DNA of 64,000 nt from Thermicanus aegyptius DSM 12793. GTDB lineage: Bacteria; Bacillota; Bacilli; Thermicanales; Thermicanaceae. The translations under genes and the position numbers were made by a program. Under the pieces are notes generated by a model. That model was not told where the DNA came from, did not search any database, and was given only the letters and a program-made list of their open reading frames with translations. Below, piece by piece: positions 1 to 64,000 of the stretch. Where the stretch lies: assembly GCF_000510645.1 (NCBI RefSeq), contig NZ_KI783301.1, forward strand, positions 3,177,788 through 3,241,787. The letters run 5' to 3'. The first letter of the stretch is position 1. Every line of letters starts with the position of its first letter.

Positions 1-469
1 CCAACGCTTCTTCTTCATATTTCGTAATATCATCTTCTCCGGAAACCGGCTTCCAATTGACAACGACCTCCCGATTGTAAAGAAAGCGAACTTGAGAAGA
101 AATGGGATTGGTGGCAAGCTCTAATATCCCTACGCGCCAACCATCATTGGTTTCCCGGATCGCTTTCGATTTTTCTCTCTGCGCACGTATATATGAAGAC
201 TCTATCCTTTTAAATTGCTTGGTTCTTCCCAATTTTGCTTGATCCAAAAAGGCATTTGCTTTCTCCCTCCAATTTTTAAGCTGTACTAGGAGGTCATCCT
301 CGGAAGGTATGGATTTTAGCTCCTTTGCCAGTTTGTCTAAATAATCCGGATCATTCCCTTTTAAAGAGAGAATGTTACGGATTGGTTTCTGAAGTTTCTC
401 CAGCTCCTTTTTCAGATTCTTGAATTCAGTCTTCTCATCCAACTTTTCCATTTGTTCATTTTCAATCAA
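1..469 (-). CDS. Partial coiled-coil protein of unknown function, runs off the window
   Basis: An open frame continues from a TTG at 469 to the window edge (156 codons visible). The start follows a purine-rich Shine-Dalgarno stretch (GGAAGAAG) and overlaps the stop of the upstream helicase gene by four bases, so the two are probably translationally coupled. The visible part is charged and helical (EFKNLKKELEKL, then lysine- and glutamate-rich segments), which suggests a coiled coil. I do not recognise the family. Its position suggests a partner of the HelD-like helicase, which is inference only. Confidence 0.7.
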   Translation of the reverse strand, partial: MIENEQMEKLDEKTEFKNLKKELEKLQKPIRNILSLKGNDPDYLDKLAKELKSIPSEDDLLVQLKNWREKANAFLDQAKLGRTKQFKRIESSYIRAQREKSKAIRETNDGWRVGILELATNPISSQVRFLYNREVVVNWKPVSGEDDITKYEEEAL

Positions 470-2934
470 CTTACTTCTTCCTTTCTTTCGGCAGGTTTGT
501 ATCCCAGCTTATTGACTTTCTCCCAAACTTTCTTTAATTGGTCATTCACATCAGTTGGTGATTCCTTATTTGAGATAAGGCGTTTCACATATTGATCTAC
601 GATATCATCCTCTCGAGGTGTAAAATGTCGAAATTTCCTCCCCCAACTAAGGATGTTTAGCCATTCGCCGGGCGATTGCGGCATAGATGTTTCGATGTGA
701 ATCGTATCTTTAAAATAGGGCGAAAGCTCTTTGGTATAAAAGATGGTTACGGCATGTAAGGCACGGGTTAGCGCTACATACAACAGTTTTGCATAAAAAG
801 GATGCCGAGGATAATGCTCCTGATTGATGTCGGCAAGGATGACCGCGTCATATTCGAGCCCCTTCGCCAAAGTGATGGGTAAGATTACAGCCCTGCTATT
901 TTCCCCCGTCATCGTCTCGTCTAATAGATTAATCTTCAATCCGTGTTGTTCTTGTAATTCCGTAAAAAATCGTTTGGCCTCTTCATGGTTCCGGGTGATG
1001 ATGGCCACCCTATAATTCGTAGTTTTTAAAAAATGGGTTACCTCTTTCCCAATCTCGGTAACCAACTTCTTCTGTTCATCTACGTAAACCAATTTAGGTT
1101 TACTGCCCCTTCTACCGATATGGACAGGTATAGGAATATTTGCGTTCTCCAAGCTCTCCAAGATTTGATTGGATCGTTCTACGATTTCATAGGTAGACCG
1201 ATAGTTAAACGTAATTTGTCGATATTCCATGTTAGGAAATAGACTTTGAAGATCCGACCAATCTTCAATGCCGTTATAATCATAGATCCCCTGGGCAAGG
1301 TCGCCAAGAATGGTAAGTGAATTCCCGTTCCGTGTAAGTCTTTTGATCATCTCCATTTGGTAGGGAGAATAATCCTGTGCTTCATCAATCACAATATGAT
1401 CGAAATAGGCTCCTATCCCATTGATGAGAATGTCCAAATGAAGAATTGCAGCTAGGTCTTCATAATCGACTGCCTTATTTTTCTTCAGATGTTGTAGCCG
1501 TTCAACGATTTTATCCACCATATCTTCACTCAGGTCTCGATAAAGTTCCAACAGCCGTTCCCGATTGGAGAAAAGTTCCCTGAACACAGTTACGGGATTT
1601 AGTCTGATCCACTTTTCCTTATACTCACTGAGCGCTCGTCTAACTTCATTCGTCAAAGCTTCTTTCCGTTTGATATTACGGCTTTTGATGTAATCATTTG
1701 CCTCCTGGCGCCTGCTACTTCCTTTGGGTAAATGCTCTACCCATTGGTAATATTCCGATTCAAATTGTTCATCTAATTTTTTCAGCTGTTCGTTAAGATA
1801 ATCCTTTGCGAACGTTTCAATGAATTCTAAGGTTTTCTCTATCCTTTTATTGAGCGGATAGTCTCGATAATCATCAAAGAAGATTTTTCTTATTTTATAA
1901 TAAGGTAAATAGATGGTAGGATTGATTTCAAAATCCTCCATAGGTACAACTTGTTCCGTGATAAAGTGTATATATCGCTCTATTCCTTCTTTACATTGTA
2001 ATGATCCTTTAAATTTGCCGATCTTTCGTATTTCTATGTATTCCTCCTTCCCTACCAGAATTTGATCCAATCTCCGATGAAGGGGAATCACATTAATCTG
2101 CCCAAGTCGCTCCTTTGCCCAATCAAGAAATGTGATCGCCTTCATCCCCTTTAGTTCAAGAGCTGTTATGCTGTTGGCAATGTAAGATAGGAAAAGTTGA
2201 TTAGGCGCAAAAATGATTAGTCTATCCGTTTTGATCGTCTTATGATTAAAAATGAGGTAGGAGAGACGGTGGAGAGCAATGGAGCTCTTCCCACTACCGG
2301 CCGCCCCTTGGATTACCAGTGGTCTTTCCAACGGGGCACGAATGATCTGATCCTGTTCTTTTTGAATGGTCTCTACGATGACCAGCAGATTTCCTGTCTT
2401 CCCGTCTCTTTGTAGGACTTGGATAAGATAAGGATCGTGGTATAAAAGTTCTTCCGCTGTTTTTCCTTTGGCCGATACCGTGTCGATAATTTGTTTAATC
2501 TCTTTTTTTACGATGTCGATTCTTCGTTTTAGTAGAACCTTAACTTTAATCTCTCTTTCTTTTTCCGTATAAGTCATTTCTTCTTCAGCGCCGGAGTATT
2601 GGTTAAAAATCATGGCAATAGGGGTTCTCCAGTCAATAACTAATAACGTCGTACGATCTTCTTTAGGTATCCCTGCTTTTCCAATGTAATAGGTCTCTTT
2701 CTGCTTCAGTTCTTGATCGATGAGATCGATACGGCCATAATATGGACTTTCTTGGTTCTCGATTAATTTATGATATAACTCCTGATCTGTACGACGAGCT
2801 ATTTCCTCATCAAGATTCTTCGGTACTTTTTTAACCTGGGACTCTAGCTGTTTAATCTTCATATCCATATACTTGATCGTTTCATGAAGTTTCTTTGATT
2901 CTTCTGAGTAGGCCGGATGAAGAGATGCCAGCAT
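466..2934 (-). CDS. HelD-like UvrD/Rep-family DNA helicase
   Basis: This is a superfamily 1 helicase of the HelD/HelR type, a family that binds RNA polymerase and frees stalled complexes. Visible marks are an N-terminal helical hairpin (residues ~1-60), a Walker A GAAGSGKSS, a DEAQDY Walker B, GDLAQGIYDYNG, and a C-terminal VALTRA motif. The frame stays open to 3015, but I chose the ATG at 2934: GAGGAG lies ten bases upstream and the resulting 822-residue protein begins like the family, whereas the upstream ATG has no ribosome site. The downstream gene overlaps by four bases. The AT-rich region upstream (3016-3157, with a long T run) holds no gene. Confidence 0.85.
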   Translation of the reverse strand: MLASLHPAYSEESKKLHETIKYMDMKIKQLESQVKKVPKNLDEEIARRTDQELYHKLIENQESPYYGRIDLIDQELKQKETYYIGKAGIPKEDRTTLLVIDWRTPIAMIFNQYSGAEEEMTYTEKEREIKVKVLLKRRIDIVKKEIKQIIDTVSAKGKTAEELLYHDPYLIQVLQRDGKTGNLLVIVETIQKEQDQIIRAPLERPLVIQGAAGSGKSSIALHRLSYLIFNHKTIKTDRLIIFAPNQLFLSYIANSITALELKGMKAITFLDWAKERLGQINVIPLHRRLDQILVGKEEYIEIRKIGKFKGSLQCKEGIERYIHFITEQVVPMEDFEINPTIYLPYYKIRKIFFDDYRDYPLNKRIEKTLEFIETFAKDYLNEQLKKLDEQFESEYYQWVEHLPKGSSRRQEANDYIKSRNIKRKEALTNEVRRALSEYKEKWIRLNPVTVFRELFSNRERLLELYRDLSEDMVDKIVERLQHLKKNKAVDYEDLAAILHLDILINGIGAYFDHIVIDEAQDYSPYQMEMIKRLTRNGNSLTILGDLAQGIYDYNGIEDWSDLQSLFPNMEYRQITFNYRSTYEIVERSNQILESLENANIPIPVHIGRRGSKPKLVYVDEQKKLVTEIGKEVTHFLKTTNYRVAIITRNHEEAKRFFTELQEQHGLKINLLDETMTGENSRAVILPITLAKGLEYDAVILADINQEHYPRHPFYAKLLYVALTRALHAVTIFYTKELSPYFKDTIHIETSMPQSPGEWLNILSWGRKFRHFTPREDDIVDQYVKRLISNKESPTDVNDQLKKVWEKVNKLGYKPAERKEEVS

Positions 2935-3157
2935 AGGTATCAAACTCCTCAAATCCTTATGTTGTAAACGGAATGTATTAGAATATGTCAATGCATTTGG
3001 GTGGTTACCATACAAGGGTTATATAACCTAACAATAAAACGAATGCTTAGATCATTGTCAACTCTCGTTACCTAATTATTATTAATTTCGACAGATTTCC
3101 TTTTATTCCTGCATCTTGTTTTATTTTTTTTTTTTTGCAAGAGTAAATACAATTTAA

Positions 3158-3514
3158 ACCTATGAGCGGAAACGGATTATGAATCCATTATTCCCTTCCT
3201 CGCTCCATACCATCCTCGACCGGCATCCCGCTGATCTATCCATGATGACAGAAAGGATGATCCGGTTCAGAGGAGACTTTCTCAGAGAAGTGGACGATGC
3301 CTGGGCGGATGTGGTAAAGGGGGAGGCATTACAGGAGGAAAAAGCAAAGCGAGTGGGAAAGGCGGCGAAAGAGGCGACGCAGGAGATGAGACGCATGGTC
3401 CAGGAAATTTTCCCCAAATTGGGCATGAGCATATTGAGGGAAAAAAATCCTTTGAACCGGATTTATCGGGATCTGGAAACCGCCTGTCATCACGTCTCCA
3501 TTCAAGCTGAATAA
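3158..3514 (+). pseudogene. C-terminal remnant of an acyl-CoA dehydrogenase type-2 (DszC/HsaA-like) protein
   Basis: The reading frame opens after a stop at 3155-3157 and lacks a convincing ribosome site (first ATG 3179). The peptide matches from memory the last ~110 residues of the acyl-CoA dehydrogenase C-terminal domain 2: a long helix with FLREVDDAWADVVKGE, then PLNRIYRDLETACHH, which corresponds to the family ending PLQRIWRDvhaasqH. A full protein is about 390 residues, so the FAD-binding N-terminal and middle domains are missing. I read it as a deletion remnant. A short independent gene is possible but less likely. Confidence 0.55.
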
Positions 3515-3582
3515 GATGTACCATGTTATCCAATGGATTGCTGGAATAACCCGGTCAATGAGGAGGCATTATCCGGAATGCT

Positions 3583-4344
3583 TCACCCCTTCAGGAAAAA
3601 GATCAGGAGAATGACCACGAGACCCACCAAGAAGCCCAAAAGGAACCGAACCCATTGGCTTTCCCAAATTTTCCTCTCCCCTTCACGCTCTTTATCTCTC
3701 TCCCGCGCCTCTGTCGGAATGGGGTCATGGATAGCTTCGTCCTCCCCTTGCAAGAAAGAAGGGTCCCTCTTGTAAGCCCATTTGCTTCCCAAAATCAGGG
3801 CGATATCGTACAAAAAATGGCTCCAAGCGGCCGCCCAAAGATTTCCGGTAAACCAAAAGAGCCAGCCGAGGGTCAATCCAACGATAAAAACAGAGACCAA
3901 GGCGAAAGGTTTCCGTATGTTATTCATGTGCGCCAAAGAGAAAAAGGCGGAGGCGACGACAATTGCGAGGGGGACGGACGGCAAAACCATAATCAAAATC
4001 GATTGAAAAGCGGCACGGAAAAAAATCTCCTCCGCAATACCGACCAAAGCCATTAAAGCAAATAAATGGACATAATTAAGCTGAATGAAAAACCGGGACC
4101 TTGATCGGGCCTTTTCATCATTTAACTTCGAAAACAGATCCGGAAATAACTTGGCCATACCCGAAAGTATCCCTATATTCAGGACCGCAACCAGCGTGCC
4201 GAGGGAAAAATCGACTCCCGGATTCCCCCACTGAAGGAAAATGCTCCACGGTAGCTCCCCCAACCATATCAGGAACAGGCCCAGAATCCCAAAGATCAAC
4301 TCTGAAATGTACCAAACGAAAAGATTCTCTTCCTTTTTCTTCAA
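3583..4344 (-). CDS. CPBP-family intramembrane metalloprotease (CAAX/Abi type)
   Basis: The 253-residue protein has several hydrophobic segments and the CPBP signature motifs: EEIFFR (residues 105-110, the glutamates and arginine of motif 1), the AHMNN histidine motif, and a late SHFLYDI histidine motif. The family cleaves prenylated or other membrane peptides, often in bacteriocin immunity or stress responses. The start is a TTG with a weak upstream GGAAATGGGG; no better in-frame start is visible, so the exact start is uncertain. It lies 66 bases downstream of an ABC-2 permease gene on the same strand and probably belongs to that operon. Confidence 0.8.
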   Translation of the reverse strand: MKKKEENLFVWYISELIFGILGLFLIWLGELPWSIFLQWGNPGVDFSLGTLVAVLNIGILSGMAKLFPDLFSKLNDEKARSRSRFFIQLNYVHLFALMALVGIAEEIFFRAAFQSILIMVLPSVPLAIVVASAFFSLAHMNNIRKPFALVSVFIVGLTLGWLFWFTGNLWAAAWSHFLYDIALILGSKWAYKRDPSFLQGEDEAIHDPIPTEARERDKEREGERKIWESQWVRFLLGFLVGLVVILLIFFLKG

Positions 4345-4410
4345 TAGGATCGCCCCATTTCCAATCAGTACGGTTTCTCAGATCTTCCTCGTCACAAAGA
4401 TGAATCCCTT

Positions 4411-5580
4411 TTACCTGCCAAGCACCCATTTATCTTTCCTGAACATTACATAGGCGAAGAGAAAACCGATGAGGATAAAAAGAATGGAGCTGGCCGCCAC
4501 GAAGAGCATATGGCTCAAGGAAAAGATCCCGTAAATAAGCTCTTTCAGCAGCGCGAATGTGTTCATAAACGGAATCAGGAAGTGGTAGCTCTGCAGCTCA
4601 TTGGGCGCAACTCCTATCAGAAGATAGTAAGGGACAAGCGCCAGAAACATGACGGGCGAAATATAATTTTGCGCCTCTTTAAAGGTATGGCTCATCATGC
4701 TGATTATCATCTGGACGACAGCGAAGAGAAAGGCAAAGAGGAGAATCCCGACGATTGCGGAGGTGAGAAGTAGAAGCGTTTGCTCCCCAAACATCAGTCC
4801 CTCCCCCAGTTTGGGAGCGGCCGTTTTGGCGATGAGTACAAATGCCGCAATGGCAAAGAGTCCGCTCAACGTACCGATCGTTGCGACGGTAAGCCATTTG
4901 GCCGCGATCAACTTCATTCTGCTGACCGGGGTGATCAAGAGCGATTCCATCGTCTTTCTTTCTTTTTCTCCGGCGAAGAGATCAACCGCAGAGGGGAAGC
5001 CCCCCAACATGACGGACATGACAATGATCAGAGAGAAAAGCATGGAGAGCAGCAAGAGGGAAGTCTCGCTTTTCTCCGAGAATGATTTTACTTCCGCAGC
5101 AAAAGGGGTTACTTGCTTCGGATCGATCCCCGCCTTTACCAGTCGGCTCGTCACAATCTCATCCTTTTTCTGATTTAATTCCCCAAGGAGCAGATCAACG
5201 GCTCTGCTCACCTTCATGCTGGTTTGGTCCGCATAGAGGGTGATCTTGGTGGGCAGGCCTTGCTCCAGCTTCTGCACAAACGCATCATCCACCACCATGG
5301 CGATCTGCACATCGCCCGCTTCCGCCACCCTTTGCGGATCCTCTGTCCTTACGAATTTCACATATTCCAGGGTAGAGAGCCATTCCAGCGCAGCCTGGTC
5401 CGTCTTATCCGAGATCCCGACCGTAATGTTCTCCACCTTCTCCGCTGAGTCAAAAAAGAGATATTCATACAGAAATGACGTGGCGGCGATCATCATCACA
5501 GGCACAAAAACGCTTAGGAATAAGGTTTTACGGTCGCGAAAGGCATCTTTTAGCTCTTTTAAGTAGATCTTCCACACCAT
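4411..5580 (-). CDS. natB: ABC-2 type transporter permease, NatB-like
   Basis: The 389-residue protein has one N-terminal membrane helix (after LKDAFRDRKTLFLS), a long extracytoplasmic segment of about 150 residues, and five or six C-terminal helices. This is the NatB/YhaP layout of Na+ or drug exporters. FAGEKERKTMESLLITPVSR before the middle helices is a typical ABC-2 coupling-helix stretch. The gene starts two bases from the stop of the ATPase gene, with GAGGGGGG as ribosome site, so the two form one exporter. The substrate cannot be read from sequence. Confidence 0.83.
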   Translation of the reverse strand: MVWKIYLKELKDAFRDRKTLFLSVFVPVMMIAATSFLYEYLFFDSAEKVENITVGISDKTDQAALEWLSTLEYVKFVRTEDPQRVAEAGDVQIAMVVDDAFVQKLEQGLPTKITLYADQTSMKVSRAVDLLLGELNQKKDEIVTSRLVKAGIDPKQVTPFAAEVKSFSEKSETSLLLLSMLFSLIIVMSVMLGGFPSAVDLFAGEKERKTMESLLITPVSRMKLIAAKWLTVATIGTLSGLFAIAAFVLIAKTAAPKLGEGLMFGEQTLLLLTSAIVGILLFAFLFAVVQMIISMMSHTFKEAQNYISPVMFLALVPYYLLIGVAPNELQSYHFLIPFMNTFALLKELIYGIFSLSHMLFVAASSILFILIGFLFAYVMFRKDKWVLGR

Positions 5581-5581
5581 T

Positions 5582-6319
5582 TTAAGCCCCCCTCACCACT
5601 TTAGACATCATAATGTAGTTCAGATCCTTGCTTTGTTCCTCCTCATAAAGATCCTGAAGGGAACCGTGATAGATCATCTCTCCTTTATGAATCATGATGA
5701 CTGATTGGCAAAGCAGTTGAACCTCCTCCATGATGTGGCTGGAGAAGATGATCGTCTTTCCTTCCCCTCTAAGCTGGTGAATCAGTTGTCTGAAAATGTT
5801 GGCCGAGGTGATGTCCAGTCCCGTGGTCGGCTCGTCAAACAGGATCACTTCCGGATCGTGGATCAAGGTCCTGGCAATCGCCACTTTCTGCCTCATTCCC
5901 TTGGAGAAGGTGCCTACCCGGCGGTGCAAATACTCTTTCATCCCAAACTTTACGGCCAATGAGTCAATCCTTACCTTGATTTCATGTTCGCTCATGCCGT
6001 ACAGCATGGCGAAATATTCAAGGTTTTCCCTTGCCGTAAGCCGTTCATACAATCCCGTCTCCCCTCCGAATAAGACCCCGATCCGCTTTTTCACCTCCAT
6101 CGGCTGCATGATCGTGTCAAAGCCGGAGACGCTGATTCTTCCCTCCGTCGGCTCAAGCAACGTGGCGATCATGCGGAGTAGCGTCGTTTTCCCTGCTCCG
6201 TTTTCCCCCAGCAATCCGACCACTTCCCCTTTTCCTATCTCAAAGGAGAAAGATTTTGCCGCATAAATCGTTTCCTTTTTCGTTTTGAAGATTTTCGTCA
6301 CCCGATCTACCGTAATCAC
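5582..6319 (-). CDS. natA: ABC transporter ATP-binding protein, NatA-like
   Basis: A 245-residue ATPase with Walker A GENGAGKTT, signature FSKGMRQKVAIART, Walker B VILFDEPTTGLD, and the following H-loop SSHIMEEV. A longer frame exists to 6454, but AAAGGAG lies eight bases before a GTG at 6319, after which the protein begins VITVDRVTKIF as this family does. It is the energising subunit for the adjacent permease. The pair resembles Bacillus NatAB, but this cannot be distinguished from other ABC-2 exporters without a tree. Confidence 0.87.
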   Translation of the reverse strand: MITVDRVTKIFKTKKETIYAAKSFSFEIGKGEVVGLLGENGAGKTTLLRMIATLLEPTEGRISVSGFDTIMQPMEVKKRIGVLFGGETGLYERLTARENLEYFAMLYGMSEHEIKVRIDSLAVKFGMKEYLHRRVGTFSKGMRQKVAIARTLIHDPEVILFDEPTTGLDITSANIFRQLIHQLRGEGKTIIFSSHIMEEVQLLCQSVIMIHKGEMIYHGSLQDLYEEEQSKDLNYIMMSKVVRGA

Positions 6320-6494
6320 GCAACCGGCTCCTTTCGTCCAATTTCTGTCTCTATCATACCGGAAGGAAAAAAGATTTCCACGCGCCGGTCGTAAATGGTT
6401 CTTTTCTTGTCGTGAAAAGTCTCCTTTCCGGTTTATAATGATGGTAGAATGCATTATGGATAGGTGAGCAATGGCTGATGGGGGTTAAGCGGCA

Positions 6495-6629
6495 ATGATA
6501 CGCGTGGGGCTCGTGGACGATCAACCCTTTGATTTAGAGAAAATGGTAGACATCATAAGCCAAATGGAGGGTGTGACGAACGTTTTTGCCACCCAAAGCG
6601 CGGAAGAGGCTTATCCTCCATGCCGGTAG
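6495..6629 (+). pseudogene. Response-regulator receiver N-terminal fragment
   Basis: The 44-residue frame MIRVGLVDDQPFDLEKMVDI... is the first strand and acidic pocket (DD) of a receiver domain. It stops before the phosphoacceptor aspartate strand, so it cannot be a working regulator. The following kinase-like fragment overlaps it in another frame. A deletion joining the start of a regulator gene to the end of a sensor gene would explain both pieces. Confidence 0.5.
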
Positions 6630-6985
6630 GGCTTGCGGAGCAGACGAAACTGGCCGGGAATCTGCTGGAGAATGCCCTTGAAGCCGCCAAAAAATATGCG
6701 AAGGCGAACCCTGGGGCCGTCATCGAGATCTACTCATCCATCCGCAGCGGGCTTTATCTCCTGGAGATCCGCAATTCCACCCTGCCCATATCGGGCGAGG
6801 TGTTGGACCGTTTATTCAAAACCCCGGTGACACCGGGCCAAGGGGACGGGGGCTCCTCATGGAGACATGGAATCGGCGCCTATGTGGTGGCAGAAACGGT
6901 TAAAAAACAGAATGGCTATCTCGATTTTACCTACCAGCCCCCAATCCTGTCGGTTAAAATAAAAATTCCCGTCGTAAAGGAGTAA
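6620..6985 (+). pseudogene. Histidine-kinase GHKL ATPase fragment (AgrC/CitA-like C-terminus)
   Basis: The 121 residues contain the N-box LLENALEAAKKY, a short loop, and SSWRHGIGAYVVAETVKKQNG, which is the G-box region of the HATPase_c_5 group, followed by a final beta strand (ILSVKIKIPV). The sensor and dimerisation domains are missing. The ATG at 6620 lies inside the preceding regulator fragment and has no ribosome site. I read it as the surviving end of a sensor kinase. A small stand-alone GHKL protein cannot be excluded. Confidence 0.55.
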
Positions 6986-7183
6986 TCTCAGCAGAGGTCC
7001 CGGATCGCCAATGAACCTGTGAAGGGGTGCCGGGCCGTCGCGGAAGCGAATGAGAACTCTTGACAAAATATTTCCACTTTCAGGATATATATGAGGCTTA
7101 GATCATACATAATATATTGGCGCAAATATAGTGCAAAAAGGGTTACCACATTAATTCGACTAACACTTGACATGAGAAATCTC

Positions 7184-7212
7184 TTTCCAATAATTGAAGA
7201 TCATGATATAAT
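7184..7212 (+). promoter_or_regulatory. Putative sigma-A promoter with extended -10
   Basis: TTTCCA and TATAAT are separated by 17 bases, and the -10 is preceded by TG (TGATATAAT). Transcription would start near 7219, just before the GTG start of the endonuclease gene, leaving almost no leader. The preceding stretch 6986-7183 contains nothing else I can identify. Confidence 0.55.
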
Positions 7213-7232
7213 AATGCCGAACATATGATCCG

Positions 7233-8279
7233 GTGATTAACGTGGGAAGAAATTATGACCATTTAAAAGAGGATTTCCTTCGTCTATATCCAAATGAAGA
7301 AAATAGTACAATCGCTAGTAGATTAGGTATTTCTGTGCATCAGGTACGGAGATTAGCAATGAAGTGGAAAATCCATAAATCGTCAGAATTTCTTGACAGG
7401 AAACGATTGTTGACAAGAGTAGGGCAACAGAAGTATTTCTCGAATAAGATCAAACCTATATTGCCTACAAAAGAACAATTGTCCATTATTCTTGGCAGCT
7501 TATTAGGTGATGCCAGTTTATCTTGCGCACCTAGAAGTAAAAATTACTCCTATAAAGAACATTTCTCCTCTCATCAATTCGAATACCGTAAATGGAAAAT
7601 GGAGAAACTGGCGGATCTCGGTTTTCACATCACCAAGTCTCACCATCTTTACTCCTACTCCCATCCTTTTTTTACTGAGTTACATCATCTCTTTTATCAT
7701 GACGGAAAGAAAGTGGTCCCCAAAATTTTACTCCCATTCATGGATCACCCTCTCCTTTTAGCTACGCTTTATCTGGATGATGGGTCTTTGCGTCTTTCTA
7801 TCACAAAAAAGAATAAAAAAATCTTTCTCCATCCCAATCTTGCAATCTATTCACAAAGTTTTTCAGAGGGAGATAATACTGCCCTGATGACTCACTTCAA
7901 TCAATATTTTGGGACATCATTTGTCCTAAATAAGAGAAAAGACGGAACAGGATTCATCCTTAAACTGAATAAAGAAAGGGACGTTAGGTATTTTTTGAAT
8001 ATCATTCGCCCCTTTGTTAAGGATATACCTAATGTCGCTTATAAAACTGACTTAGACCATAGACTTAATCTCGAGATATCTCGGCTTAAAAACCTCTATC
8101 CCGATCATGTCATACTTCCATCTTCCTCATCTCGGAATAAACCATATACCGATGATGAGATTGAGAAGCTGATTTCGTTAAGGAAATTGGGCAAATCATG
8201 GAATGAAATTGCAAACTCTCTCAATCGTACTTACTGGTCGGTTATGTATAAAGCTAAGGAATTAAAAACTCGCTTATAG
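7233..8279 (+). CDS. LAGLIDADG-type homing endonuclease with helix-turn-helix regions at both ends
   Basis: The 348-residue protein carries two LAGLIDADG-like motifs: LGSLLGDASL (residues 87-96) and LATLYLDDGSL (176-186), each with the expected acidic residue. Residues ~20-47 (STIASRLGISVHQVRRLAMKWKI) and ~310-345 (TDDEIEKLISLRKLGKSWNEI...) look like DNA-binding helix-turn-helix or Myb-like units. The family makes site-specific double-strand breaks that drive intron mobility. The start is GTG with a weak ribosome site; a second in-frame GTG follows three codons later. The gene is AT-rich and stands free, converging on a dead flagellin tail, so it may be the mobility enzyme for the neighbouring group I introns. 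Confidence 0.85.
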   Translation: MINVGRNYDHLKEDFLRLYPNEENSTIASRLGISVHQVRRLAMKWKIHKSSEFLDRKRLLTRVGQQKYFSNKIKPILPTKEQLSIILGSLLGDASLSCAPRSKNYSYKEHFSSHQFEYRKWKMEKLADLGFHITKSHHLYSYSHPFFTELHHLFYHDGKKVVPKILLPFMDHPLLLATLYLDDGSLRLSITKKNKKIFLHPNLAIYSQSFSEGDNTALMTHFNQYFGTSFVLNKRKDGTGFILKLNKERDVRYFLNIIRPFVKDIPNVAYKTDLDHRLNLEISRLKNLYPDHVILPSSSSRNKPYTDDEIEKLISLRKLGKSWNEIANSLNRTYWSVMYKAKELKTRL

Positions 8280-8288
8280 AAGGAGAAA

Positions 8289-8319
8289 AGCCTCGGTGAT
8301 CAGCGAGATCACCAAGGCT
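8289..8319 (-). terminator. Intrinsic terminator behind the dead flagellin tail
   Basis: A 13-bp stem (AGCCTTGGTGATC / GATCACCGAGGCT on the minus strand, one G-T pair, 5-base loop) is followed by TTTCTCCTTCT. It is oriented to end minus-strand transcription and lies 10 bases past the flagellin-like tail, as expected for the original 3' end of a flagellin gene. Confidence 0.8.
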
Positions 8320-8329
8320 TTCACTCTGT

Positions 8330-8374
8330 TTATCGGAGTAATAGAAGAACTCTTTGCGGAGTTTAATTGGCTTG
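8330..8374 (-). pseudogene. Degenerate flagellin C-terminal exon
   Basis: The 15 codons after the truncated third intron read Q-A-N-stop-T-P-Q-R-V-L-L-L-L-R-stop. They align codon by codon with the intact hag tail at 9449-9493 (Q-A-N-Q-Q-P-Q-G-V-L-Q-L-L-R-stop). The fourth codon is now TAA, so it cannot give a normal C-terminus. It marks a second, lost flagellin gene or a tandem duplication of the hag 3' end. Confidence 0.75.
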
Positions 8375-8603
8375 CTTTGCCGCAGAGCATTTCGGCGACA
8401 GAATAGACTATCTCTGCACCCTCAAAGGGTCTGGTCGGGGCTGTGCACTTCAGGTACGCTTTGCACCTTACGGACTTCATCACCGTAACGAGAGCCTTAG
8501 GTGGTACGCACTAGTCGTTGAACCACCCCCACTCTTTCGAGATAGGAATAGGCTGCTGGTCCCCATTGAGCATCTAACCGTCTCCAGTGTGACCAATTTC
8601 TTT
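8375..8603 (-). ncRNA. 5'-truncated group I intron remnant (third copy)
   Basis: On the minus strand this segment has the group I elements Q (CCAGCAGCC), R (GTTCAACGACTAG, ~8509-8523) and S (AGAGATAGTC, ~8403-8415), and ends CGGCAAAG before a flagellin-like tail. It is closely similar to the 3' half of the second hag intron. The P element and the 5' half (P1-P4) are absent; a nuclease gene occupies that place. The P9 hairpin has lost pairing relative to the intact copy. It should be inactive on its own. Confidence 0.8.
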
Positions 8604-9218
8604 TCAATGAGCAATGTGATCAATATTAAACTTTATCTCGTCAGAAACTGGCTGACCATCTTCAAACCAACGACCTGTTACTTCGCCAAGATCTTTTTCA
8701 CTTGTATTAAACTTAATGAGTACGCCATATTTATACTTAAGTTTGTTAGGATTTTTTGGGTCTGTGTAACAAATCAATTTCTTTTCATCATAATCTGTAT
8801 TTCTGGAGTTTTGCCCCTTTTTTTTGACTTCAATGATTAAAAGATTGTTTTCGCTTTCGTTTCTTCGGTGAACGATAATATCGGGATAAACCGATATGAC
8901 TGAGTATAAAACATTATTAATCATTTCTTGATATTTACTCTTTAAAAAATTCTTCCCCAACTCTTCTTTAAAGTTATTAAACTCTGCCTCTAACTCTTTT
9001 TGTACACGTATTTTCTTTGGATTATTATCCTCATCAATATTTTTATTATATTCGCAGTCTACATGTAGGTTAGGAAACTCTGCCTGAAGATAATAGGCTA
9101 GCTTATGGGAAATTGTCCTTTCATGGAGATCATTTTGGAGTAAATAAAGATCCTCTTTGAGCAACTTATAAACTGCCTTCTTAACCTTTAACTCAATCGT
9201 TTCCTTAGAGTATTCCAA
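8604..9218 (-). CDS. PD-(D/E)XK restriction-like endonuclease, apparently intron-associated
   Basis: The protein (204 residues from a TTG at 9218) contains HERTISHKLAYYLQ, DCEYN, YPDIIVHRR and LLIIEVKKKG. The last two form a PD...(D/E)xK nuclease centre, here PD followed by E-V-K. The TTG start is chosen because AAGGAGGAG lies six bases upstream; a longer frame to 9260 has no such site. The stop is directly followed by the 3' half of a group I intron, so the gene sits where the intron's 5' half should be. It may be an alternative homing nuclease. The family is also known as stand-alone hypothetical proteins. Confidence 0.7.
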   Translation of the reverse strand: MEYSKETIELKVKKAVYKLLKEDLYLLQNDLHERTISHKLAYYLQAEFPNLHVDCEYNKNIDEDNNPKKIRVQKELEAEFNNFKEELGKNFLKSKYQEMINNVLYSVISVYPDIIVHRRNESENNLLIIEVKKKGQNSRNTDYDEKKLICYTDPKNPNKLKYKYGVLIKFNTSEKDLGEVTGRWFEDGQPVSDEIKFNIDHIAH

Positions 9219-9383
9219 TTTTATCTCCTCCTTATCTGATTCTGTGAAAATCCCTTTCATTTCTGGGTTACGTCTTAGAGGTCGTGAATTTTTACAAATC
9301 TTACATCAATTATAATCGTAGATGCCATCTCCACCAACAGTCAACTATTCAAACTCCTTTACTGAACTTGTTAAATATAATAA

Positions 9384-9410
9384 ATAGGGGGCCGCTAAAG
9401 GCCCCCCTAT
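9384..9410 (-). terminator. hag intrinsic terminator
   Basis: On the minus strand a GC-rich stem (ATAGGGGGGCC / GGCCCCCTAT with one unpaired base, 6-base loop) is followed by TATTTATTATATTT. It lies about 40 bases past the last hag stop. Confidence 0.8.
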
Positions 9411-9448
9411 GAAACCAATGATGTTTTGCCGAGATGCGAATGATCTCT

Positions 9449-9493
9449 TTAACGGAGTAATTGAAGAACTCCCTGAGGTTGTTGATTGGCTTG
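9449..9493 (-). CDS. hag: hag exon 3, flagellin C-terminal tail
   Basis: Fifteen codons encode Q-A-N-Q-Q-P-Q-G-V-L-Q-L-L-R and a TAA stop, the canonical end of Bacillus flagellin. They follow directly the intron end CGGCAAAG. Joined to exon 2 (…AQAMLA) they restore MLAQANQQPQGVLQLLR. This last strand-helix belongs to the D0 domain needed for export and filament packing. Confidence 0.8.
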   Translation of the reverse strand, partial: QANQQPQGVLQLLR

Positions 9494-9876
9494 CTTTGCC
9501 GCTGTGCCTTTCGGCGACAGAATAGACTATCTCTTCACCCTCAGCACCCTCAACGGGTCTGGTCGGGGCTGGGCACTTCAGGTGTGGTTTGCACCTTACG
9601 GACTTCATCACCGTAGCAACGGCTTTAGGTGGTATGTCCTAGTCGTTGAACCTTCCCCACTCTTTCGAGACAGGGGCTCGGCTGCTGATCATCCATTGGT
9701 GCATCCCGGCCTTTTTCACACCGTCACGCTTGCCGTTTCCAGCTTCGTTGTGGTAGGCCGGGCTTTAGGAAGTTCCAGCAATTCACCCAGTGATTCTCCG
9801 GTTCGTTACCAAACCGGACGCCCTTCTAATCCTACTTCAGGAGTTGGAGTACCCCTTGCGGTAGGGCATTAGATTG
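9494..9876 (-). ncRNA. Group I intron B in hag, 383 nt, with an in-frame alternative C-terminus
   Basis: Minus-strand core elements are P (GTGAATTGCTGGAA, ~9773-9786), Q (GATCAGCAGCCGAGC, 9676-9690), R (GTTCAACGACTAGG, ~9639-9652) and S (GAAGAGATAGTC, ~9525-9536), plus a GAAA-capped P9 hairpin and terminal CGGCAAAG. The 5' site is set at GCT^CAATCT: exon GCU pairs with GGC of the guide with U·G at the junction, and AAUCU pairs with GGAUU further out (9820-9832). The first 42 intron bases continue the hag frame as QSNALPQGVLQLLK and then a stop at 9832-9834, so unspliced RNA also encodes a complete flagellin end. Confidence 0.85.
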
Positions 9877-9945
9877 AGCCAACATTGCTTGCGCGGCTTG
9901 GGTCAGGATATTGTTCTTGGTGAACTCCATCATTTCTTTGGCCAT
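9877..9945 (-). CDS. hag: hag exon 2
   Basis: Twenty-three codons encode MAKEMMEFTKNNILTQAAQAMLA, the conserved C-terminal helix of flagellin. The exon begins after intron A's terminal GGCAACG and ends in T before intron B. If intron B is retained, translation continues for 14 more codons to a stop at 9832, giving MLAQSNALPQGVLQLLK. Confidence 0.85.
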
Positions 9946-10319
9946 CGTTGCCACCCTATGTTTCCATAAGGACCAGACTATATCTTCACCCTCAGCACCC
10001 TTTACAGGGTCTGGTCGGGGCCGGGCACTTCGGAGACTCATCTCGGAGTTGGAAGAATAGTCCCCTACGGATCTCATCGCCGTAGCCATCGGCCTTAGGC
10101 GGTACATCCTAGTCGTTGGGCCTTCTCCACCCTTTCGGGACAGGAGCTTGGCTGCTGATTGCCCAATCCTCTGATTTTTTTCGCCGTCACGCTTGCCGTT
10201 TCCAGCTTCGTTGTGGCATCAAAGGCTCTCAGGGTTTTCCAGCAATTCACCCGGTGATAATCGCTGACCGTTACCAGTCAGGACGACTCTGCTTGTGCCG
10301 CTTAAGCGGCTAAAGCATA
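9946..10319 (-). ncRNA. Group I intron A in hag, 374 nt
   Basis: Minus-strand elements are P (TGAATTGCTGGAAA, ~10236-10249), Q (CAATCAGCAGCCAAGC, 10146-10161), R (CCCAACGACTAGG, ~10107-10120) and S (GAAGATATAGTC, ~9976-9987), then a P9 hairpin with a GAAA loop and terminal GGCAACG. The 5' site GAT^TATG is supported by an extended P1: UGAU^UAUGCUU pairs with AAGCAGAGUCG (10284-10294) in 10 of 11 positions, with U·G at the junction. The P1 loop holds a perfect GCCGC-TTAA-GCGGC hairpin. Joining the exons gives RDVD|MAKEM, the canonical flagellin sequence. Read-through into the intron meets a stop after five codons. Confidence 0.9.
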
Positions 10320-11291
10320 ATCAACATCACGAATGCGGGACTCGGCTGCAGTCAGGTTCTCAGCGGAAGTGCCGAGGTTGTTGATGGTGTGCTCCAGACG
10401 GTTTTGGTAAGCACCGAGTTTAGCACGTTCAGAAGAAACAGTGTCAATAGCTGTTTGAATAGTAGTAATTGCGGCATCTGCATTTGCTTGAGTAGTAATG
10501 TCGATTGTGTCTACGCCCAACGCGTTCGCACTCATGTCACCGATGCTGAGTTGAATGGACTGACCTGCGTTAGCACCGATATGGAATGTAGCTGATCCAG
10601 CAGTTACAACAACATCCCCCACTGCAGTATCGACTGTATAACCCCCGTTGGTTTCAATTGTAATCCCAAAATCAGAGAAATTGAGAATTTGTGCGCCAGC
10701 TACGTTCGTAATAGTTTGCGACTTAGTTCCAGCACTATTTGTCATTGTTAACTTACCAGCACTAGCAGTAATAGTATAAGTGTCAGCTTTAGCTCCAGAT
10801 GTTGTAACTTTAGCCACCCCTGCTACACTTAGTACAGTTGTATTCGTAGCATTTTGGTCAACTGCTCCACCAAGCCCGCCATTCAAAAGCTTTTTAGTGT
10901 TAAATTCTGTATCAGTAGAAATACGATCTAATTCAGAGATTAATTGGTTAACTTCTTTTTGAAGTTCTTGACGGTCGTTATTGTTGTTTGTATCGTTCGC
11001 CGCTTGAACAGCCAGCTCACGCATACGCTGCAGGATGGAGTGGGTTTCGTTCAATGCACCTTCAGCGGTCTGGATGAGAGAGATTCCGTCCTGGGCATTC
11101 TTGGTCGCCATGTCCAAGCCACGAATCTGGCCGCGCATCTTCTCGGAGATGGCGAGCCCTGCGGCATCGTCTCCGGCTCGGTTGATGCGAAGGCCGGAAG
11201 AGAGCTTCTCGAGGGATTTGGCAACGGCGCTGTTGTTCCCTACCAATTGGCGGTAGGTGTTCATGGCAGAGATGTTGTGATTAATCCGCAT
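10320..11291 (-). CDS. hag: Flagellin, exon 1 of an intron-split hag gene
   Basis: This exon encodes 324 residues: the D0/D1 N-terminus (MRINHNISAMNTYRQL…), a variable Ala/Thr-rich middle (~160-260), and the start of the C-terminal D1/D0 region to ESRIRDVD. Two group I introns interrupt the rest. The spliced protein is 361 residues (324 + 23 + 14). The start ATG at 11291 has AAGGAGG seven to eight bases upstream; the frame is open further but lies in the leader. Flagellin is exported by the flagellar type III system and forms the filament. Expression should need sigma-D, and the GGA motifs in the leader, including the ribosome site, suggest CsrA/FliW control as in Bacillus. Confidence 0.95.
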
Positions 11292-11343
11292 TTCTTCTTT
11301 TCCTCCTTGATTATAGATTCTCGCATCCTTGCGGTGTAGGCTT

Positions 11344-11365
11344 CTTCCCGTCGGCCGCCGGGAAG
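11344..11365 (-). promoter_or_regulatory. Hairpin in the hag leader
   Basis: CTTCCCG and CGGGAAG flank an 8-base loop about 55 bases upstream of the hag start, inside the predicted leader RNA. GGA triplets occur between the hairpin and the start (AAGGATG and the ribosome site AAGGAGGA), the arrangement bound by CsrA in Bacillus hag. CsrA binding here is inference. Confidence 0.45.
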
Positions 11366-11382
11366 AGGTGCCTCTACCTAAT

Positions 11383-11409
11383 CTATCGGCATCTAGGAAA
11401 AAATCTTTA
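11383..11409 (-). promoter_or_regulatory. Sigma-D promoter of hag
   Basis: The minus strand reads TAAA, 15 bases, GCCGATAG, which fits the sigma-D consensus TAAA-N15-GCCGATAT at 11 of 12 positions. The start point would give a leader of about 85 bases. The remaining bases to csrA (11410-11621) hold GC-rich inverted repeats but no gene. Confidence 0.9.
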
Positions 11410-11621
11410 ATCGTTATTGCAAGGAAAAAATAAAATTTAAAGAGATCTCCGATCGAGATCTCAGTTACGTCCAAGTTTGGAACGAAGGGGATAACGGAAT
11501 GATGTTTCCTTTCGCGTGGGGAGCAGAATCCCCCTTCGGGAGCACCCCCCTTCGCAATAGCTTAATGAGGGGCGCCTCTCCATGTAAGGCTCTCCGTTTA
11601 TGGGATGCTAGGTGTGGTCGG

Positions 11622-11864
11622 TTAATCCTCTTCCATGTTCTGCGTGAAAAGATCCTGGAGGCCCTTCATCGCTTCCGTCTTCAGCATCACGGCCTCGCGG
11701 TTCTCCTCCTGGATGGCGAGGTAGATCTCCTTCCGGTAGACGGGCATCTCCTTCGGCGCTTCAATGCCAATGCGGACGCCATCCTTATCCAGGGAGAGGA
11801 TCTTCACCTCGATGCCGTCGCCGATCATGATCGATTCATTGATTTTCCGCTTCAGGACGAGCAT
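11622..11864 (-). CDS. csrA: Carbon storage regulator CsrA
   Basis: An 80-residue RNA-binding protein (MLVLKRKINESIMIGDGIEVKILSL…) with the family's five-strand body and the VRIGIEAPKEMPVYRKEIY stretch. In Bacillus it represses hag translation by covering the ribosome site and is antagonised by FliW. The start lies inside fliW (29-base overlap), so the two are co-translated. hag follows on the same strand. Confidence 0.95.
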   Translation of the reverse strand: MLVLKRKINESIMIGDGIEVKILSLDKDGVRIGIEAPKEMPVYRKEIYLAIQEENREAVMLKTEAMKGLQDLFTQNMEED

Positions 11865-12273
11865 CTGCCTCCCCCTTTCTCCGGGTGTGCTGGGGGAAGA
11901 GGGGGTGCCGCGTCGTGTAGGGGGTTCCCTCCAGGATCACCTGTTCACCGCGCCGGGTCCGGCTGTTGATCACCACAGGGGCGACCAGGTTTAATGTGGC
12001 CTCTCTCAGTTCTCCCCGAACGGTCACGATGGAGAGGATAACCACATCCTCTTCCTGATCAATCCCCAGCCGTTCAGTCACTTCGTCACTTAAGTTCACC
12101 TCATAATCTCGGTAGATCAAAAAGGGAGAGACGACGATGAAGCGAATCTCAGGATGGGCCACGGATTGTAACGTCAAAAAAGGGGTCCCTTCTCCCTCAT
12201 CCAATAGGAGAAATTCCCGCTCATCGGCAAAGCCGGGTAACCCACGCTCAAAACGAATCACACGATCCTCCAT
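11836..12273 (-). CDS. fliW: Flagellar assembly factor FliW
   Basis: FliW binds either flagellin or CsrA and so couples flagellin secretion to translation. The sequence (EDRVIRFERGLPGFADEREFLLL, LSIVTVRG, ATLNLVAPVVIN) is typical. The start is the ATG at 12273, preceded by GAGAGTGGG; a GTG nine bases upstream is possible. The 3' end overlaps csrA. Upstream bases 12283-12402 hold a 9-bp stem (CCTCTAAGT/ACTTAGGGG) and a GCCGC/GCGGC hairpin, so transcription from the coiled-coil gene may be attenuated there. Confidence 0.95.
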   Translation of the reverse strand: MEDRVIRFERGLPGFADEREFLLLDEGEGTPFLTLQSVAHPEIRFIVVSPFLIYRDYEVNLSDEVTERLGIDQEEDVVILSIVTVRGELREATLNLVAPVVINSRTRRGEQVILEGTPYTTRHPLFPQHTRRKGEADARPEAENQ

Positions 12274-12402
12274 GCATCCCACTCTCTTTTCATGGAAATA
12301 CTTTGCTCTCTTTTTTCACCATCTGATCGTGCCGCATGAGCGGCAAAGAGGTCCAAAAATGAATCATCCCCTAAGTTTACACTTAGAGGAATCTGGAACA
12401 AA

Positions 12403-12828
12403 TCAAGCTTTTTTCGCCATCTGTTCTAAGGCATCGACCCGCTCAATGGTAAGCTCAAGATCTTCGCTGAACTGCTTCATCGTCCCCGTCACTCCGCGAA
12501 AGGCGGCCTTCGTCTCCCGGCGGAAGAGGAGAAGATCGTCGCTCACAGCATCCAGCTTCTTACCCCGCTCTTCGCCGACATCCCGTAAAGAACGGATCTC
12601 CCTCTTCAGCTCGGCGATCTCGCCCTTTATCTCTCCAAAGCCTTGCTCCAGTTTTGCCACTTCGTTCTTCAGACCGGCGATCTCTCCCTTCATCTCTTCA
12701 AAGCCTTGCTCTAGCCTGGCCACTCTGCCGTTCAATTGATGGAGATCCATCGCCATCGCTTCCTGCCTGGCGCCTTGGACATCGAGCCGCTCCATAATGG
12801 CATTGAACATCACTTTGATCTCGTCCAC
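12403..12828 (-). CDS. Small coiled-coil protein of unknown function
   Basis: A 141-residue, highly charged protein predicted as one long coiled coil. It contains two near-identical units, LEQGFEEMKGEIAGLKNEV and LEQGFGEIKGEIAELKREI. I start it at a GTG (12828) because AAAGGGGGGAGG lies four bases upstream; the frame continues to 12954 without a better site. The gene sits between yviE and fliW, where Bacillus subtilis has none. I do not recognise a function. Similar coiled-coil proteins recur as orphans in thermophilic Firmicutes. Confidence 0.65.
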   Translation of the reverse strand: MDEIKVMFNAIMERLDVQGARQEAMAMDLHQLNGRVARLEQGFEEMKGEIAGLKNEVAKLEQGFGEIKGEIAELKREIRSLRDVGEERGKKLDAVSDDLLLFRRETKAAFRGVTGTMKQFSEDLELTIERVDALEQMAKKA

Positions 12829-12984
12829 GCAGCCTCCCCCCTTTCCTCCATTTTCTCCGAAACCGATGGAAAAATCCAGCTCTAGGTTGTATTCTTCCCG
12901 GTGCGCTTCGTTAAATCGATACCCGTATGGCGGGTTCCCATAGGACGTAACCAAAAATGGGGGAAAAACTAAAAAACCATGCCG

Positions 12985-13566
12985 CTATAGGCGAATATCC
13001 ACCTGCCGTTCCGGGGGAGCGACCCAGATCTTAAGGGAGTTCATCTGCTCCAAGTATCCTTCCACCTTGCCGGGGGTGTAGCGGTGAACCGGTTTCCGGG
13101 GGGTGGCGGCAATCTCCGCTCCTCCCAGCCTCCAGTCGATGGCAAGCGTTCCGGGGATCCCTTCCATCTTCACGCTCCCGACACGGGGGATGAAGGTAAG
13201 TTGAGCCGGAAGGGGTGCAGGGAATGTCTTGTCCCGGGCGATGGCGACGATCGCATCCTCATGACGCTCGATGGAGCGGAGGCGGATCCCTTCCTCGGCG
13301 CGGCGAGCGATCCCCGCCATCACTCCCTCTCTCCCCCGTTCCACCACTTCCTGCAAGAAGGCTTCCCGGTTCTTATGCCCCATGTCGGCCCAGGCCCCGC
13401 TCTGATCGATGAGAACCGCAGGGGGAGTCCGGCGGATCTCCATCCGGGCAGGTGTCTGACGTATGGCGAGTTCCGCTCTCGGCTGGGTAATCTCCTGCAC
13501 AGGTTTCCGAATTTGGAGCCCTAGACGGGCAAAGGTCTGATCCATCTGCAGGCGGAGGAGATTCAT
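12985..13566 (-). CDS. yviE: YviE-like (DUF6470) flagellar-locus protein
   Basis: The 193-residue protein begins MNLLRLQMDQTFARLGLQI and contains repeated ELAIRQTPARMEIRRTPP-like strands and a late PGKVEGYLEQMNSLKIWVAPPE. Length, sequence style and position between flgL and fliW match Bacillus YviE, whose molecular role is not established. The ribosome site GAGGAGGG precedes the ATG. Confidence 0.8.
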   Translation of the reverse strand: MNLLRLQMDQTFARLGLQIRKPVQEITQPRAELAIRQTPARMEIRRTPPAVLIDQSGAWADMGHKNREAFLQEVVERGREGVMAGIARRAEEGIRLRSIERHEDAIVAIARDKTFPAPLPAQLTFIPRVGSVKMEGIPGTLAIDWRLGGAEIAATPRKPVHRYTPGKVEGYLEQMNSLKIWVAPPERQVDIRL

Positions 13567-13670
13567 CGTTACCCTCCTCTCATCATGCTCCTCTTATCGA
13601 TAAAAAAGTGGGATAAAGCAAAACAATCATCTACCATGAAGGCAAGATCGGCTCAAAGGATCATCGGATC

Positions 13671-13782
13671 GCCGTTCATCGCTTTGAGCTCCGTTCCCTT
13701 GAAAAGGGAAGAAATTCATGCCGGATATCGCCAGCCGTCTTCCGCCGTTCATCGCTTTGAGCCCCGTTCCCTTGAAAAAGGG
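13671..13782. repeat. Two-copy 38/39-bp direct repeat in the flgL-yviE gap
   Basis: The 354-bp gap 13567-13920 has no gene. Copies at 13671-13708 and 13744-13782 share GCCGTTCATCGCTTTGAGC…CCGTTCCCTTGAAAA…GGG with one substitution and one inserted A, 73 bases apart. Each copy contains a TTCCCTT/AAGGG(A) hairpin. An inverted partial copy (GGCTCAAAGGATC) lies just before the first. It looks like a small dispersed element; the unit lacks typical CRISPR ends. Confidence 0.6.
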
Positions 13783-13848
13783 CAAAGGGTAAGCCATCGG
13801 CATGTCTAGCCCATGGGCAGAGGCTTCTGCGTTGCAAGCCTAACGAAA

Positions 13849-13897
13849 GGCTTCATTCAACTAAGAAAACCCGAGTGAAGAATGCCCGAATGAAGCC
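13849..13897 (-). terminator. Possible terminator after flgL
   Basis: A perfect 10-bp inverted repeat (GGCTTCATTC/GAATGAAGCC) with a 29-base loop ends in TTTCGTT on the minus strand, 24 bases past the flgL stop. The long loop makes it a moderate candidate. Confidence 0.45.
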
Positions 13898-13920
13898 AAA
13901 AAACCAAGACCTAAACCCCA

Positions 13921-14802
13921 TTACCGCAAGAAATCCATCAGCGTAGGCTGCATGATGCGGGCTCCCGCACCCAGAGCGGCCCGGTGAACGTTCTCCTGCA
14001 TATTCAGATGAATAATCAACTGGGCCAGATCGGCATCTTCTTCCTTCGATAAAAGTTCCGTCGTATTCTGGATCTGCGCGTCGAGGCGGTTTTGGATCAT
14101 ATCGAGGCGATTCATATTCGCCCCCAGACCGGAGTGGATCTTAAGAAAATGGTTCTCATGCTCCTGCAGATTCCCCAATAAAGCCCCCACATCCCCGTTG
14201 TTATCCAACGCATTGACCACCGCATCGAGGAACTGGAAGACGTTCCGACCACTCGTATCCTGAAAACCGAAGAGTTCCACCCCGGGGATATTGAGATCCA
14301 TGGAGATGCCTTTCCCTAATTCTACCGGAATCCGTTCCGCATTCGTGGTCTGAAGGGCACCATTGTCATAAGGCTTTTTCAGCGTATCGCTGCCGGCGAA
14401 GATGTACCGCCCGGCGATGCTGGTGTTGGCGATGCTGCCCAGCTGTTCCTTGATCTGCTCCATCTCCCGGGCGATCGCCTCCCTGGCCTGAGGATCCATC
14501 GCCCCGTTCGCCCCCTGAACCATCTTCTCCCGGATGGTCTTAAAAAGGTTATCCGCCTCCTGCAGGACGGCATCCGTCGTCTGAATCCAGTTGTTTGCCG
14601 TGTCAAGGTTCCGTTTATATTGGTTCAGCACCTTGATCTGGGAGTTATAGGCGATGCTGCGGACGGCGATGACCGGATCCTCCGATGGTTTGGAGACTTT
14701 CTTCCCTGAGGATAGCTGCTCCTGAAGACGGTCCAAGCGGTTCATGGAGTTGTTCAGATTGAGAAGAAAACGATTGGCCAACATGTTTTGGGTGACACGC
14801 AA
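13921..14802 (-). CDS. flgL: Flagellar hook-filament junction protein FlgL (HAP3)
   Basis: The protein (293 residues) has the flagellin-like N-terminus RVTQNMLANRFLLNLNNSMNRLDRLQEQLSSGKKVSKPSEDP and C-terminal NMQENVHRAALGAGARIMQPTLMDFLR. It joins hook to filament. I place the start at a TTG (14802) because GTGAGGTGAGGG precedes it and the protein then begins M-R-V-T-Q as the family does. A GTG three codons upstream is the alternative. Confidence 0.93.
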   Translation of the reverse strand: MRVTQNMLANRFLLNLNNSMNRLDRLQEQLSSGKKVSKPSEDPVIAVRSIAYNSQIKVLNQYKRNLDTANNWIQTTDAVLQEADNLFKTIREKMVQGANGAMDPQAREAIAREMEQIKEQLGSIANTSIAGRYIFAGSDTLKKPYDNGALQTTNAERIPVELGKGISMDLNIPGVELFGFQDTSGRNVFQFLDAVVNALDNNGDVGALLGNLQEHENHFLKIHSGLGANMNRLDMIQNRLDAQIQNTTELLSKEEDADLAQLIIHLNMQENVHRAALGAGARIMQPTLMDFLR

Positions 14803-14863
14803 CGCCCTCACCTCACGTCATTATGATTCGATTGCGAAAGATTGAATCGGCTGTGGACTCCCA

Positions 14864-16444
14864 TTATCTGCCCACGATCCCCATGCCGTTTATGATCTTA
14901 TCCAGCACCTGATCCATGACGGTGATGGAGCGGGCGGCCGCTTCATAGGCATGCTGGTATTTGATCATTTCGGTCATTTCATCATCAATGGAGACCCCTG
15001 AGACGGACTGTCTCCGATTCTCCACCTGGGTAACCAAACTCTGTTTTACCTCCAGGAGGTTGTTCGCCCCCTGGGCATCAATCCCCAGCTTCCCGATGAT
15101 GGCACTGTAATAACCGTCGATGGTGGTGGAGTTGGGAAAGCCTGTGGTGATCACCTTGTTCTTCAGATCGGCGATGGCCTGTGCGGTGCGCCCATCGGCC
15201 GATCCCGTGGCGGGTCGGCCTGCAGCGGCGATCAAGTCGCTATCGGCGACGATCAGGGGGTTTACCATGAGATCATCCGCTCCGCTCGGATTATACCCAT
15301 TGGGATTGTTTACCGGGTCATAGTTTCCTGGATTGAGCGCCGTAAAATCAACGGCAGAGAGATCCTTATTCGGAAGCGAATCATACCAGCTCTTGCTGAT
15401 GAAAAAAGGAAGCTGCCTGCCGTTCGCCAGATTTCCGCTCTGGATATCTTCCAGATTGGTTCCGTTCATGTGGAGGGCATTGAGTTCTCCTGCGAAGACG
15501 GAGGAGAGGGTGTTAAATTGGTTGAGCAAATCCGGGATGATTCCGGTTAGCTTTCCTGTCCCATCATCGACTCCCCTGGCTTCCAGTGTCTCCTGGAAGC
15601 TTCCGAATTGAGGCGTGAAAGGAGCCCCGCCCAGGGTCACATCATAGAATCCGGTCGCCGGATTTTGCGTCGCTTCCAGGGGAACGGTCGTCAACCCATC
15701 GACGAGGGTTTGACCACCGGCAATCTTCACTTGGATCATTCCATTCTGAATGTCGGAAACTTGCACATCCACCAGCTTGGACAATTCATCGAGGAGAAGA
15801 TCCCTCTGGTCCCGCAGGTCGTTGGTGGTATATCCATGGGGCGCGATGCGGGCGATCTGGGCATTAACATCCCGGATGCGGGTGGCGATGGAGTTCACTT
15901 GGTTCGTCTTCACCAAAACCACCTGGTTCAGATCGGACTGGTAATCCTTCAAGGATTGGGCGATATGGCCGAAGGCATCCACCACTCCCTTCGCATAGCC
16001 CACCACTTCTTCCCGCACCTCACCGGACTCTGCGGAGGCGGTGAGATCCTGCCAGGCGCCCCAGAGACGATCCAGCGCCTTCTGAAGTCCGATCTCCTGG
16101 GTATCGGTTCCTTCCTGAAGAACCACTTCGAGCTTGCCGTAGGTGGCTGCCCTCGATTCGTAGAAGCCCAGATAACGATTTTCGTTCCGAAATTGACGGT
16201 CCAGGAATTGATCCCGGAGGCGGGTAATCTGCGCTACATCCACCCCCGTACCCATCTGGGCGGCTGTGCGGCTGTTAAACATACCCGGGTAGGGGAAAGG
16301 GCGAGAAGCAACCATGTCCACCCGCTGCCGGGAAAAACCGGGGGTGTTGGCATTGGCGATGTTATGGCCGGTGGTATCGAGGGCGGTCTGCTGGGCAAAG
16401 AGCCCCCTTTTTCCGATCTCTAATCCTCCAAAAGTAGAACGCAT
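14864..16444 (-). CDS. flgK: Flagellar hook-associated protein FlgK (HAP1)
   Basis: The 526-residue protein begins MRSTFGGLEIGKRGLFAQQTALDTTGHNIANANTPGFSRQ, the conserved FlgK/rod-hook N-terminus. It ends with VSIDDEMTEMIKYQHAYEAAARSITVMDQVLDKIINGMG, the matching C-terminal coiled coil. It is the hook-side junction protein. The ribosome site TAAGGAGGAG is strong. The gene lies 12 bases after flgN, in one operon with flgM and flgL. Confidence 0.96.
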   Translation of the reverse strand: MRSTFGGLEIGKRGLFAQQTALDTTGHNIANANTPGFSRQRVDMVASRPFPYPGMFNSRTAAQMGTGVDVAQITRLRDQFLDRQFRNENRYLGFYESRAATYGKLEVVLQEGTDTQEIGLQKALDRLWGAWQDLTASAESGEVREEVVGYAKGVVDAFGHIAQSLKDYQSDLNQVVLVKTNQVNSIATRIRDVNAQIARIAPHGYTTNDLRDQRDLLLDELSKLVDVQVSDIQNGMIQVKIAGGQTLVDGLTTVPLEATQNPATGFYDVTLGGAPFTPQFGSFQETLEARGVDDGTGKLTGIIPDLLNQFNTLSSVFAGELNALHMNGTNLEDIQSGNLANGRQLPFFISKSWYDSLPNKDLSAVDFTALNPGNYDPVNNPNGYNPSGADDLMVNPLIVADSDLIAAAGRPATGSADGRTAQAIADLKNKVITTGFPNSTTIDGYYSAIIGKLGIDAQGANNLLEVKQSLVTQVENRRQSVSGVSIDDEMTEMIKYQHAYEAAARSITVMDQVLDKIINGMGIVGR

Positions 16445-16456
16445 CGTTTCTCCTCC

Positions 16457-16984
16457 TTAAATCCGGGTGTCGAAGAAGCTGCGGGGAGAAGAGCTCTTCT
16501 CCCCTTCTTCTGAAGGGTGGTTGCTATAGACTTTGCTATCCTCCTGATCGGTGAGGAGGGAGAAGGCCATGTTCACATAATCCAAAGATTCCCGAATCAG
16601 GATCTGGTTGATTTCATTTTGGCGCTGAAGCTGTTGGCTTCTTTCATTTAAGAGTTTCTGAAGCTCCTGAAAGCGTCCTTTTAGGCAGGGATCCTCCATC
16701 CGGTCGGTAAGGGCGGATAGGGTCAGAGATTCCGGCGGAAGGTTCCAAGCGAACGCCAATTCTTCCGCCGCTTTTTCCCGCTCCCTTTCCAGTTTGCTGA
16801 GGAGATTTATCTTCTGGGTTTCCAAGTGAACAATCTCCGATAACCGGGAGATCTCCCCCCGGATGAGCACCTCCTTCTTCTCCTCCTCCAAAGGAAGGAG
16901 CTCCTCCTGAAGTTTGGCCATCTGCTCCAGGAGTAAAAGGAGGCCCTTCTGCATGGTGATCACTCTTTCCTTTTCGTCGTCCAT
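16457..16984 (-). CDS. flgN: FlgN-family flagellar export chaperone
   Basis: A 175-residue, mostly helical protein (LLLLLEQMAKLQEELLPLEEEKKEVLIRGE…, ALTDRMEDP…) in the position of Bacillus yvyG/flgN, just upstream of its clients FlgK and FlgL. The family keeps hook-associated proteins export-competent. AAAGGAGGGGG precedes the ATG. Sequence conservation in the family is low, so the call rests partly on position. Confidence 0.88.
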   Translation of the reverse strand: MDDEKERVITMQKGLLLLLEQMAKLQEELLPLEEEKKEVLIRGEISRLSEIVHLETQKINLLSKLEREREKAAEELAFAWNLPPESLTLSALTDRMEDPCLKGRFQELQKLLNERSQQLQRQNEINQILIRESLDYVNMAFSLLTDQEDSKVYSNHPSEEGEKSSSPRSFFDTRI

Positions 16985-16996
16985 GCTCCCCCTCCT

Positions 16997-17269
16997 TTAT
17001 TTTCCTCTCCACCAAGCGAGGAGTCTATCCGCCAATTGCTGGGCCGAAACGGTATAGGTTCCAGCCTCCACCTCTTTCTTTAACGCTTCGATCTTCTTTT
17101 GGCGGGCAGGGTCTACGCCTTCCAGGGTCTCGCTGAATCGCTCCAGAGATTCAGGGGAGATCTCCAGTTGATCTTTCGGAGCAAGGGAAGGCTTCGCTTC
17201 ATTTCCCTTCACCGTCGGCTTTGAGTAAGGATGGGTTTGTCCAAAAGGGTTAATGCCGTCAATCTTCAT
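16997..17269 (-). CDS. flgM: Anti-sigma-D factor FlgM
   Basis: A 90-residue protein with N-terminal MKIDGINPF, a flexible middle, and the C-terminal sigma-binding helix (RQKKIEALKKEVEAGTYTVSAQQLADRLLAWW). It holds sigma-D inactive until hook completion. An intrinsic terminator separates it from yvyF, so it needs its own promoter. I found no convincing sigma-D box in 17270-17373. Confidence 0.95.
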   Translation of the reverse strand: MKIDGINPFGQTHPYSKPTVKGNEAKPSLAPKDQLEISPESLERFSETLEGVDPARQKKIEALKKEVEAGTYTVSAQQLADRLLAWWRGK

Positions 17270-17373
17270 GCTCGTACCCCCGTTTCCGAAATACCCGATT
17301 CTATGGTCATCTTTACTCTTTGATTCGCGATCTTATGAATTCCTCTCATGGCGAGATCGGGAGAAAAAAAGCT

Positions 17374-17413
17374 AAAAAAGAAAAACCGATCCCCCGCTAT
17401 TAGGAGTATCGGC
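17374..17413 (-). terminator. Intrinsic terminator between yvyF and flgM
   Basis: On the minus strand GCCGAT-A-CTCC pairs with GGGG-G-ATCGGT around a 7-base loop and is followed by TTTTTCTTTTTT. It closes the LuxR-yvyF unit. Its first arm also reads GCCGATAC, a sigma-D -10 look-alike. Confidence 0.8.
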
Positions 17414-17440
17414 TAAATGCTCCGTTCTCATTAATTCCTC

Positions 17441-17887
17441 TTACTTTTTTTTCTTGGATTCCAAAGTTTTAAGTTTTTCCTCCAGGAGATAAAAGCCTGT
17501 CCCGTTCCTCCTCCGTCTTTCTTCCTCTTCCACTTCAGCGAAGCTCTTCCGAATCTCCGCGGAAAGCTTCTGACGGCAACTCTCGCAGATCCTCCCCTCG
17601 GTGATGAGGTTTTCTCCGCAGCTTTCACAGGGATAGGCGAGATGAGGAAAATCTGCGGTGGATAGGCGCCCGGCCCGGATAAACTCCGTGATTTGCTTCA
17701 CAGTTACGTTCGTCGCTTCGCTCACCTCATAAATGTTTCGCTGGCGATTCTCCGACTTCCGGACGTATTCATAGACCCGTTTAAACTCTTCCTCCACTTC
17801 CCGGTAACAATCGGGGCAGACGCTGCGGGCTCCGCGTACAAATAGTTTCCCGCAACGAGGGCAATTGTCCAAGGCGTTTAAACTCAT
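17441..17887 (-). CDS. yvyF: YvyF-like (TIGR03826) flagellar operon protein
   Basis: A 148-residue protein with two zinc-ribbon-like clusters: CPRCGKLFVRGARSVCPDC (residues ~9-27) and CESCGENLITEGRICESC (~90-107). Between them lies a helical MerR-like stretch VSEATNVTVKQITEFIRAGRLS. The family regulates flagellar gene expression through FlgM in Bacillus. The start at 17887 is set by GGGGAGGAAG directly before the ATG; the longer frame to 18094 has no such site. It probably shares the riboswitch-controlled transcript with the LuxR gene. Confidence 0.88.
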   Translation of the reverse strand: MSLNALDNCPRCGKLFVRGARSVCPDCYREVEEEFKRVYEYVRKSENRQRNIYEVSEATNVTVKQITEFIRAGRLSTADFPHLAYPCESCGENLITEGRICESCRQKLSAEIRKSFAEVEEEERRRRNGTGFYLLEEKLKTLESKKKK

Positions 17888-18005
17888 CTTCCTCCCCTCT
17901 CTCCAGAACAAAAGGAGCTTCACCTTTTGCTTCCTGCCAAGCCCTAGGCTAACGTTCTCCTTCTCCATACTTTTATTATACCCGAGAAGAGAGAGTTTGT
18001 CTCTT

Positions 18006-18332
18006 CTATTCTTCCTTATTCCTTTCGCAAGGTTCATATTCGCTGATGAGGTACCGAAATAGAGCCGCCTGTACCTCACGAATCGACCGAGCATTCATTT
18101 TTATCAGGATTTTGCTGATGTGGTTCTTCACCGTATGAGGGGAAATGTTAAAGAGTTCACCGATTTTTTCATTGGAAAAACCAAACAGACAGATGGCGTA
18201 AAGAAGATCCCTCTCCCTTTCGGTAAGGGCATAGGCGGTGATAAATTTCTGCAGCGGGTGAATATGCGATGGTTGCAGGGACTCATCTCGTTTCAATTCC
18301 TCGAAGAGTAATTCCGTAAGCGCTCTTCTCAT
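18006..18332 (-). CDS. LuxR/GerE-type helix-turn-helix regulator, single domain
   Basis: A 108-residue protein with a C-terminal LuxR-type DNA-binding domain: LTERERDLLYAICLFGFSNEKIGELFNISPHTVKNHISKIL. The ~45 N-terminal residues are helical, and there is no receiver or ligand domain. The start at 18332 follows GGAAAGGAGAAG. Bacillus subtilis has no such gene between comFC and yvyF. A c-di-GMP riboswitch and terminator lie just upstream, so the regulator is likely controlled by c-di-GMP. Its targets are unknown; flagellar or competence genes are the obvious candidates. Confidence 0.88.
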   Translation of the reverse strand: MRRALTELLFEELKRDESLQPSHIHPLQKFITAYALTERERDLLYAICLFGFSNEKIGELFNISPHTVKNHISKILIKMNARSIREVQAALFRYLISEYEPCERNKEE

Positions 18333-18400
18333 TTCACTTCTCCTTTCCCAAAATCCACAAAGCGTCTCTCTCCATTTCTTCCTACAACCGGATGGCACGA

Positions 18401-18437
18401 AAAACATAAAAAAGGGGACGTGTTTAACGTCACCCTT
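18401..18437 (-). terminator. Intrinsic terminator downstream of the c-di-GMP aptamer
   Basis: AAGGG-U-GACGU pairs with ACGUC-CCCUU around UAAAC, followed by TTTTTTATGTTTTT on the minus strand. GTCACC between aptamer and terminator can pair with the terminator's 5' arm (GGTGAC), an antiterminator that would compete with it. This is a typical expression platform, 70 bases before the LuxR start. Confidence 0.85.
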
Positions 18438-18468
18438 GTTTCTTCAAAGAAAATAGAAATACAGGTGA

Positions 18469-18550
18469 CAGGTAGCTGGCTGGCATCGTTCCTCCGAACA
18501 TTAGCCCCTCTAGCTTTGCGACCTCTCCTTTCAGAGAGTGTGCCTTTTTC
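18469..18550 (-). ncRNA. c-di-GMP-I (GEMM) riboswitch aptamer
   Basis: On the minus strand AAAAAGGCACACTC is followed by a CTCTC/GAGAG stem with a GAAA-containing loop, GGTCGCAAAGC (consensus GGACGCAAAGC), GAGGGGCTAA, a second stem (TTCGGAGGAA), and ATGCCAGCCAGCTACC (consensus ATGgCAGCCgGGTTgCC). These are the conserved blocks of GEMM in order and spacing. A terminator and antiterminator follow. A weak promoter candidate (TTGCAA-16-TACAAT) lies ~70 bases upstream of the aptamer. The rest of 18551-18897 holds nothing convincing. Confidence 0.88.
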
Positions 18551-18897
18551 TGCCTATGTTTGTTTTTATTCCCTAATATTCTACAATCTTCGCCAAACTT
18601 TTCCCTCTTATACTTATTGTATAAGCTGCCCACACAATTGCAATAGTACAAGTGGACTAATTTTCCATCCGAAAGAGGCATCGTTGGCTCGTTATGTACA
18701 GGTCTTAAGAACTAGCATGGCATGAAGAAGTTCAGAACAGGCATGGGAGATTCAGGAAGATCACGAGAAGGGAGTCGAAACGGTACAATCGCTTCTCGGA
18801 TGATTTTGTCGAAAATGAAGGACGAACTTGGAAAAATCAAGGAGGTTTTTGAACCGAGGGGGGCTATGAGGGGAGGAGTGATGCATGAGAGACGCCT

Positions 18898-19656
18898 CTA
18901 GGCTCGAAATGGGGTAAGGATGTAAACTTCCTCCCATCCCCCTTCACGGAGAACACGGCTGCACTCATTCACGGTACTTCCGGTGGTATATACATCGTCA
19001 ATTAAAAGGATTTTATTCCCCGCATGGGGGATTTCCTCCTTCATTCCGAAGGCGCCTTCCAGTGCATGGAGACGTGCCTGACGGGTCTGACGGCTCTGTT
19101 TCCGGGTAGGGTGGTGGCGTTCGAGGAGATCGTAAACCGGCAGGTTCGCCCTCTTCCCCAGGCCCTTCGCCAATTGTTCCGCCTGGTTAAAGGTTCTTTG
19201 CTGCAGCCGGTCTTCATAGAGAGGAACGAAGGTAATGGCTTCGATCGATCGGTGGGAGTAATGGCGGCGGTAGGTTTGGTAAAGAAGATGGATCAGCCCT
19301 TCCACAAGCTGTTCCCTGCCCTTATATTTATAAGCATAGAGCCATTCTTTTCCCTTAAAGGAGTAGTGGAGGGCACTCCGATTCATGATAAAGTAGGTTT
19401 CTTCTCTTTCCTCGCAATCGCGGCACATCTCTTTCCCAGGGGAGAATCTGAAGGTCTCTTTTTTCTCCCTGCCGCATACGAGGCAGACCGGTTCAACGAT
19501 GGGAAGAAGATGGCGAAGGCAAGCGGGGCAAAGATCATTCCATGGAGGCGGCGAAAGAGCAGGAGTCTCCCGCGGGATGGTTCGTCCGCAGAGCAAGCAT
19601 TGTTTCTGCTTTGTAAAGAGGAGCGTGGCGACGATTTTTCTTGCGTCGAATTTCAT
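18898..19656 (-). CDS. comFC: Competence protein ComFC, phosphoribosyltransferase-like
   Basis: The protein (252 residues) has N-terminal CxxC zinc pairs (CLLCGR, CPAC, CLVCGR, CRDC) and a C-terminal PRPP-binding motif ILLIDDVYTTGSTVNEC. It acts in uptake of single-stranded DNA across the membrane with ComFA. The start is the ATG at 19656, preceded by GGAGGTGAT; an ATG five codons upstream is weaker. A comFB is not present. Confidence 0.93.
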   Translation of the reverse strand: MKFDARKIVATLLFTKQKQCLLCGRTIPRETPALSPPPWNDLCPACLRHLLPIVEPVCLVCGREKKETFRFSPGKEMCRDCEEREETYFIMNRSALHYSFKGKEWLYAYKYKGREQLVEGLIHLLYQTYRRHYSHRSIEAITFVPLYEDRLQQRTFNQAEQLAKGLGKRANLPVYDLLERHHPTRKQSRQTRQARLHALEGAFGMKEEIPHAGNKILLIDDVYTTGSTVNECSRVLREGGWEEVYILTPFRA

Positions 19657-19837
19657 CCCGATCACCTCCATGAGGAATACACATGATCCATTGCTCCCCG
19701 CTAGATTTCACGTTGAGGCGAAAGCTCGGAACCGATCCGGTTCTTTCCACCGATTTTTCTCGTAAGGGGAGAGGGGGCGGCCGTCTCCTCCTTGCTCATT
19801 GAGGCAGGAGATTTCTGCCGCACTTCGGTCGAAACGG

Positions 19838-19942
19838 CTGCGTTTGGCCCTCCTAAGGGGTAGAAACGGGGTCGACGAAAGCTCGTCAATCACCACCATA
19901 TCAAACGGCCAACTGCGTTTGGCCCTCCTAATGGGTAGAAAC
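19838..19942. CRISPR. Two-repeat CRISPR-like remnant with one spacer
   Basis: Two 30-bp repeats (19838-19867 and 19913-19942, one mismatch) read CTGCGTTTGGCCCTCC…GGGTAGAAAC and end in GAAAC like many CRISPR repeats. The 45-bp spacer (19868-19912), read on the minus strand, encodes WPFDMVVIDELSS, the Walker B-like motif typical of phage SNF2 helicases. The second repeat forms the last four codons and stop of the adjacent pilin gene. No cas genes are in the window. The other bases of the gap (19672-19837) show nothing I recognise. Two repeats are too few for certainty. Confidence 0.6.
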
Positions 19943-20314
19943 TTCGTCGTGGAAGCTGCATTTCACTTGATAGGTGCCGTCACTCCCTTTTCCCACCCTA
20001 TATTTCCCATTTGAAGGGCATTGGGGAGCCTCTTTGAGATAGCCTTCATCCACCAATTTGCTTAAGACAATTTCCCCATTCTCCATAATCTTCGTGGCAT
20101 CTTGCTTATGGTCGATCAGGTAAAGTTCCAGTTGGGCTTCCGCCCCTTTCTTTGTATTGTCGCATATCGCTTTTTCCGCCCTTTCCGTTGATTTGGTATA
20201 GTTGGGGACGGCAACGGCCAGGATCAGGGATAAAAGAAAGATGACGATTAAAATTTCAATTAATGTAAACCCCTCTTCACGGCGAGGGGAAGTCCATGTG
20301 GATGTGGCACGCAT
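19928..20314 (-). CDS. ComGC-like prepilin
   Basis: The 128-residue protein has a short basic leader, the prepilin peptidase site EEG^FTLIEILIVIFLLSLILAVAVPNY (split at G15/F16), and a small globular domain. A pilin in the comF locus is unusual; Bacillus competence pilins lie in comG. The last codons (V-S-T-H-stop) come from a CRISPR-like repeat, so the native C-terminus may have been lost. GGAGATCGC precedes the ATG. Confidence 0.85.
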   Translation of the reverse strand: MRATSTWTSPRREEGFTLIEILIVIFLLSLILAVAVPNYTKSTERAEKAICDNTKKGAEAQLELYLIDHKQDATKIMENGEIVLSKLVDEGYLKEAPQCPSNGKYRVGKGSDGTYQVKCSFHDEVSTH

Positions 20315-20482
20315 GCGATCTCCTGCCTCTCCGGTTTTTTCTCTTCATTCCATAGCCCGTTCGAATGGTTGTCCTTCCGCGTATTCGCCTTTCGCCTTTC
20401 CCTGCACGCGGCTTTCCTTCCGCACATCCCGTTGGCATACCGGAACGATCCCCGTGACGCTCATCCTACCTCTCCCCATCCT

Positions 20483-22435
20483 TTACTCCGCCGATCCTCC
20501 CCCGAACAGCCGAATCAGCCGATTCTTCTTCTTTTCTTCCACCAAAAAGCCCCTCTTCCTCGCTTCCCGGTTCATCCCCTCAATCTGCCGTACCGCCTTT
20601 ACCATCGACCGGGAACGGCTTTCCGAGAGGAAAAGAACTTTTCCACCCGGATCCTCCGCCGATCTTCCGACTCTTCCGGCGATCTGTACGAGGGAACTTT
20701 CGTCAAAGATGGGCGCATCGGCCATCAGGACCAAGGCGTCGGTGAAGGGGATCGTTACCCCCCGCTCCAAGATGGTGGTGGTGACGAGAAGGCGGATCTC
20801 TCCACGCCGGAAAGCGCTCACCTTCTCCTCTCGCAACGGCTCGCCGGCATAGGTTCCTTCGGTCTGGGGGAATGTTTCTTTGATTAAGGCAACCAAATCT
20901 TCTACCAGGCCGATCCGGGGCACGAAGAGGAAAGCTTGTCTGCCGTTCCGATGAAGCTCATTCAGGAAGTGGCGGACCCCCTGCGGAAGTTTCCCCTTGC
21001 CGATTTTTTCCTCCAAACGGGACTCATACCGGAGGATGGGAACGGGTAGCGGATGTCCATGAAAACGACTGGGAATGGTCGCTTGCAAAATCTCTCCTTT
21101 TTTTACTTGTTGCAACATCTTCTCGGAAGGGGTAGCGGTGAGGAGAATTCGCTTTCCTCCTGCTGCGGTTGCCCGATTTACGGCGAAATGAAGCATGGGG
21201 CTATTATGGAAGGGAAAGGCATCGATCTCATCGACGATAACCAATGGAAAAGCATGAAAGAAATTGAGGGCCTGGTGGGTGGTGGCGATCACCAGCTCCC
21301 CCATCTTCCCTTTTTGGCGGCTGCCTCCGTAGAGGGAGACCATCGGAACGGAAGGAAAGGCCCTGCGAAAACGGGGTGTAAGCTCTAGAACCACATCTTT
21401 CCGGGGCGTGGCCAAAAGGACACGTTTTCCTTGGCGGAGGGCCATATCGACGGCCTGAAAGACAACCTCCGTCTTGCCGGCACCGGTAACGGCCCAGATG
21501 AGGAGCTCCCGCCGGTCTGTGCGGGGAAGGGTCCCTTGCACGAATTGGGCGGCCATTTGGGAAGCCTCCTGTTGGGCAGGAGTGAGCTCCCCTTCCCACG
21601 AGAGGAAGGAAGGTAGAAGTGTGAAGGAACTTGGGGCCGTCTCCTTTGGACGTGTGGGGGAGAAGAGGATCGGTTTGCACCCTTTGCTCGCACCCATGGC
21701 GGAGCAAACCTCACAGACCATATCGTCGTGTTCGCAAACACCGCAGGGGTAGCCTTGCCATCGGCGGTATTCGCTGGAGCAGCGCTGGCAGCGGAGGAGG
21801 GTTCCCCGATCCGACTCCACGATCGCCATGCCCGAGGTAAGGGATAGTTCCCCCCTATGGTGCAAATACTGGATCAGCATGGGAAGGTATCTCCGCCGGA
21901 ATGCCCTCCTCTCCTCTCTTTCCACGTCCGTGGGACCATTCCCGCCCTTCCTCTCCTCCAAGAGCTGATCTCGGATGGCCAATTCCCCATAAAGAGGCCG
22001 GTTTACCTGATCCAGGTAATCTTCCACCTGTTCCAACAGGCAAAAACGCCCTTCGATCAGAGGGCGCAATACCTCTCCATCCTTCTCCAGCCATTCCCTC
22101 TTCCAGATCTTCAACCCGTCGGAGTAAGGTTTCCCTTTGCTCTTCTCCCATAAATCCTTCGCATTGAGCGCAAGACTCCGGTCGATCCTTTGAATGGCTT
22201 CCCGGATCCATCCCTCCACCTTTTCAATGACGGCATCTTCCCCTGCGTTTAACCCATTCTTTACTTTCCCCAGCAGGAAGAAAGCGAAATATAAGGGAAG
22301 GGCAGGGGTAATCAGTCCCTGAAATCGTTTCCCTTCCTCCTCCAGCCACCATTGGGTGACGGAAGGGGATAAGGTAAATCCCGCATCCCATCGGGTTTCA
22401 TTTTTCTCAGAGAAGAGATAGAGAGACGCCCTCAT
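20483..22435 (-). CDS. comFA: Competence helicase ComFA
   Basis: A 650-residue DEAD-type translocase with a four-cysteine zinc finger (CQRCSSEY…CGVC, then CEVC). Walker A VTGAGKTE, DEIDAFP motif II, LLTATPS motif III and a C-terminal helicase half (VQIAGRVGRSAEDPGG) follow. It powers DNA uptake with ComFC. The order comFA - pilin - comFC suggests one transcript, although 168 bases separate comFA from the pilin. Confidence 0.94.
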   Translation of the reverse strand: MRASLYLFSEKNETRWDAGFTLSPSVTQWWLEEEGKRFQGLITPALPLYFAFFLLGKVKNGLNAGEDAVIEKVEGWIREAIQRIDRSLALNAKDLWEKSKGKPYSDGLKIWKREWLEKDGEVLRPLIEGRFCLLEQVEDYLDQVNRPLYGELAIRDQLLEERKGGNGPTDVEREERRAFRRRYLPMLIQYLHHRGELSLTSGMAIVESDRGTLLRCQRCSSEYRRWQGYPCGVCEHDDMVCEVCSAMGASKGCKPILFSPTRPKETAPSSFTLLPSFLSWEGELTPAQQEASQMAAQFVQGTLPRTDRRELLIWAVTGAGKTEVVFQAVDMALRQGKRVLLATPRKDVVLELTPRFRRAFPSVPMVSLYGGSRQKGKMGELVIATTHQALNFFHAFPLVIVDEIDAFPFHNSPMLHFAVNRATAAGGKRILLTATPSEKMLQQVKKGEILQATIPSRFHGHPLPVPILRYESRLEEKIGKGKLPQGVRHFLNELHRNGRQAFLFVPRIGLVEDLVALIKETFPQTEGTYAGEPLREEKVSAFRRGEIRLLVTTTILERGVTIPFTDALVLMADAPIFDESSLVQIAGRVGRSAEDPGGKVLFLSESRSRSMVKAVRQIEGMNREARKRGFLVEEKKKNRLIRLFGGGSAE

Positions 22436-22563
22436 TTTCCCTGCCTTCCATCTTTCATGGTACGATCATGAAGACTTTTCTTTTTAAGATTTTATTTCGA
22501 CCCGAACTTTTATCATTCCTGCCCATTTTCCCTTTTGTCGAAAACTTTTTCCTCCGTCCACCA

Positions 22564-23337
22564 TCACACCGCAGGGTTCGCTCCGATCGACAGGACGACA
22601 ATTTGGGAGGCGGTTAAGCTCTCCCGAATGGTGCGGGCTACTGCGAGGGCATGGGGATTGTCGCCATGGACGCAGATCGTATCCGCCTTTATGTCGATCT
22701 CCCTCCCTTGCAAGGAGGTTACCTTACCCTCTTTTACCATGCGGATCGCCTGTCGGGCAGCCGCCTCCGGAGCTGCAATGAGTGCGCCGGGAAGGCTGCG
22801 GGGGGTGAGCGAACCATCCTCCCGGTATGTCCTGTCGGCAAATACTTCATGGGCAGTTCGAAGACCGATCGATTCTCCTGCCTTCGTCAGCTTGCTACCC
22901 GATAAACCGAAGAGGATAAGGCCGGGATCCACCCGGTAGACGGCTTCCGCAATGGCACGTGCCAGTTCTTCGTTCTTGGCGGCCATGTTATAGAGGGCGC
23001 CATGGGGTTTCACATGCTGCATCGCCCCTCCTTCCGCCTTCACGAAGGAAGATAAAGCGCCGATCTGGTAAAGGACCATCTCGTAAGCTTCCCGAGGGGT
23101 GATCTCCATCTTCCGCCGCCCGAATCCTACCCGGTCGGGCAATCCCGGATGCGCACCGATGGCTACCCCTTTCTCCAAAGCCATCCTCACCGTCTGTCTC
23201 ATCGTTCCCGGATCTCCGGCATGAAAGCCGCAGGCGATATTGGCGGAGGTGACGTAGTTTAAAAGTTCTTCATCATTCCCCAGCCGGTACGCCCCAAAAC
23301 CTTCTCCCATGTCGGCATTTAAATCGATTCGATACAA
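22564..23337 (-). CDS. pxpA: 5-oxoprolinase subunit PxpA (LamB/YcsF family)
   Basis: PxpA works with PxpBC to hydrolyse 5-oxoproline to glutamate with ATP. Conserved blocks are [35 protein letters not shown] and [10 protein letters not shown] place the start at a TTG (23337): AAAGGGGGAG lies four bases upstream and the protein then begins M-Y-R-I-D-L-N-A-D, close to the family norm. A longer frame to 23367 overlapping pxpC is the alternative. Confidence 0.9.
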
Positions 23338-23359
23338 TGTTCTCCCCCTTTCTCGATTC

Positions 23360-24355
23360 TCATCCATTCCCTTTCGCCCTGATTCCCTCTGCCAACTGCT
23401 TGAGCGCCCTCTCCCGCAGACGATATTCCGTCCAGGCTTCCTCCAGAGAAACCTCCTGAAACCGGATCCTCTCCCCGGGCTTCACCTGGGCGACGACAGG
23501 TAAATCGGCGGTTATTACATGGGCTATTTTCGGATACCCCCCCGTCGTCTGCCGATCCGCCATCAGCAGGATGGGGTTCCCGTCCGGGGGGACCTGGATC
23601 GTGCCCACCGTCACCGCCTCCGAGATCATCTCATACGGTTTTTCCATGTTTACCTTCGGACCGGTTAAACGATAGCCCATGCGGTCCGATTGTGGGGTAA
23701 CCAGAAATTCCTCGCGGAAAAATTTCTGCCGGCTCGCCCTGTCGAAAAGGTGAAAATGGCCGCCCCGGATCACTCGAAGCGTAGGATTTTCCCGATAAAA
23801 TGAAAACATCTTGGGGCTAACCTGCCAATGGGCCGCCGCAAAGGGGAAATCATGCAGGGAACCCATCAGGCTTTCCGCCCAGGGAGAAGGCTTTCCGATC
23901 TCTAAAACATCCCCCTCTTGCAACGGACGTCCTTGGTAGCCGCCGATTCCCGCCTTAAGATCGGTGCTTTTGCTTCCCAAGACGGAAGGGACCGATATTC
24001 CCCCGGCCACCGCCAAGTAGGCTCGGCTTCCTTTCCCCATTCCCGATCCCCGCAAGATGCCGCCGGCTTTCACAAGCACCGATCGCCATCGGGGCAGAAG
24101 GCGGCCATCCATGTGAAGAGGAAGATCCCCACCTGTGATGGCGATAAGAACATCTTGATGAAAGCGAAGAGCAGGCCCCGTAAACGTCATCTCCAGACCG
24201 GCATCCCCCTCCTCATTCCCAACCAGTAGATTCGCAACCCGCAAGGAAAAGGGGTCCATCGCTCCCCCCACGGTTACCCCATACCGCTGTGCACCGATCC
24301 TGCCCAAATCCTGTACGGTCGTTAAAAAGCCTGGCGTTAAGACGGTAATGCTCAT
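23360..24355 (-). CDS. pxpC: 5-oxoprolinase subunit PxpC
   Basis: A 331-residue protein with [27 protein letters not shown] at the N-terminus and [24 protein letters not shown] later, typical of the KipA/PxpC (urea amidolyase-related) family. The ATG at 24355 follows GGAGGAAGAGGG and overlaps the pxpB stop by four bases. It forms the PxpBC complex. Confidence 0.92.
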
Positions 24356-25047
24356 CCCTCTTCCTCCACCCATGCGGCATATTCATCGGGGGAGATGGGC
24401 TGAAAGCGGATGCGATCACCGGACTGAAGGAGACTGGGAGGATTTCGGTGCGGTCGAAAAAGGTGAAGGGGCGTTCGTCCAATGATCTGCCATCCCCCCG
24501 GAGAGTCGATGGGATAAATGCCGGTCTGGGTCCCGGCAATCCCCACGGAACCTGCGGGGATTTTCATCCGGGGAGTTGCCCGCCGCGGGGTGGCGATACG
24601 CTCCGGCAGGCCGCCCAAGTAAGGAAAACCGGGGGCAAACCCGATCATGTAGACCCGGTACTCCCCCTCGGAATGAATCGTTATTACCTCTTCAGGCGCC
24701 ATATGATGATACCGAGCCACAAACTCTAAATCGGGTCCCCATTCTCCTCCGTAACATACCGGGATGACCACTTGCCTGGCGGTTGCCGCAGCAGAAGGAG
24801 AGAGGCTAGCCAGAATCTCCTCAAGGCGGCTTTTTACCTCCAAATAGGTGGTCTTCATGAGGTCGTAGATGAGAGCAACGCTTGTAAAAGCGGGAATATA
24901 CTCCACCATCCCGGGGAGCGGATGTTGGTCTAAATAAATGGAGAGCGCGCGCACCCACCCATGCGTTTCCGGTTGAATCCGATCGCCCAATTGTACCAGT
25001 ACCGCTCGATCCCCCATGGGGCTGATCTTGTAGGAACTTCTTTCCAC
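24352..25047 (-). CDS. pxpB: 5-oxoprolinase subunit PxpB
   Basis: The protein (231 residues) contains YKISPMGDRAVLVQLG, the PVCYGGEWGPDLEFVA block, and YMIGFAPGFPYLGGLPERIATPRRATPR, the KipI/PxpB family core. The start is a GTG at 25047 after GGGGGAGGGAG; the open frame to 25125 lacks family similarity and a ribosome site. It is the first gene of pxpBCA, directly after sbcC. Confidence 0.92.
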   Translation of the reverse strand: MERSSYKISPMGDRAVLVQLGDRIQPETHGWVRALSIYLDQHPLPGMVEYIPAFTSVALIYDLMKTTYLEVKSRLEEILASLSPSAAATARQVVIPVCYGGEWGPDLEFVARYHHMAPEEVITIHSEGEYRVYMIGFAPGFPYLGGLPERIATPRRATPRMKIPAGSVGIAGTQTGIYPIDSPGGWQIIGRTPLHLFRPHRNPPSLLQSGDRIRFQPISPDEYAAWVEEEG

Positions 25048-25121
25048 CGCTGCTCTCCCTCCCCCGTGAATTCTTCTTCCATGAAACATGATACGACCCT
25101 TGCCATCATTCTTTATACCCG

Positions 25122-28100
25122 TCACATGGCTTCAATCCGGACCCGTGTGCCTCGACCGGAGGGTTCCGCCGGTTCTACGATGAGCTGCCTCGGGATTCTC
25201 TCCTTCAGTTCCGGGACGTGGCTGATGATGCCGATGGAGAGATGGTTTTCATGAAGGCGTTCCAGAGCGGTCAGGGCGGTATCCAGGAGCTCGGCATCCA
25301 AGGTTCCAAACCCTTCATCGAGAAAGAAAAACTGCAGGGGGTATTCTCCCTTCAACTGAATCTGTGCCGACAAGGAGAGGGCTAAAGCGAGGGAGGTGAG
25401 GAAGGTCTCTCCGCCGGATAAGGTGCTGACCGGCCGCCTCATTCCTCCGTTCGCATCGTCGCGGATGACGAAACCGCCTCCGGAATCGACCTCCAGCGCG
25501 TACCGGTTCCGGGTTAAAAAGAGCAAACGGGCGGAGGCGTCCCGGCTAATGCGGTGCAAATGTTCCTCGGCGATAAACTCCACGAAGGCATTCCCTTTTA
25601 GGACGCTTTGCAATCGTTGAAGGAGCTCCTTTTCCTTGCTCCAAAAGCGGCGATTGTTTTCCAATTCCTTCCACCGAACAGCTTTGATCTCCAGTTCCTC
25701 CACGTCCCGCTTCGCTTTTGCCCTAAGCTCAAGGGCCTTCTCATCCGCCTGAATTGCCTCTTCCTTCTCGATGATGAGCGCTTGCCATTCCTCCTCTGTC
25801 AGCCCTCTTCCCTGCAGGAGGGTGTTAAGGCGCAGGAATTCCCTCTCCAGCTCCTTCCCTTTATCCCGATACTCTTCCAATCTCCTTCGCCAGCCTTCCA
25901 GCGTCTCGGCCAGATGCAGCCATGACTGGACCTCCTCCCTGTCCCGAAACGAAGAAGCCGCGAGACGGTTCGCCCATTCCTCCAGGTGGTGGTTCTTTTC
26001 CTTTTCCGCATGTTGGAGGGAGGCGGTGATGCGGGTGTAATTCTCCTCCAGGTTGCGGTAACGTTCTTCCCCTTTTCGGTAAGCTTTTTCGCTCTCCTCT
26101 TCGTTCCGGGCCAAATTTGCCAAGGATACGCGTATCTGTTGGATCGCCTTTGCAACCGCAACCCGTTCAAGCTCTCCCTCCGGCCGCGCAGGCAGGTGGG
26201 CGGCTAAAAGGGGATCCTTCAAGAGCATGGTGAGACGTGCCCTCTCCTCCTCCCTTTGCTTTCCTTTTAATTGAAGGGCGACCTCCATCTCCCCTCTCTC
26301 TTTCTCCAACCGATTCAAGCGATGCTCTATCTCCTTTTTTTCTTCCTCCCACTTTTCCAAATAAAACATACTTTTTTCGATGCTCTTCCGTACCTCTTCC
26401 TCTTTCTTCTCCCGCTCTTCCAACTCCCGCTCTCTCTCTTCCACGCGTTCCAGGGGAAGGTGGGGGAACGCATCCCGGTACGCCCGCCGCTTCTTCTCCA
26501 ATTCGGCTTCGATGAGGGCCACTTTCCCTTCCGCGGCCTTCACTTCCCTTCTTTTCTCCTCCAAAAGGGGAAGGAGCTTTAAAAGTTCGCTTTGTTCCGC
26601 TTCCAATTGGGAGTAAGCCGCCTGCCACGTTTCCTTGCCCGCTTCCCGTCCCCTTTCATCCAGGGCAAAGGATTCGATCTCTTCCTGCAGCCTTTCCCCT
26701 AAATAGTGCAACTCCTTTTCCGCCTCTTCCAGCCCGGAAAAGGGGGAGCGGGAAACGGATGCGGATGATTCGAGGGCAGAAAGAAAATCGGCCTCTCCCT
26801 GGGAGGGGAGGAGATCCTCTGTAGAAGATGAATCCGTGGCGGCGATCTCACCTTCCCGATCGGCTAAGGAAGAGGATAGCATTTTCTGAAAGTGGAAAGC
26901 TAACCCTTCCAAACGGATCAAGCTCTCCCTCAACTTCCTCCGGTATTCTTCCCCTCTTCCTATCAGATCCTCTCCTCTTCGGATCAGCTCTTGCCACCGC
27001 GAAAGCTGGCTTCCATGGGAAAGGGCAAGATGGGGATGGCGGGTAGAGCCGCAGACGGGGCAGGGATCTCCTTCTTTTAATCCTTGGGCTAATTCGGCTG
27101 CCAGAAAGCGCCTTTGTTCTTCTTCCTGGGAAAGACGTGCCATAGCAATCCCTTGCCCGATCTTTTGAAGGATGGAGGTTCCTTGCTCCAAAGCGTTTTT
27201 TGCCGCATCCAGGTGGCGAAGCCAGGCCGTGAAGGCTTCCCTCCCCCGTTCACTTGCGATCCTGACCTTCCGCTCTCTTTCCTCCCGCAGCCTTTCCGCT
27301 TCCTCCTCATCCTTCTTCCTTGAGGCGAATTCAGCTCTTCTCTTCCGTTCCTCTTCCTCCAGACTTAAAATCTCCTGTCGGCGCTTTTGGACTTCCCGTA
27401 ATACTTGACGCTCCTCCGCCTTCACGGCGCAGCTTTCCAGCTCCGCCTTTAAATCGTTTTGCCTCTCCCGGCCACGGTCGATCCGGTTGAGAAGAGCCTC
27501 ATGCTCCCGCTTCCCATGCTCCTCTTTCTTCGCAAGCTCCTCCCACCGATTTTTGAGGGCGATCAATTCTTGGTCCAACCCCTCGGCCTTTTGGATCTGA
27601 CCCTCCGCTTCCTGAAGGCGTTCCAAACGAACCGTAAGGGAGGGGGCCTTGTCTTCCTTCTCCTTCCTGGCCGCCTCATACCTTGCTTTCAGCTCCTCGA
27701 AGCGGACCCTTTCCTCCTTCAGTGCCCTCCTCCCCTCTTCTTCAAGGCCCCTGAAGGCGACCACTTCCTCTTCACTGCGGATCAAGTTGGTTAAGAGGGG
27801 GCGTAGACGCTCCGCTTCCTCCCCTTTTTGGAGGGCGTATGCCCTCTTTTCCATCTCCCCTTGTTGTTGGCGGTGATCAGCCTGCTCTTTTTCCACCTGC
27901 GCAAGTTCCTTCTGCCAATTCCACACCTTCTCCAGCTCGGCTGCTTTCTGCTCTACTTCCATTCGGCGCTTCCGGGCAAAGGAGGCTTCTTCTTCGAAAC
28001 GGGCCGCTTTCTCCCTGGCCAGGGCCAACGCCTCTTCCGATGCATCTCCCAATCCCTGCTGTTCTCCGGCGATGGCTTCGAGGCGCATCGTTACCCCTTC

Positions 28101-28673
28101 CATCTTCTGCTTCAAGCGCTCATTGAGGCGCTCACCGTATTCTTCCAAATGAAAGATGCGCTCCAGCATCTCCCGCCGCTCTTTTCCTTTTAAGCTGAGG
28201 AATTCGGAGAATTTTCCCTGGGGCAGGACAACGGCCCGGGTGAAATCATCTGCCGTTAGTCCCAATAGGTTTTCCACCTGCTGGGTCACTTCCCGGTCCC
28301 GATCGGCCAACACCACTTCCGAAGCGGCCATCTCCATCAGGCGGCTCGTCGCGTTTCGGACCCGGCCCTCCTCCGCCTTTTTGTAGCTTCGCTCCACACG
28401 GAAACGGCGAACTTCATTTCCCTTGAGGAGTTCAAAGGTGAAGGATACATAAAGTTCCTTCTCTGCCTGGTTCAGAATGCCATAGGTATGATTGGATGCC
28501 CGTTCCACTTTTCCGTAGAGGGAGAGGGTCATGGCATCCAAAATGGTCGACTTGCCGCTGCCGGTGGGGCCAAAGATGCCGAAGACGCCTCCCCGGCAGA
28601 GGCGGTCAAAGTCGATGGTGACCAATTCCCGAAAGCTATGTAATCCCTTGATCTTTAATTGGATGGGGCGCAT
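25122..28673 (-). CDS. sbcC: Exonuclease SbcC, SMC-like ATPase subunit
   Basis: The 1183-residue protein has an N-terminal ATPase half (IFGPTGSGKSTILDAMTLSLYGK) and very long coiled-coil arms. A central zinc hook CPVCGSTRHPH (~residue 535) and a C-terminal half with LSGGETFLTSLALALSLS and FFLDEGFGTLD complete it. With SbcD it cleaves hairpins and blocked DNA ends. The start overlaps sbcD by 19 bases, after GAGGAGGAAG. Confidence 0.96.
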   Translation of the reverse strand: MRPIQLKIKGLHSFRELVTIDFDRLCRGGVFGIFGPTGSGKSTILDAMTLSLYGKVERASNHTYGILNQAEKELYVSFTFELLKGNEVRRFRVERSYKKAEEGRVRNATSRLMEMAASEVVLADRDREVTQQVENLLGLTADDFTRAVVLPQGKFSEFLSLKGKERREMLERIFHLEEYGERLNERLKQKMEGVTMRLEAIAGEQQGLGDASEEALALAREKAARFEEEASFARKRRMEVEQKAAELEKVWNWQKELAQVEKEQADHRQQQGEMEKRAYALQKGEEAERLRPLLTNLIRSEEEVVAFRGLEEEGRRALKEERVRFEELKARYEAARKEKEDKAPSLTVRLERLQEAEGQIQKAEGLDQELIALKNRWEELAKKEEHGKREHEALLNRIDRGRERQNDLKAELESCAVKAEERQVLREVQKRRQEILSLEEEERKRRAEFASRKKDEEEAERLREERERKVRIASERGREAFTAWLRHLDAAKNALEQGTSILQKIGQGIAMARLSQEEEQRRFLAAELAQGLKEGDPCPVCGSTRHPHLALSHGSQLSRWQELIRRGEDLIGRGEEYRRKLRESLIRLEGLAFHFQKMLSSSLADREGEIAATDSSSTEDLLPSQGEADFLSALESSASVSRSPFSGLEEAEKELHYLGERLQEEIESFALDERGREAGKETWQAAYSQLEAEQSELLKLLPLLEEKRREVKAAEGKVALIEAELEKKRRAYRDAFPHLPLERVEERERELEEREKKEEEVRKSIEKSMFYLEKWEEEKKEIEHRLNRLEKERGEMEVALQLKGKQREEERARLTMLLKDPLLAAHLPARPEGELERVAVAKAIQQIRVSLANLARNEEESEKAYRKGEERYRNLEENYTRITASLQHAEKEKNHHLEEWANRLAASSFRDREEVQSWLHLAETLEGWRRRLEEYRDKGKELEREFLRLNTLLQGRGLTEEEWQALIIEKEEAIQADEKALELRAKAKRDVEELEIKAVRWKELENNRRFWSKEKELLQRLQSVLKGNAFVEFIAEEHLHRISRDASARLLFLTRNRYALEVDSGGGFVIRDDANGGMRRPVSTLSGGETFLTSLALALSLSAQIQLKGEYPLQFFFLDEGFGTLDAELLDTALTALERLHENHLSIGIISHVPELKERIPRQLIVEPAEPSGRGTRVRIEAM

Positions 28674-29836
28674 GATTCTTCCTCCTCACCGGCGAGAAGT
28701 TGCATAAACCGTTGGATCAGCTCCGCTTCCGCTTCTTTGCCGCCGCTCACCCGGAGATAGAAACGCCGGAAGAGCTCGTTCAAGGGCAGGGTCCGGTCGG
28801 TGATCCATTCTTCTCTCTCCGCCATCTCAGGATAGATGGGGCGGATCACCAGGATGCCGGGATGGGCTTTTCTCAGGTTCAGAATCTCTTCCTGATGGAG
28901 CATCTCCTGAAGGTGGATCTCCAGCTGAATCCAAGCGTTTTTATCCCTTCCCTCTTCCAACCAGCGGTGCACCTGAACCAACCCTTCTTTTGCCTTCCAG
29001 ACAACGAGGGGTTTACCGCTCGACAGATAAATTTCCCGGATGGAAGGAGAGGCTCCCGCTTCCGCCTCGATCAGGGTGACCGATTTCGTGTAGCCGGCTT
29101 CGGAGAAGCTGTAGGCAAGGGGCGAGCCGGCATAGCGGGCCGGGGCTTTGGACCCGTTCACATCTTGAGGGCGGTGAAGGTGGCCCAAAGCCACATAATG
29201 GGCGCCCGCAGGCAGGGAAGAGGGAGAAACGGTATAGGCGCCGCCCACCTGAATTTCCCGTTCCGACTCGCTTTCCACCCCTCCCCGGACGAAGAGGTGG
29301 CTCATGGCCAGATTGACCGTATCCGGGCGGAAGCGGCGGGCTGCCTCTCCAAAGAGGGCGGCAACCCTCTCATCGTAGGCGCCTTGCATCTCCCCTTCCG
29401 TGAAGCGTTCCCCGAAGGATTCCCTCAGGCGGGATTCCGATGGATAGGGAAGGGCATAGAGAACCGCTTCTTCTCCCTTCGCCGTCTTTAGCAATAGGGT
29501 TTCTTGGGTTGGCCTCCCCAATAGATAAAGGTTCTTCCCCTTTAAGAGGGGAGTGGCGGCGGCTAGCCGGTCGGGATGATCATGATTCCCCGCGATCAAG
29601 ACCAGGGCGGTCCTCCCGTTCGCAGTAAGGCGGGCAAGGGACTCATAGAAGAGCTCCTCCGCCTCCGCGGGAGGATTGGCGTTGTCATATACATCCCCCG
29701 CCATCAGGAGGAGGTCAACCTCCTCTTTTTCTACGATCTCCACCAATTCATCCATAAACTGGGCTTGTTCTCCCAAACGGCTTCGCCCCTCCAGGGTCCG
29801 CCCCAGGTGCCAGTCTGCCGTATGCAGGATGCGCAT
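28655..29836 (-). CDS. sbcD: Exonuclease SbcD, Mre11-like nuclease subunit
   Basis: A calcineurin-like phosphoesterase of 393 residues: MRILHTADWHLGR, LLMAGDVYDNANPP, LIAGNHDHPDRLAA and ALGHLHRPQ carry the metal ligands. The start at 29836 follows GGAGGAAGTTCTG and gives the canonical N-terminus; 17 upstream codons are open but unlikely. The gene follows addA with a 203-base gap on the same strand. Confidence 0.95.
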   Translation of the reverse strand: MRILHTADWHLGRTLEGRSRLGEQAQFMDELVEIVEKEEVDLLLMAGDVYDNANPPAEAEELFYESLARLTANGRTALVLIAGNHDHPDRLAAATPLLKGKNLYLLGRPTQETLLLKTAKGEEAVLYALPYPSESRLRESFGERFTEGEMQGAYDERVAALFGEAARRFRPDTVNLAMSHLFVRGGVESESEREIQVGGAYTVSPSSLPAGAHYVALGHLHRPQDVNGSKAPARYAGSPLAYSFSEAGYTKSVTLIEAEAGASPSIREIYLSSGKPLVVWKAKEGLVQVHRWLEEGRDKNAWIQLEIHLQEMLHQEEILNLRKAHPGILVIRPIYPEMAEREEWITDRTLPLNELFRRFYLRVSGGKEAEAELIQRFMQLLAGEEEESCAPSN

Positions 29837-30039
29837 CAGAACTTCCTCCATTCCTCGGTCCTTCCTTTCCGCTCCAGCCAATTCCACCGTCCCGTCCCGG
29901 CTGAAGCCCCCTCCGCCCTAACCTCATCTTTCCGTACGATACAGGCCGATCTTTCAAGGGAACCTGCCTCCATACCGGATGACCTAAACCCTCAACGCGT
30001 TGCCGCTTCAGGAAGGTCACCCATTCCCACCGGGCACCC

Positions 30040-33000
30040 CTACTCCACTTCCAGGAGCTTCTCGCCATGAAAGAAATAGAGAAAACTGCGGGCGACGGGT
30101 CTTTTCCAAATGCTTCTTACCGCCTCCCGATAGAGGGCCACCTGCAGGCGGTAGCGACGGATCAATTCCCCATCTTCGATTCCGTCCGTTCTGTCCGTCT
30201 TATAATCGAGGAGAAGGAGGTGCCCCTCCTCTTCGATGAGGGCATCGACGATCCCCTGAACCAGAATCTCCTCATCCTCTCCCTCCCAGTCGGGATAAGC
30301 CCGTGAGGCAGGTATCTTGAAGGTAAAGGGCACCTCCCGGTAGACGTGGGAGGCGGTCAACATCCTCCGTCCCATGCGGGTGTTAAAGAAGCGGAGAATC
30401 CCGTCGATATCGATGCTTTTCACCTGTTCCGGCGTAAGAAGCTCCCGTTGAACAAAGCTCTTCAGCTCTTCTTCCACCCGATCCCGATCCAGGGGCCGGG
30501 TGAGATCAAGATGTTGCATCACCGTATGCATCGCCGTTCCTTTTTCGGTGGCGGTAAGCCCCCCCTCCTCCATGAAGCGGGGACGCCGGGCCAGGCGGGG
30601 TCTACGAAGTGGGAAAGAAGAAGAAGCGGGCCGGAGGGAAACAGCGGCATCGGAAGCAATGCCGATTCCCGAATCGATCCCCGATCCTAACCAGAGCATT
30701 TCCTGTTCCTCTTCCTCCTCCTGGAAAAGTTGTATCTTCCGCTTGATTTCGGATACCGACTGCTTGGCCGGATGCCTCTCCATCGGGGTATAGGGGCTTG
30801 TCCACCCCAAGATCCTCTCCAGTTCCTCATCCGCCATCGCCTGCCTCCCTATTTCCTCCTCCACCTCATGGATCAAGGAGGCGGGGACGGTTTCGAAACG
30901 GCGGAGGGTTTCCCAGATCTCCGAGCGAATCTCTTCTCCCTTCTTCCGTGTCGGATGAGAAAGTTCCCGAGCGGGAATAACTTGCAGGGTAAAGCCTTCT
31001 TGAAAGCAGGGGGAGGCGCCGTTCGAGGAGAGATCTTGGGAGGAACCCTGCGGCAAGATCAGGGCGGGACCGATCCAGTCCAGATAACTTTTGGCGCTTA
31101 GAAGGTGATAGGCCGGCAGCGGTTCATCCCCTTTGCCTCCCTTTTCTTTCCATCTTTCTTCTTCCTTTTTATAATCGGGAAGGGTGGCTACGATGTACAA
31201 TTTCTCCTTCGCCCGGGTTAGGGCCACATAGAGAAGGCGCATCTCCTCCGCCAGCATCTCCTTTTTCTCCCGCTCCCGAATCGCTAGTTTTGGCAGACTT
31301 GCCGAGCGGATGGAGAGGTCGAAATCCACCACATCGGTCCCAATACCTAATTCCTTGGAGAACAGGGTGGGGCTTCTTAGATCCTGTTCATTAAACGTTT
31401 TACTTGCTCCGGCCAGAAAGACGATGGGGAACTCTAACCCTTTGCTCTTGTGAATGGTCATAATGCGTACCACATCTTCCTGCTCCCCGAGCGCCCTCGC
31501 CGTTCCCATATCATCGCCCCGCTCCTTCATCCGTTCTACAAAACGGAGGAAACGGAAAAGTCCCCGAAAGGCTCCCTCTTCGAAGAGGCGGGCACGGTCG
31601 TAGAGAGCCTGCAGGTTGGCCTGCCTTTCCTTCCCCCCCGGAAGCCCGCCTACGAAATCATAATAACCTGTCTCCCTGTAGATCTGCCAAATCAACCGGG
31701 AAAGGGCTCCCCGACGGGCCAAATCCCGCCATTTCCCCATTTTTTCCAGGAAACGGCGAAGAGTCGCCTTAAGCTCCTGATGCTCGATCGACTGCCCATT
31801 CTCCCCTTTGGAAGAGATGAATCGGATCACCGCATCGTAGAAAAAGCCCTTCTTCCTCTCCAAACGCAGGAGGGCCAGTTCCTCGGCGGAAAGGCCCACG
31901 ATGGGGGAACGGAGGACGGAAGCTAACGGTATATCTTGATAGGGATTATCGATGAGCTGAAGGAGGGAGAGCATCACCTGAATTTCGGTGGCGGAAAAAT
32001 ACCCTCCTCCCCTCTCCACGTAGACCGGCAATCCCAAAAGGCGAAATTGCTCCTCAAAGAGGGGGGCCCACCCTCTCGCGGACCGAAGGAGGATGACGAT
32101 ATCCCGAAACCGGACCGGTTTCATCCGCTTCTCCTTCCGGTCATAGAGGAAATAGGGGGAGGTTCCGTCGCTTCCGACGAGATCCCGGATCCGGAAAGCG
32201 ATGAGGCGTGCCTCCAGTTCCGCCCGCTCCATCTCTTCCGCAGTAATCTCCAAGGATTCCTTCTCCGGCTCATCCTCCCCGTTCGCCTCCTCTTCTTCAC
32301 CGGCAGCCGCCGTAGAGAGGTGATCCTCCCCGTTTTCCTCCTCCCGGGAGAGTTCTTTTGCACCCTTTTCCCGGTCGATGATGAGAAGTTCGATGCTCTT
32401 CGTTCCCTCTTCTCCTTCCCGGGAGGGGGGATTCTCCTCCACATCCGGCCCCGCTCCGTACTTCAGTTCCACCCTCTCATCATAATCAATCCCGGCGGTC
32501 TCCCGGCGCATCAGCGCCCTGAAGAGGCGGTTTACTCCCTCCAGGATTTCCCTCCGGCTCCGGAAATTGCGGGACAGGTCAATACGGGTCCCCCATTCGT
32601 TTCCCTCCGGTGAATAACGTTCATATTTTTCCTGGAAAAGGAGGGGTTCCGTTTGGCGGAAACGGTAGATGCTCTGCTTCAAATCGCCCACCATAAACCG
32701 CCTCCCCTCTCCCTCTGTAGTAAGCAGGGTGAGAATCGCCTCCTGTACCTCGTTGGTATCCTGATATTCGTCGATCAGGATTTCCGCATATTCCCGGCTT
32801 AGCTCCCGGGCGATCTCCGATGGCATCTCATTTCCCGGAGTGGAGCGGCTGTCCCTGAGGAGAGCCAAGGCTTTATGTTCCAGATCGGAAAAATCGGCCA
32901 CCCCTTTTTTCCGTTTCACCTCGGCATACCGCTCATGAAAGAGGAGAACCCGGTGAATCAGTTCGTCCGCCACAGGCAGAATCCGCTGTAATTCTTCCTT

Positions 33001-34014
33001 TCTCCCTTCAACGCTCCCTGAAAAATAGGTGTCGAGGAGGGACTTAACCTCCTCCTTCACCCGATCCCTCAGTTCCTTCACTTCTTCCCTTAACCCCTCA
33101 TTCCGATTCTCATTTTCCGACCGTTTCACAGCGGGAAGCCGACCGAACGCAAGGTTTCGAAGTCCTGCTTCGATCGCTTCCCAGGGCGTCTCCTCCGTCA
33201 CCAGAATCTTATTGAGGGCCTCCCCTTCTTCCTCCAAGCGGCCGCTATATTCCACAGGACCTCCAGGAAGACGGCACAGGTGAAGGGCTTTCCCATGGAA
33301 CGCCTTCAGCACCTCAATCCTTCTCCCGATCTCCCCCTTTACCTCCCTGATCCACGGCCAATCGTCAAACTCCATCTCCAGAGCCTCCCGGTAGAGGCGG
33401 ACCATCTTTCGCAACGCTTCCTCCGGCCAAGGCCGGCTGCGGGAAAACTCATAAAGCCGGAGGATCAGGTCCTGAAGCGGCTCATCGCTTCGATCGCTGC
33501 TAAACCAGTCGGCTACGGCAAAAAAAGAATCTTCCCCATAGGCTTCTTCCAAAAGATTCTCCAGCACTTCCTGACGAAGAAGCCGTTCCTCCGCCTCATC
33601 CAAAATCCGGAAGTTGGGGTCCATTTGGAGACGGTAGGCATACCGTTTCACCAGATCCATACAGAAGGAGTGGAACGTGGAGATGGCGGCGCCAGGCAGT
33701 AGGAGAAGCTGACGGCGGAGATGATGGGAAGCAGGCCTTTTCTTGAGCTCCTCTTCGATGGCATGACGAATCCGCTCCTTCATCTCTCCTGCGGCCGCTT
33801 TGGTAAAGGTGAGAATTAAAAGCCGATCCACATCGAGGGGCTCCTCCTCGTCGAGAAGGGTTTGAATCACCCGTTCCACCAAGACCGCCGTCTTTCCCGA
33901 ACCGGCAGCCGCCGAAACCAAAAGATTCTTGCTCCGTTCATAAATCGCCCGCCATTGTTCATCGGTCCATCGGCTTTCCTTCGGCTTCATCGGGATCTCT
34001 TTTTTTCGGTTCAT
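30040..34014 (-). CDS. addA: ATP-dependent helicase/nuclease subunit AddA
   Basis: The 1324-residue UvrD-like subunit has Walker A AAAGSGKTAVLVERV, DEYQDTNEVQ, GDLKQSIYRFRQ, VYVALTRAKEKLYIV and a C-terminal RecB-like nuclease (LLLLDYKTDR). With AddB it processes double-strand breaks for recombination. The start is the ATG at 34014, which overlaps the addB stop in ATGA and has AAGGAGGG upstream. A highly acidic segment near residues 540-590 looks like a loop insertion. Confidence 0.95.
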   Translation of the reverse strand: MNRKKEIPMKPKESRWTDEQWRAIYERSKNLLVSAAAGSGKTAVLVERVIQTLLDEEEPLDVDRLLILTFTKAAAGEMKERIRHAIEEELKKRPASHHLRRQLLLLPGAAISTFHSFCMDLVKRYAYRLQMDPNFRILDEAEERLLRQEVLENLLEEAYGEDSFFAVADWFSSDRSDEPLQDLILRLYEFSRSRPWPEEALRKMVRLYREALEMEFDDWPWIREVKGEIGRRIEVLKAFHGKALHLCRLPGGPVEYSGRLEEEGEALNKILVTEETPWEAIEAGLRNLAFGRLPAVKRSENENRNEGLREEVKELRDRVKEEVKSLLDTYFSGSVEGRKEELQRILPVADELIHRVLLFHERYAEVKRKKGVADFSDLEHKALALLRDSRSTPGNEMPSEIARELSREYAEILIDEYQDTNEVQEAILTLLTTEGEGRRFMVGDLKQSIYRFRQTEPLLFQEKYERYSPEGNEWGTRIDLSRNFRSRREILEGVNRLFRALMRRETAGIDYDERVELKYGAGPDVEENPPSREGEEGTKSIELLIIDREKGAKELSREEENGEDHLSTAAAGEEEEANGEDEPEKESLEITAEEMERAELEARLIAFRIRDLVGSDGTSPYFLYDRKEKRMKPVRFRDIVILLRSARGWAPLFEEQFRLLGLPVYVERGGGYFSATEIQVMLSLLQLIDNPYQDIPLASVLRSPIVGLSAEELALLRLERKKGFFYDAVIRFISSKGENGQSIEHQELKATLRRFLEKMGKWRDLARRGALSRLIWQIYRETGYYDFVGGLPGGKERQANLQALYDRARLFEEGAFRGLFRFLRFVERMKERGDDMGTARALGEQEDVVRIMTIHKSKGLEFPIVFLAGASKTFNEQDLRSPTLFSKELGIGTDVVDFDLSIRSASLPKLAIREREKKEMLAEEMRLLYVALTRAKEKLYIVATLPDYKKEEERWKEKGGKGDEPLPAYHLLSAKSYLDWIGPALILPQGSSQDLSSNGASPCFQEGFTLQVIPARELSHPTRKKGEEIRSEIWETLRRFETVPASLIHEVEEEIGRQAMADEELERILGWTSPYTPMERHPAKQSVSEIKRKIQLFQEEEEEQEMLWLGSGIDSGIGIASDAAVSLRPASSSFPLRRPRLARRPRFMEEGGLTATEKGTAMHTVMQHLDLTRPLDRDRVEEELKSFVQRELLTPEQVKSIDIDGILRFFNTRMGRRMLTASHVYREVPFTFKIPASRAYPDWEGEDEEILVQGIVDALIEEEGHLLLLDYKTDRTDGIEDGELIRRYRLQVALYREAVRSIWKRPVARSFLYFFHGEKLLEVE

Positions 34015-37000
34015 TGGGACGGCCCTCCTTCCAACAAATTCTGCCATATCTTCTCCTCTTTCACCCGGAGCAGGCGGGGTTGATTCTCCTCCAGGCGGTT
34101 GTCGAACTGGCAGACCGACTGATAAAGACAATAGGTGCAAGCCCTTTTCTTCTTATATTGGTATGGAGAGATTGCTACCTTCCCTTCGGTCATCTCAAGG
34201 GCCGCTTGCCGAATGAGGGAGCGGACATGGGCGCGAAGAGCGGCAAACTGCTCCTTCCCCGCCACACGGGATGAGTTGTAAAAGCTGCCATCTTTCTTCC
34301 GTCCTACAGGCAAGATCTCCGAAGTGCCTTGAATGAGCCGGGTATCCATCAGCTGGATCACCTGTTGATCCGCCAGGAGGAGCCCCCGCATCTTAAACCG
34401 CTTCGTCATCTCTTTGTCGATCCGAGCCTGCTCCGCTCCCATGGGAAGGAGAAGGAGGGGATGGTGAACGTGGAAATAGAGGATCCCCGCCGGAATCGCC
34501 TCTTTGCCCAGCCAATCTCGGGAAAGGTCAAGGAGGGCATCCAGATAGGCCACCATCTGCAAGCTTAAGCCAAAATATACCTCTCCCAGATCGAGGTCGT
34601 GAAAGCTTGATTTATAATCTAAAATGCGAAGGTAGAGGTTCTCTCCCTCTTCTGCGAGATCGACCCGGTCTATCCGTCCCTCCAGTACCAGATCGAACCC
34701 ATTGGGAAGCGTGATGCGGAGGGGAGGCAGCTTTCCGCCCTCTCCAAAGAGAAGTTCAATCTCCTTTGTCTCGAACCGGCTGCGCCGGGCCTGCTCCCCC
34801 AAAACGGAAGCCGTCCGTTTCACGACCCGATGGAGTCGTCCCTTCAGGTAGCGGTACCGATTGGTGCTGGTCAAAATCTCATGCTGCAGGGAAAGGGAAA
34901 CCGCCTCCACAGCCCCATCGGCCAGCTGAAGGAGTTCATCCTGGGACAGATCTCCCCACTGCCGACCTGACTCCATGATTCTCGAGGCCAGCAGGCGAAG
35001 CGCCTCATGATAGAGGGTTCCAATATCGGCCAACTCCAGGCGGAACCTCTTCCGTTCCTGCAGGGCGAGCCCATAGGCGGCAAAATGGGAAAAGGGACAG
35101 GCGTAATACTTTTCTAGACGGGAGATGCTCCCTTTAAGCGGGTTTCCATACAGACGGCGAGCTGTTTCACGCCCTATATCGGTCTCCTGATTCCGGTAGA
35201 AAAGGCTTCCCAGAGCCCTTTCCAACGATTCCTCCCAATTCGGCCGGGTGCGAAACCAGTTATATACCTTTAGCCAAGTGGGGTGAAGGGGATAACCCTT
35301 CTTCCACTCCCGCAGGCGAACCGTCAGGTGGGAGAGCGTCCTGCGGGGATGGGAGATCAACGATCCCGAAGTATAAAGTTGAGGGCGCAATTTCGGAAAA
35401 AGATGTATCAAGCGCGAGATGAGAGAAGAAGGTTGAAGCGCCCTTCCTTCCTCGTCGGCCAGGGAATAGGAAAGGGCAAGGTGATCCCTGGGATTTGCGA
35501 GGGCGAGATAGAGGTAGAGTTCCTCCTCCTGAAGCCGTTCTTCAGCCAAGGGCGAAAGGGGAACCCCCTTGGCCGACAGGCTCTTCCGCTCCTGATCCAA
35601 AAGAAGGCCCTCTTCCCGGAAAACCTTTGGGATAAGGCCATCGTTGACCCCTACGAGGAAAAGAATTTTGGGAGAATAGGAACGGGTACGGGAAAGGGTG
35701 CCGACCAACACCTGATCCATGGCCGGAGGAATGAGGGCAAAATTTTGCTCCGCCAAACCCTTTTCAAAGAGGTTGAAGAAGAGATCCTCGGAAAGCTCCT
35801 CTTCCCCTAACCCTTCCTCCATTTGATCCAAAAGGTTGAGGAAAGCCTGCCAGACCTGCTCGTGCTCCCGGGCCTCCTCCACCTTCCCCTCTTCCCGCTC
35901 TTCCTCCATCCAGACTTCCAACTTCTCCGGTACCTTTAACTGAATGAGAAAGCGGTAGATCGCCTCAAGGCGTTGCCTCACATGGGTCGCTTGGGTAAGC
36001 TCTTGCTCCAGCTCCATGAGGGGACGGACCATCCATTGCCGCAAGCGTTCCCCTTCCTTTATCCGTTCGGGCGGTGTGGAGATCCCCCAGCATTCCTTCT
36101 TCCACCGGGGTCCGGTGATCCCAAATTCCAGGATGAGGTTCTCCAGGCGGTCTAAGGCTCTCCTCCCATTCTCCCGTCCCGTTTTCTTCGTCACCCAACC
36201 CGGGAAGAGATCGGTCTTCACCATGCGGAAGAGAGCCTCACTGGGCCATCCCTCCCGTATCACCTCTAAGGCAGAGCGAACCAGTTCGACCAAGGGGTGA
36301 TGAAGCATGGGCCGCCGCTCATCGAGAAAAAAGGGGATTTCATCGTCTTGAAAAAGGGTGCGGATCAAATCTCCGTAGGCGGCCATATCTCCCACCAAAA
36401 CACCGATCTCCCGCCAACGCGCCTTTCCTGTGCGCACAAACTCCCGGATTCTCCTGGCCACTCCCTCCACCTCGGCCCTCCGGTTTACCGCCTCGGACAG
36501 GGAGATCTCTCCAGGTTCAAAGGGAAAGGGGGGAGCGCCCAACTCCTCGTAATGGGCTTCCAAGTAAGATAGCGCCCCTCTCCCGTTCTCCTTCTTTTCC
36601 TCCCACCGAATCACTTCCACCGGAACGCCGGACTTCTCCGCCAACTGCTGCAATCGGTCCCGGGTCAGGGCAGGGATCCGGAACAATCCCCCCTCATCGA
36701 CGGGGAGGGAGATCGTCACCCTCCTTACGGTGGTGATAAGAGCTCCCAGAACGCTCATCTCCCGGGGAGTAAAGCGGATAAAGCCGTCGACCCAGACCTC
36801 CGCCTTTCGCAAGGAAGGAGCCTTCGGAATCATCTGGGCCAGGAGCCGAAGCGTCTCCTCGGAATCGAGGTATTTCCCCTCCAGATGGGCGACGGCATCC
36901 TTGTAAATGAGGGAAAAATCATGGAGCTTTCCTTTGAGGGATTCACTTCCCTTTTCCTCCAGATCCAGAAGGGAGATGGATGCCTTCAACTCCTCAGGAC

Positions 37001-37403
37001 TTACCCCATAGCGGCGAAACTCCAGGAAGATTTCCTCCAGTTGATCGCCAAAACCGGGTTGTTCCACCGCCTGCCGGAAAGCAACCAGTTCATGCCGATG
37101 CTCCAAAAGATAGCGATATAAGACCAGTTTCACCCCGAGGCGGCTCATGGGTTTTCTCGTGCTCCCCCCTAATTCTGTGAAGAGCCGCTGGGCTAAGCGG
37201 CGAAAACTGTAGACCTGCGCCCGGATCATCCCCGGCAGGCGGGAGTCAAGGAGCGCCCGCTCCGCCTGAAACTTCGCCTGTTCCGGCACCAGATAGATCA
37301 AAGGAGGGCCCATCGGCCTTTCTTCCAGTTCCTTGCGGATCTCCTCCAGCATCTCTTCACTCTTACCGCTGCCTGCTCGACCTAGGATCAATCGTAGAGA
37401 CAT
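34011..37403 (-). CDS. addB: ATP-dependent nuclease subunit AddB
   Basis: The 1130-residue partner of AddA begins MSLRLILGRAGSGKSEEM (Walker A) and ends with a RecB-family nuclease domain (LRILDYKSSF). YYACPFSHFAAYG before it and CTYCLYQSVCQ after it supply the four iron-sulfur cysteines known for AddB. The ATG at 37403 follows AGAGGGGAGAAGG; a GTG six codons upstream is possible. It heads the addB-addA-sbcD-sbcC strand. Confidence 0.95.
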   Translation of the reverse strand: MSLRLILGRAGSGKSEEMLEEIRKELEERPMGPPLIYLVPEQAKFQAERALLDSRLPGMIRAQVYSFRRLAQRLFTELGGSTRKPMSRLGVKLVLYRYLLEHRHELVAFRQAVEQPGFGDQLEEIFLEFRRYGVSPEELKASISLLDLEEKGSESLKGKLHDFSLIYKDAVAHLEGKYLDSEETLRLLAQMIPKAPSLRKAEVWVDGFIRFTPREMSVLGALITTVRRVTISLPVDEGGLFRIPALTRDRLQQLAEKSGVPVEVIRWEEKKENGRGALSYLEAHYEELGAPPFPFEPGEISLSEAVNRRAEVEGVARRIREFVRTGKARWREIGVLVGDMAAYGDLIRTLFQDDEIPFFLDERRPMLHHPLVELVRSALEVIREGWPSEALFRMVKTDLFPGWVTKKTGRENGRRALDRLENLILEFGITGPRWKKECWGISTPPERIKEGERLRQWMVRPLMELEQELTQATHVRQRLEAIYRFLIQLKVPEKLEVWMEEEREEGKVEEAREHEQVWQAFLNLLDQMEEGLGEEELSEDLFFNLFEKGLAEQNFALIPPAMDQVLVGTLSRTRSYSPKILFLVGVNDGLIPKVFREEGLLLDQERKSLSAKGVPLSPLAEERLQEEELYLYLALANPRDHLALSYSLADEEGRALQPSSLISRLIHLFPKLRPQLYTSGSLISHPRRTLSHLTVRLREWKKGYPLHPTWLKVYNWFRTRPNWEESLERALGSLFYRNQETDIGRETARRLYGNPLKGSISRLEKYYACPFSHFAAYGLALQERKRFRLELADIGTLYHEALRLLASRIMESGRQWGDLSQDELLQLADGAVEAVSLSLQHEILTSTNRYRYLKGRLHRVVKRTASVLGEQARRSRFETKEIELLFGEGGKLPPLRITLPNGFDLVLEGRIDRVDLAEEGENLYLRILDYKSSFHDLDLGEVYFGLSLQMVAYLDALLDLSRDWLGKEAIPAGILYFHVHHPLLLLPMGAEQARIDKEMTKRFKMRGLLLADQQVIQLMDTRLIQGTSEILPVGRKKDGSFYNSSRVAGKEQFAALRAHVRSLIRQAALEMTEGKVAISPYQYKKKRACTYCLYQSVCQFDNRLEENQPRLLRVKEEKIWQNLLEGGPSQ

Positions 37404-37618
37404 CCTTCTCCCCTCTCCCACGGCAAACCGCGCTTTTCATCGTACCTCTTCCGTGCAAGTTAAAGCGCACATATATTTGTATCTCTATCCTAACGCATCG
37501 ATCCCCCTTATACAAGGGGAACAGGAAAGAAAAAAGCATCTTTGCCGGAAAACTTGGGAACTCTAGGAAAATAGAACAGGAATCTACATCAACTCTTAGG
37601 AGTTGGAAAGGAATCGAG

Positions 37619-38698
37619 ATGAAAGACGACTATTCCTCCATCAATACTCTTCATGCGGGGTTGCTCATGCTCACCTCCGCCGGGTTATACAACCATGTGA
37701 TGGTGATTCCCCATCTCCTCGCCTCCTCGGGAAGAGATGCTTGGTTTTCATCCCTCCTCGCCGCATTTCCTCTCCTCCTGCTCCTCTTCCTTCTCTCCTA
37801 TCTGATGAAGAGGATGGAGGGAACTCCCCTTTACGTATGGGTCAGGGAGCGGGGCGGGAGAATCATGGCCGGAGGGCTCTCCTTCCTCTTCGCTCTCTAC
37901 CTCTTCCTGCAAATCTACATCACCATAAAAGAGATGATCCACTGGACCATCTTTACCTATCTGACGGAAGTCCCCAACTGGGTTTTAAATCTCTTTTTTC
38001 TTCTGGCGGTGGGAGCGGCTCTCTACGGGGGCTTAACCACCATCACGATCACCAATATCATCCTCCTTCCCGTCATTATCCTCCTCGGTTTCTTCGTTGC
38101 AACCGGCAATGTACCGAATAAAGATTATTCCCTGCTCTTCCCGCTGCTGGAAAACGGGGTTACCCCCCTACTGCGCGGCATTCTTTATACCATGTCGGGT
38201 TTTTCGGAGATTGCCCTCCTTTTGCTCCTTCTCCCTTATGTAAAAAAGAGGATCCATTTCACCGGTCTTTTTCTCCTCAGTCTTTCGTTCATTTGGCTTC
38301 TTCTCGGTCCGCTTACGGGGGCCATCGCAATATTTGGACCTAAAGAGGGAAGCATGCTCCGCTTTCCCGCCTATGAGGAATGGTCCATCGTATCCATCGG
38401 CACCATCTTAACCCACGTCGACTACCTGGCGATCAACCAATGGCTCTCCGGAGCTTTGATCCGCGTATCCCTGCTCAGCTATCTTCTCCTCTCCCTCTTT
38501 CCTGCAGCGGATAAAAGCATTTGGAGAAAAAGGGGGCTATTATTCTTCCTGATCTTATTCTTCCTAAGCTCCATTCCCATTCCCGATACAACCTTCTTTG
38601 TGTGGCAAAAAAGATCCCTTCTTTTTACCTTCTATCTTTTGCTTCTTCTCCTATTCTTCCTCTTCATTTTGGCGGTTAAGGGAAAAAAGCGTGCATAA
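37619..38698 (+). CDS. gerAB: Spore germinant receptor B subunit (GerAB family)
   Basis: The 359-residue integral membrane protein has about ten helices and belongs to the APC-type spore germination permeases that bind the germinant. It starts with the N-terminal stretch INTLHAGLLMLTSAGLYNHV. AAAGGAATCGAG precedes the ATG. Unlike gerA of Bacillus subtilis, the B gene comes first here. Expression should be in the forespore, but no clear sigma-G promoter was found. Confidence 0.88.
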   Translation: MKDDYSSINTLHAGLLMLTSAGLYNHVMVIPHLLASSGRDAWFSSLLAAFPLLLLLFLLSYLMKRMEGTPLYVWVRERGGRIMAGGLSFLFALYLFLQIYITIKEMIHWTIFTYLTEVPNWVLNLFFLLAVGAALYGGLTTITITNIILLPVIILLGFFVATGNVPNKDYSLLFPLLENGVTPLLRGILYTMSGFSEIALLLLLLPYVKKRIHFTGLFLLSLSFIWLLLGPLTGAIAIFGPKEGSMLRFPAYEEWSIVSIGTILTHVDYLAINQWLSGALIRVSLLSYLLLSLFPAADKSIWRKRGLLFFLILFFLSSIPIPDTTFFVWQKRSLLFTFYLLLLLLFFLFILAVKGKKRA

Positions 38699-38820
38699 CT
38701 TCCTTTCGCTGTGGGGAAAGGGCTTTTGATGTGCAAAGAGGAGCGGCAAAAACCGGGGAGAAAGAGGAATGGCGCCGGTATGCCGGGGGAAAATAGAACC
38801 GGAATCGGTAAGCCTTATGG

Positions 38821-40467
38821 ATGAGTTCATATAAATCGATGGATGCAGGCTTTACCGTTCAAAAAAAGTTTCAAGAAAGGAGCGAGGAGCTTCTTCGTTT
38901 CCTTCGGAGAAAGAATGAAAGCTCCCTGGATTCCATGAAGAAAAAAAAAGAGTCACAACAAGAAAGACAAAAAGCGAGCGAACCGGGACACGTCAAAGAG
39001 TGGCAACCTTCCACCCAGTTGCAAGAAAATGAGCGATTCCTAAAAAAAGAGCTGCACGGCTGTGAAGATGTAAAGTGGCATCCCATCGAAAAAGAGGGGA
39101 AAAATGTGGCTCTCCTTCTTTTTGCCGACGGCATGATCGACCAAGAATCCTTTACGTTCCGACTGATGCCTCAACTGAAGGAATGGATGAAAAACCTTCC
39201 ACAGGGAGAAAAAGAGGTGAAGGAAAACATTCCGTTTCCCCTCAACGCTTTCCCTACTCCTGTGAAGATGGAGGAATTGATGGAAGGATTGTTTAGTGGC
39301 ATGGCTCTCCTCCTCATCGACGGGATGAAAGAGATCTTCTTCCTTCCTCTCTCCCATCCCCCGAAGCGGAACCCGGAAGAGTCAAAGACTCAAATCTCCA
39401 TCCTGGGGCCTCGGGACGGATTCACCGAAGAAATCGGCGTCAATATTGCTCTGATCCGAAAACGGCTAAAAACCTCATCCTTGAAGGTAGAGTTCTATGA
39501 TTTCGGCCACCGTTCCCACACCCGGGTGGCCCTCCTCTATATGGGAGATATTTTAAATCCCGGGATCCTCCAACAGTTGAAGGAACGTCTCGCCGACGTA
39601 GATCTCGATCTCTTGAGCAGCCATCGGCAATTGGCCGATTTTCTCATTCGATCCCCGTTTAACCTCTTCCCCATCTTCTCTTACTCAGGGCGGCCCGATT
39701 ATGCGGTCGAGTCCCTCATCCGTGGACGTTTCATCCTCCTCGTGGATGGGGTCCCTTTAGCCCTGATTGGCCCGATCAATTTTTACTTTCTGTTGCATAG
39801 CCCGGAAGATCCCTATTACATGAATCTGCCCATTTCTTTCGCCCGCATCCTCCGCATCGCAGCCTTCCTGATCTCCATCTTTATGCCTGGTTTTTGGATT
39901 GCTCTTTCCACCCATCACCAGGATATGATCCCCCTCCCCCTATTGGCGACCACCATTGTGGACCGGAAAGGGGTTCCCTTCCCGGCAGGGGTCGAGGCTT
40001 TTGTGATGGCCTTCCTCTTCTCCCTCCTCGTGGAAGCCGGTTTTCGTCTTCCTTCAGGCATCGGTCAGACCCTCTCCGTCGTGGGCGGCTTAATCATTGG
40101 AGATGCGGCCATCGCGGCGGGAATTACCAGCCCGATCCTGGTCGTGGTCATTTCCATCTCCGCCGTTGCCTCCTTTGCATTGGTCAATCAAAATTTGGTG
40201 CTGATCGTCTCCATCCTGCGCCTTTTCTCCCTGGCGATGGGGACCTTCTTCGGCATCTTCGGATTTCTTCTCTCCGCCTATTATCTGGTGATCATCCTCG
40301 CCAACATGCGCCCCTTTGGTCTCCCCTATCTTGCCCCGCTGCCGGGCTCGGGAGCGAAGGACCTCAGCAAAGCATTCCTCGTCCCAAAGAGAAAATGGGT
40401 GAAACGCCGCCCCATTTTCTTAAAGACCGTCGATCCCACTCGAAAAAAAGAGGGGAGTGAGCCATAA
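38821..40467 (+). CDS. gerAA: Spore germinant receptor A subunit (GerAA family)
   Basis: The 548-residue protein has a long hydrophilic N-terminus rich in Lys/Glu/Gln (residues 1-80), then the conserved GerA core (SLIRGRFILLVDGVPLALIGP, PLPLLATTIVDRKGVPFPAGVEAFVMAFLFSLLVEAGFRLP split by others) and about five membrane helices. It forms the receptor with GerAB and GerAC in the spore inner membrane. The ribosome site is weak. The charged N-terminal extension is longer than in many family members. Confidence 0.92.
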   Translation: MSSYKSMDAGFTVQKKFQERSEELLRFLRRKNESSLDSMKKKKESQQERQKASEPGHVKEWQPSTQLQENERFLKKELHGCEDVKWHPIEKEGKNVALLLFADGMIDQESFTFRLMPQLKEWMKNLPQGEKEVKENIPFPLNAFPTPVKMEELMEGLFSGMALLLIDGMKEIFFLPLSHPPKRNPEESKTQISILGPRDGFTEEIGVNIALIRKRLKTSSLKVEFYDFGHRSHTRVALLYMGDILNPGILQQLKERLADVDLDLLSSHRQLADFLIRSPFNLFPIFSYSGRPDYAVESLIRGRFILLVDGVPLALIGPINFYFLLHSPEDPYYMNLPISFARILRIAAFLISIFMPGFWIALSTHHQDMIPLPLLATTIVDRKGVPFPAGVEAFVMAFLFSLLVEAGFRLPSGIGQTLSVVGGLIIGDAAIAAGITSPILVVVISISAVASFALVNQNLVLIVSILRLFSLAMGTFFGIFGFLLSAYYLVIILANMRPFGLPYLAPLPGSGAKDLSKAFLVPKRKWVKRRPIFLKTVDPTRKKEGSEP

Positions 40468-40473
40468 CAAAAG

Positions 40474-41652
40474 ATGTCCCAACTCTCTTCATCTCGCCCG
40501 ATTTTCCGTCTAAAACTCCTGATCTCCCTTATGTTTTTTCTACTGCCCACCGGTTGCCTCAACATGGAAGAGCCGGAGAATATGTTCTACATTTACGCCG
40601 TTGGGGTCGATTATGACGAAAAAAAGGGGGAATATATCCTCTACGGCCAGGCGCTCAACTTTCAAAGTATCGCCAAGACCGGAAGCATCGGAGGATCCGG
40701 CGGGGAAAAAGGAAATGTACAACTATGGGTAGGAGTGGGGAGAGGAATCACCATGGATGGCGCAATCCAAAGCATGATGATTACCTCCCAGCGCCGCCTC
40801 TATTGGGGGCATCTCAACGCCATCATCCTCACGGAAAACCTGATGCGCCACGGCGTTCATGACGTTTTTGATTTAACCGCCCGCTTCAATGAACCCAAAT
40901 ATACCGTTTGGCTTTTCGCCACGGCAGATAGCCCCCTGAAGATCCTTTCTTCCATGCCGATCTTGAACGAGTCGCCGGTAAAATCAATTATTGGGGACCC
41001 GCACCAGCTTTATGAGACCATTTCCGTCGTGCCGCCGGTTCGCCTTCATCGGCTTACCGCCTATATGAAAGAACCGGGAGGGATGCCTTCCCTGATTCAT
41101 CTCACCACCACCTCTTCCTATTGGCGGGAAAACCGGAAAAAACAACTAAACCTTTATGTAGATGGGGCAAGTTTTATCCGAAAGGGAAAGTTTGTCTCCA
41201 CCTTAAAGACAAAAGAGATCTTGGGGTTGCGTTGGATGATCAAGGAGGTTAAAAGACCCCGGATCTCCCTCTTGAAGGGAGACCGGCCTGTGGCCACCCT
41301 TTTGCCTTTCAACATCCGCCCCCAGGTTAAGGTCGTCGGCCAGGGGAATCATCCCGCCTTTGATGTGGAGATCCGGTTAAAGGCGACTCTCCTTCAACTG
41401 AGCCGGCCGCTTTCAACCGATCGATTGGAGAAGATGGCTGAAGAGCTGGTAAAAAAAGAGGTGCAGGAAACTTATCGGAATGCCGTGGCGAAGAAAGTGG
41501 ACCCTTATGGTCTCCTCCATCACCTCTATCACCAGGATCCCAAGAGGTGGAGGAAGATTCTCTCCTCCCGGTCGTTTTTTCCTCTAAAGAACGACTCCTT
41601 AAGGAGAATCACCGTCAAGGTGGAGATTCTCTCAACCGGAAAAGTGAAATAA
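40474..41652 (+). CDS. gerAC: Spore germinant receptor C subunit, lipoprotein (GerAC family)
   Basis: The 392-residue protein has a signal peptide and lipobox (LPTGC, Cys27), then VGVDYDEKKGEYILYGQALN and the late QETYRNAVAKKVDPYGL region typical of Ger(x)C. It is anchored on the outer face of the spore inner membrane. It lies six bases after gerAA and is followed at once by a terminator. Confidence 0.93.
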   Translation: MSQLSSSRPIFRLKLLISLMFFLLPTGCLNMEEPENMFYIYAVGVDYDEKKGEYILYGQALNFQSIAKTGSIGGSGGEKGNVQLWVGVGRGITMDGAIQSMMITSQRRLYWGHLNAIILTENLMRHGVHDVFDLTARFNEPKYTVWLFATADSPLKILSSMPILNESPVKSIIGDPHQLYETISVVPPVRLHRLTAYMKEPGGMPSLIHLTTTSSYWRENRKKQLNLYVDGASFIRKGKFVSTLKTKEILGLRWMIKEVKRPRISLLKGDRPVATLLPFNIRPQVKVVGQGNHPAFDVEIRLKATLLQLSRPLSTDRLEKMAEELVKKEVQETYRNAVAKKVDPYGLLHHLYHQDPKRWRKILSSRSFFPLKNDSLRRITVKVEILSTGKVK

Positions 41653-41673
41653 GGAGGGAGATACCCCCTCCTT
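41651..41673 (+). terminator. Terminator after gerAC
   Basis: AAGGAGGG and CCCTCCTT enclose a short loop, followed by ATCTCTTCTCGTTTTCC. It closes the gerA operon and faces rsfA on the other strand. Confidence 0.7.
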
Positions 41674-41689
41674 ATCTCTTCTCGTTTTC

Positions 41690-42286
41690 CTAGAGAACAC
41701 GTTCCAAATTGCCGTTTCTGTCCATCTTAAATACGGGGGTCTCCTCTTGCCCTTCCCCCAAGACCACCATCTTCCTCGCCCGCTCCATGATCTGCAGCAA
41801 GGTCTTATAATCGTCGTTTACCGTCTTGGCGGAAGAGTATTCTTCTTTCATCTTCTTGTTCTCCTCTGTTAATCTGCCAATCTCCCTCTCCTTCTCTTTC
41901 AACTCCCCTTCCAATTGATGCGCCTTTTTTGTCAATTCCTGCAAAACCGCCTTTTGATCTTTCAGAAAGCGGATCACCGCTTCCATATTAAGATCGGCCA
42001 ACGTTTCGTCCTCCTGGTCTGAGAGAGAAAACGTACGACGAATGGTGACACGGCTTTTTTTCAACTTCTGCCGCTGTATCTTCGCCAAGGCGATCGCCTC
42101 TTTATACGATTTCCGGACGGTGCTGTTCCAGCGGAAACCACAAGCGGCGGCGGTGCGCCCCATCTTCTCTCCCACTTCTTCAAAAGCGGCCAACTGGGTA
42201 CTCCCTTCCCGAATGTGTCGAAGTACCGTCTCGGCGAGCAACAGATCATCTTCCTCGGTCCATGCATCTTGTCGATTGGCTACCAT
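41690..42286 (-). CDS. rsfA: RsfA-family prespore transcription regulator
   Basis: A 198-residue protein with an N-terminal Myb/SANT-like domain (RQDAWTEEDDLLLAETVLRHIREGSTQLAAFEEVGEKMGRTAAACGFRWN, split by turns) and a C-terminal coiled coil of ~60 residues. RsfA tunes sigma-F-dependent genes in the forespore of Bacillus. Here it faces the gerA operon and is divergent from tgl, another sporulation gene. Confidence 0.85.
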   Translation of the reverse strand: MVANRQDAWTEEDDLLLAETVLRHIREGSTQLAAFEEVGEKMGRTAAACGFRWNSTVRKSYKEAIALAKIQRQKLKKSRVTIRRTFSLSDQEDETLADLNMEAVIRFLKDQKAVLQELTKKAHQLEGELKEKEREIGRLTEENKKMKEEYSSAKTVNDDYKTLLQIMERARKMVVLGEGQEETPVFKMDRNGNLERVL

Positions 42287-42440
42287 TTTTCATTCTCCTT
42301 TTTCTTCATATCATTCTATATATACTAGTAATGTAGTATGAACGAAAAAGGTGAATCTTAAACATCTATTTTGGGATGCACCCCTTCCATCTTCCTGAAT
42401 AGATTAAAATAGGCGTTTTTAAGAAAGGAGGAGGGAATCG

Positions 42441-43211
42441 ATGATTGGGTTGGCCGGTCTGGGATTTAGTCCCAACCGCTTCCTCGAAGAGGCCCGACTC
42501 TCCCCCATGGAAAAGAAGATCTTCCTCGCCATGCTGCACAGTGAAGGAGCCTACGTCTACCCCTCTTTGCATACTCTCCGTTTCGAGCTTCGCCTTCGGG
42601 AGGCAACCGTAGAATCAGCCAAGCTCCTCGATGCAACCCCGGCCGGTTTTGCCTCCTTTGCCGCCTCCCGTTGCAATCCGCAGTATTGGAATCGGACCAG
42701 GGAAGGGGGATTCCGCTTGAAGGAAGGGGTAGAACCGGCCACCGCACTTCTCGATATCTTTGAAAACGGGGAAAAATACGCGTTCGAATGTGCCACCGCC
42801 GTGGTGATCGTCCTCTATCGGTCGGTCTTAACCCTCCTCGGCCGGGAAACGTTTAACCGACTCTTTGCCGGTCTCTATCTCTGGGACTGGAAGGTGGACC
42901 GGGACCTTGGATTAACGACCCGCAAAGATGTGGATTACTACCCTGGCGACATCCTCTACTTCGCCAATCCGGACTATGACCCGCGCACCCCTCACTGGCA
43001 GGGAGAGAATACGATCCTCTTAGACGATAACCTCTACTATGGGCACGGGATAGGCATTACCACCCGGGAAGAGATCATTCGCTTCTTGAACCGCTACCGG
43101 AAGCCGGGTTCCTCACTGTCCGCCGGCATGAAAAATGCGGCTTCCCGTCCCAGCTATCGTTATCTCGCCCAATTCTCCCCGGAAATAAGAGGAGCGGTTC
43201 TCCTCTCGTAA
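42441..43211 (+). CDS. tgl: Spore-coat protein-glutamine gamma-glutamyltransferase Tgl
   Basis: The 256-residue enzyme cross-links coat proteins through glutamine-lysine bonds. The catalytic cysteine lies in YAFECATAVVIV (Cys117, equivalent to Cys116 in Bacillus subtilis). Later blocks are GDILYFANPDYDP and YGHGIGI with the histidine. AAGGAGGAGGG sits five bases before the ATG. Confidence 0.93.
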   Translation: MIGLAGLGFSPNRFLEEARLSPMEKKIFLAMLHSEGAYVYPSLHTLRFELRLREATVESAKLLDATPAGFASFAASRCNPQYWNRTREGGFRLKEGVEPATALLDIFENGEKYAFECATAVVIVLYRSVLTLLGRETFNRLFAGLYLWDWKVDRDLGLTTRKDVDYYPGDILYFANPDYDPRTPHWQGENTILLDDNLYYGHGIGITTREEIIRFLNRYRKPGSSLSAGMKNAASRPSYRYLAQFSPEIRGAVLLS

Positions 43212-43227
43212 ACGGGAACCGCTCCTC
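43189..43227. terminator. Bidirectional terminator between tgl and the DedA gene
   Basis: A perfect 12-bp inverted repeat (GAGGAGCGGTTC/GAACCGCTCCTC) has the tgl stop codon in its loop and ends three bases from the dedA stop. No U run follows on either strand, so termination strength is uncertain. Confidence 0.6.
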
Positions 43228-43229
43228 TG

Positions 43230-43829
43230 CTACTGCGCCTTTCCTTTCTCGCTCTTTCGCACATAGAGGAAATAGAGAATAAACACCCCTACCGCCGCAG
43301 CGACAATATAGGGAAGATATTGTCCGGAAAGCTCCTTTACATGCATCCAATTGGCTCCGATCTGTTCGCCTACGATCAGGAAGAGGAATGACCAAGGGAT
43401 GATCGCCAACGTGGTGTATAAGATAAAAAGCCAGACTCCCATCTTGGCAATCCCCGCCGGTACCGAGATGGCGTGACGAACCACCGGAATGAAACGGGCG
43501 GCAAAGATCACCCCTGGGCCATATTTTTCGAACCATCGCTCGGCCACATCCAGATGCCTTTCATGGATGAGGAGATACTTCCCATATTTTTTTAACAAAG
43601 GCCTTCCTCCATAGTATCCGAGCCAATAGAGGAACAGCTGGGAGAAGACGCCGCCGATCGTTCCTGCCACCATCGCCCCGATGAAATGAATCTTGCCCTG
43701 CGCCACCAAAAACCCGCCGTAAGCCAGGACAATCTCGCTCGGAATCACCTCGATCATAAGACCCAGCATGATGCCCAGATATCCCAAATCGGCTAAAAAG
43801 GTGAGTACTCCGTAAATAAAAGATTCCAT
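43230..43829 (-). CDS. DedA-family (VTT/SNARE-associated) membrane protein
   Basis: A 199-residue protein with IEVIPSEIVLAYGGFLVAQG, GGVFSQLFLYWLGYYGG, and the conserved FIPVVRHAISVPAGIAKM motif near residue 115. The family includes flippases for undecaprenyl phosphate and other lipids. Four to five helices are visible. AAGGGAGCG precedes the ATG. Confidence 0.9.
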   Translation of the reverse strand: MESFIYGVLTFLADLGYLGIMLGLMIEVIPSEIVLAYGGFLVAQGKIHFIGAMVAGTIGGVFSQLFLYWLGYYGGRPLLKKYGKYLLIHERHLDVAERWFEKYGPGVIFAARFIPVVRHAISVPAGIAKMGVWLFILYTTLAIIPWSFLFLIVGEQIGANWMHVKELSGQYLPYIVAAAVGVFILYFLYVRKSEKGKAQ

Positions 43830-43997
43830 GTGACGCTCCCTTCATGCTTCCCGAGAATTTCTCAGGTCTTCATCGCTCCGGGTGTTTCATCCCTTTTGGG
43901 ATATCCCTCTGTTCAATCCTCCCTATTATACATCCCGAAAAATGAAAAACCCATGAAAAATCTCTTACACTTAGGTAAGAATCCATAAAAATAGAAG

Positions 43998-44032
43998 GGG
44001 CTTCCTTCTCTTTTGCAAAAGAGGGAAAGCCC
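43998..44032 (-). terminator. Terminator after the CNNM/CBS gene
   Basis: GGGCTTTCC…GGAAGCCC with an inner TCTTTTGCAAAAGA palindrome is followed by CTTCTATTTTT on the minus strand, 14 bases past the stop. Confidence 0.8.
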
Positions 44033-44045
44033 ACGTCTTGCCTCG

Positions 44046-45368
44046 TCATCCTGCTGCCGCTTCATCCACAAGGGTATCTTCAGTAGGAGAGAGGAGATGA
44101 ACGGTAAGCCGGGAGATGCGGAGCTGATCCATCTCTTCGATGATAAACTCGGCCCGTTGATCGTACAAAACCCGTTGACCCTTGCGCGGCGGGATCTCGA
44201 CTTGGGAATAGACCCATCCCCCGATGGTATCGTAGTCCTCGCATTCGATTTTTAGATGAAATTGTTCGTTCACTTCATCGATCAGAAGACGACCGTCAAT
44301 CGACCACGTTTCTTCGCCCTTCTTCTCCACCGGCGGGCGCTCCTCGTCAAATTCGTCCTGGATCTCCCCGACGATCTCCTCCAGGATATCCTCCAAGGTG
44401 ACCAGCCCCGATGTCCCTCCGTATTCATCGATCAGGATGCACATCTCCGTCTTTTTTTTCTGCATGATCTTTAAAAGCTTGCTGATCTGGATGGAGTCCG
44501 GCACCTTTGTGATGGGACGGACAAGCCGGCGGATATCCTTCACCTGGTCGTTTTTCCATAAATCTTTAATGTGAATAAACCCGATGATGTGATCCTTATC
44601 GGGATCGCAGAGGGGATAGCGGGTATGCATCTCTTTGAAGGTAATCTCCCGATTCTCCTCATAGGTATTCTCGGTATAAAGGCAAACCATCTCCGTCCGG
44701 GGGATCATAATCTCCCGGGCGTGGGTCTCGGAAAATTCAAAGATGTTGTCTACCAAGGTTAATTCCGTATTGTCAATGAAGCCACTCTCATGGCTCTCTT
44801 TCATCAAGAGGCGAATTTCCTCTTCGGTGTGGGCGGACTGATGATCCGTCTCCGGTTTAAATCCCAGCAACCGTAGAAATAGATTGGCCGCCTCGTTTAG
44901 AATCCAGATGAACGGAAACATGATCACATAGAAGAGATGAAGCGGCCGGGCCGCCCATAGGGCGATCGCTTCCGATTGTTGAATGGCCATGCTCTTCGGC
45001 GCCAATTCCCCGAGGATGATGTGAAGTGCCGTGATGAGGGAAAAGGCGATCACAAAAGAGAGGGTGTGAAGGATGGCCTCTGAAGTGCCAAGCCCCATCA
45101 GTGCTAAAAGCGGCCGTATCATATCGGCCACGGCCGGCTCCCCTACCCAACCTAATCCCAGGGAGGCCAGGGTAATGCCCAGCTGCGTTGCCGATAAATA
45201 TGCGTTTAAATTGGCAACGATATTCCGAGCAATCTTCGCCTTATGATTCCCTGCCTGAATCAAGGTCTCGATGCGCGTATTCCTTACTTTCACAATGGCA
45301 AACTCGGCTGCCACAAAAAAGCCGTTGAGAAAGACAAGGAAGAATACCAGACCAATGTTAAACCACAT
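44046..45368 (-). CDS. CNNM-type transporter with CBS pair and CorC_HlyC domain
   Basis: The protein (440 residues from an ATG at 45368) has an N-terminal CNNM membrane domain (FVAAEFAIVKVRNTR, three to four helices) and two CBS domains (EIMIPRTEMV, DEYGGTSGLVTLEDILEEIVGEIQDE). A C-terminal CorC_HlyC domain follows. The family exports or balances Mg2+ or Co2+. The start is uncertain: the frame runs to 45455 but has no clear ribosome site, and TTG codons just upstream of the ATG are possible. The leader (45369-45545) can fold into hairpins, but I recognise no riboswitch. Confidence 0.88.
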   Translation of the reverse strand: MWFNIGLVFFLVFLNGFFVAAEFAIVKVRNTRIETLIQAGNHKAKIARNIVANLNAYLSATQLGITLASLGLGWVGEPAVADMIRPLLALMGLGTSEAILHTLSFVIAFSLITALHIILGELAPKSMAIQQSEAIALWAARPLHLFYVIMFPFIWILNEAANLFLRLLGFKPETDHQSAHTEEEIRLLMKESHESGFIDNTELTLVDNIFEFSETHAREIMIPRTEMVCLYTENTYEENREITFKEMHTRYPLCDPDKDHIIGFIHIKDLWKNDQVKDIRRLVRPITKVPDSIQISKLLKIMQKKKTEMCILIDEYGGTSGLVTLEDILEEIVGEIQDEFDEERPPVEKKGEETWSIDGRLLIDEVNEQFHLKIECEDYDTIGGWVYSQVEIPPRKGQRVLYDQRAEFIIEEMDQLRISRLTVHLLSPTEDTLVDEAAAG

Positions 45369-45549
45369 AGGCAATGGGTCGCTATCCAAATGTTTTCCTA
45401 TTCTCCATGGGGTGATTCCCGGAACCTCCGTTGAAGAATAGGCGCACCTCCTCATTTTTTAAAGGATTCATTTCTGTGAAACTCCCTCACAAAACTAGGA
45501 GTCTCCCGGGAAAATCATATTAACTTTACAGAAATCTAAAATAATTATA

Positions 45550-45568
45550 GGGGAAGGCGCCCTTCCCC
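45550..45568 (-). terminator. Terminator after mntH
   Basis: GGGGAAGG and CCTTCCCC form a compact hairpin, followed on the minus strand by TATAATTATTTTAG. It lies about 40 bases past the mntH stop. Confidence 0.7.
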
Positions 45569-45611
45569 GTCAAGGTCATGTTAAAAATACCGAACATATG
45601 ATGTCCCTATA

Positions 45612-46910
45612 TCATGCGAAAACGGTATAATACAGGAGGAAGAGATTTAGAGAAATGATGAGGATGGCCACCAACCACGCCAGCACCGTCGTGCTTTTCC
45701 GGTTGACCAATCCCCCCATCAGTTTCTCATCACTGGTGAAAAGAATGAGGGGAATGAGGGCAAAGGCAATGCCGAAGGAAAGGATCACCTGGCTTACGAC
45801 CAGGGCATCGGTTGGATTTATTCCCAAAAGAATTACGGCCAAGGGCGGAATCATCGTAATCAAGCGGCGCAAAAGAAGGGGAATCCTCCGCCGGATAAAC
45901 CCCTGCATGATGATATCCCCGGAAAGGGTCCCCACCGAAGAACTGGAAAGGCCTGAGGATAGGAGGGCAATTCCAAAGAGAACGGCCGCCATCGGACTGA
46001 TGAGCTGACCGAACCGGTTGAAAGCCGCATCGATATCCTCCACCGGGAGACGATGGGTGTAAAAAAGGGCCGCCGAGACGATGAGCATGCTGGCATTGAC
46101 GGCGCCGGCGATCAGCATTGCGATCAGCACGTCGATCTTTTCAAAATGAAAAATACGGGCTTTCTCCCTGTCATTCGTTCCGACCACACGTCTCTGGGTT
46201 AGGGCGGAATGGAGATAAATGGCATGAGGCATCACCGTCGCCCCTAGAATCCCCGCTGCCAGCATCATGCTGTTTATATCCTGAAAACGGGGGAGGAAAA
46301 GCCCCTGAAGCACTCCGCCGATGGCAGGCCGGGTGAAGAAAACCTGCACGGCAAAGGCGATGACGACCACACCCACCATCATGGCGATGCCGATCTCCAG
46401 GGAACGAAAACCACGCCGTTGCAGTTCCAGGATCGCAAAGGATAAAAGGGCGGCCAACAACGCGGACGGAATCATGGGAAGGCCAAAGAGGAGATGAAGC
46501 CCTAACGCCGCCCCGATAAATTCGGCCAGGTCGGTTGCCATCACCACCAACTCGCCCTGAATCCACAGCCCGATAGAAACCCAGCGGGGAAAGCGGTCCC
46601 TCGATACCTCCGGCAAGTTGAATCCGGTGGCGATCCCCAATTTGGCCGACATCATCTGGATCAGAATGGCCATCAGGTTTGAAAAGAGGACCACCCAAAG
46701 CAACAGATATCCATATTGAGACCCGGATGCGATATTGGTGGCAAAATTCCCCGGATCAATATAAGCAACGGAGGCAATAAAGGCAGGTCCCAAGAAGGGG
46801 AGTATCTTCTTTAACCCCCGCCTTTTCCCCTGCAGCACTTCATGGGCCGCATGAACGGTAGAACCGGCTGCCGAGCAACTTCCTTGATGCACGCTGATTT
46901 CTTCTCGCAC
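45612..46910 (-). CDS. mntH: Nramp-family Mn2+/H+ symporter MntH
   Basis: The 432-residue carrier has about eleven helices, the metal-binding DPGN (residues 52-55) in helix 1, and MPHAIYLHSAL in helix 6. It imports Mn2+. The start is a GTG after GAGGGGAGGATGAAAG. Its N-terminus has a ~30-residue hydrophilic extension. I could not find a clear MntR box upstream. The neighbouring CDF exporter may act on the same metals. Confidence 0.94.
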   Translation of the reverse strand: MREEISVHQGSCSAAGSTVHAAHEVLQGKRRGLKKILPFLGPAFIASVAYIDPGNFATNIASGSQYGYLLLWVVLFSNLMAILIQMMSAKLGIATGFNLPEVSRDRFPRWVSIGLWIQGELVVMATDLAEFIGAALGLHLLFGLPMIPSALLAALLSFAILELQRRGFRSLEIGIAMMVGVVVIAFAVQVFFTRPAIGGVLQGLFLPRFQDINSMMLAAGILGATVMPHAIYLHSALTQRRVVGTNDREKARIFHFEKIDVLIAMLIAGAVNASMLIVSAALFYTHRLPVEDIDAAFNRFGQLISPMAAVLFGIALLSSGLSSSSVGTLSGDIIMQGFIRRRIPLLLRRLITMIPPLAVILLGINPTDALVVSQVILSFGIAFALIPLILFTSDEKLMGGLVNRKSTTVLAWLVAILIISLNLFLLYYTVFA

Positions 46911-47070
46911 CTTTCATCCTCCCCTCTGCGATCCCCCTTAAAATTTGGAGAATCCTTCACTCATTTGTATGAAAACAATAAAGTGGTTGTTCATTAAAGA
47001 ATTTGGCTTTATGCAAATTAACAATATTAATTATAACTTGAGATCTACGAGAAGTAAATCCTTATCATGA

Positions 47071-47572
47071 AAGAGCTATTTGCTTTGTACCTTTTTCTTC
47101 CCCTTTAGCATGTGAAATTCAAGTTCATTTACGCTACATAACCCCATTTTGATCCGGTATTACAAGGAAATCAAGACGAATTGGTATGATTTGGAGTACC
47201 TTGTGGGTGGAGCAGACGATCCCTTTATCCATAAAAACGGCTTGTGGATAAGTTGTGAGGTGACGTTCCAAATCTCCGAGTGCTTGATGCTTGAATTTCG
47301 TTCCACACAAACAGTTTCATTTGTGGTATAATGGCCATAACAGATGATCCTCTCCAAGGACAAAATTGTTGCTTACTCACCTACAATTTTACCATGGAAG
47401 GATTTATCAGCTTATTTTTTACCACATCGGGAGGCTGGGGTGGAATTTCGCTCAGCCTCTCTTTTTATGTCCAACCCCCCTTATTTTCCGCTTAATTTTG
47501 GGGTAAAAATTATTTTCGCTTATCTCTCAACCCTTGTCCTGTCTGGCTTCGCGGACATCTCAAAATGCTCTT
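47071..47572. repeat. ~500-bp direct repeat, copy 1 (left border of island)
   Basis: This copy matches 52810-53308 over its whole length with scattered substitutions and short gaps. It contains a DnaA-box-like inverted pair (TTATCCATA … TGTGGATAA), an extended -10 TGGTATAAT at ~47327, an AAAATTGT/ACAATTTT inverted repeat, and a hairpin AGGCTG/CAGCCT followed by CTCTTTTT on the plus strand. The ends carry an imperfect AGAGC-ATTT inverted repeat. A ~60-codon frame (IRYYKEIKTNWYDLEYLVG) is shared by both copies at its start but then diverges. I do not recognise a transposase. It fills the gap between mntH and the CDF gene. Confidence 0.85.
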
Positions 47573-47605
47573 TCTTTAAGGATAGGAAAGGGAGGCCACT
47601 CAGAT

Positions 47606-47634
47606 TTGACGGTCTGACCGATATCTATTATCAT
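47606..47634 (+). promoter_or_regulatory. Putative sigma-A promoter of the CDF exporter gene
   Basis: TTGACG and TATCAT are separated by 17 bases, about 50 bases before the start codon. It lies just outside the left direct repeat. Confidence 0.6.
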
Positions 47635-47682
47635 ACTTACAACTATATATGGATAGGTAATAGATACAGCGAGGAGAAACGA

Positions 47683-48621
47683 ATGAGAACGGAAGACCAC
47701 ATCCGCCATGCTCACGACCATCATCATCACCACCACCATCGTGATCATCGCAGAGAGGGAGACAAAAAAGGGCTCTTGATGGCGCTTCTGATTACCTCCG
47801 CAATGATGTTGTTGGAGTTTTTTGGAGGGCTAATCACCAACAGCTTAGCTCTTCTTTCCGATTCCGGTCATATGCTTAGCGATGCCGGCTCCCTTACCCT
47901 CAGCTTGGTAGCCGTTTGGTTCGCCACAAAACCGGCTTCTCCAAGGAAAACCTATGGCTTTTATCGTTTTGAAATATTGGCCGCATTATTTAATGGAGTT
48001 ACCCTATTTGTGATTGCCGGATTGATCATGTGGGAAGCCATCCGGCGGTTCTTTGAACCCCCGGCCGTCGCAGGTGGTGCTATGATGATGATCGCAACCG
48101 CTGGACTGATTGCCAATCTGTTAAGCGCTTGGATCCTTGTGCGGGAAGGCGACGTGAAGGAGAATGTTAATCTTCGTAGCGCCTATCTTCATATCCTTGG
48201 GGATGCATTTGGTTCAATAGGGGCTGTTGTCGCGGGGGCAGTCATCTATTTCTTCGGATGGTTTCTTGCCGACCCTATGATTAGTCTCTTCGTTGCTTTG
48301 TTAATATTAAGGGGAGCATGGGGAGTGATTCAACATACGATTCATATATTAATGGAAGGAACGCCGATTACGATTGATCAAAGGGAGGTAAAACAAGCAT
48401 TATTAGAAATTGAAGGGGTGCTTGACGTTCATGATTTACACATCTGGACCATTACTTCAGGATTAGATTCGCTCAGTTGCCATCTATTGATCCGAGACGA
48501 AAAGGATGGTCAGCTTATTCTGCAACAGGCCATTCACAAAATAGAGGAACGGTTTAAGATCATGCATACGACCATTCAGGTGGAAAAATCGCATCTACAG
48601 CACGCCGATATGAAAGTATAG
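47683..48621 (+). CDS. Cation diffusion facilitator, CzcD/ZitB-like metal exporter
   Basis: The 312-residue protein has a His-rich N-terminus (HAHDHHHHHHHRDHRR) and six helices with the paired metal ligands SLALLSDSGHMLSDAGSL (helix 2) and LHILGDAFGS (helix 5). A cytoplasmic ferredoxin-like end (GVLDVHDLHIWTI) follows. It exports Zn2+ or related ions. The ATG at 47683 follows GAGGAGAAACGA; the open frame upstream crosses the direct repeat and is not coding. It is the only complete housekeeping-type gene in the island. Confidence 0.92.
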   Translation: MRTEDHIRHAHDHHHHHHHRDHRREGDKKGLLMALLITSAMMLLEFFGGLITNSLALLSDSGHMLSDAGSLTLSLVAVWFATKPASPRKTYGFYRFEILAALFNGVTLFVIAGLIMWEAIRRFFEPPAVAGGAMMMIATAGLIANLLSAWILVREGDVKENVNLRSAYLHILGDAFGSIGAVVAGAVIYFFGWFLADPMISLFVALLILRGAWGVIQHTIHILMEGTPITIDQREVKQALLEIEGVLDVHDLHIWTITSGLDSLSCHLLIRDEKDGQLILQQAIHKIEERFKIMHTTIQVEKSHLQHADMKV

Positions 48622-48781
48622 TCCAATGTTTAAATGTATCTCGGTACATTTGTGACTCGGCTGTGATAGGGCGAAAAAAATTATAAGGTATAAAAAACTT
48701 ATATTTAAGAAATTTTAGAGCTGTGGCATAATGATAGCGCTTTATTAAATTTAAAAAAGAGGGAGATGTTCAATGGAGTCT

Positions 48782-49015
48782 TTAATTTTTACAAACAAGC
48801 TCTGTAGCGAGATAGGTGACCACAAAACTGACGATTCCACCACATACCATCGTTGACCTTGGTATCTTTTTATTCTCTTCGGCACCAAACAAATGGATCA
48901 TTTCTTCCTCAGATAATTCATCGGCGCTTTTCCCCGAAGGATGATTTACCGGAGCACTTAAATGCTTGCGGTAATCCAGATCTTTCCACGCCTTAATCAG
49001 GTTTTCGTCTGACAT
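48782..49015 (-). CDS. lanA: Class II lanthipeptide precursor (mersacidin/lichenicidin type)
   Basis: The 77-residue peptide has a leader of the lichenicidin/haloduracin style: LIKAWKDLDYRKHL, HPSGKSADELSEEEMIHLFGA, with a GA protease site at 44-45. The core (32 residues) contains Ser54, Thr55, Ser63, Thr67, Thr71 and Cys58, Cys75, enough for two thioether rings (for example Thr71-Cys75). Leader recognition matches LanM enzymes, and a truncated LanM lies upstream on the same strand. AGAGGTTG precedes the ATG. An inverted repeat GTTCCA/TGGAAC lies at 49147-49162. Confidence 0.8.
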   Translation of the reverse strand: MSDENLIKAWKDLDYRKHLSAPVNHPSGKSADELSEEEMIHLFGAEENKKIPRSTMVCGGIVSFVVTYLATELVCKN

Positions 49016-49198
49016 CTTAACACAACCTCTTTTCTACTAATATTTTTATTTTCCCTTCAACACTCGATAGGATATGGAGTTGCAGTAAATGTCTCCCACG
49101 TTTACCTAAGTCAAAAATGCCAAACCGCAATCGCTATGCTCCATTTGTTCCACATATGGAACCCTTTTCCTTTTGATCATTCTTATCATTCCCATCGA

Positions 49199-50350
49199 TC
49201 ATAATTCATCCATATTTACACGTTCAATAAAAAGAGGGTTTGATTGATCACTATTGAAATGGTGAGATATCTTTTCCTTCAATTGCAGAAACAGATTTCG
49301 TTCAATCTCTATATACGGAATGTCCTCCATGCTTCGTAAAATTTTATCGTATTTTTTCATCAATTGTTGGACTTCCTTTTTATTCCCCTTCAAGACGCCC
49401 ATAATTATACGAATAAGTAAAACATTTTCTTTCACCTTTACATGTTGACCCAACGATTGAGCGGTCTCATATGTGAGTTGATCTGTGTGATAGAGAAATA
49501 GATGAAGGATTTTATAAGTGTAATAGTAACTAATCAGTATCTTTCGGAAATCCTTATACGATGATTTAAGACCTACTTCTATATATTTTTTGAGGTTTGA
49601 AATGGCTTGAGACAAGCCATAAACATCCAAATCATAATAAAAAAGGAAAAAGATATCAGATGGGAAAAAAAATGAATCAAATAAATCCGTATTCATCTTT
49701 TTTTCCATCATGCTTTGTTTGCTAGATGATACCAGGCGGTTGTCCCATTCCCTTGGTTTCTTACCGGACATCATCTCAGCCACAATTTTCATGCTTCTTT
49801 CGATATCGGAAAACTTTACCCTATTCCGAATCAAAAAATAGGCAACAGCTCCATCATTGCTGAATTGGCCGAATGGGATAACAGTTCCGAAAAAAAGGAA
49901 AGAATTGATCAAAAAACTATATAGAAATAGCGTTTCACTCGTCGATAGCGATTTATAAGCGTATAAACTGGTTGATGCAGCAATGAGTGAAAATAATGGA
50001 CCCCCTAAAGCATAAATGATGAGTTGGATGCGACCCACTCCCCCCCTTAAAGGTACCATGATCGTCACTCCGCCACCTTCCCACAAATAAGGGAACTCCT
50101 TAATTTTTAATCCATGATCAGTTTTTATGATATTTATTGGCCATATAATGACTTGCCTAAAAGAGAAACCCACCAACCACCCGGCAACCACATGGCCAAA
50201 TTCGTGAAAAGCAATTCCCCCAAAAAGTAATAACAATAAAATCCACACGAAATGAATGATTGAGGAAAACTGCGGGAATACCTGACTAACAAGAATAGAT
50301 AGCACTGCAATAACCGTGATTAGTCTAAATGGTTTTAATAATCGATCCAT
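49199..50350 (-). CDS. M50-like membrane metalloprotease in the lanthipeptide cluster
   Basis: The 383-residue protein has N-terminal helices with the zinc motif HEFGH (in FGGIAFHEFGHVVAGW, ~residue 50) and a later NDGAVAYFL motif resembling the second site-2 protease ligand. It ends in a long soluble helical part. The ATG at 50350 follows GGGAGGGG. It may process or secrete the lanthipeptide, or confer immunity; the cluster shows no LanT transporter in this window. Confidence 0.75.
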   Translation of the reverse strand: MDRLLKPFRLITVIAVLSILVSQVFPQFSSIIHFVWILLLLLFGGIAFHEFGHVVAGWLVGFSFRQVIIWPINIIKTDHGLKIKEFPYLWEGGGVTIMVPLRGGVGRIQLIIYALGGPLFSLIAASTSLYAYKSLSTSETLFLYSFLINSFLFFGTVIPFGQFSNDGAVAYFLIRNRVKFSDIERSMKIVAEMMSGKKPREWDNRLVSSSKQSMMEKKMNTDLFDSFFFPSDIFFLFYYDLDVYGLSQAISNLKKYIEVGLKSSYKDFRKILISYYYTYKILHLFLYHTDQLTYETAQSLGQHVKVKENVLLIRIIMGVLKGNKKEVQQLMKKYDKILRSMEDIPYIEIERNLFLQLKEKISHHFNSDQSNPLFIERVNMDEL

Positions 50351-50432
50351 CACAGCCCCTCCCTGGAAATTTAGATTGATGCCCCCCCGCATCTATATGA
50401 ATTTTTCACGACTATCCAGAAACGAATAAACA

Positions 50433-51185
50433 TCATGTACGTTCTTGCCACTGAGTTGGACTCGTTCTCAATCGATCCATTCGATCCATATATTCCTGAA
50501 AGGTGTCGCATTCAAATAATCTGTTTTCATGCCAATATCTGAACTCCGCTTGATCCTTCGGTTGTGCTAACATGATTAATTTCATCGTTGCAAAGGAAGC
50601 TTCTAAATCTTCATTAGTCTTTGTTATTTTTACACCATTAAGATATTCAAGTATTGTTCGTAGTGTTTTACGAAACTTGTTTTCTTTCTCTTGTTCTGTA
50701 TCGATGGTAAATATGGATGTCCGGTCCACAACGATGATCCCCATATATCTGGACACTTTGGATAGATATTCTTCAACCAATTCGGCTCCGTTGGTTGCAG
50801 CAGAGACAATCACTGCTCCAGGTTTCCCATGTAATCGGAATAAATGAGCCCAGTAGGACAATCGATCGATTAAAGCTTTCATATCCGCAGATACATTATG
50901 GGAATAAACCGGACTGGCTAATATGATGAAGTCTGCAGCGAGCATCTTTTTTTTGATGAGATTCATATCATCATCCGGAAGATTGTCTTGCTCACAATAC
51001 CCTTTTTCAAAACAAATTTTTCAGCCCGTTGAATGATGTATGTGTGTATTTGTTGCACTAAATAAATCACACCGTACGTCCTCTTGTTGACTAAGAAGCT
51101 CTTCTTTGAGTCGTCGAAGATATTTCATTAGCTGCGATTCTTCATTTCTGATTCCTCCATAAATAAACACTTTTTTGGGCGGCAT
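50433..51185 (-). pseudogene. Flavodoxin-like NAD(P)H:FMN reductase with an in-frame UGA at a redox cysteine position
   Basis: From an ATG at 51185 (GAGGGG upstream) one frame runs 250 codons to 50433 and is broken only by a TGA at 51021-51023 (codon 55). The reading is HHSTG-UGA-KICFEKGYC, where related flavoproteins have GCxxCF…C, so UGA replaces a conserved cysteine. The rest, ADFIILASPVYSHNVSADMKALIDR, is the flavin-binding region. A UGA nonsense mutation is the simplest reading. Selenocysteine is possible: a stem (AUUGU/ACAAU with outer GGG/UCC) with loop GAGCAAG lies 27 bases after the UGA. The downstream part alone (from 50966) would lack strand 1. Confidence 0.7.
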
Positions 51186-51204
51186 AACCAACACCCCTCA
51201 ATCA

Positions 51205-52686
51205 TTAGTCTAGCGTCAAAACAGATGGAACCGTTTTGTGATCTGCCAATCTCAATAGCTGGTAACCAATTCCCGATAAGCCTGTAAATAGTCCGATCGC
51301 CGTGAATCCAGGAATTGATCTGACCTGATAATGCCCACGTTTCTCTGCCTTGTTGATGATGTCAATCGCAATTTTACGCGCGGTATACAAATATCGTTTT
51401 TCGCCGCTTACTTCATATTTACTGAGGAACAGTTCGGTACTTCCCATATTTCCATGGCATAAACAATCGTCTCCATGAAACTTACTTTTAAATAGATCGT
51501 ATATCGACCTATCGATTTCATCATCCAACCATGGGTCAGTATAAATTCTTGAAAGTTTTATTCGACTAAGACCAACACCCGTTGTTCCATGACACCAGCT
51601 TTCCTTAAAAATTCCGTCGTTAATTGTACTGTCCTCTTTTCCTGCGTTTATTTTGGATCGGTCATATTCTAACAACATTAATCCACGTTCTTTAAATTTC
51701 CGATTTTTGGCGATTTCCCCAAGCCTTATAAGTACCAATGCTAATGAACTTGCCCCATGCGCAAAGCCACTCATCGGTTCGTCGTTTTCATCGAGCTGTT
51801 GGATTAAGAGGTTTCCTAACTTAATTGAAAGAGTTAAAGCATCAAGATTTCTTGTGGTTAGATAATGATCTAAGAATTGATAAACTAAACTGGCTGTACC
51901 GCCTACCCAATCATATTGGTCTAGCGTTTTATATTGGCGATCGCAGTCTTCTATGATTTCGTTAAGAACTCTTGCTAATCTGTCTTCTTTTTCATTTGCT
52001 AAGATTTTGCGTAGTGGGTAAAGCAAAGAAGCTCTACCGGTAAAACCGGATACATTGGGAAACTCTTTTATTTTATGTTCTGCGGAATTCAAAACGATTC
52101 GATAAATCCTTTCATATTTCGCCTTGTTGGTAAGCCGATATAAGTAGTAAAAAAACAAAGTCATACCTGATAATCCGTCGTAAAACGTTCCATCAACCGG
52201 TCCAATATTCCACTGATCTTTATTTTTCGGATTGACAGTTAACCACGATATCAAATTGGAGTCTTGATCGATAAAGGCCTCATCTAATAAGAGATCACTA
52301 ATTCTTTCCGCCTCACGGATAAATATCTCCCGTTCCTCAATACTTCTTGTTTTTTGAACCGATACGATTGATGCTAACGTCTCGTGGTACACTGGTTTAG
52401 AAACCATTGATGGGTATACGCCCAATGAGACTTTCATCACGGAAATTTGTCTATTGACTTCCGCTTGCGTTAAATGTTTGATTTTATTCATGACAACTTG
52501 ATAACCTGTATCTTCAAAAAAATTGCTATATTTATGTCCCCTGCTGTCTATCAGATCAAGCGAGTCAGTATAACTATAAAATATCGGAATATCGTGATGC
52601 AGAAGATCTATATATTCACTTTTAATTATTTCCTTTTTCTTAAAAGGGAAAGACCATGTTACACTGCTAATGTTACACTGCTTCAT
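51205..52686 (-). pseudogene. lanM: N-terminally truncated LanM (end of dehydratase plus LanC cyclase)
   Basis: LanM enzymes are about 1000 residues. Only the last ~490 remain: the end of the dehydratase domain (LLHHDIPIFYSYTDSLDLIDSRGHKYSNFFEDTG, split by turns) and the whole LanC-like cyclase with zinc ligands in SWCHGTTGVGLSR (Cys) and CLCHGNMG (Cys-His). The first ~15 codons (MKQCNISSVTWS) derive from a 14-bp tandem duplication and are not LanM. Upstream is a short unrecognised stretch and then the right direct repeat. Cyclisation could survive, but dehydration should be lost. Confidence 0.8.
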
Positions 52687-52809
52687 TTTTTCTCTGCTCT
52701 ACTCATCGTTGCTTGCACTTCTCGTATTCTTGATCGTATCTGATCTAAGCAATTTTTGCCTATGCAATATTTTAACTATTCCTATTCGAACTGTCAAGGA
52801 AGATTTAGG

Positions 52810-53308
52810 AAGAGCTATTTGCTTTGTACCTTTTTCTTCCCCTTTAGCATGTGAAATTCAAGTTCATTTACGCTACATAACCCCATTTTGATCCGGTATT
52901 ACAAGGAAATCAAGACGAACTGGTATGATTTGGAGTACCTTGTGGGTAAAAAGAGCAGACGATCCCTTTATCCACAAAAACGGCTTGTGGATAAGTTGTG
53001 GTGTGACGTTCCAAATCTCCGAGTGCTTGAATTTCGTTCCACACAAACAGTTTCATTTGTGGTAAAAAGGCCATAACGGACGATCCTCTCCAAGGACAAA
53101 ATTGTGGTTTGGTTAATTACAATTTTACCATGGAAGGATTCATCTGTTTATTTTTTTACCACATCGGGAGGCTGGGGTGGAATTTCGCTCAGCCTCTCTT
53201 TTTATGTCCAACCCCCCCTTATTTTCCGCTTAATTTTGGGGTAAAAATTATTTCACTTATCTCTTAACCCTTGTCCTGTCTGGCTTCGCGGACATCGAAA
53301 AATGCTCT
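52810..53308. repeat. ~500-bp direct repeat, copy 2 (right border of island)
   Basis: Same orientation as copy 1. Here both DnaA boxes are perfect consensus and form a hairpin (TTATCCACAA … TTGTGGATAA, 7-base loop). The -10 of copy 1 is changed to GGTAAAAAG, so promoter activity should be lost. The AGGCTG/CAGCCT terminator-like hairpin with CTCTTTTT is intact. The stretch between this repeat and lanM (52687-52809) contains a 14-bp tandem repeat end and no recognised gene. Confidence 0.85.
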
Positions 53309-53310
53309 GA

Positions 53311-53343
53311 AAAAGGGCCGCCGGTGAAACACGGCAGCCCTTT
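53311..53343 (-). terminator. Terminator of the ythAB-cydS operon
   Basis: AAAGGGC-GCCG and CGGC-GGCCCTTT pair around a short loop and are followed on the minus strand by TTC after a T run (CCCTTTTTC). It lies ~35 bases past cydS, beside the island's right border. Confidence 0.75.
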
Positions 53344-53378
53344 CCGTCACTCCTTTTTCCCGTGCCCCGCACGGATTC

Positions 53379-53486
53379 CTATTTTTCTCGCCTTAAAAAA
53401 TCTGCCTTACCCCCCCAAAGAAAGGCGAGTAAGATGCTGGCCAAGACCGTTAAGGGCGGTGCGTAAAAAAGGAGAAACTCCTTCAT
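53379..53486 (-). CDS. cydS: Cytochrome bd-type oxidase small subunit CydS
   Basis: A 35-residue single-helix protein, MKEFLLFYAPPLTVLASILL…, resembles the CydS subunit of the Geobacillus bd oxidase (FL..YAP, then AFW.G). It starts inside the end of the large operon's second gene (ATGA overlap) with AAAGGAGG upstream, so it is translationally coupled. In the Geobacillus structure CydS shields a haem site. Its length and position make the call firm despite the small size. Confidence 0.85.
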   Translation of the reverse strand: MKEFLLFYAPPLTVLASILLAFLWGGKADFLRREK

Positions 53487-54511
53487 GATCCATGACCTCC
53501 TTTCTTTTTTCCCTTCACATATTCCGGATCGAAAAGGAAAAGGCGGAGCAATAAATAGAGGGCGGGAATTAAGGCAAACAAGCCTAAAACAAAGCTGATC
53601 ATCAAGGCTTTCGCCATGGCCTGGTTGGTAAATCCGTCGTCAATGGTGAGGTAGGGATAGAGTAGGTAAGGATAATGGGAAAAGCCGTACCCGAAGAAAG
53701 CAAGCCCGAATTGAAGCACCACCAGAAAAAAGGCGAGACCGTATCTCTCTCGGCGGTAGAGAAGCATGACCGCACCGGCAAAACATAAGAGCGAAAGGGC
53801 AAAGAGCCACCAACTATCCGTCATGCGTCTAAAATGCTCCGGATTGTGCAGGCGCAAGGAATAGGAGGTAACCAAGGCCGCCAATAAAGTGGGAAGGCTC
53901 CATCGCAGGGCGTATCGTCTAAGAAGCTGCTCCGCCTTTTTATCGTCGGCGGCCTTGGCATAAAAGGTAAGAAAAGTGGCCGAGATAAAGAGAATACTCG
54001 TAATGGCGAGGAGGACAACGCTTAAGGCATAAGGACTTCGGAGAAGCTCCCCATAAAGGAGATCTGCACCATCATCTTTCACAGCCATAAACCCTCCCTC
54101 CGATATGGGAAAGACAATGGAGAGGGAGGCAGGGATGAAAAGGCCGGTCAGACCATAAAGAAGGGTATAATATCGATTCCCTCCACCGTAGGCATGAAAG
54201 GCATAGTAAGAGCCGCGGATGGCGAGCAGGATGATGGAGATGCTGGCCGGGATGAGAAGAGCGGAACCGTAATAATAGGCGGTTTTCGGGAAGAAACCGA
54301 CAATCCCCACGAAAAAGAAAACGAGAAAGACGTTGGTTACTTCCCAAACGGGTGAGAGATACCGCTCCACCACACCGCGAATCACCTGTCGATTTCCCGA
54401 CAGCTCGCTGTACACATGGAGAAATCCCGCGCCGAAATCGATGGAAGCCACGATCATATAGCCGAAGAGGAATGTCCACAGTACCGTGATCCCTATCAGT
54501 GCCAGGCTCAT
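53483..54511 (-). CDS. ythB: YthB-type cytochrome bd/bb' oxidase subunit II
   Basis: A 342-residue membrane protein with eight or nine helices, beginning MSLALIGITVLWTFLFGYMIVASIDFGAGFL; the DFGAG motif in the first helix is characteristic of subunit II. It overlaps the subunit I stop by one base. It pairs with YthA in a quinol:O2 oxidoreductase. Confidence 0.88.
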   Translation of the reverse strand: MSLALIGITVLWTFLFGYMIVASIDFGAGFLHVYSELSGNRQVIRGVVERYLSPVWEVTNVFLVFFFVGIVGFFPKTAYYYGSALLIPASISIILLAIRGSYYAFHAYGGGNRYYTLLYGLTGLFIPASLSIVFPISEGGFMAVKDDGADLLYGELLRSPYALSVVLLAITSILFISATFLTFYAKAADDKKAEQLLRRYALRWSLPTLLAALVTSYSLRLHNPEHFRRMTDSWWLFALSLLCFAGAVMLLYRRERYGLAFFLVVLQFGLAFFGYGFSHYPYLLYPYLTIDDGFTNQAMAKALMISFVLGLFALIPALYLLLRLFLFDPEYVKGKKKGGHGS

Positions 54512-55935
54512 CAGCCCTTCCCTCCCCTGAGAGGCGTTTTGCCTATCCTATCCCCTTTTTCCCCTTCACCGGGGCTTTCCCGCCATAGGCTCATCTTGCC
54601 GCTTTCTTCCCAGGCCGCCAGTTCCTGTTCAACAGGATGACGGGCAAATATCTTCCGGAGGACCACAAAGCTCATCACCCCGAGGAGAAGATAAAGGCAG
54701 GCGAAGAGGAGAAGAAGAAGATCAACATAGGGAGAGGTCGTTGCCCCTTCCGGCGTCCGCATCACCCCGCGGAGAATCCAGGGCTGCCTTCCCACCTCGG
54801 CGAAGACCCAACCCAATTCGACGGCGATGAGGGCCATGGGACCACCGGCTGCGATTCCGTAAAGGAGGGCAGGCCGGTATGGATTCCTGTTCTTCCTGGA
54901 ATAAAAAAGGAATAGATAGAGAAGGGAAAGAACGGTGAGGGCAACGCCGATCACCACCATCAGGTCAAAAAAGTAGTGGATCATGAGAGGCGGGCGATCC
55001 TCGGGCGGAAATTGATTCAGCCCGATCACCTCGGCCCAAGGCATCGAATGAGCCAGTATGCTTAATGCGTACGGGATCTTAATTCCATATTGGATCTCCT
55101 GATTGTCGGTGAGAATGCCAAAGAGAACTAAAGGGGCATTCTTCCCCGTTTCGAAATGCCATTCCGCCGCCGCCAACTTTTCGGGCTGGTACTCGGCCAG
55201 GAACTTCCCGGAGAAATCTCCGATGACGGCGGTGGCGATGGAAAAAATCAGGGCTGCCGCCATGGTGAGATGGAGAGCTTTCTTATGGTAAATATGCGCC
55301 TTTCCCCTGAGGAGATGCCATGCGGCGATGGTGGCCAAAAGGAAAGCGGAGGCCATATAGGCGGAAACGAGAACATGGGAGGCCTTCGTCGGAGTGGCCG
55401 GATTAAACATGGCGGCGAGGGGATCAATCTCCGTCATCTGCCCATTTCGCAGTACAAATCCTTGAGGAGTATTCATAAACGCATTAACCGTCGTGATGAA
55501 GAAGGCGGAAAGGGAGGACCCCAAAACGACGGGAATCAAGAGCAGAAAATGGATCCATGGATTTTTGAAGCGATCACCGGTATAAAGATAAATGCCCAAA
55601 AAGATCGCCTCGATAAAAAAAGCGAAGGTCTCAAGAAATAAAGGCAAACTAATCACCTGTCCCGCAATCTCCATAAAGCGAGGCCAAAGAAGACTAAGTT
55701 GCAATCCAATCGCCGTTCCGGTCACGACCCCCACGGCCACAGTGACGACAAGCCCCCGGGTCCAGCGCCGGGCCAGGAGAAGGTAATGGGGATCCTTCTT
55801 AAGGATTCCCCTCCACTGAGCCAGGGCGATCATCAAGGGAACGCCAACGCCGACGGTGGCGTATAGGATGTGAAAGGCCAGCGTGGTCATGGTAAGAATG
55901 CGGCTTGATAGCACCGGATCATAGGCAGGGAGCAC
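54511..55935 (-). CDS. ythA: YthA-type cytochrome bd/bb' oxidase subunit I
   Basis: A 474-residue membrane protein with a GTG start after GGAGGGAAGACC. FHILYATVGVGVPLMIALAQW carries the haem His of helix 1; VGVVTGTAIGLQLSLLWPRFMEIAGQVISLPLFLETFAFFIEAIFLG (split in helices) holds the conserved Glu pair. It follows the YthA/Geobacillus CydA pattern rather than the E. coli-like CydA next door. It accepts electrons from menaquinol without pumping protons. Confidence 0.9.
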   Translation of the reverse strand: MLPAYDPVLSSRILTMTTLAFHILYATVGVGVPLMIALAQWRGILKKDPHYLLLARRWTRGLVVTVAVGVVTGTAIGLQLSLLWPRFMEIAGQVISLPLFLETFAFFIEAIFLGIYLYTGDRFKNPWIHFLLLIPVVLGSSLSAFFITTVNAFMNTPQGFVLRNGQMTEIDPLAAMFNPATPTKASHVLVSAYMASAFLLATIAAWHLLRGKAHIYHKKALHLTMAAALIFSIATAVIGDFSGKFLAEYQPEKLAAAEWHFETGKNAPLVLFGILTDNQEIQYGIKIPYALSILAHSMPWAEVIGLNQFPPEDRPPLMIHYFFDLMVVIGVALTVLSLLYLFLFYSRKNRNPYRPALLYGIAAGGPMALIAVELGWVFAEVGRQPWILRGVMRTPEGATTSPYVDLLLLLFACLYLLLGVMSFVVLRKIFARHPVEQELAAWEESGKMSLWRESPGEGEKGDRIGKTPLRGGKG

Positions 55936-56192
55936 GGTCTTCCCTCCTTTCCATGTTCTTTTCCGTCCAACACCTGCTTCACAGCGCAGATCCCCTCACC
56001 ATTTTTCTCATCATGTCGGTCCCTTCCCATTCTTTCACTCCCCGTTTCATCCCATTCCTGTTTTTCTATTTAACTCATTTGTACTATCTTTATAGTCATT
56101 ACAGTTTTATCATATCCCCTTGCCCTTCATCCCAAAAGAGGAGAGGGAAGATCGTCATATAATGTTCATTTTCTCTGTAACAATCTTGTCAC

Positions 56193-56227
56193 AAAAAAAC
56201 CGCCCACCTCGCGTGGACGGTTTTTCT
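56193..56227 (-). terminator. Terminator of cydAB
   Basis: ACCGTCCACG and TGGGCGGT pair around CGAGG, followed on the minus strand by TTTTTTTG. A T run on the other side makes it potentially bidirectional. The remaining gap to ythA (55936-56192) should hold the ythA promoter, which I could not assign. Confidence 0.8.
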
Positions 56228-56256
56228 ATAAGATTTGAAACACTTGGCGCAACCGA

Positions 56257-57288
56257 TTACTGATGGTACCCTCTCGCATTTTGAATCGTGATCTTTTCCT
56301 TAAAGAGGAAGTAGGTCCACAGCTGATATGCGATAATGATGGGAACCATCACAACGGCAACGATAAACATGATGGTGAGGGTTTTTTGGCTGGCCGCCGC
56401 CTGGAAAAGGGTGATGCTATATTTGGGATCAATCTTGGACAAGAGCATATTGGGGAAAAGCCCGATAAACCCTGTCGCTACGGTTAAAAGAATCGTTCCG
56501 AAGAGAGAGAGGAAAGCGGCCAGTTTCCTCCCTTTGTTTTGATAGAAACGGACCAAAAGGAGGGCAGCCAGCGCTAAGGCCGGTACCAGGAAAAGGACGG
56601 GATAGGTGACGAAATTATGGAGCAGCGGGGTCATGGCGGCGGTGGCGATCAGAAAGATGCCATAGATGGCGGCCGCCACAGCCCATAGGGTTTTCGACAG
56701 TTTCCAGGCCCGCTCTTCCACATCCCCTTTCACCTTAAAGGCGATCCAGAGGCTGCCGGATAAAGCAAAGAGGGAGACGAAGGTAAGACCCCCGATCAGG
56801 CCATAGGGATTGAGGAGCGTCAGCAGGGTGTCGGAACTTCCGTTTGCATCGATAAGAAGTCCCTGAAAGAGATTGGCGAAGGCAACTCCCCAGAGCAAAG
56901 CCACGGCGGCACTGCCTGCGAAGAAGGCCCATTTCCAAAAGGTTTTCCACTTGGGATCTTCATGTTTATGCATAAATTCCAAACCGATGGCCCGGAAGAA
57001 CAAGGCAAACAGGATGAGGAAGAGAGGAACATAGAGATAGCTGAACATCAGCGCATAGGTGAGGGGGAAGGCGGCAAAGGTCGCTCCTCCTGCCGTAATC
57101 ACCCAGACCTCGTTTACGTTCCAATAGGGACCGATGGTCTCCTGCAGCTGCAATTCCTCTTGTTTGGACTTCGAGAGAAAGGGAAAAAGAATTCCCGTTC
57201 CCAGCGTATATCCATCCAGTGCGAAATAAACCATCCAGAGGACCGCCCAAAGAGCAAACCAAATGATGGCCAGCACTTCTTGGCTCAT
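56257..57288 (-). CDS. cydB: Cytochrome bd ubiquinol oxidase subunit II CydB
   Basis: A 343-residue protein with nine or so helices and the signature MVYFALDGYTLGTGILFPFL (DGYxLG) in helix 1, followed by GPYWNVNEVWVI. It binds subunit I in the canonical short-Q-loop bd oxidase. It lies 14 bases after cydA. No extra small subunit gene is visible before the terminator. Confidence 0.95.
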   Translation of the reverse strand: MSQEVLAIIWFALWAVLWMVYFALDGYTLGTGILFPFLSKSKQEELQLQETIGPYWNVNEVWVITAGGATFAAFPLTYALMFSYLYVPLFLILFALFFRAIGLEFMHKHEDPKWKTFWKWAFFAGSAAVALLWGVAFANLFQGLLIDANGSSDTLLTLLNPYGLIGGLTFVSLFALSGSLWIAFKVKGDVEERAWKLSKTLWAVAAAIYGIFLIATAAMTPLLHNFVTYPVLFLVPALALAALLLVRFYQNKGRKLAAFLSLFGTILLTVATGFIGLFPNMLLSKIDPKYSITLFQAAASQKTLTIMFIVAVVMVPIIIAYQLWTYFLFKEKITIQNARGYHQ

Positions 57289-57302
57289 TTTAGAATCCCT
57301 CC

Positions 57303-58673
57303 TTACGCCTGTATAGGACGGGCGCTTTTCCCAGGATCCACCTTTGGCGTTTCTCCAGGAATGTCGTTTTCGGGGCCCGCCACAGCATATTTTCGGAGCA
57401 GACGAAGATCAGAAATGATGAGAATGCCGTAGAAAAGGAAGAGACCTACCATCGAAAAGATCATTTCGCCCATAGCGATCGGGGACACCGCCTCATCGGT
57501 CTTCATCAGACCAAATACAATCCATGGTTGACGTCCCATCTCGGCAACCACCCACCCTAAATTAATGGCCACGTAAGGGAGGGGGATGGTGTAGAGGAGA
57601 ACCTTGAGATAGCGGGATGAATCAAGCAATTTTTGTTTCGAATAGAGGTAAAAGCCGTAGATGGCCATAAAGAGGAAGTAGAGCCCTAAACCGATCATAA
57701 GGCGGAAGCTCCAGAAGACAACGGATACGTTTGGACGCTCCTCCGCAGGAACTTCCTTCAATCCTTTGACCTCACCGTGAATATCGTTCTTATTGAAGAG
57801 ACTTCCCAGATACGGGATGCCTAAAAGCTCCACGGAATTCCGCTCATTGGCCGGATCAGGAATCTGGAAGAGATAGAAGGGGAGGTCTTTACCGGTTTCC
57901 CAAACCGCTTCAAAGGCGGCAGCCTTCACAGGATTTACCTTCCCGGTATTCACTCCGTGGAAGTGGCCGATAATGGGTACCATGAGGGTCGAGATGACCG
58001 CCATGATGAGGGCCATTTTAAAGGAACGGGTAAAAAACTCGAGATGGTGCTTCCGAAGCAAATGATACGCGCTAACGCCCAACACGAAGAAAGAACCGAC
58101 AATGTAGCTGGCAAAAATCGTATGGGTAAACATATACCAAACATACGGATTTGCCATCACGGCGCCGAAATTCTCCAACTGAATCTTCCCATCCACGATG
58201 GAATAACCGACGGGGTTTTGCATGAAGCCGTTCGCCGTAATAATCCACAAGGCGGAGATGTTCGTACCGATCGCCACCATCCACATGGAGAAGGCCCGCA
58301 GTTTCGGAGAAAATTTATTCCGGCCGAAGAACCAAACCCCGAAAAACGTGGATTCAAGGAAGAATGCCAATAGCGCCTCAATCGCCAGCGGTGAACCGAA
58401 AATGTCCCCCATGAACTTCGAGTACTCTGACCAGTTGGTCCCAAACTGAAACTCCATGGTAATTCCCGTCACCACGCCCAGGGCGAAGTTAATGGCGAAT
58501 AACTTGCCCCAAAAATCGGCCATCCGGCGGTAAATATCCTCTTTCTTGCGGGCGTAAAGCGTTTCCATAATCGCCACCAAGATGACCAGCCCGATGGTGA
58601 GCGGGACGAACAGGAAATGGAAGAAGGCCGTGAGTCCAAACTGCCAACGGCTTAGCGCCACAATTCCCGACAT
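57303..58673 (-). CDS. cydA: Cytochrome bd ubiquinol oxidase subunit I CydA
   Basis: The 456-residue subunit begins MSGIVALSRWQFGLTAFFHFLF with the haem b595 His19. GVVTGITMEFQFGTNW and a later GFMQNPVGY follow, and the Q loop is short. The ATG at 58673 is chosen because AAAGGGGGAT lies eight bases upstream; a TTG and an ATG just before it are poorly spaced. The 260-base gap to gndA (58674-58933) must hold divergent promoters; no clear Rex site was seen. Confidence 0.95.
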   Translation of the reverse strand: MSGIVALSRWQFGLTAFFHFLFVPLTIGLVILVAIMETLYARKKEDIYRRMADFWGKLFAINFALGVVTGITMEFQFGTNWSEYSKFMGDIFGSPLAIEALLAFFLESTFFGVWFFGRNKFSPKLRAFSMWMVAIGTNISALWIITANGFMQNPVGYSIVDGKIQLENFGAVMANPYVWYMFTHTIFASYIVGSFFVLGVSAYHLLRKHHLEFFTRSFKMALIMAVISTLMVPIIGHFHGVNTGKVNPVKAAAFEAVWETGKDLPFYLFQIPDPANERNSVELLGIPYLGSLFNKNDIHGEVKGLKEVPAEERPNVSVVFWSFRLMIGLGLYFLFMAIYGFYLYSKQKLLDSSRYLKVLLYTIPLPYVAINLGWVVAEMGRQPWIVFGLMKTDEAVSPIAMGEMIFSMVGLFLFYGILIISDLRLLRKYAVAGPENDIPGETPKVDPGKSARPIQA

Positions 58674-58933
58674 CCTCATATCCCCCTTTTTCAATAAAAT
58701 TTTATAAAATCAGTTCCCAATTCTTACTTTATGATGAATCCTCCCTGAAACCTATAGGGGTTTTCCACTATTCCCAAGGTAGTTGTTACGGCATCATGGC
58801 AAAGTTGTTGCGAAGATGTGAATCGATGAACGATTGAAAGTTTTAAACCCTTCCCCCTTTGATTTTCTCCCCTATTTAGGAGAAAATAAGGTAGTGGAAC
58901 GGAAGGCAGAGTGCAGGGAAGGAGTGTTCATCC

Positions 58934-60361
58934 ATGAAAAATGAGATCGGCGTGATCGGTTTGGGAGTAATGGGAAAAAATTTAGCCTTCAATATAGAAA
59001 GCAGAGGGTATTCCGTTTCGGTCTTTAACCGTTCACCGGACAAGACAAAAAAGATGCTCTCCGAGGCGGAGGGGAAAAAGATTGAAGGGTTTTATACCAT
59101 CGAGGATTTTATCGCATCTCTGGAACGCCCACGGAAGATCCTCCTCATGGTCCAAGCCGGAGAGGCGACCGATGCCACGATTCGGCAACTTCTCCCCCAT
59201 TTGGAGAAAGGGGATCTCTTAATCGATGGGGGGAATTCCTTCTTTCAGGATACAAGGCGGCGGAGCATGGAGCTGGATAAGGCGGGCATTCTCTTCTTAG
59301 GGATGGGCGTTTCCGGAGGGGAAGAAGGAGCCCTCCATGGTCCTTCCCTCATGCCCGGAGGTTCGAGAAAGGCATATCAACTGGTGGAAAGGATCTTATT
59401 GTCCATTGCGGCCAAAGCGGAAGGAACCCCTTGTTCCGCCTACATGGGCCCCGACGGAGCCGGACATTATGTGAAGATGGTCCATAACGGCATTGAGTAT
59501 GGAGATATGCAGCTCATCAGTGAAGCCTATGATATTCTTTCCCGTGGTTTAGGCATGGAAACGAATGAACTGGCAGAGGTCTTTGCCGCTTGGAAGGAAG
59601 GGGAACTCGACAGCTACCTGATCGAAATTACCGCTGAGATCTTTAAGAAAAAAGATCCCGAGACCGGGAAACCCCTCCTGCATCTCATTATGGATCGGGC
59701 CGGACAAAAAGGGACGGGGAAATGGACCAGCGAAAGCGCCCTGGATTTGGGAGTTCCCCTTTCGGTCATTACCGAATCGGTCTTTGCCCGCTACCTTTCC
59801 GCCAAAAAAGAGGAACGGGTCAAAACCGGACGACTGATCAAAGGACCTAAAGGAGAAGGGGCGGGGAAGTTTTTAGAGGAAAAAGAGCGTTCCTCCCTGG
59901 TAGAAGCGGTTCGAAAAGCCCTTTATGCCAGCAAAATCATCTCCTATGCCCAAGGGTTCTCCCAACTGAAGGCGGCCTCCGATGTGTACGGATGGGAGCT
60001 CGATTACCGGAAAATCGCCATGATCTGGAGAGGAGGCTGCATCATCCGGGCCCGCTTCCTGCAAAATATTATGGAGGCGTATGAAGAGGAACCCTCCCTC
60101 CAAAATCTCATCACCGCCCCATATTTCCGCAGCATTTTGGAGTCTTACCAAGAAGAATGGCGCAGGGTGGTCGCCTTTGCGATCATGCGGGGGATTCCTG
60201 TCCCCGCGTTCTCCAGCGCCCTAGCCTATTTTGACAGTTACCGCTCCGAACGGCTCCCGGCCAATCTCATCCAGGCCCAACGGGATTATTTCGGCGCCCA
60301 TACCTATGAGCGGGTCGATCGGGAGGGAATTTTCCATACGAACTGGAAAGAGGAAGAATAA
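58934..60361 (+). CDS. gndA: 6-phosphogluconate dehydrogenase, decarboxylating
   Basis: A 475-residue enzyme of the oxidative pentose phosphate pathway. It has the N-terminal dinucleotide motif [24 protein letters not shown] and NRSP for NADP+, [19 protein letters not shown] and [21 protein letters not shown] with catalytic lysine, and C-terminal [21 protein letters not shown] precedes the ATG. It stands alone and ends at a strong terminator. Confidence 0.96.
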
Positions 60362-60381
60362 GAATTGAACGTTTTATGTCG

Positions 60382-60407
60382 AACCGGACGGGCCTCGTCC
60401 GGTTTTT
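60382..60407 (+). terminator. Terminator of gndA
   Basis: AACCGGACG and CGTCCGGTT enclose GGCCT, followed by TTTTTTC. The following 200 bases to 60605 are AT-rich and hold nothing I recognise. Confidence 0.9.
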
Positions 60408-60605
60408 TCATCATTTTTCACCAATTCACCAATCTTTCTTCAAACTTTCCCTAGAATATTTATAATCATTCAAAAAATCAAGGGATTTCCCCTATATATT
60501 TACCCTGTTTATTTACAAGATGAAAGGAAATGTAGGCTGGTCCATGATTCCGGAGTAATTCACCATTCGGGAATCTTCGCATCCACCTTAGAAAACCGAA
60601 AGCCC

Positions 60606-61226
60606 TTACAACTTAACCAAGTGATACTTTTTCGCCAGTTGAACCCAGTCCCTCTTCCGGTTCGTGCCCAGCTTTTTACTAATATTTAAGCGGTGGTTTT
60701 CTACCGTTTTCGTGGAGATCGTCAATTGCTCGGCGATCTCCTTTTGGGTATATCCTAAGACCGTCAAGACAAAGATCTCCTTCTCCCGAAAGGATAATGG
60801 GCAATGTTCATCATGAAGGGATTTATTCTCCTCCTTCATAATGTGGGCGGGAAAGACCTTCTTCCCGTTTAACACCTCTCGGAGATTGCTTACAATCTCC
60901 TCGCCATGAAGTCGTTTTTCGATATACCCATCGGCGCCTGCCAAGTAGGCTTTCCTTTTGTATTCATCCTCATCATGCATGGAGAAAACCACCAATTTCA
61001 TCTTCGGATTGATCCGGCGCAGTCGGGTAATGGCATGGAAACCATCCATTCCCCCAGGCATGGAGAGATCCAGGAGGGCGAGGTCAATGGGGTATTTTTC
61101 GGCGAGGCGGAGCGCCTCTCCCCCTTCCTCGGCAAAGAGAATCGATTGGATCGGAAAAAAGTCATTTAAGAGGAGGGATAACCCGTCCCTAACGATTTCA
61201 TGATCATCCACGATGAGCAGATTCAC
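60606..61226 (-). CDS. NarL/LuxR-type response regulator
   Basis: A 206-residue regulator with receiver residues Asp7/Asp8, phosphoacceptor Asp53 (LALLDLSMPGG) and a LuxR-type C-terminal domain (LSFREKEIFVLTVLGYTQKEIAEQLTISTKTVENH). It overlaps the kinase gene by four bases, so the two form a pair. The targets are unknown. Confidence 0.93.
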   Translation of the reverse strand: MNLLIVDDHEIVRDGLSLLLNDFFPIQSILFAEEGGEALRLAEKYPIDLALLDLSMPGGMDGFHAITRLRRINPKMKLVVFSMHDEDEYKRKAYLAGADGYIEKRLHGEEIVSNLREVLNGKKVFPAHIMKEENKSLHDEHCPLSFREKEIFVLTVLGYTQKEIAEQLTISTKTVENHRLNISKKLGTNRKRDWVQLAKKYHLVKL

Positions 61227-62230
61227 GAACTTCCCCCTCCTTGAAGTGGAATATATCCTTCTACGACGGTCGGCCCTCCGATTTTGCTAAACCATTTGAT
61301 CTCTCCTCCCATCATTTCAATCCTCTCTTTCATATGATATCTCCCCACCCCTTCTTTGCATTCTTCTACCTTAAACCCTCTTCCGTCATCCCGCACTTGG
61401 AAAAAGAGCCGGGTTTGCCTTGGCTCCAGGAGAAGATCAATCTGTTTCGCCTTCCCATGGCGGACCGCATTTAACACCGCCTCTTGCAGCACCCGGTAAA
61501 GGTGGAGGCTCGCTTCATGGGAAAGGGAGAGTTTCCGGGGAGGGAGATGAAGATGAATCGCTATCCCTTCCATCTCCCGCCAATCTTCCGCCGCCCTTAA
61601 AACCGCCTCATGTAGATCAAAGGCATCCGAAGGAAGGGGGCGAAGGGTTCTCGAAATCCGGCGAATGCGCTCTAACGCCTCTTCCAAACCGGTTGTTAGT
61701 TTCCGGGCGTGTTTTTTCATGGCTGGATCGCATTCGTGGCGTTCAATCCCTTGAAGGCCTAAAACGGCGCTGTAAATGGTTTGTCCGATCTCGTCATGGA
61801 GCAGCCTGGCAATTCGCTTCCGTTCCCTTTCCTGGGCGAGTATCGTCTCCTTGACCAAGGTGTGCTCCATTTTTTTCGTCTGTTCCTCCGCGATGCGGAG
61901 GGGATCCCGGATGATCAGGATGTACCCTGCCGTCCCGTTCAGGAGGATCTTTTTGGTGCTCATTTGAAAAAAACTATGTTTTCCTTCATAGGTAGGCATA
62001 TGGGATTCGAAGACAGGAAGGGCATGGTCATGCATAAGAATGCAGCGTTCCTCTCCAGGCAGCACCTCTCGCATCTCACAATAGGAACAGTGGGGGACCT
62101 TCTCCCCTTCCTTCCACCCCATCTGTTCCTTGGCAATCCGGTTGATGTAGAGGATCACCCGATGTTGATCCATCACGATGACGCCCTCAGGGAACTGGTC
62201 TAGGATCTCTTTTGTCCATATGCTTTCCAT
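61223..62230 (-). CDS. HisKA_3 sensor kinase with a cysteine-bearing PAS domain
   Basis: The 335-residue cytoplasmic kinase has a PAS domain (residues ~8-110) containing CSYC and a third cysteine (Cys48, Cys51, Cys63), then a short coiled coil. RIARLLHDEIGQTIYSAVLGLQ with His145 and a C-terminal ATPase (LHLYRVLQEAVLNAVRHGKAKQI, DDGRGF) follow. There is no membrane segment. The cysteines recall the iron-sulfur PAS of NreB, an oxygen sensor, but NreB has four. With two oxidase operons nearby, oxygen or redox sensing is plausible, not shown. Confidence 0.9.
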   Translation of the reverse strand: MESIWTKEILDQFPEGVIVMDQHRVILYINRIAKEQMGWKEGEKVPHCSYCEMREVLPGEERCILMHDHALPVFESHMPTYEGKHSFFQMSTKKILLNGTAGYILIIRDPLRIAEEQTKKMEHTLVKETILAQERERKRIARLLHDEIGQTIYSAVLGLQGIERHECDPAMKKHARKLTTGLEEALERIRRISRTLRPLPSDAFDLHEAVLRAAEDWREMEGIAIHLHLPPRKLSLSHEASLHLYRVLQEAVLNAVRHGKAKQIDLLLEPRQTRLFFQVRDDGRGFKVEECKEGVGRYHMKERIEMMGGEIKWFSKIGGPTVVEGYIPLQGGGSS

Positions 62231-62324
62231 GAGAATCCCTTCTTCTTCCGATGCTTGCTTTTACTTTACCATAAAATTGTGAAGAAGAATGAAAGCCTCT
62301 GTGAAATGGCCACGAAACGACCAT

Positions 62325-62362
62325 AAAAAAAAAAGAAGGCAAAATCGTATCCTTTGCCTTCT
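62325..62362 (-). terminator. Terminator after the FapA/DUF342 gene
   Basis: AGAAGGCAAA and TTTGCCTTCT enclose a 9-base loop, followed by a run of T on the minus strand. It starts two bases past the stop. Confidence 0.92.
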
Positions 62363-62363
62363 C

Positions 62364-63902
62364 CTATCCTCTGGTGAGATGGATCTCCCCTTCCTTGATG
62401 CGTATGCTTACTTTTGCCTCCTCCCGGGTAAAGAAATGCCCTTTCCCGCCGATGAGAACTTCGGTCTCCGGATATACTTTATTAAGACGAACCACTCCTT
62501 CAGGATCAAGTACTTCAACCAAGGTGCGCACTCCGGCCTGGGACCCCACTTCTTCAAGCTCTACCCTATGGCCGGACCTGATTTCGCCGCCCCGGTAGGA
62601 GCCTTTCCCTCTCACGCTTCCTCCGGCATCGATGATCGAATGGTATCCTCCCCGTTGGGTTACCTCCACATCCCCTTTTGATTCCACTTTACTGTTAAGG
62701 AGACTGGAAAGAACCACCTTCACATCCTTCTTATCTTCCGCCGGATTCTCTTTCAAAAGCTGCTTTAAATGTAAGAGCAGCTTTTGAAACCGGACATAGG
62801 TGATGTCTGGCGGACTTCCCCCTGTGTGGGAAAGCTGTGCCTGTACCTGTTGAAGCCCATCGATCACCTCCAGCCAATCTTTTGGAAGGCTGATCTTTTG
62901 TCTTTCCTTGGCCAATTCTTTAATCTCCTCCCCGATGCGGGGATTTATCTTTTGGATCAACAGTTTGACGACCGGAAGGATCGTTTGCTGCTCCTCTTGC
63001 AAGATCCATTTCCCCTGGGGCGTTTGGGATATTTGATGGATCCCGACGTCCACTTTCTCCAGATCCTCTTTGATCTTTTCCAAGGTGAATTTTAATTCTT
63101 GCAAGGGGCTAACACCAGCAGAAAGATGGCTGCCTATCGCCTGACCTTGAACCAGGATCGAACCCCCTGCCTTTACGGTGGCCTTCATCACATTTCCCCC
63201 GACGCGGATATCCCCGTCTGCCTCCACGGTCATTCCTTCGTTTATATTGCCGGAGATTTGAATATCTCCGCGGAAGCGGATATTCCCGGTGGAAAGGTCC
63301 ACATCTCCCGACTGGATGAGGGTTGGAGCGACACTGATGTGGTAACCCCCGCTTTTCGTCTTTACCTTTAAGTATCCATTGATCGTGGCGTAGATCACCT
63401 TTCCTTCCTCATCCAGCCGAACCCCTTGCCCAAGGGCGATGTTAACCGCCCGAACCGGAGGGGGAGGGATCGGTTCCCCACGGACTCCGCTGCCCTCCCT
63501 GCCCGGCTGAGGAGGGAAGATCTGGGCGATTCGGTCTCCGGCGGCTACACTGGGAATGCGAAAGAAATCCAGATAATTAATCCTTCCGTTCTCCTCCACG
63601 AAGCGATGCTCTTCCTGAGTTTGAACGAACCATTCCACCCAACCGTCCTTCCCATTCTCTGGAGGAGTTCCCTCCGCCAAGAGATATTCCCCCGGTGGAG
63701 GCGCATGGAGGGCGACTCTCAATTCTTCCTCTTGAATGGGAAGTTTGATCCCCTCCTGCATGAGACGCCGCTTCACCTCTTCTTCCGTAAAGGGAGCCTC
63801 CCCTTCTCCTTGCTTTACAATGAGTCGGACCTTTAATGGTTCGATGTGCAGGTGCCAAAGAGGATATTTTTTTCTCTCTTTCCCAAGACCTTCTCTCTCC
63901 AT
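62364..63902 (-). CDS. FapA/DUF342-family polysaccharide-like beta-helix protein
   Basis: The 512-residue protein has an N-terminal alpha/beta part and a central beta-helix with glycine-rich turns (GDIQISGNINEGMTVEADGDIRVGGNV, split over turns). A coiled-coil segment (~280-400) and a second beta-helix (VESKGDVEVTQRGG…) follow. The family lies next to chemotaxis and sigma-D genes in many Firmicutes; its role is not established. The ATG at 63902 follows GGAGGG; a TTG one codon earlier is possible. Confidence 0.88.
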   Translation of the reverse strand: MEREGLGKERKKYPLWHLHIEPLKVRLIVKQGEGEAPFTEEEVKRRLMQEGIKLPIQEEELRVALHAPPPGEYLLAEGTPPENGKDGWVEWFVQTQEEHRFVEENGRINYLDFFRIPSVAAGDRIAQIFPPQPGREGSGVRGEPIPPPPVRAVNIALGQGVRLDEEGKVIYATINGYLKVKTKSGGYHISVAPTLIQSGDVDLSTGNIRFRGDIQISGNINEGMTVEADGDIRVGGNVMKATVKAGGSILVQGQAIGSHLSAGVSPLQELKFTLEKIKEDLEKVDVGIHQISQTPQGKWILQEEQQTILPVVKLLIQKINPRIGEEIKELAKERQKISLPKDWLEVIDGLQQVQAQLSHTGGSPPDITYVRFQKLLLHLKQLLKENPAEDKKDVKVVLSSLLNSKVESKGDVEVTQRGGYHSIIDAGGSVRGKGSYRGGEIRSGHRVELEEVGSQAGVRTLVEVLDPEGVVRLNKVYPETEVLIGGKGHFFTREEAKVSIRIKEGEIHLTRG

Positions 63903-63937
63903 CAAACCCAGCCCTCCTTTTCATCCCCTCATCGGGC

Positions 63938-64000
63938 TTATCGAATGAATTCGAGCATGGAGAACTTCCCTTTTTGCATTAAACCTGTTACCCCTTCTGT
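63938..64000 (-). CDS. C-terminal end of an upstream gene, runs off the window
   Basis: Twenty codons (…GLMQKGKFSMLEFIR) end in TAA, 35 bases before the DUF342 gene on the same strand. It is open to the window edge. The product cannot be identified. By comparison with other Firmicutes a chemotaxis or sigma-D locus gene would be expected, which is inference. Confidence 0.45.
   Translation of the reverse strand, partial: TEGVTGLMQKGKFSMLEFIR

Follow-up and report, generated by a model that had tools for sequence, protein, structure and literature searches.

In Thermicanus aegyptius DSM 12793, a c-di-GMP-I riboswitch that can be regarded with good confidence as a transcriptional OFF switch precedes the gene for a small sensorless LuxR/GerE protein, and its control probably reaches the following yvyF gene by read-through. 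The element was analysed within a stretch of 64,000 nucleotides, called the window throughout. Riboswitches responding to c-di-GMP have mostly been described before effector genes, and what stands out here is the rare context of a known riboswitch class together with a likely relay of the signal to a small regulator. In the literature searched, which did not extend to most subscription journals, c-di-GMP riboswitches are reported neither for yvyF loci nor ahead of solitary LuxR genes.

Gene order at the locus

The gene content of the locus is firmly established. The unit of riboswitch and LuxR gene is located on the minus strand, with a comFC-like gene (19671-18898; TIGR00201 92.4 bits, under the cut-off of 233.55) on one side, 5' of the riboswitch, and yvyF (17890-17441) on the other. 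The product of the latter reaches 136.6 bits with TIGR03826 against a cut-off of 124.15, in agreement with the initial annotation. On the same strand lie a comFA-like helicase gene (20483-22435) with DEAD, ResIII and Helicase_C domains and tblastn matches in the comF loci of relatives, and flgM (16997-17269; PF04316 46.9 bits; TIGR03824). A ComGC-like pilin gene (20314-19928, minus strand; NF040999 58.5 bits, under the cut-off of 75) sits within the comF cluster, with comFA on one side and comFC on the other. Between comFC and the pilin gene, two copies of a CRISPR-like 30-bp repeat, CTGCGTTTGGCCCTCCTAAKGGGTAGAAAC, are found at 19838-19867 and 19913-19942 with 45 bp between them, and these two are the total in the genome when up to 3 mismatches are allowed.

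The flagellin region of the window holds two group I introns on the minus strand, at 10314-9954 (78.9 bits) and 9838-9502 (61.3 bits). The first splits the flagellin gene close to its 3' end: the coding sequence runs to ...ESRIRDVD and resumes past the intron with MAKEMMEFTKNNIL..., while the second is located just past the flagellin stop. A LAGLIDADG endonuclease open reading frame (PF03161) is present at 7233-8279 on the plus strand.

Aptamer and expression platform

The aptamer (18554-18468, minus strand) matches Rfam RF01051 with 73.2 bits against a gathering score of 35 (E 1.9e-12 for the whole window), and the alignment covers the model at full length, positions 1-87 of 87, with an accuracy of 1.00. 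The class assignment made previously from the letters is thus borne out, and the span then given, 18332-18550, comprises aptamer, platform and leader as far as the LuxR ATG at 18332. The alignment contains a GAAA tetraloop, GGC ahead of ACAC and UACC at the 3' end. A guanine occupies the position of Vc2 G20, as in the c-di-GMP type and in place of the A of the cGAMP type, and a C stands at the position of C92; the bases which we take to be equivalent to Vc2 G20, A47 and C92 are all present, and c-di-GMP is the predicted ligand. MicX as the identity of the site was rejected on a sub-threshold score. The aptamer is an ordinary representative of this known riboswitch class, with nothing different in itself.

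The 3.66-Mb genome contains four c-di-GMP-I aptamers including this one, the other three preceding genes for an HD-domain protein, a 260-aa protein that has no Pfam match and looks secreted, and a histidine kinase accompanied by what reads as a response regulator. Since eight GGDEF matches occur in the genome, c-di-GMP is probably made in this organism. Ahead of the riboswitch, a promoter-like site, TTGCAA-16-TACAAT (18616..18643, minus strand), fits the consensus in 9 of 12 positions, a consensus match only: the scanned 9.1-kb stretch holds 9 such sites against 5.9 +/- 2.6 expected by chance.

The geometry of the expression platform is equally firm. The 5' strand of P1, GGCAG (18550..18554), faces a 3' strand, CUGUC (18467..18471), which is common to P1 and an antiterminator; the antiterminator is composed of the 5' arm UGUCACCU (18470-18463) and the 3' arm GGGUGACG (18435-18428), and the latter doubles as the 5' arm of an intrinsic terminator (18407..18437, stem about 18437-18412, followed by a U run), all on the minus strand. 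The antiterminator pair GTCACC/GGTGAC noted at the outset is therefore real and lengthens to these two arms, and the terminator that had been proposed ahead of the LuxR gene is seen as a stem of -12.8 kcal/mol (z -3.43; none of 200 shuffles equally stable) with its U run. When the downstream segment was subjected to 3000 dinucleotide shuffles, 2 of them reproduced the three-way overlap of P1, antiterminator and terminator.

P1 thus precludes the antiterminator, which in turn precludes the terminator, the arrangement of an OFF riboswitch. For RNA made to 18428-18419, forced-state energies give the antiterminator fold -37.6 and the P1 fold about -34.1 kcal/mol, an antiterminator advantage of about 3.5 kcal/mol prior to the 3' arm of the terminator. 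With the terminator arm complete the order flips, P1 plus terminator reaching -42.3 versus -38.4 kcal/mol. Even without ligand, P1 plus terminator is thus the fold of lowest energy for the full-length RNA, so that the ON state has to arise kinetically.

When the polymerase leaves the aptamer, CUGUC would pair either with GGCAG to form P1 or, as part of UGUCACCU, with GGGUGACG. With little c-di-GMP the antiterminator would win before the 3' arm of the terminator exists, and transcription would continue. With c-di-GMP bound, P1 would be held and GGGUGACG freed for the terminator, upon which transcription would stop about 75 nt ahead of the LuxR start codon and the LuxR gene would be off.

The small regulator

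The LuxR gene (18006..18332, minus strand) encodes a solitary DNA-binding protein of 108 aa with a GerE domain (Pfam E 5.3e-12; PF00196 45.6 bits versus a cut-off of 23.5), which confirms the earlier call of a LuxR-type gene. Its ATG at 18332 lies 7 nt past the GGAG of the Shine-Dalgarno sequence AAAGGAG (18340..18346, minus strand); a longer reading from 18407, which would start where the terminator's U run ends, is unnecessary. About 35 residues precede the HTH, and the solved chains closest to the protein are the DNA-binding domains of VraR, FixJ and NarL. Within the 108 aa Pfam finds the HTH only, and no receiver domain of a NarL/DegU-type response regulator. As receiver and sensor domains are lacking, the protein probably takes its input through its amount, which the riboswitch would set. 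As long as the leader is transcribed, the riboswitch almost certainly controls the LuxR gene.

yvyF loci in relatives

All positions of RF01051 and YvyF in 61 relatives were compiled, and an aptamer model built here was searched over about 92 yvyF loci, 80 of them named and 12 from relatives. Apart from this genome, RF01051 is close to YvyF in one of the 61 relatives, G027 from another family of the class, and the model search recovered the aptamer, besides the window itself, at the locus of this same genome only (L043). The rarity claimed initially is hence broadly right, while the LuxR-yvyF arrangement was found in no second species among the 61 relatives and about 92 yvyF loci.

In G027 the order is comFA-comFC, other genes, a c-di-GMP-I riboswitch (RF01051 81.8 bits), an HD-GYP gene (HD_5 E 5.8e-33), yvyF, flgM and further flagellar genes, with riboswitch, HD-GYP gene and yvyF all on one strand. 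As in T. aegyptius, the riboswitch is placed upstream of yvyF-flgM-flgN-flgK and downstream of comFA-comFC; unlike in T. aegyptius, the intervening gene is of the HD-GYP phosphodiesterase type and other genes separate comFC from the riboswitch. Should the riboswitch ahead of the HD-GYP gene (L043:6094-6808) be an OFF switch, a positive feedback loop on c-di-GMP would result. In Hydrogenibacillus-type relatives, riboswitches located some 17-20 kb upstream of yvyF were set aside, as they belong to a FapA gene instead. In the window, the FapA gene (62364-63905, minus strand) comes after a LuxR-type HTH gene resembling a PAS-LuxR regulator, and the gap before FapA, which carries a c-di-GMP-I riboswitch in the Hydrogenibacillus-type relatives checked, lacks one.

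The gap between comFC and yvyF measures 1011 nt here versus less than 200 nt in most yvyF loci of relatives, a difference that marks the riboswitch-LuxR unit as an insertion in this lineage.

Transcription of yvyF and flgM

While control of the LuxR gene, as claimed at first, stands, its proposed extension to yvyF is weakened by a promoter-like site in the 115 nt that separate the stop codon of the LuxR gene from the ATG of yvyF. This site, GAGACA-17-TATAAT (17975..18003, minus strand; 10 of 12 positions), is the best sigma-70-like match in the scanned 9.1-kb stretch, so that yvyF may have its own promoter. A perfect 8-bp inverted repeat, AGAAGAGA-7-TCTCTTCT (17985..18007, minus strand), spans its -35 element and, judged by position, is a possible operator; no further exact copy exists anywhere in the genome. 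As a shared operator the repeat was discarded, copies with at most 2 mismatches numbering 10 versus 8 in the reversed control, without evidence of a regulon. As a terminator it was rejected for lack of a U run, and no other terminator was found in the gap separating the LuxR gene from yvyF. With a repeat without U run and a promoter-like site side by side, yvyF may be reached by read-through or be transcribed from a promoter of its own.

The strongest competitor of the proposed arrangement, somewhat short of even in our estimation, has the riboswitch controlling the LuxR gene only, with yvyF transcribed from its own promoter at 18003-17975 and the LuxR protein perhaps acting on the inverted repeat over the -35. 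The top promoter score in the region, the uniqueness of the repeat, the length of the gap and the adjacency of comFC and yvyF in most relatives all speak for this arrangement. Promoter-like matches occur, however, in near chance number, no terminator blocks read-through from the LuxR gene, and in G027 a riboswitch of the same class heads an HD-GYP gene and yvyF in a single orientation. Riboswitch control of yvyF by co-transcription with the LuxR gene is accordingly plausible, with chances that we consider about even.

Beyond yvyF, a terminator (17374..17412, minus strand) with a stem at 17412-17386 and a U-rich tail, of -12.3 kcal/mol (z -1.75), parts yvyF from flgM, as had been suggested. Ahead of flgM a sigma-D-like promoter, TTAAT-N16-GCCGATAC (17405..17434, minus strand), is recognized by its likeness to the sigma-D consensus. 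The 5' arm of the terminator overlaps the -10 of this site and would hence be absent from a transcript starting there, which would escape the terminator. The link of the riboswitch to competence is positional only.

Direction of the switch and known systems

An OFF switch is predicted because the antiterminator outcompetes P1 before the terminator's 3' arm exists, and the geometry agrees, as c-di-GMP would stabilise P1 and thereby free the terminator. The OFF direction, well supported by this design, lends weight to the negative c-di-GMP effect expected in the initial annotation.

Shared with the RF01051 class in general are the full aptamer, the GAAA tetraloop, the c-di-GMP contact bases and the logic of P1, antiterminator and terminator, the difference here being the target, a solitary GerE regulator beside yvyF. 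In Clostridioides difficile, all class I switches working in reporter assays are OFF switches, and the flagellar class I switch at flgB terminates transcription on c-di-GMP (PMC6200980). Like this switch, Cdi-1-3 before the flgB operon, the element described here is a class I switch, predicted to be of the OFF type, at a flagellar locus (PMC6200980, PMC11477304), but Cdi-1-3 heads a 29-gene early flagellar operon including sigD, whereas here the switch heads a small regulator and flgM is cut off by a terminator. Response regulators are controlled by class II switches in C. difficile, and the one before cmrRST likewise senses c-di-GMP ahead of genes for DNA-binding regulators (PMC6200980, PMC11477304); it differs in having a class II aptamer, in being an ON switch and in serving response regulators that belong to a full signal transduction system.

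On the other hand, c-di-GMP-I ON switches exist also in the Bacilli, such as Bc1 ahead of the mcp gene mcpE in the Bacillus cereus group (PMC11218506). That c-di-GMP raises LuxR expression in T. aegyptius is nevertheless improbable, given that the 3' strand of P1 overlaps the antiterminator and not the terminator and that no anti-antiterminator element was seen. Slightly less credible still is a decayed or silent insertion of the riboswitch-LuxR unit, which would fit the widened comFC-yvyF gap and the failure to find the insertion in a second genome among those searched but is countered by an intact aptamer, a complete expression platform and a LuxR open reading frame with a good Shine-Dalgarno sequence.

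Relatives of the small regulator and a possible c-di-GMP relay

In a search of the 61 relatives, the first match of the LuxR protein after itself was a paralog of 94-100 aa in this genome (E 2.4e-11), followed by a protein of 104 aa in G058 (E 6.7e-10), which is the best short homolog from another genome; one scan of genome contigs with the protein gave no match. Longer regulators come next with E-values much the same, so that the short group does not stand apart by sequence similarity alone. In a search of 398 genomes of the class with a three-member profile, the members score at least 139 bits and the next protein 61 bits, a gap that arises in part by construction since the same three proteins built the profile, and no fourth short member near that score was found among these 398 genomes.

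In G058, a c-di-GMP-I riboswitch (74.5 bits) immediately precedes the gene for the 104-aa GerE protein, and the 3' strand of the riboswitch's P1 can, as here, pair with a downstream segment inside a terminator. With five such riboswitches in 3.9 Mb and about one gene per kilobase, we estimate the probability of this placement by chance at roughly one in a thousand. The likeness to T. aegyptius consists in a c-di-GMP-I riboswitch immediately 5' of a related solitary GerE protein, the difference in a locus that is neither comF nor flagellar. The short GerE protein is absent from G072, the other genome of the same genus examined. The paralog (L152:5853-6137; G000:C1:1183846-1184139) directly follows genes that read, by eye, as cheW, cheA and cheY, and no c-di-GMP riboswitch is present at its locus. 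Two of the three short GerE members are thus found behind c-di-GMP riboswitches and one in a chemotaxis cluster, a distribution that suggests a role of the group in motility.

Through its level, the LuxR protein would relay c-di-GMP to whatever genes it binds, most likely motility or chemotaxis genes. As a more general and tentative proposal, to which we give less credence than to the arrangements discussed for yvyF, solitary GerE proteins of this type may constitute a c-di-GMP relay, in which a class I riboswitch sets the level of a sensorless regulator that acts on chemotaxis, flagellar or competence genes.

The interest of the locus lies in its rare wiring and in a pairing of riboswitch and small GerE protein that recurs in a second lineage; the G027 case suggests that the comF-yvyF site has been wired to c-di-GMP more than once. 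The conserved yvyF gene, of unclear role, gains a possible signal input. If the relay holds true, one RNA switch would turn c-di-GMP into indirect control of a regulon and the decision between sessile and motile life would be coupled to the late flagellar, and possibly the competence, region.
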